Assembly (NCBI GenBank): GCA_015660815.1
Contig: JACSDF010000013.1
Coordinates: forward strand, 1 to 32,391
Reading direction: 5' to 3'
Length of the DNA: 32,391 nt
Source: Actinomycetota bacterium
Lineage (GTDB): Bacteria; Actinomycetota; Actinomycetes; Nanopelagicales; Nanopelagicaceae
Shown here: in pieces, positions 1 to 32,391 of the stretch
Layout of the letters: each line of letters begins with the position of its first letter
How positions within the stretch are numbered: the stretch's first letter is position 1
The notes under the pieces: model-generated
Databases searched by the model: none
What the model saw: the letters and a program-made list of their open reading frames with translations, nothing else
What the model was told of the DNA's origin: nothing
Program-made: the position numbers and the translations under genes

Positions 1-858
1 GAGAACATCAACTTCTAAGTGAAGCAGTTCTTCATTACTGAGGCGATCTGTGCCTGGAGCATTTAGATTATTGTGCGCTAAGAAATGCGACCACAGTTCT
101 GTGACATTCTTAAAGCCAATAACTGCGCCATTCACATCACTCACCGCAATAACTTTAAGCCCCATATTTTCTAGTGCGATAGCGGCCCAATAGCCAACCT
201 TTCCGAAGCCTTGAATCGCAACCGTTGCACCAACGGGATTGATGCCACGCATCCGTAACGCTTCACGCGTTGAAATTGCAACTCCATCACCGGTTGCTGA
301 GTTTCGGCCAAGAGAGCCACCTAAAACTATTGGCTTACCCGTTACAACACCTGGGACCGAGAAACCGGCGTTAACTGAGTATGTATCCATCATCCACGCC
401 ATGTTGCGTTCATCGGTTCCAACATCAGGTGCCGGAATGTCGCGCTCTGGTCCGATGATTGGCAAAATCTCTGAGGTATATCGCCGAGTTAAGCGCTCGT
501 TCTCTCGCTCGGAGAGCGTCGAGGCATCAACTGCAATGCCGCCTTTAGCGCCACCAAACGGCAGGTTAGTAAGCGCGCATTTCCACGTCATTAACATGGC
601 AAGTGCGATTGTCTCCTCTAGATCAATCTGTGGGTGAAAACGAACTCCGCCCTTAGAAGGTCCGCGCGTAGTTGAGTATTGGACTCGGTAACCCTTATAC
701 ATTTCGATTTTGTCGTTATCTCGACGCAATGGAACGGCTACTTCCAAAATTCGCCGTGGTGTTGAAAGAGTTTGCCAATCATTTTCTGAAAGGCCTAATT
801 GATCTACTGCAGTGCGTAATTGCGCGCGCGCAGTTTCGAAAGCTGACTCCGTTGTCAT
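1..858 (-). CDS. gdhA: Glu/Leu/Phe/Val-type dehydrogenase, probably NAD(P)-glutamate dehydrogenase; 3' end cut by window
   Basis: The minus strand reads an uninterrupted 286-codon frame from the ATG at 858 to the window edge, so the C-terminus is missing. The product resembles glutamate dehydrogenase, which interconverts glutamate and 2-oxoglutarate plus ammonium in the cytoplasm. Visible hallmarks are the substrate-binding stretch KGGVRFHP, the catalytic-lysine segment PFGGAKGGI near residue 105, and the start of the Rossmann domain with GFGKVGYWAA near residue 240. The ATG is supported by a -10 hexamer TAGATT six nt upstream, which predicts a leaderless mRNA. It lies directly downstream of the ABC importer operon on the same strand, next to amine and GABA genes, consistent with handling of the released nitrogen. 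Leucine or phenylalanine dehydrogenase is the main alternative, because the part that would discriminate is truncated. Confidence 0.88.
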   Translation of the reverse strand, partial: MTTESAFETARAQLRTAVDQLGLSENDWQTLSTPRRILEVAVPLRRDNDKIEMYKGYRVQYSTTRGPSKGGVRFHPQIDLEETIALAMLMTWKCALTNLPFGGAKGGIAVDASTLSERENERLTRRYTSEILPIIGPERDIPAPDVGTDERNMAWMMDTYSVNAGFSVPGVVTGKPIVLGGSLGRNSATGDGVAISTREALRMRGINPVGATVAIQGFGKVGYWAAIALENMGLKVIAVSDVNGAVIGFKNVTELWSHFLAHNNLNAPGTDRLSNEELLHLEVDVL

Positions 859-864
859 GAGATG

Positions 865-894
865 AATCTATGTGAAATCAGTGAAAAACACCAA
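865..894 (-). promoter_or_regulatory. Predicted leaderless promoter of gdhA
   Basis: On the minus strand TTGGTG (894 to 889) is followed after 18 nt by TAGATT (870 to 865). Six bases then separate it from the ATG at 858. The geometry puts the transcription start at or next to the A of the ATG. No Shine-Dalgarno sequence is visible. The promoter sits in the 38-nt gap behind the ABC ATPase gene. Confidence 0.55.
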
Positions 895-896
895 TA

Positions 897-1946
897 TCAG
901 ATTAATGGTTTTACAAAAACAGGTCTATCTAGAAGCGACACCTTTACGGGAGCGCCTGCACCCAACCCAACGGCATCAGAACTTGGAAGTTGCGCAGTGA
1001 CACGTGTTCCATCATTTAAAGTAATACTTAAGCGGCACGATGCACCGAGGAAACTAGCTGAAAATACCGTTGCATTACTTGATTTACTTGCAACGACTTC
1101 GATATTTTCTGGACGCACAAGTGCGATACCTTGACCAGTTGTGATTGATCCTCTGAGAGTCTTAACTGTTGAGTCAAGTAACTCAATTGCGCCTTTTGAG
1201 ACAACACCTGAGATTGGATTTGTGAGCCCAACGAATTCAGCTACGAATGCGGTGCCAGGGCGGTCATAAAGCTCGTCCGGCGCGGCAATCTGTTCCAACT
1301 GACCATTTCTCATTACTCCCACGCGATCAGCGATACTCAACGCCTCTTCTTGGTCATGGGTTACAAACAAAGTAGTGGTACCAAGTTCTAATTGAATTCT
1401 GCGAATCTCTTCGCGCAATTGTGTGCGAACTTTTGCATCAAGGGCAGAAAGTGGTTCGTCAAGAAGCAAAACCTTGGGAGAAATTGCAAGTGCTCGGGCT
1501 AAAGCGATGCGCTGTTGTTGCCCACCAGAGAGTTGATGTGGGTAATGATTGGCATGGGTGGATAAACCAACAAGTTCTAGTAATTCATTTGAGCGTGCTT
1601 TGCGCTTATCACCTGATGTCCTGTGGGCTTTGAGTTTCAATCCATACTCAACATTATCTCGGGCGGTCATGTGCGGAAAAAGTGAATAAGCCTGGAAAAC
1701 CATTCCCATGCCACGTTTGTTAGCGCTTTGGAAAGTTACATCTTTGCCATCAACAATCATGAGACCACGGTCAAGCTCTTGTAATCCCGCCAGGGCACGT
1801 AATGCAGTTGTCTTTCCGCAACCTGAAGGACCAAGGAGTGCTACAAGTTCGCCCTCTGCAATATCAAGGCTTAACCCATCGAGAGCTTTAACTTTGCCAA
1901 AATGCTTCGCAAGGTTATTCAATTGTACATAGGGCGATGAGCTCAA
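897..1946 (-). CDS. ABC importer ATP-binding protein, PotA/FbpC type
   Basis: This 349-residue cytoplasmic ATPase would power the two permeases encoded just upstream. It shows Walker A GPSGCGKTT near residue 40, the Q-loop region GMVFQAYSLFPHMT, the signature LSGGQQQR, Walker B LLLDEPLSALD and the switch VTHDQEEA. A C-terminal region of about 100 residues fits a TOBE domain, typical of polyamine, Fe3+ and 2-aminoethylphosphonate importers. I accept the TTG start at 1946 because AAAGGA lies 8 nt upstream; the nearby ATG is out of frame. It is the last gene of the importer operon, 18 nt after the permease. The ATPase alone does not define the substrate; polyamine or a related amine is inferred from neighbours. 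Confidence 0.9.
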   Translation of the reverse strand: MSSSPYVQLNNLAKHFGKVKALDGLSLDIAEGELVALLGPSGCGKTTALRALAGLQELDRGLMIVDGKDVTFQSANKRGMGMVFQAYSLFPHMTARDNVEYGLKLKAHRTSGDKRKARSNELLELVGLSTHANHYPHQLSGGQQQRIALARALAISPKVLLLDEPLSALDAKVRTQLREEIRRIQLELGTTTLFVTHDQEEALSIADRVGVMRNGQLEQIAAPDELYDRPGTAFVAEFVGLTNPISGVVSKGAIELLDSTVKTLRGSITTGQGIALVRPENIEVVASKSSNATVFSASFLGASCRLSITLNDGTRVTAQLPSSDAVGLGAGAPVKVSLLDRPVFVKPLI

Positions 1947-1964
1947 TGTATTAATCCTTTCATA

Positions 1965-2759
1965 TCATTTTACATCAACATCAAGGACTGTACCAAGACG
2001 TTTTTTGTTAGGGATGAGTAGGAGCAAAAACAGAACAAAGAGAAGCGATGCAAGGGATACTGCGACTGCAACATTTCCATTTGCTCTTCCAATTTGAGCG
2101 ATTACAACTTGGAAAGTTTTATAGTTAAGAATATTAGATATTGTGTACTCACCTAAAACCAATGCGATAGCGATAAAAGATCCATTGATGATTCCAGTCT
2201 TTATGGTTGGCATGATTATCCCGAAAATTACTCTTGCGAATGAAGCACCGAGCGTTCTTGCCGCCTCCGCTAAAGTGTGGATATCAACGGCGTCGAGGGC
2301 TGCCGAAAGCGACCGGTAGGTGTAAGGCAAAATTAACATCGAGTACACACCAGATAACGTGATGGGAGATTCAGTTAAGTTTATCGAAATCCATCGATAT
2401 AGAGGGGCAATGCCCACAACAATTACAATTGCGGGTATCGCAAGAGGAATTAGACACAAAAGTTCAAAGGGGCGCCGAAGAAGAGGAAGTTTTAAATGCA
2501 CCCAAATTGCTGTCGGAACTATAAGAAAGAGAATTAGAGCCATCACGATTAATGCAGTTAATAAAGAGCGAGAAATTGCAATCATTAAATCAGGTTGTGA
2601 TGGAATAATTCTCCAGGAATCTAAGTTCCTAGATTTCCCACCTAAGCCAAATTGTTTCGTCGAAAAATCAAACATCGCATAGAGCGGCATTAAAAGGTAA
2701 AAAGAGACTACGGCGATAATTGAAATGCGCCAGATCCGAACCCCAATAGATTTTTTCAT
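1965..2759 (-). CDS. ABC importer permease, PotC-like
   Basis: This 264-residue integral membrane protein has about six hydrophobic segments and the EAA coupling loop AARTLGASFARVIFGIIMP, which docks on the ATPase. Size and order match the second permease (PotC/FbpB-C type) of polyamine/iron importers. The ATG at 2759 overlaps the TGA of the preceding permease as ATGA, with GGGAG upstream, so it is preferred over a GTG 15 nt earlier. Translation is thus probably coupled. Transport substrate is not readable from the permease. Confidence 0.87.
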   Translation of the reverse strand: MKKSIGVRIWRISIIAVVSFYLLMPLYAMFDFSTKQFGLGGKSRNLDSWRIIPSQPDLMIAISRSLLTALIVMALILFLIVPTAIWVHLKLPLLRRPFELLCLIPLAIPAIVIVVGIAPLYRWISINLTESPITLSGVYSMLILPYTYRSLSAALDAVDIHTLAEAARTLGASFARVIFGIIMPTIKTGIINGSFIAIALVLGEYTISNILNYKTFQVVIAQIGRANGNVAVAVSLASLLFVLFLLLLIPNKKRLGTVLDVDVK

Positions 2760-3673
2760 CGACTCTGCTCCCACTTGCTTACTTTGCGCCGTAGTAGTGC
2801 ATATAAACTCATTGCAATAATCACCACAATGACCATATAGGCCGAGAGGGATTTCGCCTCAGCAGGATTTGCACCGCCAACTTCACTAGTTAAGGCCGTC
2901 GCGATTGCTAAGGGAGTTAAAAAATCTGAGAGATTGATAAGCGTTGCCGCAGTGGCATAAGCCGAGAATGAGTTAACAAAGAGTAAAAGTGCAGCGCCAG
3001 CAAAGGATGGCGTCAAGATTGGAATACCTACACGCAGCCAGTATTCATAAGTCTTTCCGCCCAATGCATCAGATGCTTCACGCCACTGAACCTTCATGTT
3101 TTCTAGGGTTGGCAAAAAGACCAGAACCATAAGAGGGATCTGGAAAAACGTATAGAGCACAGCGATGCCAGCTTTGCCGTAAAGCCAGGAAGACTCCGCT
3201 AAAAAACTACCTGGAGCATATTTAATAGCAAAAGTTGATACGAGACCGTTGAAGCCAAAGGTCGCTAAAAATGCGAAGGTGAGCATCACTCCGCCAAATT
3301 GGGCTAATACTGAACTGAGTGCAACTGAGAAGCGATAAAAAAAGCCACCCTGTTTGCCGGTGACCATTGCCCAAGCAAACAACCCACCGAGTATCGATCC
3401 GGCAATGGCGGTTTGAGCAGAAATCTCCAGCGAATTCCTAAATCCAGCCCGGGCTGATGAGGAGTTAAAAACCTCTACAAGAACCTTTGTTCCAAATTTG
3501 CCTGACTCATCTTGGAAAGCTCCAGAGATTACATTCCAGGTTGGGTATAGAAGGAAGAGACCCGAAAAAAGCAAGAATGGAAGGACGCCAAGGTAAGCAG
3601 ATTTGTTGCGCCAATACCTAGAACTGGTCCTGCTAAGTGCAGGACCAGTTCCTTGGATAGGTATCTGAGTCAA
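2756..3673 (-). CDS. ABC importer permease, PotB-like
   Basis: This 305-residue membrane protein has a positively charged N-terminus, a first membrane segment near residues 28-48 and about five more. The EAA loop ASDALGGKTYEYWLRVGIP lies near residue 205. It would pair with the PotC-like subunit to form the heterodimeric channel. The start is a TTG at 3673, 24 nt after the binding-protein gene, with only a weak Shine-Dalgarno (GAG); a later start would remove part of the basic N-terminus. It overlaps the next gene by 4 nt. Family assignment is firm; substrate is not. Confidence 0.85.
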   Translation of the reverse strand: MTQIPIQGTGPALSRTSSRYWRNKSAYLGVLPFLLFSGLFLLYPTWNVISGAFQDESGKFGTKVLVEVFNSSSARAGFRNSLEISAQTAIAGSILGGLFAWAMVTGKQGGFFYRFSVALSSVLAQFGGVMLTFAFLATFGFNGLVSTFAIKYAPGSFLAESSWLYGKAGIAVLYTFFQIPLMVLVFLPTLENMKVQWREASDALGGKTYEYWLRVGIPILTPSFAGAALLLFVNSFSAYATAATLINLSDFLTPLAIATALTSEVGGANPAEAKSLSAYMVIVVIIAMSLYALLRRKVSKWEQSR

Positions 3674-3697
3674 TTGTTTAACTCGCGATCGCTTTAG

Positions 3698-4828
3698 TTA
3701 GCCTCCAACTGCGGCAGGCCAAGCGGTCTTGAGATAAACACGGGCTGCAGCTGACTGGGCAGCTGACGCTGCTTCAGCACTAACTTTGCTTCGACCGATT
3801 GATGCAATTCCATCGGCCGGTGCACGCTTGGTCTTTACGAGCCAGACCCAAAGTGTTGGTGTTGCTCCACCGATTGCAAAGACTCTTGCACCAGTTTCAC
3901 CGAGTGTGTACTCCAACCATAGACGGGCACAAGCTGGATGTGGAGCCCACGCAGAGACTGCACTGTTGTACGTTGATCCAACTGATGCAGGAGTGAAGGT
4001 CTTCCATACCTGTCCGGCCTTTGCAAACTCTTTGACAACTCCAGCTTGAACATAACCATTATCGATTACGACTGGTGTTTGACCAGATGCAATTGTTGAA
4101 GCTGTTGGATTCACATTAATGAAGTTTCCAGCATCCTTTAACTTCTTAAAGAAGGCGACTCCCTTTGATACATCATCAAATGTTCCACCGACTGCTTTAT
4201 TAACCATGAAGACTCCATTTAGTCCAGTGCTAGAACCTAGTGGATCTCCATTAAGGGCGATTTTGCCTTTGAACTTTGGATCAAGTAGATCATCAATCTT
4301 GGTGATCGTACCTAGCGCTCCGCTATAACCAATCGTCAGAGTTCCAGTGTAATTAGGAGTAAATTCGCCAGTTGGTGATGCAGTTGCGGCGTTTAGCAAG
4401 TAGTTCCAATTCTTTACCTTGTATGGTGCAAAAGTATCAGTGCCTGCATATTTAACGGCAATTGCTAAACCGATATCAAAGACATCTGGAGAGCGATTTG
4501 TACCTTTAAGTTGAATCGCAGAGTCAATCTCTTCTTGTGAAGAGCCCTCTGGATTTGCTTCATCAATTTTGACTCCATACGTCTTTTTAAACCCATCTAG
4601 CATTTCCCCGTAGTTTGCCCAATAGTGAGGAAGCGCGATGACGTTTAGTTGGCCTTCTTTTTGGCACGCGGCAACTAATGCAGCCATACCACCGCCGGCA
4701 GAGGCGTTTTTGATTTTACTGTAATCACGTCCGGCTGCCGAAGCTGTTGAAATACTTAGTACAGGGATTGAAATTGCAACTGCGAGAGCAACTGCAAGGG
4801 ATCCGCTGGTGATCTTTGAAAACTTCAC
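3698..4828 (-). CDS. Extracellular solute-binding protein of the PotD/Fe3+-type importer
   Basis: This 376-residue protein is the first gene of the four-gene importer. It has a classical signal peptide: basic MKFSK, a hydrophobic core, and a cleavage-like ASA near residues 29-31. There is no cysteine at the expected lipobox position. The mature part has the type II periplasmic-binding layout (EGQLNVIALPHYWANYG, later VVIDNGY and WAPHPACARLWLEY), as in binding proteins for Fe3+, thiamine, polyamines or 2-aminoethylphosphonate. The GTG start at 4828 has a perfect AGGAGG six nt upstream (4835-4840). The neighbouring amino-acid decarboxylase, GabT and glutamate dehydrogenase favour an amine or amino-acid ligand, but this is inference only. 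Confidence 0.85.
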   Translation of the reverse strand: MKFSKITSGSLAVALAVAISIPVLSISTASAAGRDYSKIKNASAGGGMAALVAACQKEGQLNVIALPHYWANYGEMLDGFKKTYGVKIDEANPEGSSQEEIDSAIQLKGTNRSPDVFDIGLAIAVKYAGTDTFAPYKVKNWNYLLNAATASPTGEFTPNYTGTLTIGYSGALGTITKIDDLLDPKFKGKIALNGDPLGSSTGLNGVFMVNKAVGGTFDDVSKGVAFFKKLKDAGNFINVNPTASTIASGQTPVVIDNGYVQAGVVKEFAKAGQVWKTFTPASVGSTYNSAVSAWAPHPACARLWLEYTLGETGARVFAIGGATPTLWVWLVKTKRAPADGIASIGRSKVSAEAASAAQSAAARVYLKTAWPAAVGG

Positions 4829-4879
4829 TCAGTTCCTCCTATATGTAAGGGGTGTTTGTTTGCTCATTTATCCTTCTTT

Positions 4880-4905
4880 CTTGCAATACACGTGTTGACT
4901 GCAAG
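4880..4905. promoter_or_regulatory. Nested palindrome upstream of the importer operon, candidate operator
   Basis: Outer arms CTTGCA (4880-4885) and TGCAAG (4900-4905) form a perfect 6-bp inverted repeat that encloses the perfect 8-bp palindrome ACACGTGT (4888-4895). It lies 52-77 nt before the GTG of the binding-protein gene, in the 161-nt gap after the decarboxylase gene. I found no convincing -35/-10 pair around it. A transcription-factor site is plausible. Confidence 0.35.
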
Positions 4906-4989
4906 TAATAGGGAGATGAGATTGTCATAACTTATCCGCAAAGGTTCGGTTCGTCTATGACGCAAGGCAAGGTTTGTATTGCTTTTTGG

Positions 4990-6423
4990 TTAACTTTTGG
5001 TGACGCGGTATGTATCTAAAGTTGGATCACTTGCGTAGGCGATACGCACACCGACGGCTTTTGCAGCAGATAAACCTTCAATTATAACTTTTGTTAATAA
5101 TTCACCTGGTGCCACCACTGCAACACCTGGGGGATAGGGGGCAATTAGGTCGGCAGATATTCGGCCAATGGCCTTCGCTGCTGCGACCATTTCAGTGCCG
5201 GCAAAGTACGCATCGCGTATTGATAGTGCAACGGTAGGAACAACAGACCAACTAAGAGATGTAGCTGAATCGCGTGGAGTTTTTTGCATCGCGGTAAGAA
5301 TTGGGATCAGCACTTTGGCTAGTTCATCGAATTCAATTGTTGAATCGGCAAGAGTGGCTAAAAAAACTATGGTGTCGCTATCTGCCATTTCTACTCGAAT
5401 GTTCTGCAGTTGAAGTGCTTTTTCTATTTCAACACCAGATGCACCTAGTTGATTGGCGCGCAACACTACTTTTGTCGGATCAAAGCGGCCGACCGGGAAG
5501 TCACTGGGGTTGAGAAAGATTGGAAGGTTAAAGTGGGACTGGACTTCATTTTTAAAATCTTCAACATCTGCAACAAGTTGTGAAATCAACTCCTGACCCC
5601 GAGTTTGCAAAAGCGCTCGGCAACCATCAATCGATGCCAGAGGTGCACCAGCCGGGGATGTTGTATGTGTTGTTTCAAAACTTTGCTCAATGCGATCTAG
5701 ATTTAAATACTTTCCTTGTGCAATGAGTAAAGCCGATGCACTGTAACCGGGCAGAGCTTTATGCGTACTGGTAATTAATGCATCGGCCCCCAATGCTAAA
5801 CAGTGCGCAGGAACGGAGGTAGAAAAACCAAAATGTCCACCCCATGCTGCATCAACTATGACTGGAATTGAATGAGAGTGTGCTGCTTGAATAAGTGCTG
5901 GCAAATCTGACAACGTACCTAAGTAGCCAGGTTCAGTTAATAAAAGTGCGATTGGTTTTTGGGCGATTACTTTTTCAAACTCAGCAACCGGAATCCCAAT
6001 TGGTATGCCAGTTGCCGCATCGATTTCAGGAGATATCCAAATGGGGTCTAGACCTGCTAATACAAGTGCACTTAAGACTGAGCGGTGTGCGGTACGTGAT
6101 AAAGCGACTTTATCTCCGGGCTTTCCAAGGGCCAAAATAATTGCTTGATTTGCATGCGTTGACCCACCCGTTGAAAATCGCGCATAGTCAGCGCCCCACA
6201 ACGTTGCAGCTAACGCCTCTGCGCTTCGTAACACCTGATTAGTCAACTTAATTTCATCAAGACCACCATATAAAGGAGTATCGCTATCTACTACTAAACC
6301 AAGCCCCTCATCTAGGCGCGCGGCCCGCTGCTTGTGTCCAGGGATTGTGAAAGGAAGGCGCTTGTGCTCGAAATATGAAAGATAAGCATCTAATAACGGT
6401 GCCGAAACTCTCAGTGAACTCAT
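4990..6423 (-). CDS. Orn/Lys/Arg decarboxylase (fold type I, PLP-dependent)
   Basis: This 477-residue enzyme belongs to the major Orn/Lys/Arg decarboxylase family, which makes putrescine, cadaverine or agmatine in the cytoplasm. Visible PLP-site features are the Ser/Thr-Gly phosphate-binding segment STGGSTHANQA (84-94), the ring-stacking His in RTAHRS (113), the Asp of VDAAWGGHFGF (191) and the Schiff-base lysine in STHKALPG (K222). Length fits the short SpeA/YaaO-like form without the N-terminal wing domain of enterobacterial enzymes. The ATG at 6423 has TAGGCT six nt upstream, predicting a leaderless mRNA. It is divergent from gabT across 56 bp and upstream, on the same strand, of the ABC importer. 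Which amino acid it decarboxylates cannot be told here. Confidence 0.88.
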   Translation of the reverse strand: MSSLRVSAPLLDAYLSYFEHKRLPFTIPGHKQRAARLDEGLGLVVDSDTPLYGGLDEIKLTNQVLRSAEALAATLWGADYARFSTGGSTHANQAIILALGKPGDKVALSRTAHRSVLSALVLAGLDPIWISPEIDAATGIPIGIPVAEFEKVIAQKPIALLLTEPGYLGTLSDLPALIQAAHSHSIPVIVDAAWGGHFGFSTSVPAHCLALGADALITSTHKALPGYSASALLIAQGKYLNLDRIEQSFETTHTTSPAGAPLASIDGCRALLQTRGQELISQLVADVEDFKNEVQSHFNLPIFLNPSDFPVGRFDPTKVVLRANQLGASGVEIEKALQLQNIRVEMADSDTIVFLATLADSTIEFDELAKVLIPILTAMQKTPRDSATSLSWSVVPTVALSIRDAYFAGTEMVAAAKAIGRISADLIAPYPPGVAVVAPGELLTKVIIEGLSAAKAVGVRIAYASDPTLDTYRVTKS

Positions 6424-6429
6424 GGCATA

Positions 6430-6473
6430 AGCCTAACTTTTCGGGCGATGCATGGGAAATATGGCCTTAGACT
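6430..6473. promoter_or_regulatory. Divergent leaderless promoters for the decarboxylase and gabT
   Basis: On the minus strand TAGGCT (6435 to 6430) is followed by six bases and the decarboxylase ATG at 6423. On the plus strand TAGACT (6468-6473) is followed by six bases and the gabT ATG at 6480. No Shine-Dalgarno is present on either side and -35 boxes are poor. The two RNA polymerase sites share a 56-bp gap, so the genes may compete or be co-regulated. Confidence 0.5.
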
Positions 6474-6479
6474 TTAACC

Positions 6480-7820
6480 ATGAACACATTGACTAATCTG
6501 ACCCAAGAACGCCGTCTGGTTACTGCAATTCCGGGACCAAAATCTATTGAGGCGCTTAAGCGTCGCAGTGAGGCGACATCTGGGGGATTGGGAATGGCAA
6601 TTCCTGTCATCATCGAGCGGGCAAGTGATGCGATCCTGCTCGATATTGATGGAAATCAAATTATCGATCTGGGCTCAGGCATTGGTGTTGTTAATGTCGG
6701 CAACTCAGCAAGCCGAGTAGTAGATAGAGTCATAGAGCAGGTACAGGCATTCACGCATACATGTTTCACTGTAGCTCCTTACATGAACTACATCGAAGTC
6801 TGCGAAAAATTAAATGCAATTACTCCGGGAACACATAAGAAGAAATCGCTCCTCGTTAACTCAGGTGCTGAAGCCGTCGAAAATGCAGTAAAAATTGCGC
6901 GTCATTACACAAAGCGTCCGGCCATTGTCGTTTTCGAACACAGTTATCACGGACGTACAAATTTAACGATGGCATTGACTGCCAAGAACATGCCTTACAA
7001 AGAGGGCTTCGGTCCATTTGCCCCAGAGATTTATCGCGTACCGATGCCTTATTCATTTCATTGGGTAGGCGATCAGGCAACGATTGCCCACGATGCAATT
7101 GAATTAGTAACGCATAAAATTGATAAAGAGATTGGCGCACATAATGTTGCCGCGATTTTAATTGAACCAATTCAGGGCGAAGGTGGATTCATTGTTCCAC
7201 CTAAGGGTTTTATGCCCGCGCTCGCCAAGTACTCAACCGATAATGGAATTCTATTTATCGCTGATGAAGTCCAAACAGGATTTGCCCGAACCGGTCATAT
7301 GTTCGCCGTCGAAGATGAAAACGTCGTGCCCGACATAATGGTCACAGCTAAAGGAATTGCCGGCGGACTTCCGCTGGCAGGCATCACTGGGCGGGCCGAA
7401 ATTATGGACTCAGTTCATGCCGCAGGACTCGGTGGAACTTTTGGTGGAAACCCAATCTCATGCGCCGCGGCCCTTGGCGCACTTGAAACGATGGAGGCGG
7501 AAAACCTCGTCGCTCGTGCCCAACACATTGGGCAAATCTTGGGCGAGTCACTGCGCGCACTTCAAAAGAAATATTCAATTATTGGCGAAGTTCGCGGACG
7601 TGGCGCAATGCAGGCAATTGAATTAGTAGAAGCAGGGACAAAGAATCCAAATACCGCCGCTATGAATTCAGTTGTTAAGTACTGCCAAAGTAAAGGTGTT
7701 TTAGTCTTAACAGCTGGTACTTATTCCAACGTAATCCGCTTCTTACCTCCGCTGGTAATTACTGACGAACTACTTAAAGATGCGCTCAACGTTCTTGAAG
7801 AAGGCTTTGCCTCGCTTTAA
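6480..7820 (+). CDS. gabT: 4-aminobutyrate aminotransferase (class III, PLP-dependent)
   Basis: This 446-residue aminotransferase would move the amino group of 4-aminobutyrate to 2-oxoglutarate, giving succinate semialdehyde and glutamate. Key features are VNSGAEAVENAVKIAR (phosphate cup, around 126-141), EHSYHGRTNLT, IEPIQGEGG, the Asp of FIADEVQTGFART (D262) and the Schiff-base lysine in TAKGIAGGLPLAG (K291). The whole pattern matches GabT closely. Related substrates (putrescine, 5-aminovalerate, beta-alanine) remain possible. The ATG follows a -10 hexamer by six nt. It diverges from an Orn/Lys/Arg decarboxylase, and glutamate dehydrogenase is nearby, suggesting a route from amines to glutamate. 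No succinate-semialdehyde dehydrogenase is in the window. Its stop overlaps that of the convergent activase gene. Confidence 0.92.
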   Translation: MNTLTNLTQERRLVTAIPGPKSIEALKRRSEATSGGLGMAIPVIIERASDAILLDIDGNQIIDLGSGIGVVNVGNSASRVVDRVIEQVQAFTHTCFTVAPYMNYIEVCEKLNAITPGTHKKKSLLVNSGAEAVENAVKIARHYTKRPAIVVFEHSYHGRTNLTMALTAKNMPYKEGFGPFAPEIYRVPMPYSFHWVGDQATIAHDAIELVTHKIDKEIGAHNVAAILIEPIQGEGGFIVPPKGFMPALAKYSTDNGILFIADEVQTGFARTGHMFAVEDENVVPDIMVTAKGIAGGLPLAGITGRAEIMDSVHAAGLGGTFGGNPISCAAALGALETMEAENLVARAQHIGQILGESLRALQKKYSIIGEVRGRGAMQAIELVEAGTKNPNTAAMNSVVKYCQSKGVLVLTAGTYSNVIRFLPPLVITDELLKDALNVLEEGFASL

Positions 7821-8515
7821 TCAAAAATCGAGCGGTATCGAATTAGATCTGATTCGCCTACTTCTGGCCAATCGCGAGCAGCAGCTCGCACGCCGTGTGA
7901 TTTGAATGCATTTATTTTGATTTTCATGTCGGGATTAATGCCTTTAAGCCACACCGCGGTCTTAATCAACTCTTCATCAGAATCATTCTGACCTGGAACA
8001 AGCAGCAATCTAACTTCAAAAAGTTTATTGATTGAGTCAAGGAATTTAATTGACTCCAGAACAACTTCATTAGAGCTTCCCGTCAAAGCGATATGACTAG
8101 CATCATCGAGCGCCTTTAAATCAAGCATGACGCCATCGGTAAAAGGTGCGAGTGATTCCCAAATATATTCTGGTGCATTGCCATTACTATCAATAAAAGT
8201 TGTAAGGTGGGCAAACTCCGGCAATCTCTTAATCTCTTCAAAGAGTTCGAGAAGAAACTCATGTTGCACGGTTGCTTCTCCACCTGAAACAGTGATCCCA
8301 GAGATATATGGCATTGCCGCTCGAATATCATCTAGAACTTCGGGCACGCCCATCACACGTGCCCGCGGAGTGTGAAGTGGAATAGTTTGTGGGTTGTGGC
8401 AGGCCAAACAATTAAAGTTACATCCCTGCAGAAAAAGAACGAATCGATTTCCCGGTCCATCTACCCAGGAAAAAGGGATGATGCTAGCTACTTGTGCTTG
8501 GTGAGCTTTCAGCAC
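7817..8515 (-). CDS. Glycyl-radical-enzyme activase (radical SAM), YjjW/PflA-like
   Basis: This 232-residue radical-SAM protein should install the glycyl radical on the enzyme encoded immediately upstream. The cluster motif is GCNFNCLACHNP with cysteines at 32, 36 and 39 (CxxxCxxC). Next come the SAM-contact segment TVSGGEATVQ, and DSNG and MLDLKALD further on. There are no extra cysteine clusters after the motif, so the ferredoxin-like insert of E. coli YjjW (287 residues, from memory) appears absent. The size is closer to PflA/NrdG. The GTG start at 8515 has AAAGGG about 7 nt upstream and lies inside the 3' end of the partner gene (32-nt overlap), implying tight coupling. It ends convergently with gabT, overlapping its last bases with no visible terminator. 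Confidence 0.85.
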   Translation of the reverse strand: MLKAHQAQVASIIPFSWVDGPGNRFVLFLQGCNFNCLACHNPQTIPLHTPRARVMGVPEVLDDIRAAMPYISGITVSGGEATVQHEFLLELFEEIKRLPEFAHLTTFIDSNGNAPEYIWESLAPFTDGVMLDLKALDDASHIALTGSSNEVVLESIKFLDSINKLFEVRLLLVPGQNDSDEELIKTAVWLKGINPDMKIKINAFKSHGVRAAARDWPEVGESDLIRYRSIFD

Positions 8516-10019
8516 TCGTTACCCTTTTCACTATACGTTGGTCAACATGTGAATCTGCAACCGAACCAGCACCTAAATAAGTACTTGAATGGCGTGCACT
8601 CGGCATTTTCGCAAGATCTGATTTGCGAACTAAGTAACCTGTTATTCGTATGAAGTCGTTGCTATCTAAATTGAAAGTGAAATCGCGCATACCGCTTTTA
8701 AATGCGCCACGAATAACATCGACGACGGCCTGTGGATTTTTCACGGCCGTATCGTCAAAGGACAAGACATCACTGATTCCTGATTGAAAGAGATGGTGAT
8801 GACGGGCAACGGTATTTAAGTGAGAAATTAGCGAGGGCTCGGTTCCGATAGGGATGCGTGTGCCCGCGGTAACACCAATATCCAAATCAATACCAGACTG
8901 AGAGTGCAAGAAGGCGTAACCATTGTTGGCTTTGCAGTAAGGCATTTTACGCTCAGCAACCCAAGCAGAGATAAATGAAGTAATGCGATAACCCAAGTCA
9001 TCTGCGATTGAACTATGTCCATACGTACCCTCGCTTCCTTCGCGGGCCATAAGAATATTAACCGCTTCGGCAAGACCAAATATGCCAAACATTGCGGAAA
9101 ACCTATCTAATTCCAGTAAACCCTCCGCAATTAGCCAGTTGGATTCAAAGAAGTGTGATTCCTCAACGAGATAGAGAATCCGTGACTCCATCAATTCGGC
9201 CGTCAAATCTAAGTAATACGGAAGAGTTGTTGCAAGGAAGGGCTCAACTCCGCCTTCAGTTGCATCTACCGTTGCTTTTAAATTTATTCGGACAAGAGTG
9301 TGAGACCCACCCCCAATTTTTAGAGAGTTGTAACAACTAACAGCGGCATAGTCAGGACCCAAATCCGATTGCATCATCACATCATTGATGAAATGTGGCT
9401 TGCCGCATTCAAAAACAGTTTTAACTGCATCCAGAATATATTCATCACTGGTTAGAACAGGATCAACTTTGAGCGAAATATTTGGAACTACCTGAAGCAA
9501 TTCGCGTTCTAACTTCAAAATCATCTTAGAAACACGGTTATAAACAGGGCTCAAATTCGTATGCGCGAATGCGTCCGGGAACATGCGGTCAAGGCTGATC
9601 CAGAAGCGCTTCATTTTTGCATATAACTCTTCGTCAACAATCCCCTCAACATAGGGCAGCAATAACGTGTCCAAATCGCCAAAGTAAACTGGATATCCAG
9701 TAATCGAAGGCGTTGCTGAGTACATAATAAGTAAAAATGCCAAAGCATCATCTAAATCTTTAGCTGGTGGAAGCTCTAAAAACTTCGATCCATTTACCAA
9801 GACTTTCTTGTAGTCGGGCAATAAGTAACGAGGCCGGTATGGTGCACTTCCCTCATACATATCGCAGATAATTCGACTAGAAAGTGCATCACTACATTGT
9901 TTGCGAACTGCGGGTGGATCCAAGAGATTTTCAGCTAAGTTTGCAAGTCCTGCAACACGTTGGCGATACGTAAATTTCGGATTGGTCACCATTGAACGAA
10001 TGTCTTCTAGCGATGTCAT
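8484..10019 (-). CDS. YjjI-family glycyl radical enzyme
   Basis: This 511-residue protein matches the YjjI (DUF3029-type) family of glycyl radical enzymes, whose reaction is not established to my knowledge. The C-terminal glycyl-radical loop is visible as FIRITGYLVR, giving G461 as the radical site. A candidate thiyl cysteine is C229 in AAVSCYNS, mid-protein as expected. Other conserved-looking stretches are EGSEGTYGHSSIADDLGYRI (328-347) and TAGTRIPIGTEP. The ATG at 10019 follows TAAAAT by six nt, so it likely has its own leaderless promoter, separate from regX3 upstream. A glycyl radical is destroyed by oxygen, so the enzyme should act only under anoxic or micro-oxic conditions. It is not pyruvate formate-lyase (too short) and not NrdD. 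Confidence 0.82.
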   Translation of the reverse strand: MTSLEDIRSMVTNPKFTYRQRVAGLANLAENLLDPPAVRKQCSDALSSRIICDMYEGSAPYRPRYLLPDYKKVLVNGSKFLELPPAKDLDDALAFLLIMYSATPSITGYPVYFGDLDTLLLPYVEGIVDEELYAKMKRFWISLDRMFPDAFAHTNLSPVYNRVSKMILKLERELLQVVPNISLKVDPVLTSDEYILDAVKTVFECGKPHFINDVMMQSDLGPDYAAVSCYNSLKIGGGSHTLVRINLKATVDATEGGVEPFLATTLPYYLDLTAELMESRILYLVEESHFFESNWLIAEGLLELDRFSAMFGIFGLAEAVNILMAREGSEGTYGHSSIADDLGYRITSFISAWVAERKMPYCKANNGYAFLHSQSGIDLDIGVTAGTRIPIGTEPSLISHLNTVARHHHLFQSGISDVLSFDDTAVKNPQAVVDVIRGAFKSGMRDFTFNLDSNDFIRITGYLVRKSDLAKMPSARHSSTYLGAGSVADSHVDQRIVKRVTSAESSPSTSS

Positions 10020-10025
10020 GCTTTT

Positions 10026-10031
10026 ATTTTA
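10026..10031 (-). promoter_or_regulatory. Leaderless -10 of the glycyl radical enzyme gene
   Basis: TAAAAT on the minus strand is separated by six bases (AAAAGC) from the ATG at 10019. No clear -35 hexamer or Shine-Dalgarno is seen. The surrounding gap (10020-10110) is AT-rich. Confidence 0.5.
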
Positions 10032-10110
10032 AGTTCCTCGCAATGATAATTCGCTATAAATAGCACTCATTCACGAAGTAAAGTACCTCAGGGAGTGCTG
10101 GCGCTCAGTT

Positions 10111-10797
10111 TTAACTCTCTAATTTGTACCCAAGTCCTCGAATAGTTTGAATTAAGACTGGATTGGCAGGGTCAATTTCTAACTTAGAACGCAGGCGCTT
10201 TATATGTACGTCGAGTGTTTTCGTGTCTCCAAAGTAATCTCCACCCCACACACGATCAATTAACTGTGAACGTGTTAATACACGACCAGAATTACGCATC
10301 AAAAACTCAAGAAGTTCAAACTCCTTCAACGGAAGTGCAACAGGTGCGCCATTACTAAAAGCTTGGTGACGAGCAGTATCCAACTTAATCGCTCCAACTG
10401 TAATTACTTCCAAATCACCATTTAAATCAGCATCTGAAATCCCTCGCCGAAGAACGGCCTTGATACGGGCTATTAATTCGCGCGAAGAGTATGGCTTAGT
10501 CACATAATCATCGGCACCAAGCTCTAGACCTACAACTTTATCTATTTCTGCATCTTTGGCGGTCAACATAATAATTGGCACGTGTGATGTGGTACGAATC
10601 GTACGGCAAACATCAACCCCAGAGATTTCAGGAATCATAAGGTCAAGGAGAATGAGATCCGCACCTTCTTTGGCAAAGGTATTGAGTGCCGCACGCCCGT
10701 CTTCGGCCACACTAACTTCAAAGCCCTCTTTACCAAGGAGGAAGGCCAACGCTTCAGAAAAAGAGCTTTCATCTTCAACTATTAGTATTTTTGTCAT
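10111..10797 (-). CDS. regX3: OmpR/PhoB-family response regulator, RegX3/PhoP-like
   Basis: This 228-residue DNA-binding regulator has a receiver domain (1-115) with the acidic pair EDE at 8-10, phospho-acceptor D52 in LLDLMIP, T79 and K101 in VTKPYS. A winged-helix output domain (about 130-228) follows, with the typical ending DPANPVLIQTIRGLGYKL. Its start overlaps the kinase stop by one base (TAATG), so the pair is translated together. Adjacency to senX3, phoU, pst genes and PHO-box repeats makes it the probable phosphate-starvation regulator. In E. coli terms it is PhoB; in actinobacteria the names RegX3 and PhoP are both used, and sequence alone does not settle which fits best. Confidence 0.9.
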   Translation of the reverse strand: MTKILIVEDESSFSEALAFLLGKEGFEVSVAEDGRAALNTFAKEGADLILLDLMIPEISGVDVCRTIRTTSHVPIIMLTAKDAEIDKVVGLELGADDYVTKPYSSRELIARIKAVLRRGISDADLNGDLEVITVGAIKLDTARHQAFSNGAPVALPLKEFELLEFLMRNSGRVLTRSQLIDRVWGGDYFGDTKTLDVHIKRLRSKLEIDPANPVLIQTIRGLGYKLES

Positions 10798-11858
10798 TAT
10801 GCACTCTCTGTTTGCGAATCATAGACTGGTAATCGAAGTGAAAAAGTACTCCCGACATTTTCAACGCTCCATAGTGTTACTTCTCCACCATGTTTTGAAG
10901 CTACATGCTTAACAATTGATAGTCCCAATCCAGTTCCACCAGTTTGCCGTGAGCGCGCTGGATCAACTCGGTAAAAACGTTCGAAGATTCGCTCTTGCTC
11001 AGATTCAGAAATACCAATGCCTTGGTCGGTAACTGAAATATTTACAATCCCATTTTCAATGTGAGTGCTGATTGAAACTTTAGTCCCTTCAGGGGAGTAA
11101 TTAATTGCGTTCTCAATGAGATTGTGAACGGCCATAATCAATTGATCGCGGTCTCCAAGAACTACTGTCGTCGTAGACTCTGAGAAAGTGACGGTAATAT
11201 TTCGATTATCAGCAGTGATTTGACATTGATCTATTGCTTCGCGAATCAAATACTCCACTCCAACTTCTTGTGCTAGTTGTAATGGATCAGAATCCTGGAC
11301 GCGCGATAAGTTAATAATCTCTTGAACCAAATCTGTTAATCGTTTTGCCTCGGATTGCATTCGGGTAGCAAATTTAACAACTGAATCGGGGTCATCTTTT
11401 GCACCTAAAACCGCCTCACTCAAAAGTGAAAGTGCACCAATTGGAGTTTTTAACTCATGAGATATATTTGCAACAAAATCGCGCCTAACATCATGAACGC
11501 GCTGCGCTTCACTTTCATCACTTACTAAAACTAAAACCAAGTCATCTTTAGTTAAAGGCAAGACTTTCACTGTCAACTCGTGCTTACCTTCACCAATTGG
11601 ACCACGGGGAAAATCAATCTTTCCTACTTGCTGGTTATGCGTGCGGCGCACTACACGTATAGTGGCCAATAGCTCAGAACTCTGAATTCGCTCATCCTTG
11701 AGTATTCCAAGAAGTTCTATGCCTGGGGTGATAAAAATCGGGATCTCGCCAGGGGCTAAAATCATTGAGTCGCCGTCAAGAAGGTTAAGAGTTTCCAGGA
11801 GCATCTCTGGCAAAGCGCGTGGGTTAAAATCAGTTTCTTCCCTGCGCAAGAACTTCAT
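10797..11858 (-). CDS. senX3: SenX3/PhoR-like sensor histidine kinase without membrane segments
   Basis: This 353-residue kinase has H134 in ANISHELKTPIGAL, an N box NLIENAINYSP, G1 DQGIGI, an F box FERFYRVDP and G2 GTGLGLSIVKH. Residues 1-115 look like a PAS-type sensor domain. Unlike SenX3 or PhoR, there is no N-terminal transmembrane hairpin. An in-frame TAG lies four codons before the ATG, so no upstream extension is possible. That TAG is part of the -10 hexamer TAGAGT, six nt before the ATG. The kinase would therefore be cytosolic and could read phosphate status through PhoU and the Pst complex. It is divergent from phoU with a PHO box between them. Confidence 0.9.
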   Translation of the reverse strand: MKFLRREETDFNPRALPEMLLETLNLLDGDSMILAPGEIPIFITPGIELLGILKDERIQSSELLATIRVVRRTHNQQVGKIDFPRGPIGEGKHELTVKVLPLTKDDLVLVLVSDESEAQRVHDVRRDFVANISHELKTPIGALSLLSEAVLGAKDDPDSVVKFATRMQSEAKRLTDLVQEIINLSRVQDSDPLQLAQEVGVEYLIREAIDQCQITADNRNITVTFSESTTTVVLGDRDQLIMAVHNLIENAINYSPEGTKVSISTHIENGIVNISVTDQGIGISESEQERIFERFYRVDPARSRQTGGTGLGLSIVKHVASKHGGEVTLWSVENVGSTFSLRLPVYDSQTESA

Positions 11859-11864
11859 AAGGCA

Positions 11865-11870
11865 ACTCTA
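11865..11870 (-). promoter_or_regulatory. Leaderless -10 of senX3-regX3
   Basis: TAGAGT on the minus strand lies six bases (TGCCTT) before the senX3 ATG at 11858. No Shine-Dalgarno is present. The PHO-box repeats at 11898-11930 begin 40 nt upstream of the predicted start site, a position suited to regulation by RegX3 itself. Confidence 0.5.
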
Positions 11871-11897
11871 TCGGCTCAAAAGGCTAGTTTACCTTGC

Positions 11898-11930
11898 GTT
11901 CACCAAAGCGTGGCCCTCTATTCACCATCT
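11898..11930 (+). promoter_or_regulatory. PHO box (three 11-nt units) between senX3 and phoU
   Basis: Three consecutive 11-nt units read GTTCACCAAAG, CGTGGCCCTCT and ATTCACCATCT. Units 1 and 3 match the actinobacterial PHO-box core GTTCACC (six or seven of seven) in exact 22-nt register; the middle unit is degenerate, as often seen. It ends five nt before the proposed -10 of phoU, so bound regulator would cover the -35 region. It could also control senX3-regX3 on the other strand. Confidence 0.7.
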
Positions 11931-11935
11931 CCACG

Positions 11936-11941
11936 TAGGTT
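11936..11941 (+). promoter_or_regulatory. Leaderless -10 of phoU-pstCAB
   Basis: TAGGTT is followed by seven bases and the phoU ATG at 11949. There is no -35 consensus; the PHO box immediately upstream probably replaces it, as in activator-dependent promoters. Confidence 0.45.
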
Positions 11942-11948
11942 TTGCGCC

Positions 11949-12602
11949 ATGGCACTCATCAGATCTGTATTCCAAGACGAGCTCGATAACGTTTCTCAAT
12001 CTTTAGTTGATCTTACCGAAATGGTATCAACTGCAATGTCAAAGGCAACTTCTGCGTTATTGAATAGCGATTTGAAACTGGCCGAAGAAGTGATTGCAAA
12101 TGATGAAAAAATTGATGATTACCAACATGATATCGATTCACATGTCATTGACATTATTGCTCGACAACAACCCGTGGCTTCCGATTTACGTGCACTCGTC
12201 ACCGCACTTCGCATGGGTTCAGATTTGGAACGCATGGGGGATCTCGCACATCACGTTGCAAAACTCGCAAGACTCCGCCATCCAGAATGTGCAATCCCAT
12301 CAGAGTTAATTGAGACCGTGACAAATATGGGCCGCGTTGCAGTAGAACTTACTAATAAGACGGGCATGGTTATTTCGACGAGAAATACTGAGATGGCACT
12401 TGAAGTCGGACTCGATGATGATGAGATGGATGATTTGCATCGTCAAGTTATTGCCAAACTCATTGAGCCAAAATGGGACCATGGAATCGAAAGTGCAATT
12501 GATTTAACTTTATTAGGTCGATATTACGAACGCTATGCAGATCATGCAGTCTCAGTCTCTCGCCGTGTGTACTTCCTTGTGACTGGAAAGTACGCCTCAT
12601 AA
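11949..12602 (+). CDS. phoU: PhoU phosphate-signalling regulator
   Basis: This 217-residue, all-helical cytoplasmic protein has two tandem PhoU repeats (about 1-105 and 106-217). The conserved core is visible in EEVIANDEKIDDYQHDID, followed by LRMGSDLERMGDLAHHVAKLA in repeat 1 and YYERYADHAVSVSRRV in repeat 2. PhoU links the Pst transporter to the kinase and represses signalling when phosphate is ample. The ATG at 11949 is chosen over a GTG at 11910 because it gives the family's usual start and follows a -10 hexamer; the longer form would read through the PHO box. The stop overlaps the pstC start as TAATG. Confidence 0.93.
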   Translation: MALIRSVFQDELDNVSQSLVDLTEMVSTAMSKATSALLNSDLKLAEEVIANDEKIDDYQHDIDSHVIDIIARQQPVASDLRALVTALRMGSDLERMGDLAHHVAKLARLRHPECAIPSELIETVTNMGRVAVELTNKTGMVISTRNTEMALEVGLDDDEMDDLHRQVIAKLIEPKWDHGIESAIDLTLLGRYYERYADHAVSVSRRVYFLVTGKYAS

Positions 12603-13588
12603 TGTTAACTGCAACAGAGATAGTCATTCCGGCTCCAAGAGAATTAACGACAAAACCTCGGCGCTCAGATCAGATTTTCCGTGGAGTTGTAACGATTGGG
12701 GGAATGGCTTCCCTCGTAATACTTGGTTTGATTGCGCTATTCCTTTCACTTAAAGGAATACATATTTTACGTGAAGAGAAATTTAGTTTTATTACTACCT
12801 CTAAGTGGGAAGTAATCACCGATGAGACGGGTTCAATAGCAGGTTCCTCATTTGGGATTGGTGCCATGTTGGTTGGTACATTCCTGTGTGCACTCATTGC
12901 AATAATCGTTGGAGTCCCTATTGCTGTATTAAGTGCGCTGTACCTTACTTTTTATGCTAAGGGAGCTGCCAAGAAATTTCTGGTCTCACTTGTCGACTTA
13001 ATGGCTGCCTTCCCATCCTTGCTATATGGCTTTTGGGGCTTCTTTATCTTTATGGCAAGCGCTGAATATTGGGCAAAGCTCCTGAATAAATACTTTGGAT
13101 TCATCCCATTTTTCGACGTGCCAGCTCCAATCTTTGAGCGGTCACCATTCATTGCAGGTTTAGTTTTAGCGATCATGATCATTCCAATTGTGACTTCGAT
13201 ATCACGAGAGGTTTTTGATCAAACTCCGCTCGATCGAATTCAGGCGGCATATGCACTCGGTGCCTCCAAGTTGGCAATGATTCGTGCAGTTGTGATCCCT
13301 TATGGTCGTGGCGGAGTTATCGGTGGAGCGATGCTTGGTTTAGGTCGAGCTATGGGCGAAACCGTGGCGGTGTATACGGTTCTAAACGTTGTCTATCAAA
13401 TCAATTGGCAGGTCCTCTTTGGAGCTGGTGGAAATGTTGCCTCACTTATCTTGCTCAAATTTGGTGAAGCAGGCCCGTATGAGGTCGACGCCCTTATGGC
13501 AGCCGGACTAATTCTCTTTGTTCTTACATTATTTGTTAACGCCGCCGCGGATCTACTGATAACCCGTTTTGGAGGTAAGGGACGATGA
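12602..13588 (+). CDS. pstC: Phosphate ABC transporter permease PstC
   Basis: This 328-residue membrane permease of the high-affinity phosphate importer has about six hydrophobic segments, starting near residue 32. It carries the EAA loop AAYALGASKLAMIRAVVIP and the PstC-typical GRAMGETVAVYTVLN. An extracytoplasmic stretch after the first helix is rich in charged residues. It overlaps phoU by one base and pstA by four (ATGA), so the cluster is one translational unit driven from the PHO box before phoU. Confidence 0.94.
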   Translation: MLTATEIVIPAPRELTTKPRRSDQIFRGVVTIGGMASLVILGLIALFLSLKGIHILREEKFSFITTSKWEVITDETGSIAGSSFGIGAMLVGTFLCALIAIIVGVPIAVLSALYLTFYAKGAAKKFLVSLVDLMAAFPSLLYGFWGFFIFMASAEYWAKLLNKYFGFIPFFDVPAPIFERSPFIAGLVLAIMIIPIVTSISREVFDQTPLDRIQAAYALGASKLAMIRAVVIPYGRGGVIGGAMLGLGRAMGETVAVYTVLNVVYQINWQVLFGAGGNVASLILLKFGEAGPYEVDALMAAGLILFVLTLFVNAAADLLITRFGGKGR

Positions 13589-14634
13589 CTATGACAGTTG
13601 AACCCCTACCGCAAAAACCTTGGGAGGTAACGAGCAGACAACGTGCATCTACTGCTTCGCTTCTTGCGATTGCGGCCTTGTTAAGTTGGTTGCTCATTAC
13701 TGTAACTGGTTTAAACGGTAAATTAGGTTATTTATCTGCATTTTTCGTTACCGCTGCCACGTTGATATTTATTCAGCAGTTTCGTTTGCGCAATCTAGCC
13801 GCTGCAAAAGACTCACTACTAAGTAGTTTTGCACTTCTCGGCATGGTGATAACAGTTATTCCAATTGTAAGTATTGTCGCCACAGTAATTGTAAAGGGTT
13901 ACAAAGGAATTCACTTCGGTTTATTTTTTAATGATATGTCCTTGAACTCAGTTAACGATCCAATAAATCAAGGTGGATTACTTCACGCATTGCTTGGAAC
14001 GATTATTATGGTCGGCGGTGCCTTGATAATTAGCTTCCCAATTGGAGTTCTGACCGCCTTATATTTGACTGAAATCCAAGGCAGGTTATCTAGACCGATT
14101 AAGTTCTTAGTTCAAGCTATGAGCGGCGTCCCATCAATCGTAGCTGGCTTATTTATTCTCTCGAGCCTCGTATACCCGGTAACAAAATCACTCTCTGGAA
14201 TGATGGGCTCATTTGCACTCTCAATTTTAATGATTCCAACAATTGCGCGTACCGCAGAAGAGATGCTGCGCTTGATTCCTAATGAACTTCGAGAGGCAGG
14301 TGTAGCACTTGGCGGAACACAGTGGCGCACAGTTGCTGGTGTTGTATTACCTGCTGCAAAAAGTGGACTCGTGACCGCAGTTATATTGGGAATGGCAAGA
14401 ATTATTGGTGAAACCGCGCCACTGCTACTTGTTTCTGGTGGTGGAGACTCGGTTAACTTAAATCCGACCTCCGGACCTATGGGATCTCTTCCTTATTACA
14501 TCTGGAAATCATTCTTAACTGGGGGCACCGAAGAGGCCTTTGCTCGGGCATGGGGAGGACTTTTAGTTCTTCTAGCCTTCATCTTTATTTTATTTGGCGC
14601 AGCTCGCTTAATAAGTGGAAGAAAGGTCATGTGA
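13585..14634 (+). CDS. pstA: Phosphate ABC transporter permease PstA
   Basis: This 349-residue partner of PstC has two extra N-terminal hydrophobic segments (about 25-45 and 49-65) before the canonical permease core, making it longer than the roughly 300-residue E. coli form. Hallmarks are [11 protein letters not shown], the EAA loop [18 protein letters not shown] and [13 protein letters not shown]. The start overlaps the pstC stop as ATGA. pstB follows after one base. Confidence 0.94.
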
Positions 14635-14635
14635 T

Positions 14636-15553
14636 ATGAGTATTGAGAATTCTGATGACAATGGAACTGAAGAACTACACAACAACGACAAGGCAGTGGA
14701 GAAAAATATGCAAACTCAAGTAACTCCCAGCTCGCTTGCAACGGTTGCTGGAAATCGTGAGGTTCGAGTTCCAGGCAGCGAAATGCTTGGTATAGGACTT
14801 GAAACTCGGGGAGTACATGCCTGGTTTGGGAAAAAACATGTGTTAGCCGATGTTTCTCTTGATTTTGCCGCTGGAACCGTCACGGCATTAATTGGACCTT
14901 CAGGCTGTGGAAAATCGACTTTCTTACGGACCCTCAATCGTATGCATGAGTTTATTCCGACAGCTGCACTTGCAGGACAGGTATTACTAGACGGACGAGA
15001 TATTTATGCAGCCGGGACAGATGTGACGAAGATTCGTCTTAATGTTGGAATGGTTTTCCAGAAACCAAACCCGTTTCCCTCAATGACTATTGGGCAAAAT
15101 GTCTTATCGGGACTAAAACTTGCACAGCTAAAGAGAAGCAACACCGATGACTTGATGGAGTCATGTTTGGAGCGGGCAGGATTATGGAGTGAGGTTAAGG
15201 ATCGACTAAACGAGCATGGCGGCGCTCTCTCTGGCGGTCAACAACAACGCTTGTGCATTGCTCGTGCTTTGGCAGTTGAACCGCAAGTTCTGTTGATGGA
15301 TGAGCCGTGCTCAGCTCTTGATCCAGGATCTACTTTTAGAATCGAGCAGACGATCTCTGAACTCGCAAAAACTATGACGATTATCATCGTGACTCACAAC
15401 ATGCAACAGGCTGCCCGAGTCTCTGACTACACAGCATTCTTCCTCTCTGATGGAGGCCCAGGAGTAATGGTTGAAGCGGCACCGACTAGCAAAATTTTCT
15501 CGGCACCCGTTGATAAACGAACTGAGGACTACGTCACTGGTCGTTTTGGTTAA
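14636..15553 (+). CDS. pstB: Phosphate ABC transporter ATPase PstB
   Basis: This 305-residue ATPase energises PstCA. It shows Walker [10 protein letters not shown], the Q-loop region VFQKPNPFP, the signature LSGGQQQR, Walker [15 protein letters not shown] and the PstB-specific switch [13 protein letters not shown]. It is about 45 residues longer than typical PstB. The N-terminal extension is acidic and Asn-rich and probably disordered. The ATG at 14636 is preceded by GAAAGG nine nt upstream. A second in-frame ATG at 14708 with GGAG would give a 281-residue protein and cannot be excluded; a GTG at 14615 inside pstA is less likely. Confidence 0.93.
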
Positions 15554-15561
15554 CTCTGTTT

Positions 15562-15616
15562 GTTCACTTAATGCTTACTCAGATTTAACCTGCTTCTTAC
15601 TCTCTAGTCACTAGCG
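15562..15616 (+). promoter_or_regulatory. PHO box array (five 11-nt units) upstream of pstS
   Basis: Five back-to-back 11-nt units start GTTCACT, GCTTACT, TTTAACC, TCTTACT and AGTCACT (at 15562, 15573, 15584, 15595 and 15606). All five share T at position 3, A at 5 and C at 6, with C or T at 7, fitting the PHO core GTTCACC. The array occupies most of the pstB-pstS gap and ends 50 nt before the pstS ATG. It predicts separate phosphate-controlled transcription of the binding-protein gene. Confidence 0.68.
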
Positions 15617-15666
15617 CTCAATACCGTTGGCACGTAAAAGAACTACCCTCCAACGAAAGGTTCATA

Positions 15667-16815
15667 ATGAAGTTTTCTACAAAAGCAAAAGCAGTTGCTC
15701 TTGCCGCTTTAATTGTAGTCTCAACTGCACAACCTGCGCATGCAGTTGATTTAACTGGATCCGGTGCATCATTCGTAGATCCGCTTTTGCAAGCATGTAA
15801 GGCAGGCTTTGCCAAGGCAAGTGGCCATTCATATGTTTACTCTTCAGTCGGTTCAGGTACTGGTAAGAGAAATTCTGACTCTCAATTAGGAGATTTTTGG
15901 TTCTCAGACTCAACTCACTCAGCATCAACTAAGCGTTCAACAGTCTTTCACGCACCTATCATCGCTGCTCCTATTGCAGTGCTCGTTAATCTTCCAGCAA
16001 AGAAAGATATCTATCTGAGCACAGCAACAGTTGCGAAGATTTTCGCTGGTGAAATTACAAAATGGAATGATGCAGCGATTGTCGCCGATAATAACCGTTC
16101 CATTACAACTACAATTTATCGCAAAGATTCAAATGGAAACGTCAAAAAAGATAGCAAAGGTAATCCAGTAGTTCTTCGAACAGCTACAAAGACAAGTTAC
16201 TACACACTTCCAAACCAGCTAATCAAGGTAGTCTTTCGTGCCGATGGTTCTGGAACGACAAATAACTTCACAAAATGGTTAAATGGTGTTGCTCCAACCG
16301 TTTGGACTAAGCCAGCTAATGATGCCTTTACAACTGCCTTCCCTAGCAATATAAATGCTCCTGCAAATATCGGTCGAATAGTCGGAGCGAATGCATCGCA
16401 GGGTATTGCAACACTTGCTGCAAAGACTCCTTATTCAATTACTTATGCGGAGAAGAACTGGGGCGATGCTTATGGTCTACGTGCTGCATATGTAAGTAAT
16501 GCAACAGGTCAGTTCGTATACCCAGATTCAGCCGCTGTCTCTGCATTTTTAGGTGAAGCCAACCAAGATGCAAACGGAATTGTTACCTATGATTACTCAA
16601 CAAAGGTCGCTGGCGCATACACACTAGGAATCGTTTCCTATATGTTAGTTGAAACCTCTTATGCAGATAAGGCAAAAGGAGCTGCAGTCAAGCAGTTGGC
16701 TGAATATATCCTTTCTTCTGAGTGTGCAGCTGGAGATCCAAAACTTGGCTATGTTGTTCTCACAGGTAGCTTCCTTGACAAAGCGAAGTCACTCATTGCA
16801 AAGATGAATAAGTAA
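15667..16815 (+). CDS. pstS: Phosphate-binding protein PstS
   Basis: This 382-residue exported protein captures phosphate for PstCAB. A signal peptide ends with AHA at residues 24-26. The mature protein opens with TGSGASFVDPLLQ, the usual PstS start, and has phosphate-site segments VGSGTGKR, FRADGSGTTNNFTKWL and IGRIVGANASQGIATL. There is no lipobox cysteine, unlike many monoderm PstS proteins. The ATG has GAAAGG six nt upstream. It is the last gene of the cluster, behind its own PHO-box array, and is followed by a strong terminator. Confidence 0.92.
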   Translation: MKFSTKAKAVALAALIVVSTAQPAHAVDLTGSGASFVDPLLQACKAGFAKASGHSYVYSSVGSGTGKRNSDSQLGDFWFSDSTHSASTKRSTVFHAPIIAAPIAVLVNLPAKKDIYLSTATVAKIFAGEITKWNDAAIVADNNRSITTTIYRKDSNGNVKKDSKGNPVVLRTATKTSYYTLPNQLIKVVFRADGSGTTNNFTKWLNGVAPTVWTKPANDAFTTAFPSNINAPANIGRIVGANASQGIATLAAKTPYSITYAEKNWGDAYGLRAAYVSNATGQFVYPDSAAVSAFLGEANQDANGIVTYDYSTKVAGAYTLGIVSYMLVETSYADKAKGAAVKQLAEYILSSECAAGDPKLGYVVLTGSFLDKAKSLIAKMNK

Positions 16816-16852
16816 GAGGTTTTTACTCTATAACCTTCGAGGGTTAGTAAAA

Positions 16853-16897
16853 ATGATCCCTATCGCAGCGATGCGGTAGGGGTCATTTCTTTTTTTC
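16853..16897. terminator. Intrinsic terminator after pstS
   Basis: A 15-bp stem (16853-16867 with 16872-16886, two G-U pairs in RNA) closed by a GCGA tetraloop of the GNRA type is followed by a T-rich run to about 16896. It overlaps the last codons of the convergent membrane-protein gene. Confidence 0.9.
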
Positions 16898-17449
16898 TAG
16901 AAGATGTGACCAATCGATTCTGGTAAGTACTAAAACCGCAGCGATCATCGCAATCTGAAAAACTATCCCCCAGATTGAAGTGAACTGATCGGTTATAAGC
17001 TCTCCTATACCTTGGGCTTTAAGTTGTGTAGCCCCAGCAACATAAAAAGAGTAGGTAACTAATCGACCTGAAAAAAAGGCGAGAGTCAACGGAATAAGTC
17101 GAGTGCCTATCAACCCTGCTGCTTCAAATAGCTGGGCTGAGGGAAGAGGTGAAACTACAAATAATGCAATTAAAACTGCTTTTCGGTGGGATTTTTCCTC
17201 TAAAACTCTTTGTGCGCTCTTTAAGTTTTGAAGTGCTTTTCCTTTGATTTTGTATCGAAGCAAACCAGTCAGGCGAGCCAAGTTATATCTGCCAATCCCG
17301 GCACACACTGCTCCAACAATGACAATCAACCATGGCGGCAATTGTGAGTTGAGAGAGAAAAAAACCAAGACCGTCCAAGTTGGAGGAGCGAAGGCTGGTG
17401 CGATGTTAATAGCTAAAACAACAAGAATTAAATAAATTAGCGAGTTCAT
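16883..17449 (-). CDS. VTT/DedA-like small membrane protein
   Basis: This 188-residue integral membrane protein has about five hydrophobic segments. The stretches NIAPAFAPPTWTVLVFF, GAVCAGIGRYNLARLTG and VVSPLPSAQLFEAAGLIG resemble the VTT (SNARE-associated, DedA) fold, in which re-entrant loops with Gly/Pro are conserved. Family members flip or handle lipids or affect membrane homeostasis; no precise function can be given. The ATG at 17449 is preferred over an adjoining TTG. It is convergent with pstS, and its end lies inside the pstS terminator, which may also end this transcript. Confidence 0.65.
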   Translation of the reverse strand: MNSLIYLILVVLAINIAPAFAPPTWTVLVFFSLNSQLPPWLIVIVGAVCAGIGRYNLARLTGLLRYKIKGKALQNLKSAQRVLEEKSHRKAVLIALFVVSPLPSAQLFEAAGLIGTRLIPLTLAFFSGRLVTYSFYVAGATQLKAQGIGELITDQFTSIWGIVFQIAMIAAVLVLTRIDWSHLLEKKK

Positions 17450-17555
17450 CAATTATCTTTTGAATAATGTTATGTCACTCATAGTTTTAAGCCTATCCCT
17501 TCACCTGCGGAGTAATTGGCCTATTTTCCTACTTATATTTTCCCCTGGGTGGCCG

Positions 17556-17561
17556 TAATAT
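17556..17561 (+). promoter_or_regulatory. Leaderless -10 of the MFS gene
   Basis: TAATAT is followed by six bases (CCGAGG) and the ATG at 17568. The GAGG directly abutting the ATG is too close to act as a normal Shine-Dalgarno. No strong -35 is visible. Confidence 0.5.
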
Positions 17562-17567
17562 CCGAGG

Positions 17568-18878
17568 ATGTCTAAACCCCTCGGAGCTTCCTACTGGAAA
17601 TTGTGGATCGCGACCGCAGTGTCAAACCTGGGTGATGGCGTTTCAATGGTGGCCTATCCATGGCTTGCATCTGCCGTTACGCGCTCGCCACTTTTAATTG
17701 CGGCCGCGGGTTTTGCCTCTCGTTTGCCATGGTTAATTTTTACTTTGCACGCCGGAGTTCTTACAGATCGCTTTGACAGGCGCAAATTAATTGTCGGTAT
17801 GGATTTCATGAGGGGACTCCTTACGGTTTTTGTTGGTGTGATTGTGTGGATTAATAAGGGCTCACTTCCATCACTCAATGATTTAACAAAGATTACGGAT
17901 TTGGAAACTAACTGGCCTCTATATTTAACTCTTGTCTTTACTGCATTTCTATTCGGCCTTGCTGAGGTTTTGCGAGATAACAGTGCGCAGACTTTGATGC
18001 CATCAGTGGTTGATAAAGAGAATTTAGAAAAGGCAAATAGTCGAATGTGGTCGGCCGAAGCTCTAACCAATAGCTTTATCGGTCCTCCTTTGGGATCACT
18101 ATTAATTGGTGTAGCGATTTTCCTACCTTTCTTCTTTGATGCGATCTCTTTCTTTATTGCAGTTGCTTTAGTCGCATCTCTGTCTGGAAGTTTTAGACCG
18201 ATTGAAAGCGATGAACCTCGAGAAAAGATTAATTTCAAAGCTGAAATTAAAGAGGGCTTTGGATGGCTTTGGGCACATCCACTTTTGCGACCAATGGCGA
18301 TCATTTTGGGCTGCTTAAATGGATTAGGAACTATGGTCGGTGCAGTCTTTATTCTTTATGCTCAAGAGGTTTTAAATACGACGGTATTTATCTTCGCAAT
18401 TCTTGGGACAGGCGCGGCTGTTGGCGGAATCCTTGGTGGAATTTTCGCTCCTAAACTCTCTGCCACATTAGGAAGTGGTCCTGCGTTAACCCTCGCTCTG
18501 GCTTCGGGACCTGTTGGAAGTCTCATTGTTGGTATGACTACTTCTTGGCAGGTTGTCTGGATAGTCACCGCATTTCAAACTCTCTTTGCAGTGCTCTGGA
18601 ATACAATTACCGTCTCACTTCGTCAAAGCATTATTCCAACCCATTTACTAGGACGGGTGAACTCTGTCTACCGATTCTTTGCGTGGGGATCGATTCCAAT
18701 CGGAATGCTCCTAGGTGGTGGACTGGTCACGGTATTAGCTCATTACTTTTCCCGCGAGAGCGCCTTACGAGCGCCCTTTTTTGCCTCGGCCGTATTGGGT
18801 TTCGTTTTATTGGCGCTAGCCGCCCCCCGTCTGACCACCGCGAAAATCGATGCATCTAGGGTCGAAACTGGGAATTAA
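17568..18878 (+). CDS. MFS transporter, EntS/multidrug-exporter-like
   Basis: This 436-residue protein of about 12 membrane segments belongs to the MFS group that includes EntS and tetracycline/macrolide exporters. The opening WKLWIATAVSNLGDGVSMVAYPWLA and the loop 2-3 motif GVLTDRFDRRKLIVGMD are typical (ADRxDRR variant of MFS motif A). A second-half GRVNSVYRFFAWGSIPIG motif is also characteristic. It would export a small hydrophobic compound using the proton gradient; the substrate is unknown. It stands alone between the VTT gene and the Dpp cluster. Confidence 0.85.
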   Translation: MSKPLGASYWKLWIATAVSNLGDGVSMVAYPWLASAVTRSPLLIAAAGFASRLPWLIFTLHAGVLTDRFDRRKLIVGMDFMRGLLTVFVGVIVWINKGSLPSLNDLTKITDLETNWPLYLTLVFTAFLFGLAEVLRDNSAQTLMPSVVDKENLEKANSRMWSAEALTNSFIGPPLGSLLIGVAIFLPFFFDAISFFIAVALVASLSGSFRPIESDEPREKINFKAEIKEGFGWLWAHPLLRPMAIILGCLNGLGTMVGAVFILYAQEVLNTTVFIFAILGTGAAVGGILGGIFAPKLSATLGSGPALTLALASGPVGSLIVGMTTSWQVVWIVTAFQTLFAVLWNTITVSLRQSIIPTHLLGRVNSVYRFFAWGSIPIGMLLGGGLVTVLAHYFSRESALRAPFFASAVLGFVLLALAAPRLTTAKIDASRVETGN

Positions 18879-18994
18879 ATCACTCCTGTGTGCCTAGCTG
18901 AGAAATCGTTATAGAACCGTAGTCTCATAACTGGCTCGTATCTGTTGCGGAACACGTTTAATTTAAGGCAGACTCCACCCACCAAAGGCGTAGG

Positions 18995-19018
18995 TGTGGG
19001 GGCGGTCGACTCCCCACA
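18995..19018 (+). promoter_or_regulatory. GC-rich stem-loop in the 5' leader of the Dpp-type cluster
   Basis: TGTGGGG (18995-19001) pairs with CCCCACA (19012-19018) around a 10-nt loop, 20 nt before the Shine-Dalgarno of the binding-protein gene. An upstream CCACCCACC (18975-18983) could compete for GGTGTGG (18993-18999), giving alternative folds. No known riboswitch was recognised. The rest of the 170-nt gap shows no gene. Confidence 0.35.
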
Positions 19019-19048
19019 TTGAGCCTCAATTACCCTCGAGGAGATCAA

Positions 19049-20887
19049 ATGAAACTAACACGCGGTGCAAAGTTTGCACTGGCTGTTGCTGCTTCAAGTG
19101 CGTTAGCAGTATCACTGCTAACTCCCGCGCAGGCGGCAGGTCGTTCAACTGTAGTCGTTCATGAAACAAACTCTTTAACATCATTTAATGCAAACACTCC
19201 TGGTACCAACTTGGTAACAAATTCTGTCGTTGGTTATCTTTCAGGTAGCGGCTTCAATTACTATAATGATAAGAAAAATCTTGTTGCGAATAAAGTTTTC
19301 GGTTCATACAAAGTTGTAAAGAATGGTGCAGATGATTTCCGAACTGAGTGGACAGTCGCTCCAGGTCGCGTGTGGTCAGATGGAACCCCAATTACAGGCG
19401 TGGATCTTCTGCTCTCACATGTGCTTAGCAGCAACGCATACTCAAAGGCTGCCGGTTTAGGTGATCCTGACGGTGATGCAGTTCCAGCATTTGACTCAAA
19501 CGGTTATGGTGGAACCTATAGCGACAACATCGTTGGAGAGCCAACTCTCTCTGCCGACAAAATGTCAGTAACGCTTCGATTCAAGAAGAGAATTGCAAAC
19601 TGGGATCTATATGGTCCTGGAGTAAATGCGGTTCACACAATGGTCTTGTTGGCTGAAGGAAAGAAAGCGCTTGGATCAGTTGCTGAAAACAATGCAGCTC
19701 GTGATCGCTTCCTAACTGCATTCAATACAAAGAACACCGCAACCTTGAAGTCAATCGGCAAGGTCTGGTCAGAGGGATACAACTTCACTGAAGTAAATGC
19801 CTCTACTAACCCACTATTTTTAGTCGGTAACGGTGGATTCTTGGTTGAATCCGCAGTGACAAAGTCTTCAGTAACTTTGAAGGTCAACCCTAAGTACAAC
19901 TCAGGTCCTGCTTTGTCCGGTGCAATTGATACGATTATCTTTAAGTTCATCTCAGATGGAACGGCGGCTTCACAAGCGCTAGCCAATGGTGAGCTTGATA
20001 TCTATCAAGGCCAGGCAACGGCCGATGCAGTTGCTGCGCTTAAGAAGCTCACAAATATCATCCTTGTGGGTGGAACTGGAGTTGCTTATGAGCACTGGGA
20101 CACTCGCGTAAATGCATCCCCAGGACAGCCTGATTACAATGGAATCTTCAAGGGACATGGCGGAAAGGGTGCAGATTTACGTAAGGCATTCTTGCTAGCA
20201 ATTCCTCGTGAGGAAATCGTTGAGAAGTTAATCCGTCCGATCAACGCTAATGCAGTGGTCCTTGGATCAACTTTCTCAGTACCGGGTCAAGAGGGATACG
20301 ATCGCCTTACCGCAACAAATGGATCAGGTTTCTATACTGGATCTCAGGATGCTCTAAATGCCAAGGCTCTTCGCTTGGTGAAGAAGCACTATCCAAATGC
20401 AAGTCCAAGTAATCCACTTAAGGTGAATGTGCTTGTCCCTGGTAACAACACTCGTCGTGCTGCAGAGTTTGCACTTGCTAAGGCAAATGCAATTAAAGCA
20501 GGCTTCGATCTAGTAGGTGACGTAAAAGCTGATTGGCCTGGACGAATTGGGAACAGTGAGTACGATGCAGTGTTCTTCGCTTATGTAGCGAACTCTGTTG
20601 CACAGGCTGGCTCAAACGCTAACTTCATTATCGGTGGAGGAAACAACCGAATGGGTGTGGCATTGCCAAATCTAGATACAATTCTAAACAAATTGCAATT
20701 TCCTCTAGACAATAGGCAAGTTACCTCTTTGATTATTCAAGCGGAGCGTATTATTCACGCTGAGGGAATTACACTTGGTGTATTCCAGTTCCCAGCAGTG
20801 ACCGCCTATAACAAGGATCTCAAGAACGTAAAGCCAGCACCGCTGACTCCAACTCTCGTGTGGAACTACTGGGAGTGGTCATACTAA
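19049..20887 (+). CDS. Dpp/Opp-family solute-binding protein (SBP_bac_5)
   Basis: This 612-residue exported protein is the ligand receptor of the downstream importer. A signal peptide with basic start MKLTRGAK and cleavage-like AQA near residue 29 lacks a lipobox cysteine. The family core is seen in WTVAPGRVWSDGTPITGVDLL, FKKRIANWDLYG and LRKAFLLAIPREEIV. Length is slightly above the usual 530-600. The ATG at 19049 has GAGGAG four nt upstream, so it is chosen over a TTG at 19019. Family members bind oligopeptides, but also oligosaccharides or nickel. The linked pentose phosphate genes make a sugar ligand worth considering. Confidence 0.9.
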   Translation: MKLTRGAKFALAVAASSALAVSLLTPAQAAGRSTVVVHETNSLTSFNANTPGTNLVTNSVVGYLSGSGFNYYNDKKNLVANKVFGSYKVVKNGADDFRTEWTVAPGRVWSDGTPITGVDLLLSHVLSSNAYSKAAGLGDPDGDAVPAFDSNGYGGTYSDNIVGEPTLSADKMSVTLRFKKRIANWDLYGPGVNAVHTMVLLAEGKKALGSVAENNAARDRFLTAFNTKNTATLKSIGKVWSEGYNFTEVNASTNPLFLVGNGGFLVESAVTKSSVTLKVNPKYNSGPALSGAIDTIIFKFISDGTAASQALANGELDIYQGQATADAVAALKKLTNIILVGGTGVAYEHWDTRVNASPGQPDYNGIFKGHGGKGADLRKAFLLAIPREEIVEKLIRPINANAVVLGSTFSVPGQEGYDRLTATNGSGFYTGSQDALNAKALRLVKKHYPNASPSNPLKVNVLVPGNNTRRAAEFALAKANAIKAGFDLVGDVKADWPGRIGNSEYDAVFFAYVANSVAQAGSNANFIIGGGNNRMGVALPNLDTILNKLQFPLDNRQVTSLIIQAERIIHAEGITLGVFQFPAVTAYNKDLKNVKPAPLTPTLVWNYWEWSY

Positions 20888-20948
20888 TAACTAGCAATTA
20901 GTTATTATCCGAGCATAGAAATTATGTAAGGACCAAATTCGTAAAAGT

Positions 20949-20986
20949 GGAGTGGCACTCGTAAAGTGAATTACGGGTGCCACTCC
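20949..20986 (+). promoter_or_regulatory. Stable stem-loop between binding protein and permease genes
   Basis: A 16-bp stem (20949-20964 with 20971-20986, one G-U pair in RNA) encloses a 6-nt loop. No T run follows, so it is not a canonical terminator. Its position suggests partial termination or 3'-end protection, yielding more binding-protein mRNA than permease mRNA. Confidence 0.7.
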
Positions 20987-21050
20987 TGCTACGATTGAAT
21001 GAAGTAATAATTTTGATTTTTCCAAGTTAAGATGATTTGAAGGAGAAGTG

Positions 21051-22592
21051 ATGCTGGGCTACATCATGCGCCGAATTGGTGTTTCCATAATGATTCTATT
21101 TGGATCTAGTTTTTTAGTTTACAATTTAGCCGCTTACGCTGGCGATCCACTTGGAGAACTTCGCTTCAGCACTGATGATAATGCCAAGCAGCAGATAATC
21201 GCATTAACTCGTGAGCTTCAACTAGATGTTCCACCGCCGCTTCGTTATTTTCTCTGGCTTAAAGGCATTCTTGGAGTCTTTGTCGGAAAATTAGAGATGG
21301 GTATGACACGTGAGTCCTCATCAGTTCAAGGAGAGTTGGCATTTGCTATTCCTGTCACGCTTCGATTGGTCTTGGTCGCATCGGTTACTGCGCTTCTGCT
21401 CGGACTTGCATTTGGAATAATCTCGGCCCTTCGTCAATACAGCCGCTTTGATTATGCAATGACTTTTATGGCATTTGTTTTGTTCTCCCTACCGATATTT
21501 TGGGTTGCAGTGCTATTAAAAGAGTTCATGGCGATTCAATTTAACAATTTTTTGAGTGAACCAAGTATTCCTCTCAGGTGGATGTTTATTTTCTCCTGCT
21601 TTACTGCCGTATTTTGGAGCTCCCTATTTGGCGGTGAACGTAAGCGCTTTTGGAGCGTTTTTGCGGGCGCCTTCGCAACGAATTTTGTGATTTTATGGGC
21701 AATAGATTTTACGGATTGGTATCTACACCCTGGACTTGGTCCAATACTTATTGGATTTTTATCCGTTGGAATCGCCATGGGTGTTGCGTCGATTTCAACT
21801 GGACTGACAAATATTCCCGCTCGAAATGCGGCACTCACCATGGCAGGATTAGCCGTGCTCTGGTATTACCCAGCACAATGGGTATTTAACAATCATGGCT
21901 CTTACCTTGTTATTCTCTTAATGCTGGCTTTAATTGTCGGGACTGGGTTTATCTGTGCATCGCTCTTTAGTAAAATTGACCGTGGTCCAATAGCCCGGAC
22001 AGCGATAATTACTGGAGTTATTTCAGGTTTTCTCATCTTCATTGACCGCGTCATGCAAACTTGGGCTCCATATCGAGCAACCGATGCTGTCAATGGGCGT
22101 CCAGTACCAACGTATGGTCAGCGCAAGGATCAATTAGTTACCGATGATTTCTGGCTAAATAATCTTGATACTATTATGCACTTAATCTTGCCCACAATAG
22201 CCTTAATCCTCATCTCCCTTGCTGGATGGATTAGATACACACGTGGAGCGCTTTTAGAGGTTCTCAACCAAGATTACATTCGCACGGCAAGAGCTAAAGG
22301 TCTCAATGAACGGACGGTCATTACTCGCCACGCGCTTAGAAATACAATGCTCCCACTGTCAAGTTTATTCGTTGGAGAGTTTGTCGGTCTCATCGGCGGG
22401 GCGGTCATCACCGAACGGGTATTCGGATGGTCGGGCATGGGAACTCTAGGAATTAGAGCGATAAATAGCTACGACTTGAATCTGCTAATGGGTGTTACCT
22501 TACTTTTGTCCACTTTAGTTGTATTAGGGAATTTGTTGGCAGATTTAGTCTATTCAGCTTTGGATCCTCGAATTAGATTGGTAAAAGAATAA
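21051..22592 (+). CDS. Dpp/Opp-family permease DppB-like with large internal membrane insertion
   Basis: This 513-residue permease is far longer than the usual 300-340 residues. The N-terminus (MLGYIMRRIGVSIMILFGSS) and residues 95-165 are standard DppB, as is the C-terminal part from about 370, with the EAA loop TARAKGLNERTVITRHALRN. Between about 172 and 335 lies an extra block of roughly five or six hydrophobic segments, with a polar loop to 368. The reading frame is clean and both halves are intact, so this is a domain insertion and not a frameshift. The ATG at 21051 has AGGAG five nt upstream. It overlaps the next gene as TAATG. I have not identified the inserted block. Confidence 0.88.
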   Translation: MLGYIMRRIGVSIMILFGSSFLVYNLAAYAGDPLGELRFSTDDNAKQQIIALTRELQLDVPPPLRYFLWLKGILGVFVGKLEMGMTRESSSVQGELAFAIPVTLRLVLVASVTALLLGLAFGIISALRQYSRFDYAMTFMAFVLFSLPIFWVAVLLKEFMAIQFNNFLSEPSIPLRWMFIFSCFTAVFWSSLFGGERKRFWSVFAGAFATNFVILWAIDFTDWYLHPGLGPILIGFLSVGIAMGVASISTGLTNIPARNAALTMAGLAVLWYYPAQWVFNNHGSYLVILLMLALIVGTGFICASLFSKIDRGPIARTAIITGVISGFLIFIDRVMQTWAPYRATDAVNGRPVPTYGQRKDQLVTDDFWLNNLDTIMHLILPTIALILISLAGWIRYTRGALLEVLNQDYIRTARAKGLNERTVITRHALRNTMLPLSSLFVGEFVGLIGGAVITERVFGWSGMGTLGIRAINSYDLNLLMGVTLLLSTLVVLGNLLADLVYSALDPRIRLVKE

Positions 22593-23659
22593 TGAAGCTA
22601 TTTGGTCGTAGAGAGAAGCCGATCGGCGAGATTCTCAGTGGTGGTGAAAGTGCCATCGCAAATAAAGAGGTTGAGGGATTAAGTCTGGGTCAGATTGTTC
22701 GGCGACGCTTCTTTAGACACCGAGCTGCAGTTATGGCACTTTTCCTTCTTTCCAGCGTCATTGTCTTCGTGATGACCGCCCTTGAAACCAAGATCGGCCC
22801 GATAAGGATTCCAGGTTGGTGGAAATGGACAGTTGAGGATATTCCTGAGCTACGTTTTGAAGACTGCCCAGGGGGAACCATTGGGTGCCCGACTTTGTCG
22901 GTAAATCCTTTTTCAAATTTTGGACTGGGAACACACCCATTTGGTCAAGATGATATCGGCCGAGATTATTTTGCTTTAGTAATGAACGGCGCACGACGTT
23001 CGCTCATGATTATGTTTATTATTGGATTTCTCGCTGGATTCATTGGAGTCGTCGTTGGATCTATCTCTGGTTTTTATGGCGGGATAGTCGATGCAGTTTT
23101 AATGCGCTTAGTTGACTTCATGCAAACCGTTCCAATTATTATCGTAGCTGCGGTTATCGGTAAGACCGCTGGCCGGGTAGGTCCTGTATTTTTGGCTCTA
23201 TTCCTAGGGCTTCTCACGTGGACTGGTTTGGCTAGGTTGATTCGCGCCCAGTTCCTGTCTCTGCGTGAATTGGAGTTTGTCGATGCCGCCCGTGTTGCTG
23301 GTGCTTCAAATGCTCGAATCGCCTTTAAGCACATCCTGCCTAATGCAATTGGTCAAATAATCGTTTCCGTAACTCTAATCATGGCTGGTGCTATTTTGAC
23401 CGAGACTGCGCTCTCGTATCTTGGATTCGGAGTCGTAGCTCCAGATGTTTCTTTAGGGTTACTTATCAGCGAATTCCAGACTTCATTTACTACACGTCCT
23501 TGGCTTTTCTGGTGGCCAGGTTTCTTTATTATTACAATTGCCTTGTGTGTTAACTTTATTGGCGATGGCCTGCGCGATGCATTTGATCCACGTCAGCGAC
23601 GCAGAATTTCTAAAAAAGATCGCCTTAAAGCTAAGATCGAAGTAAAGGCAGGTGCATAG
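22592..23659 (+). CDS. Dpp/Opp-family permease DppC-like
   Basis: This 355-residue second permease has the cytoplasmic N-terminal region and first helix typical of DppC/OppC. An exported loop with two cysteines (ELRFEDCPGGTIGCPTLS) and the family segment THPFGQDDIGRDYFALVMNGARRSL come next. The EAA loop is VDAARVAGASNARIAFKHILP. The start overlaps the dppB-like stop by one base. It forms the channel with the inserted DppB-like subunit. Confidence 0.92.
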   Translation: MKLFGRREKPIGEILSGGESAIANKEVEGLSLGQIVRRRFFRHRAAVMALFLLSSVIVFVMTALETKIGPIRIPGWWKWTVEDIPELRFEDCPGGTIGCPTLSVNPFSNFGLGTHPFGQDDIGRDYFALVMNGARRSLMIMFIIGFLAGFIGVVVGSISGFYGGIVDAVLMRLVDFMQTVPIIIVAAVIGKTAGRVGPVFLALFLGLLTWTGLARLIRAQFLSLRELEFVDAARVAGASNARIAFKHILPNAIGQIIVSVTLIMAGAILTETALSYLGFGVVAPDVSLGLLISEFQTSFTTRPWLFWWPGFFIITIALCVNFIGDGLRDAFDPRQRRRISKKDRLKAKIEVKAGA

Positions 23660-23661
23660 AT

Positions 23662-25314
23662 ATGAGTACTGAAAAAGTTCTTGAAATATCTGATTTTAAT
23701 GTTGATTTTTGGGTAGATGGTGTTTGGTATCCAGCAGTAATCGATATGAATCTTGGATTAGCTGCCGGCAAGGTAACTGCAATTGTCGGTGAGTCAGGCT
23801 CTGGAAAATCTACAACCGCCCTTGGTTTAATGTCTTTGCTAGCCTCTAATGCCCGGATTAATGGAAGTGTAAGAGTAAAAGGCGAAGAGATGGTCAATGC
23901 AAAATCCGCCATTTTGCATAAGTTTCGTGGGCGAGAAGTGGCATATATTTTTCAGGAGCCAATGACCGCGCTCAATCCTTTATACACAATAGGTTTTCAA
24001 ATAATTGAGACTTTGAGAAACCACTTTGATATGGGACCAAAGGAAGCTCACAAACGAGCTCTAGAGTTAATAACAATGGTTGATATTCCACAACCAGAGA
24101 AATCAATTAATAAATATCCCCATCAATTGTCTGGCGGGCAACGTCAACGGGCAATGATTGCTCAGGCACTTGCATGCGATCCGGCACTGCTCATTGCCGA
24201 TGAACCAACTACCGCCCTTGATGTAACGGTGCAGGCTGAAATTCTCGATTTAATGCGGGGACTAAAGGACAAACTTAACTCTGCTATCTTGCTTATCACT
24301 CACGACATGGGAGTTGTGGCCGATATGGCCGATGAGATTCTTGTAATGAAGGATGGAATCACCGTCGAACATGGAACCTCTGATCAAATCTTTAATAATC
24401 CACGACACCCGTATACACAACAACTATTAGGCGCAGTTCCCAAGCTTGGCTCCAGCGTGAAGCGCGTGCTCGCTTTTCAGGGGAGTACCAAGCCAGCCCC
24501 TGTTTTAAAACTTACTGATGTCACGATTGAATATCCAAAACGTGGACGCGTACCAGCATTTACCGCAGTCAAGAACTTCAATCTAGAGATTTATCCCGGT
24601 GAAATCGTTGGCCTAGTTGGAGAATCAGGCTCTGGTAAGACAACGGTTGGCCGCGCCTCAATTGGCTTAATTCCTGTAAAAACGGGAAGTATTGAAATAG
24701 TAGGAAAAGAGATCGCTGGGGCCAAGCAAGCTCAGCTCTCTGCTATTCGCCGCCACACAGGAATTGTCTTTCAGGATCCAGCATCTTCGCTCAATCCTCG
24801 ACTACCTATTGGGGAATCCATTGGCGAACCAATCTATTTAGCTAAAATTGCAAAAGGCGCTGACCTCGCACGCATGGTTGAGGATTTACTTGATCAAGTA
24901 GAGCTTCCTCGCAGCTACCGAAACCGCTACCCGCATGAATTATCAGGTGGACAGCGCCAGCGCGTGGGAATTGCCCGTGCGCTCGCTTTAACACCAGATC
25001 TTTTGATTGCAGATGAACCTACATCGGCACTTGATGTATCGGTACAGTCGCGCTTTTTAGATCTTTTGACAGAGCTTCAGGAGAAATTAAAGTTTGCCTG
25101 TCTCTTTATTAGTCATGATTTAGCCGTTGTCGATATCTTGGCTCACCGCATTGCAGTAATGCAAAACGGCCTACTTGTTGAAGCCGGCGATCGCGATGAT
25201 ATTTTGCTACGTCCACAAAATGATTACACACGTCGATTGATTTCAGCGGTTCCGGTACCGGATCCTGCCGAACAGCGCATTCGTCGTGAGGCCCGCTTAG
25301 CTGCCAAAAATTAG
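23662..25314 (+). CDS. Fused double ATPase of the Dpp/Opp-type importer (DppD-DppF)
   Basis: This 550-residue protein fuses two ATPase domains that are separate genes (dppD and dppF) in many bacteria. Domain 1 (about 1-260) has Walker [10 protein letters not shown], signature LSGGQRQR and Walker [13 protein letters not shown]; domain 2 (about 285-540) has [17 protein letters not shown] and [12 protein letters not shown]. Both sites look catalytically complete, with HDMGVV and HDLAVV switches. The linker includes [12 protein letters not shown], the end of a DppD-type domain. It begins two nt after dppC. Eight nt later begins pgl, so transport and pentose phosphate genes may share an mRNA. Confidence 0.93.
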
Positions 25315-25322
25315 TTCAGCTT

Positions 25323-26018
25323 GTGCGCAAAAACCTTGAACTCACTCTGTTTGAGGATTCAGCCGAACTAGTCGTTGGCGCGGCCAATGAAGTGCTTTCA
25401 TTGATTGTGCGTCTGCTTGCAGACAAGAAAGTTTTTCACATCGCGCTAACTGGGGGACCACTCGGTACTGAGTTTGCCGAAAAATTAGTTGAGTTAATGA
25501 ACCATGCGGGTGATTTAAACGGTTTAAATATTTGGTTTAGCGATGAGCGTTTCGATACCGCAGATAGCCCATTGCGTAATTCTCGGCCAGTTCGGGATGG
25601 TCTGAAAAACTCATCAATTACCGTTCATGAAGTAGCGTCAACTGATGGCGGGATGAATGTTTATGAAGCCGCACACTCGTATGAGACGCAACTTCGTGGC
25701 GTAAAGATGGATGTTTGCATATTGGGCCTCGGCTTCGATGGCCACGTAGCCTCTCTTTTCCCAGCGCACTGGAATTCGCAAGCAACCGACGCAGCCATTG
25801 CAGTTGCTGATTCACCAAAGCCACCCCCTGAACGCGTTTCATTTTCAATGGCATTCATTAACTTATCTGATCAGGTATGGATCATTGCCAGCGGAAAAAT
25901 CAAAGCCGCCGCAGCTAAAGCGGTTTTAGAGGCCGATAAATCTGTACCTGCTGGGCACGTGCAAGCCGTTGGATTAACTCGCCTATTCCTTGATTCTGAA
26001 GCCTTTTCAAACGGGTGA
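25323..26018 (+). CDS. pgl: 6-phosphogluconolactonase
   Basis: This 231-residue cytoplasmic enzyme hydrolyses 6-phosphogluconolactone, the second step of the oxidative pentose phosphate pathway. Family segments are ALTGGPLGTEFAEKL, NIWFSDERFDTADSPLRNSR and LGLGFDGHVASLFPAH, the last holding the catalytic-site His. The GTG start at 25323 is the best in frame but has a weak Shine-Dalgarno, so coupling to the ATPase gene eight nt upstream is likely. gnd and zwf follow, completing the pathway's oxidative branch. Confidence 0.92.
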   Translation: MRKNLELTLFEDSAELVVGAANEVLSLIVRLLADKKVFHIALTGGPLGTEFAEKLVELMNHAGDLNGLNIWFSDERFDTADSPLRNSRPVRDGLKNSSITVHEVASTDGGMNVYEAAHSYETQLRGVKMDVCILGLGFDGHVASLFPAHWNSQATDAAIAVADSPKPPPERVSFSMAFINLSDQVWIIASGKIKAAAAKAVLEADKSVPAGHVQAVGLTRLFLDSEAFSNG

Positions 26019-26036
26019 GTTAAAAATCTAAGCAGG

Positions 26037-26042
26037 TAGACT
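26037..26042 (+). promoter_or_regulatory. Internal leaderless -10 before gnd
   Basis: TAGACT is followed by seven bases and the gnd ATG at 26050; the same hexamer precedes gabT. It may give gnd-zwf expression independent of the transporter. No -35 consensus or Shine-Dalgarno is seen. Confidence 0.4.
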
Positions 26043-26049
26043 GAGCGAT

Positions 26050-27009
26050 ATGCAAAGCACCATAAATTTTGGAATGGTCGGCCTAGGCCGAATGGGGGCC
26101 AATATAGTTCGCCGCTTGGCCCACTCTGGGATTACTAGCGTCGTACATGATGTAAACCCTGATGCTGTTAAATTGCTAGCCGATGAGGGTTTCACACCTG
26201 CCAACACTCTTGCTGAGCTAATCGGGACCCTTTCGACCCCACGAACGGTGTGGGTAATGGTGCCATCTGGGGTTACTGATTCAACTATTGCAGATCTTGC
26301 TAGCTATTTATCTGCGGGTGACACAGTAATCGATGGCGGCAACTCTTATTACAAAAATGACATTGTCAATGCATCCCTGCTTGCAGAAAAAGGGATTAAT
26401 TTTGTTGATGTCGGAACAAGTGGGGGTATTTACGGATTAGAGCGCGGGTATAGCTTGATGATTGGTGGAAAGGAATCTGTCGTTAAGGACTTGGAGCCTA
26501 TCTTTAAAGCTCTTGCACCCGGCTTTGAAGCCGTGGAGCGGACCGTTGGGCGATCAGGTGAACCAACACCAAGTGAATGTGGATATTTGCACTGTGGTCC
26601 AGCGGGCAGTGGTCACTTTGTAAAGATGATCCACAATGGAATTGAGTACGGAATGATGGCGGCATATGCCGAAGGCCTAGCAATCTTTGACGCCGCGAAA
26701 AAGATGGATCCTGCCTACACATTAAATCTGCCAGAAATTACCGAAGTCTGGCGTCGTGGAAGTGTTGTTTCATCGTGGCTTCTAGATTTAACAGCGCAAG
26801 CTTTGCATGAAAATAAAGATCTCAATGGTTTTTCAACTCAAGTAAGCGACAGCGGAGAAGGTCGTTGGGCGCTTCAAGCGGCAATTGAAGCGGGAGTTCC
26901 TGCTAATGTTTTAAGCGCCTCTCTTTTTTCCCGCTTTACATCTCGAAATAACGCAGATTTTTCAAACCGTGTGTTAAGTGCGATGCGCCGCAAATTTGGT
27001 GGACACTAA
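26050..27009 (+). CDS. gnd: 6-phosphogluconate dehydrogenase, decarboxylating, short (YqeC/GntZ-like) form
   Basis: This 319-residue enzyme converts 6-phosphogluconate to ribulose 5-phosphate and CO2. It has the Rossmann motif GLGRMG (11-16), GGNS (96-99), the GTSGG loop (122-126) and the catalytic segment GHFVKMIHNGIEYGMM with K192. It belongs to the short class (about 300 residues) that lacks the long C-terminal domain of the 470-residue enzymes. The residue after beta-strand 2 is acidic (VVHDVNPDAV, D34), where NADP enzymes carry an NRT-type motif, so NAD+ preference is inferred. It abuts zwf with no gap. Confidence 0.92.
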   Translation: MQSTINFGMVGLGRMGANIVRRLAHSGITSVVHDVNPDAVKLLADEGFTPANTLAELIGTLSTPRTVWVMVPSGVTDSTIADLASYLSAGDTVIDGGNSYYKNDIVNASLLAEKGINFVDVGTSGGIYGLERGYSLMIGGKESVVKDLEPIFKALAPGFEAVERTVGRSGEPTPSECGYLHCGPAGSGHFVKMIHNGIEYGMMAAYAEGLAIFDAAKKMDPAYTLNLPEITEVWRRGSVVSSWLLDLTAQALHENKDLNGFSTQVSDSGEGRWALQAAIEAGVPANVLSASLFSRFTSRNNADFSNRVLSAMRRKFGGH

Positions 27010-28416
27010 TTGTCCCGTGCCGATGTTTTAGTTTTATTCGGGGCTACTGGCGATTTAGCTAAGAAGAAGTTATTTCCAGCTCTTTATGAAATGGAAGCGA
27101 CTGGCGAGCTAGAAATTCCCGTCTTTGCAGTAGCTTCCTCAAAGTGGAGTCAGGAAGAGTTTAAAGTGCGTGCAAGTTCCTCTATTCGTGAGCGAAAAGC
27201 GGCCCTTGAAGAACCTGTCAATGAAGATGTTTTAAATAAGCTATTGGGCAAGCTGTTTTTAGTTGTGGGAGATTACAAGGATCCACTGACTTTTACAAAG
27301 CTACGCGAGGCTCTCACTGGGTTTAATCTCCCGGTGATTTATTTAGCAATTGCACCTGGAATGTTCACGGATGTGACTCAAGGTTTAGCCAATGTAAACT
27401 TGACCGCAAGTGCACGTGTGGTGGTCGAAAAGCCTTTCGGGCGGGATCTATCAAGTGCCATCGAGTTAGATGAATCTCTTAAAAAACTATTACCAGAAGA
27501 TCAAATTTACCGCATCGATCACTACTTAGGTAAAGAGTCGGTAGAAGACCTTCTGGTTTTTCGTTTTGCAAATACATTGTTCGAACCAGTTTGGAATCGT
27601 AATTATATTTCGAATATTCAAATAACCATGTCCGAGGATTTTGGAATTGATGGTAGGGGCAAATTTTACGATGAAGTTGGTGCGCTTCGCGATGTTTTGC
27701 AAAATCACGTACTGCAAGTTTTAACCATGTTAACCATGGAGCCACCAATTGACATGAGCTCTCGAGCACTACAAGATGAAAAAGTAAAAACCTTATCTTC
27801 CATGCGAGAACTAATTCCAGATGACGTAATTCGCGGTCAGTACGTAGGCTATTTAGAAGAATCCGGTGTCGCAAAAAACTCACAGACTGAAACTTTTGTC
27901 GCTATGAAATTATATATCGATAATTGGCGTTGGGCTGGAGTGCCTATCTACTTACGAACTGGTAAAAAAATGGCTGAAACGTCCATGGAAGCCGTTGTTG
28001 AATTTAAACAACCCCCACGTCAATTATTTTCTCTTAAAGGTTCAAAACTACCCGAACCCAACATTGTCCGATTTCGAATGGGTCGTCATGATGGAGTAGA
28101 TCTTTCACTTCAAGCAAAGTCTCCAGGCTCTGCTTTAATTACAAACACGATCGACTTGACCGTTGAATTTGCCGCAGCGTTGGGAGAGCGCAAAGAGGCA
28201 TATGAACGCCTGCTCGATGCAGCAATACTCGGAGACCATTTCAGATTTACTCGAATCGATGCCGTACTGCAATCATGGGCGATCTTTGATGATGTTCTAA
28301 AAGCTCCCTCAAGGTTGCAACCATATTTTGAAGGCAGTTGGGGTCCAGAAGATGCCCTGGATCTTGTGCCAGGGGGATGGGCTATCTGCGGTAAAGCTGC
28401 AGATAAAAACCCTTAA
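27010..28416 (+). CDS. zwf: Glucose-6-phosphate 1-dehydrogenase
   Basis: This 468-residue enzyme oxidises glucose 6-phosphate to 6-phosphogluconolactone. It has the nucleotide-binding segment LFGATGDLAKKKLFPALY (9-26), VVEKPFGRD (138-146) and the signature RIDHYLGKE (168-176), whose His-Lys pair sits in the active site. It is slightly shorter than the usual 480-510. The TTG start directly follows the gnd stop, with GGTGG inside the gnd end as Shine-Dalgarno, so translation is probably coupled. It ends seven nt from the convergent tgt gene, and no terminator is seen there. The opcA gene often next to actinobacterial zwf is absent here. Confidence 0.95.
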   Translation: MSRADVLVLFGATGDLAKKKLFPALYEMEATGELEIPVFAVASSKWSQEEFKVRASSSIRERKAALEEPVNEDVLNKLLGKLFLVVGDYKDPLTFTKLREALTGFNLPVIYLAIAPGMFTDVTQGLANVNLTASARVVVEKPFGRDLSSAIELDESLKKLLPEDQIYRIDHYLGKESVEDLLVFRFANTLFEPVWNRNYISNIQITMSEDFGIDGRGKFYDEVGALRDVLQNHVLQVLTMLTMEPPIDMSSRALQDEKVKTLSSMRELIPDDVIRGQYVGYLEESGVAKNSQTETFVAMKLYIDNWRWAGVPIYLRTGKKMAETSMEAVVEFKQPPRQLFSLKGSKLPEPNIVRFRMGRHDGVDLSLQAKSPGSALITNTIDLTVEFAAALGERKEAYERLLDAAILGDHFRFTRIDAVLQSWAIFDDVLKAPSRLQPYFEGSWGPEDALDLVPGGWAICGKAADKNP

Positions 28417-28423
28417 TCGCTTT

Positions 28424-29659
28424 CTAGTCGCTGGCTTGACCGCTTCGATGTCTGTAGCGGCCAAGGAAATCGGACTTCATATCGACGAAGTTTCCATCTA
28501 ATAACGCCTGGCGCATCTGATCGACTAAGCGCACAATAAATCTTTCATTGTGGATTGTCGCAAGCGTTGCGGCGATAATTTCTTTTCCTCTAAATACATG
28601 GTGCATATACGCCCGTGTGTAGTGCGTACAGGTATAACAGTCACATTCATCATCTATCGCCGTGAAATCGCGCTTAAAACGGCTGTTAGATAGGTTAAAA
28701 CGCCCCTCCATCGTGTAAACGGCGCTAGTACGGGCAATTCGAGAGGCTAAAACGCAGTCAAAAGTATCGATTCCGTTCTCAACACCGATAAATAAATCTT
28801 CAGGGGCTCCGATGCCCAATAGATGTTTAGGTTTATTTTCAGGCAAGATTTGATTGACCCAAGAAACGATTGTACCGAGAGCGCTCTTATCCAAAGCCCC
28901 CCCAATTCCGAAGCCATCAAAGGACTGATCCGATGATTGCATCGACCCTAAATCGCTAGCCGCTTTTTTGCGCAGATCTTCGTACTGAGCGCCTTGAATA
29001 ACTCCAAAGAGGCCTTGATAGGGCTTACCGATTCGCTCATCGGTCAAGCGCTTATGTTCATCCAAGCAGCGAATCGCCCAGGCATACGTGCGGTCCATAG
29101 CCAGCTCTTGATAGCGGCGAGTATTGTGCAAAGTGGTGCACTCATCAAAGGCAAAGATAATGTCGGCACCAATCTGGTGCTGAACCTGCATTGATACCTC
29201 GGGAGTAAAGCGGTGCATTGAACCATCGAGGTGAGATTTAAAAGTTACACCCTCATCATCGACATGAGCTAAACGCTCTTTATTATCTGCAATGACATCA
29301 TCTCGGCGAAATGTTTTAGCATCCATCGCTATTACTTTTTTAAAGCCAACGCCGAGAGATAAAACTTGAAATCCACCTGAGTCGGTAATCGTTGGACCGG
29401 GCCAGTTCATGAATTCGCCAAGCCCGCCAGCCTCATCGAGGATATCTGCACCTGGTTGTAAATATAGGTGGTAAGCATTTGCCAGCAGAGCTTGCGCCCC
29501 GAGATCGGCCATTGCTTCAGGCAGAACTGATTTAACTGTGGCTTTAGTGCCGACCGGAATAAATGCCGGCGTTTGAATCTGCCCATGCGGCGTTGAAATT
29601 GTTCCAACGCGCGCTAAAGAGTTACTTACGGCATGTTTTATTTCAAATGAAAAACTCAC
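28424..29659 (-). CDS. tgt: tRNA-guanine (queuine) transglycosylase
   Basis: This 411-residue enzyme exchanges guanine at the wobble position of GUN-anticodon tRNAs for a queuosine precursor. The base-binding Asp lies in ITDSGGFQVLSLG and the nucleophile Asp in GIDTFDCVLASRIAR. The zinc site is ECDCYTCTHYTRAYMHHV (CxCxxC plus a downstream His). The VLASRIARTSAVYT stretch follows the actinobacterial style, not the enterobacterial PTRxARNG. The GTG start at 29659 lies three nt after the M13 peptidase stop, so the two are probably co-transcribed. Confidence 0.94.
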   Translation of the reverse strand: MSFSFEIKHAVSNSLARVGTISTPHGQIQTPAFIPVGTKATVKSVLPEAMADLGAQALLANAYHLYLQPGADILDEAGGLGEFMNWPGPTITDSGGFQVLSLGVGFKKVIAMDAKTFRRDDVIADNKERLAHVDDEGVTFKSHLDGSMHRFTPEVSMQVQHQIGADIIFAFDECTTLHNTRRYQELAMDRTYAWAIRCLDEHKRLTDERIGKPYQGLFGVIQGAQYEDLRKKAASDLGSMQSSDQSFDGFGIGGALDKSALGTIVSWVNQILPENKPKHLLGIGAPEDLFIGVENGIDTFDCVLASRIARTSAVYTMEGRFNLSNSRFKRDFTAIDDECDCYTCTHYTRAYMHHVFRGKEIIAATLATIHNERFIVRLVDQMRQALLDGNFVDMKSDFLGRYRHRSGQASD

Positions 29660-29662
29660 TAG

Positions 29663-31612
29663 CTACCAGATTTGAACGCGGGATTCTTCATCCAACCACA
29701 GTGCATCGCTCTGTGTGAGACCGAAGGCCTCATAAAATGGGGTGAAGTTACTAACGATAGTGTTGCAACGAAACTCACTAGGGGAGTGGGGATCGGTTGC
29801 AATACGCCGACGTTGTTCTTCAACTCGTACCTTGCCGCGCCAGACTTGTGCCCAGCCGAGAAATAATCGCTGTTCACCGGTTAGACCATCGATTACCGGT
29901 GAGGGCTGACCAGCTAATGAAATCTGGTAGGCCTTATAGGCAATTGCTAAACCACCTAAGTCACCAATATTTTCTCCAACAGTCAGAGCGCCATTCACAG
30001 TAATGTCAGGGGTTTCTTCGGGCCGTAGTTCGTTGTACTGAGCGATTAGTGCATTAGATCGAAGTTCAAAGGCGGCGCGATCGGCATCACTCCACCAGTT
30101 ATTGAGTGCACCATCTCCGTCGTACTTTGAACCTTGATCATCAAAGCCATGTCCGATTTCATGGCCAATAACTGCGCCGATTCCGCCATAGTTGACGGCA
30201 TCATCTGCGCCGAGTCCGAAAAATGGAGGCTGTAAAATCGCCGCAGGAAAGACAATTTCATTCATGACTGGGTTGTAATAGGCATTTACCGTTTGCGGTG
30301 TCATGTGCCATTCGTCGCGATCTACCGGCTTACCAATCTTGGCTAATTCAAAATCGCGCTGGAACTTAGTTACATGGCCAATATTTGCAAAGAGATCACT
30401 GGCATCAGTCTGTAGCGCCGAATAGTCGCGCCATTTATGTGGGTAGCCAATTTTTGGAGTGAACTTGCCCAGCTTTTCTAAGGCTTTCTGCTTTGTCTCA
30501 TCACTCATCCAGTCGAGGGCATTGATACTGATGCGATAAGCCTGAATCAGATTAGCAACGAGTGCCTCCATACGCACCTTAGCCTCAACCGGGAAGTGCT
30601 GCTCGACATAGACCTTACCTACCGCCTCACCGAGGGAGCCCTCCACGATTGATACGGCACGCTTCCAGCGCTCGCGAAGTTGCGGAGTTCCTGAAAGAGT
30701 TTTGCCATAGAAATCAAAGTTCTGGTTAACCAAATCGCTAGATAGGTAAGGCGCTGATCCACTAATAATGTTCCACTTGAGCCAGGCGACCCACGAATCG
30801 CGATCAAAATTTGAAAGAATGGCGGAAAGGCCTGCAAAGAATGGCGGCTGTTGAACAATAACTGAATCTAAAACAATAGGTGGAATTTCTCCGGCAGATA
30901 AGTAAAGCCCAAAATCAAAGGCGGGCATCAGAGCGGTAACCTCTGCTCGGCTCATCTTGTTATATGTCAGCGTCGCATCTCGATCTTTTACGGCGTCATA
31001 GTGATGGCTTGCAATAGAGGTTTCAAGTGCCAGAATTTTCGTCGCTAAATCCGCAGCATCATTAATACCAACCAATAAAAACATAGCTTCAACATGGGCT
31101 AAGAAAGCTGCACGAATGTGAGCATGTTGCTCTTCGCGATAATACGACTCATCTGGCAGGGATATACCGCCTTGAGATAGATACAAAATATTCGTTGAGG
31201 CATCCATTTGGTCGGCATAGATAAAAGTACCGAAGATGCCGCCGAGACCCCTTGCCTCAAGCCAAGACATCGTTGAAATAAAATCCGACAAACTTTGAAT
31301 CGAATCACACATGGCTAAATCTTTTAAAATTGGAGAGTATCCCTTTTCCTCAATCGCATCGGCTGCCATAAATGATGAGTAAAGGTCGCTGATCTTTGTA
31401 GCCTCCGCCGATCCAGTTGCACTTTCAATGATGGCACGGACCTGTTTTTCAGATAAGTCGCGAAGAGTCACAAAGGCACCATCACTGGCACGATCGGCGG
31501 GGATGACGGCGGTTTTTAGCCAACCCCCATTGAAGTGACGGTAAAGATCATCTTGAATACGTATTTTTGGATCGATATGGCTCACATCTAGACCGCTGGT
31601 ACTTGTGCTCAC
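29663..31612 (-). CDS. M13 family zinc metallopeptidase (neprilysin/PepO-like)
   Basis: This 649-residue zinc peptidase has the catalytic site VIGHEIGHGFDDQGSKYD (HExxH at 484-488) and the third zinc ligand E547 in VGENIGDLGG. It also has the substrate-binding NAYYNP, and ends in the C-terminal Trp (VQIW) typical of the family. There is no signal peptide or membrane anchor, so it should be cytoplasmic, unlike animal neprilysins. It would degrade short peptides, fitting nutrient recycling. The GTG start at 31612 has AAGGAG eight nt upstream. A divergent MarR regulator with a palindromic operator sits 59 nt away and may control it. Confidence 0.95.
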   Translation of the reverse strand: MSTSTSGLDVSHIDPKIRIQDDLYRHFNGGWLKTAVIPADRASDGAFVTLRDLSEKQVRAIIESATGSAEATKISDLYSSFMAADAIEEKGYSPILKDLAMCDSIQSLSDFISTMSWLEARGLGGIFGTFIYADQMDASTNILYLSQGGISLPDESYYREEQHAHIRAAFLAHVEAMFLLVGINDAADLATKILALETSIASHHYDAVKDRDATLTYNKMSRAEVTALMPAFDFGLYLSAGEIPPIVLDSVIVQQPPFFAGLSAILSNFDRDSWVAWLKWNIISGSAPYLSSDLVNQNFDFYGKTLSGTPQLRERWKRAVSIVEGSLGEAVGKVYVEQHFPVEAKVRMEALVANLIQAYRISINALDWMSDETKQKALEKLGKFTPKIGYPHKWRDYSALQTDASDLFANIGHVTKFQRDFELAKIGKPVDRDEWHMTPQTVNAYYNPVMNEIVFPAAILQPPFFGLGADDAVNYGGIGAVIGHEIGHGFDDQGSKYDGDGALNNWWSDADRAAFELRSNALIAQYNELRPEETPDITVNGALTVGENIGDLGGLAIAYKAYQISLAGQPSPVIDGLTGEQRLFLGWAQVWRGKVRVEEQRRRIATDPHSPSEFRCNTIVSNFTPFYEAFGLTQSDALWLDEESRVQIW

Positions 31613-31636
31613 GTGGGTAACTCCTTATGAAAATGT

Positions 31637-31652
31637 AGTTGAAAGTTCAACT
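31637..31652. promoter_or_regulatory. MarR-type palindromic operator
   Basis: AGTTGAA (31637-31643) and TTCAACT (31646-31652) form a perfect 7-bp inverted repeat with a 2-nt spacer. The form matches the TTGAA-NN-TTCAA palindromes bound by many MarR proteins. It includes TTGAAA, the best -35 candidate for the marR promoter, so binding would block marR itself. It is 25 nt from the M13 peptidase start. Confidence 0.7.
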
Positions 31653-31659
31653 GTTAGCG

Positions 31660-31665
31660 TACAAT
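31660..31665 (+). promoter_or_regulatory. Leaderless -10 of the marR gene
   Basis: TACAAT is followed by six bases (CTCCTT) and the ATG at 31672. The candidate -35 TTGAAA at 31639-31644 is 15 nt upstream and lies inside the operator. Confidence 0.6.
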
Positions 31666-31671
31666 CTCCTT

Positions 31672-32154
31672 ATGCCAGACCAAAACGCTACCGCACCCAA
31701 GTGGCTTAGCCCAGCCGAGATGACAGCTTGGCGAAGCTACATTATTGCTAGTCGCCATCTCCTTGAGGCTCTAGATAATGATTTAGATGGCCATGATTTA
31801 TCAATGCCAGATTATGAGATTTTGGCGCAGTTAAGCGATGCTCCTGAGCGGCGTTTGCGAATGAGTGAACTCGCTGAAATCACGCTTTTGTCTCGCTCGC
31901 GTCTTTCTCATCGAATGAAGGTTATGGAAAAGGCCGGTTGGGTAAAACGCGAAGCCTGTCCTTCTGATAAACGCGGCTTCTTTGCGGTGATGACACCTAA
32001 GGGATGGAAGGCAATTGTTGCAGCGGCACCAGATCATGTAGCAAGTGTGCGCTCTCGTTTTGTAGATCACTTATCAACTCAGGAGCAAGTGGTTTTAGCA
32101 GGTATCTTTTCTCGAATTGAAGAGTCTTTCCGTAGTGAGGTAATTAAAGAGTAG
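31672..32154 (+). CDS. MarR-family transcriptional regulator
   Basis: This 160-residue winged-helix regulator has the usual architecture: an N-terminal dimerisation helix (about 20-40), a DNA-recognition region with LRMSELAEITLLSRSRLSHRMKVMEKAGWV (in two parts, about 65-95), and the wing KREACPSDKRGFFAVMTPKG. The DxR wing motif SDKRG is intact. The ATG at 31672 is chosen over a TTG at 31639, which would start inside the operator. MarR proteins usually repress their own gene and a divergent one, here the M13 peptidase. The ligand is unknown. A strong terminator follows. Confidence 0.88.
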   Translation: MPDQNATAPKWLSPAEMTAWRSYIIASRHLLEALDNDLDGHDLSMPDYEILAQLSDAPERRLRMSELAEITLLSRSRLSHRMKVMEKAGWVKREACPSDKRGFFAVMTPKGWKAIVAAAPDHVASVRSRFVDHLSTQEQVVLAGIFSRIEESFRSEVIKE

Positions 32155-32165
32155 AAAAACTTCAT

Positions 32166-32201
32166 AAAAAAAACCCGCCACATAGAGTGGCGGGTTTTTT
32201 T
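32166..32201. terminator. Bidirectional intrinsic terminator
   Basis: A run of eight A, the arm CCCGCCAC, a 5-nt loop, the arm GTGGCGGG and a run of seven T form a perfect stem with U tracts in both directions. It serves marR on the plus strand and the basic-tailed protein gene on the minus strand. Confidence 0.95.
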
Positions 32202-32210
32202 AATTGCTAA

Positions 32211-32391
32211 TTACTTAGCTGCTGCCTTCTTGCGGCGCTTCTTTGGTGCAGCTGCTGGAGCTACAACCTTCTTAGCTGCTGCCTTCTTGCGCTTCTTTGG
32301 AGCAGCTTTCTTAGCTGCTGCCTTCTTGCGCTTCTTTGGAGCAGCTTTCTTAGCTGCTGCCTTCTTGCGCTTCTTTGGAGCAGCTGCCTTA
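32211..32391 (-). CDS. Lys/Ala-rich C-terminal tail of a nucleoid-type DNA-binding protein (HU or H1-like); partial
   Basis: Only the last 59 codons are in the window, ending in TAA at 32211. The tail consists of AAPKKRKKAAAKK units, then VVAPAAAPKKRRKKAAAK. Such basic PAKKA-type tails occur on actinobacterial HU (HupB) and on histone H1-like proteins, where they bind and compact DNA without sequence specificity. The N-terminal domain is outside, so HU cannot be told apart from an H1-like protein or a basic-tailed ribosomal or RNA-binding protein. The gene is convergent with marR across a shared terminator. Confidence 0.75.
   Translation of the reverse strand, partial: KAAAPKKRKKAAAKKAAPKKRKKAAAKKAAPKKRKKAAAKKVVAPAAAPKKRRKKAAAK
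32271..32387 (-). repeat. 39-nt tandem repeat, three copies, coding for a 13-residue basic unit
   Basis: Copies begin at 32271, 32310 and 32349. The first two are identical over 39 nt; the third differs only in its last two bases. Each codes one Lys/Arg-rich unit of the tail. Identity at synonymous positions suggests recent duplication or gene conversion. The array may continue beyond the window. Confidence 0.92.

Follow-up and report, generated by a model that had tools for sequence, protein, structure and literature searches.

YjjI and YjjW of Escherichia coli (b4380/b4379) belong to the same family as the gene pair described here. YjjI is an orphan even in this best-studied bacterium. The original prediction supposed that the reaction of the family is not established, and in keeping with this, the parts of the literature available to us name YjjI without a tested reaction. 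In excerpts of two studies, E. coli yjjI is, in one, listed among the operons directly activated by FNR, a category that includes narGHJI, and, in the other, marked as FNR activated. The accessible text of a coexpression study (PMC3228777) reports that yjjI biclusters with narG in E. coli and Salmonella, and it repeats the database annotation, made by homology, of the Haemophilus influenzae YjjI orthologue as a formate acetyltransferase.

We analyzed a 32,391-nucleotide stretch of DNA (here, the window) from a "Candidatus Planktophila"-like metagenome-assembled genome. The interval from 7817 to 10019, previously singled out as encoding a YjjI-type glycyl radical enzyme and its activase, consists of exactly yjjI and yjjW, both on the minus strand. 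The predicted 511-amino-acid product of yjjI (8484..10019) matches TIGR04040 over residues 6 to 497 with 667.7 bits (cutoff, 498.3) and PF11230 with 636 bits (cutoff, 23), and its structure model has a pLDDT of 90. Profile searches thus confirmed that the window encodes a predicted full-length YjjI. The putative thiyl cysteine C229 (motif SCYN; codon 9333-9335, minus strand) and the glycyl radical residue G461 (motif RITGY; codon 8637-8639, minus strand) were both found where they had been placed. G461 is conserved in all 91 aligned YjjI rows and C229 in 90 of them, and two arginines, R64 and R244, are invariant (91/91). A related YjjI copy at another locus, L102, lacks the thiyl cysteine. We found no sigma-70-like promoter match in the 91-nucleotide intergenic stretch (10020..10110, minus strand) that separates yjjI from a response-regulator-like gene. 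The gene is accessory, being present in 19 of the 251 genomes of the order. YjjI is the sole glycyl radical enzyme detected in the window genome, as it is in 26 of the 36 YjjI-bearing genomes tested. Both genes are under purifying selection: dN/dS was 0.034 and 0.036 for yjjI against the two nearest relatives compared and, in the comparisons that allowed an estimate of dS, 0.05 to 0.16 for yjjW.

The activase gene yjjW (7817..8515, minus strand; 232 amino acids; GTG start) sits behind yjjI and, as predicted, overlaps it by 32 nucleotides (8484..8515, minus strand). Its product carries the expected radical-SAM CxxxCxxC motif as CNFNCLAC. The proposed absence of the ferredoxin-like insert was also borne out: the spacer that leads from the radical-SAM cysteine motif to GGE spans 47 amino acids and contains no cysteine, and the two-cluster insert of the E. 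coli type is absent from it. By profile, YjjW is a borderline case, at 250.0 bits against TIGR04041, 0.2 bit below the cutoff of 250.2, a deficit that fits the absent insert. Short activases are common in the family (62 of 102 short, 37 long, and 3 undetermined), and 67 of 104 loci, including that of E. coli, share the 19-nucleotide spacing between the yjjI stop codon and the VDGPG motif of the activase. The short YjjW offers a simple natural test of the purpose of the ferredoxin insert.

The presence of an oxygen-sensitive enzyme in a lineage that looks aerobic had been raised as a puzzle, with a micro-oxic niche as one solution. The accessible part of PMC5301498 describes cultured members of the lineage as aerobic, in line with that premise; the window genome departs from it, since it encodes the respiratory nitrate reductase NarGHJI, and the puzzle is thereby largely dissolved. 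Within the genus, all 8 testable YjjI-positive genomes have nar at the nucleoside-cluster site, compared with 2 of the 16 testable YjjI-negative genomes, kinship being ignored. This count left out four YjjI-negative sites (G146, G229, G098, and G026) that are sites of a bmp paralogue (44 to 48% identity, with no cdd, deoA, or add alongside). Cytochrome bd is likewise found in 9 of 15 YjjI-positive and 10 of 93 YjjI-negative genomes of the genus, again ignoring kinship; it had no match in the window genome itself. In a second YjjI-bearing genus, nar was at the tested site in neither of the two testable genomes. From the nar and cytochrome bd counts, YjjI appears to mark a low-oxygen ecotype within the genus, and the micro-oxic niche gains further support from the excerpted FNR listing in E. 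coli. For the other solution that had been raised, a means of protection from oxygen or of repair, the search covered a separate glycyl-radical domain (PF01228), and the genome has none; this model also misses YjjI, so that a YjjI-like spare part could escape it. In a lineage whose cultured members are described as aerobic, a low-oxygen ecotype would matter for how carbon and nitrogen are cycled in lake water poor in oxygen.

Gene neighborhoods point to a possible substrate. In several unrelated lineages, yjjIW lies amid nucleoside catabolism genes, which we found near yjjI in 11 of the 109 loci searched. One actinobacterial genome (G645) has a cluster running from an Fe-ADH-like gene through deoC, yjjW, yjjI, and a crp-like gene to psuG, a psuK-like gene, deoB, deoD, bmp, and nupA. 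In Propionibacteriaceae-like genomes, bmp-nup-cdd-add lies near yjjIW (L080); at other loci, nup-bmp sits between yjjI and yjjW (L075), or yjjIW is followed by bmp-nup-cdd (L019). The flanks of yjjI contain 6 Bmp genes in 0.633 Mb against 0.335 expected. At the phylum level, Bmp is present in 37 of 37 YjjI genome handles (36 distinct genomes, G307 and G662 being the same) versus 199 of 396, kinship being ignored; at the order level, the co-occurrence is uninformative, with Bmp in 225 of 251 genomes. The window genome has its nucleoside cluster on a different contig from yjjIW, and nucleoside queries had no match within 12 kb of yjjI in Proteus (L113), Vibrio (L109), or Aeromonas (L112). The best NCBIfam match of the transporter in the nucleoside reading was a B6 transporter, far below the cutoff. 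The 11 loci include L017 and L018, in which psuG and a PfkB kinase lie two genes from yjjI, behind a gene named by eye as gyrase-like; this placement may be accidental, and the best matches of the kinase are other sugar kinases. A DHOD-like gene at L046, considered as a pyrimidine gene, was dropped because it follows a pyruvate:ferredoxin oxidoreductase gene, and a cytosine deaminase at L057 does not count as independent support, the query seed having come from L057 itself. Pfam scans of 234 neighboring proteins (232 of the 397 neighbors and two L080 genes) revealed no single family common to many loci. Genes in this census were called by codon usage, as longest-ORF calls took wrong frames in G+C-rich loci.

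A fold search with the YjjI model returned class III ribonucleotide reductases (NrdD) as the top solved matches. The Prevotella copri enzyme (8p2s) matched with a Foldseek E value of 5.8e-18 and, in VIA, a Z score of 31.2 over 469 residues at 3.0 Å. NrdD occupied VIA ranks 1 to 16 (Z, 31.2 to 27.1), which indicates an NrdD-like barrel in the model. Folds of the pyruvate formate-lyase (PFL) type scored 26.3 and below, with root mean square deviations and aligned lengths similar to those of NrdD; PflD was the best match other than a reductase (Z, 26.3), and the lead of NrdD may partly be an effect of target size. The YjjI profile matched the NrdD profile (E, 2.6e-7; 388 columns, ending before the glycine loop), with C229 aligned on the invariant NrdD C386. 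Its match to PFL-like enzymes of the dehydratase type (E, 4.6e-7) covered 146 columns as far as the cysteine loop, again with C229 on the cysteine of its partner. The NrdD model TIGR02487 had no match anywhere in the window genome, including the YjjI locus. A PDB sequence search with the protein found no glycyl radical enzyme and no YjjI structure, and a search with a 71-row YjjI profile found no glycyl radical enzyme, its five matches up to an E value of 10 looking like chance. These model-based comparisons would place YjjI between class III ribonucleotide reductases and PFL-type enzymes. The fold match would imply that C229 and G461 lie close together; from known enzymes, a distance of about 4 to 6 Å is to be expected.

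We tentatively favor, at a little short of even chances, the view that the two genes of yjjIW form an intact glycyl-radical system that acts on a nucleoside-derived pentose in a low-oxygen "Ca. Planktophila" ecotype. When oxygen is scarce, the radical-SAM [4Fe-4S] cluster of YjjW would place a radical on G461; its electron donor would be external, since its own ferredoxin insert is gone. The radical would then pass from G461 to C229, which would abstract a hydrogen from a substrate in the barrel. That substrate would most likely be a nucleoside-derived pentose and probably anionic, such as (deoxy)ribose phosphate, and YjjI would catalyze one anaerobic reaction in the breakdown of nucleosides or pentoses while the cell respires nitrate or trace oxygen. 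We infer the substrate, as so few of the loci have nucleoside neighbors; the invariant R64 and R244 count in favor of this view. A more specific version, which we consider a long shot, makes YjjI a counterpart of anaerobic ribonucleotide reductase that works at the level of the sugar: it removes the 2-hydroxyl of ribose phosphate or a ribonucleoside by radical chemistry and passes a 2-deoxypentose to DeoC. If so, DeoC would yield glyceraldehyde phosphate and acetaldehyde from it, and oxygen-short bacteria, some very abundant lake actinobacteria included, would ferment RNA-derived ribose by a DNA-sugar route. Together, the nucleoside neighborhoods, the invariant active-site set, and the intermediate fold give a short list of assayable candidate substrates.

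An unlikely but more serious competitor is that YjjI is a PFL variant or another 2-oxoacid lyase of low-oxygen central carbon metabolism, not a nucleoside enzyme. The invariant R64 and R244 are what we take to be reminiscent of the two substrate-binding arginines of PFL. The profile match to PFL-like dehydratase-type enzymes fits this proposal, and at L046 the pyruvate:ferredoxin oxidoreductase gene (1627 bits) and the DHOD-like gene, the latter about 0.47 kb from yjjI, lie upstream on the same strand. The older formate acetyltransferase annotation repeated in the accessible text of PMC3228777 agrees with it as well. PF02901 matches across the cysteine region of YjjI, but at 23.7 bits, below the gathering cutoff of 24.3; moreover, a true PFL-like enzyme accompanies YjjI in 10 of the 36 genomes, and the top-ranked solved folds are reductases.

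It seems improbable to us that YjjI serves nitrogen or nitrate metabolism directly, a role put forward on the basis of the E. coli and Salmonella coexpression. The coclustering of yjjI with nitrogen metabolism genes (PMC3228777, in the text available) would also be expected of many FNR-controlled anaerobic genes, and the genomic tie to narGHJI was tested almost only within the genus; among the loci examined for such a neighbor (L001 to L094), none has a nar gene next to yjjI. We similarly doubt that YjjI acts in the polyamine or GABA metabolism suggested by its neighbors in the window (gabT, a PLP decarboxylase-like gene, and a polyamine-type ABC transporter). gabT abuts yjjW, the ends overlapping by 4 nucleotides, with the ABC operon next, but it is convergent and hence not cotranscribed. 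In the second-genus locus type (L014), an AguB-like amidase gene lies divergently beside yjjI (214.6 bits; cutoff, 410); no polyamine-specific family was among the 25 listed of 143, and of 148, neighbor families at other loci. We set this function aside because the flanking genes of the window recur in window-type loci only. Least probable is that yjjIW is an inactive remnant in an aerobe: its accessory distribution, the missing insert, and the lost thiyl cysteine at L102 are countered by the low dN/dS values, the retained radical-loop and cysteine residues, and the co-occurring low-oxygen genes.

YjjI and YjjW differ in several respects from the closest known systems. The NrdD ORFs compared encode 700 amino acids or more, and NrdD has paired C-terminal cysteines (C657/C660), whereas the window YjjI has 511 amino acids and lacks the pair. 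PFL-type dehydratases have a C-V-E consensus at the cysteine where YjjI has C-Y-N, and the glycyl-radical domain model PF01228 has no match in the window genome. The best solved relative of YjjW is the PFL-activating enzyme PflA (3c8f; E, 2.5e-25), the two aligning with no long insert; the PflA model TIGR02493 scores 137.6 bits on YjjW, far below its cutoff of 231.75. Compared with E. coli, the window genome has no further detected glycyl radical enzyme, yjjIW has no deo genes beside it whereas the E. coli pair adjoins deoCABD, and the YjjW spacer is 43 amino acids shorter than the E. coli spacer of 90 amino acids and 8 cysteines. The two pairs are alike in gene order, in the 19-nucleotide stop-to-VDGPG spacing, and in the cysteine and glycine motifs of YjjI, and the E. 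coli protein also matches TIGR04040.

The predicted pair lies on the reverse strand at 7817-10019. A profile search bore out the assignment of the larger gene (8484-10019), whose full-length product scored 667.7 bits against the YjjI model TIGR04040 (cut-off, 498.3) and 636 bits against PF11230; C229 and G461 were found in the open reading frame (ORF) at the positions originally predicted. The second gene, yjjW (7817-8515), overlaps yjjI by 32 nt and encodes a radical-SAM activase with the motif CNFNCLAC that scored 250.0 bits against the YjjW model, 0.2 below its cut-off. The genome assembly (1.585 Mb in 64 contigs) is 98% complete, and the closest named relative of its YjjI is from a "Ca. 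Planktophila" metagenome-assembled genome (95% identity). The pair is a member of a known, uncharacterized family, with a variant activase. Directly upstream on the same strand are genes that by eye resemble response regulators and histidine kinases (10111-16815), divergent from a phoU-pstC-pstA-pstB-pstS operon. Elsewhere in the window, a short Orn/Lys/Arg-decarboxylase-like protein (4990-6423; 477 amino acids [aa]), whose gene has gabT on one side and an AEP/polyamine-type ABC operon on the other, scored above Pfam cut-offs and far below every NCBIfam decarboxylase cut-off, and an oligopeptide-type ABC permease (21048-22592; 514 aa) is about 200 aa longer than most matched models, several of which align in two pieces.

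An alignment of 91 YjjI sequences spanning several phyla shows no variation at G461, R458, Y230, S228, R64, or R244, and 90 of the sequences retain C229. The sole exception (locus L102, genome G628) reads SAYH instead of SCYN, a natural Cys-to-Ala swap at the thiyl position, yet it retains G461 and the activase. The dN/dS of yjjI is 0.034 and 0.036 against the two nearest relatives compared, to which the ratios were limited because dS is saturated in more distant pairs; that of yjjW is 0.05 to 0.16 across six comparisons with estimable dS. The VDGPG motif of the activase begins 19 nt past the yjjI stop codon in 67 of 104 loci, including that of E. coli, suggesting that the two genes were coupled long ago. 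At one locus (L060:141-1670), the YjjI frame contains one in-frame stop, reflecting either a broken copy or a sequencing error.

The activase was predicted to lack the ferredoxin-like insert of its E. coli homolog, and comparison of 102 activases confirmed this. The spacer that runs from the radical-SAM cysteines to the GGE motif is short in 62 (45 to 56 aa, 0 or 1 Cys), including that of the window, and long in 37 (90 to 94 aa, 7 or 8 Cys); 3 were unscored by this pattern. The short form also occurs in loci of the window's order (L082-L093) and in Nocardioides, Planomonospora, and Dactylosporangium. The activase form changes at least five times on a 91-row tree (a quick method with SH-aLRT support only, in which placement of the long branches L110 and L111 is uncertain). 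Absence of the insert is thus a recurrent variant, not a local accident. Fourteen long forms (e.g., at L046, L075, and L080) have only seven spacer cysteines and are possible intermediates toward the short form.

Searches of the window genome for PF01228, NrdD, and PFL-like matches found none, leaving YjjI as its only detected glycyl radical enzyme. Among 36 YjjI-bearing genomes, NrdD is present in 3 and a PF02901 match in 11. In one of these, G670, the match (summed score, 26.2 bits) most likely came from YjjI itself and was discounted, leaving 10; on that count, 26 of the 36 have neither NrdD nor another PF02901 enzyme. Of 251 sampled genomes of the order, 19 carry YjjI; the window's genus accounts for 15 of these, and none of 13 single-contig genomes from that genus has it. 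At five other loci (L146-L150, in G327, G262, G349, G370, and G338), a PFL-like ORF of about 700 to 770 aa is succeeded by a small, separate one of about 100 to 147 aa. In the examples displayed, the small ORF contains an RVSGY glycyl-radical loop, an arrangement reminiscent of a split enzyme or of a spare-part protein.

An oxygen-sensitive enzyme in an apparently aerobic lineage had been taken to imply either a micro-oxic niche or an unusual strategy of protection or repair. Isolates of the acI lineage are described as aerobic chemoheterotrophs, with cytochrome bd in two of four (PMC5301498). Within the genus, cytochrome bd subunit I, fragments counted, occurs in 9 of 15 genomes with YjjI versus 10 of 93 without (one-sided Fisher P = 6.6e-5, kinship ignored), or 5 of 9 versus 5 of 35 in good genomes only (P = 0.018, kinship ignored); a search of the window genome found none. 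On another contig of that genome (C51), a nucleoside cluster (bmp, nupABC, cdd, deoA, add) adjoins narGHJI (L177:13176-18998), all four nar genes scoring above NCBIfam cut-offs. Of 24 genomes of the genus testable at this site, 10 have nar there, comprising all 8 judgeable genomes with YjjI and 2 of 16 without (P = 6.1e-5, kinship ignored), or 2 of 20 if four stretches at a bmp paralog lacking the cluster are included; 3 contigs with YjjI and 5 without end too early, and the genomes without YjjI are 25 of 93, chosen nonrandomly by listed bmp location. Removal of G142, a positive with less than 5 kb upstream, gives 7 of 7 (P = 1.5e-4, kinship ignored). In a second YjjI-bearing genus of the order, neither of two testable genomes has nar at this site (two more were untestable). 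Several named relatives come from stratified lakes going by their titles, e.g., Lake Pavin, and the Ja/Ki/Upp codes of relatives resemble the dataset of PMC8121793, where Kiruna lakes are named. E. coli yjjI appears in a table of directly FNR-activated operons, a category that includes narGHJI (PMC3688515), and is marked as FNR activated in PMC2634741; it is also present in a transcriptome table for anaerobic Yersinia intermedia (PMC3792023). The ties to nar, cytochrome bd, and FNR favor the micro-oxic niche. The simplest reading is that yjjI is a low-oxygen gene and not a device for coping with oxygen. The ecological tie of YjjI to nar and cytochrome bd is a contribution of this analysis.

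No neighboring gene is common to all yjjI loci, and nucleoside genes recur nearby in varied arrangements. In E. coli, deoCABD is divergent from yjjIW. In a single-contig genome of the window's phylum (G645, at a guess Coriobacteriia), an Fe-ADH-like gene and deoC precede yjjW, yjjI, a CRP-type gene, psuG, and a psuK-like kinase gene on the other strand, followed by deoB, deoD, bmp, nupA, and nupB; the Fe-ADH-like and kinase genes fall below every NCBIfam cut-off. A divergent bmp-nupABC-cdd-add cluster occurs at L080, bmp also lies upstream of yjjI at L079 and L081, nupABC-bmp sits between yjjI and yjjW at L075, bmp-nupABC and the start of cdd follow yjjIW at L019, and bmp is nearby at L022. 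The flanks of 61 named loci (leaving out L002-L018, L020, and L064) contain 6 Bmp genes versus 0.335 expected from 72 in 136 Mb over 37 genome handles (Poisson P = 1.5e-6, in a test framed after the first cases were seen); counted as three arrangements, the enrichment has a P value of 0.005. Nucleoside genes were found near yjjI in just 11 of 109 loci searched, many with short flanks, and within 12 kb of yjjI there were none in Proteus, Vibrio, or Aeromonas. Beside yjjIW on a Haliovirga abyssi plasmid is a YeiL-like regulator gene (L110:11230-11901; 122.9 bits, below the cut-off of 180). In E. coli, yeiL adjoins rihB and psuTGK.

By analogy with the family, YjjW would generate a radical at G461 that passes to C229 and on to the substrate, which the neighborhoods, two invariant arginines, and the fold suggest may be an anionic pentose. 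The combined reading, a low-oxygen radical relay acting on an anionic, nucleoside-derived pentose, is one that we advance tentatively, with slightly more doubt than belief. That YjjI yields a 2-deoxypentose phosphate for DeoC seems improbable. A nitrogen role was proposed earlier for YjjI (PMC3228777); the substrate lead from nucleoside neighborhoods comes from the present analysis.

The predicted YjjI model (mean pLDDT, 90) had class III ribonucleotide reductases as its first 20 Foldseek matches in the PDB and as its first 16 with a second aligner, followed by PflD; aligned length and rmsd are similar for both groups, and the Z gap may partly reflect chain length. An NrdD-like domain structure predicted for E. 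coli YjjI had already been noted in PMC3228777. Profile comparison agreed with the fold: the YjjI profile matched NrdD (E = 2.6e-7 over 388 columns, stopping short of the Gly loop) and the PFL-like dehydratase type (E = 4.6e-7 over 146 columns), and these two profiles gave no mutual match (E = 0.089). In both alignments, a conserved cysteine of the partner lined up with C229 of YjjI; two residues further on, YjjI has N231, whereas the PFL-like dehydratase type has Glu.
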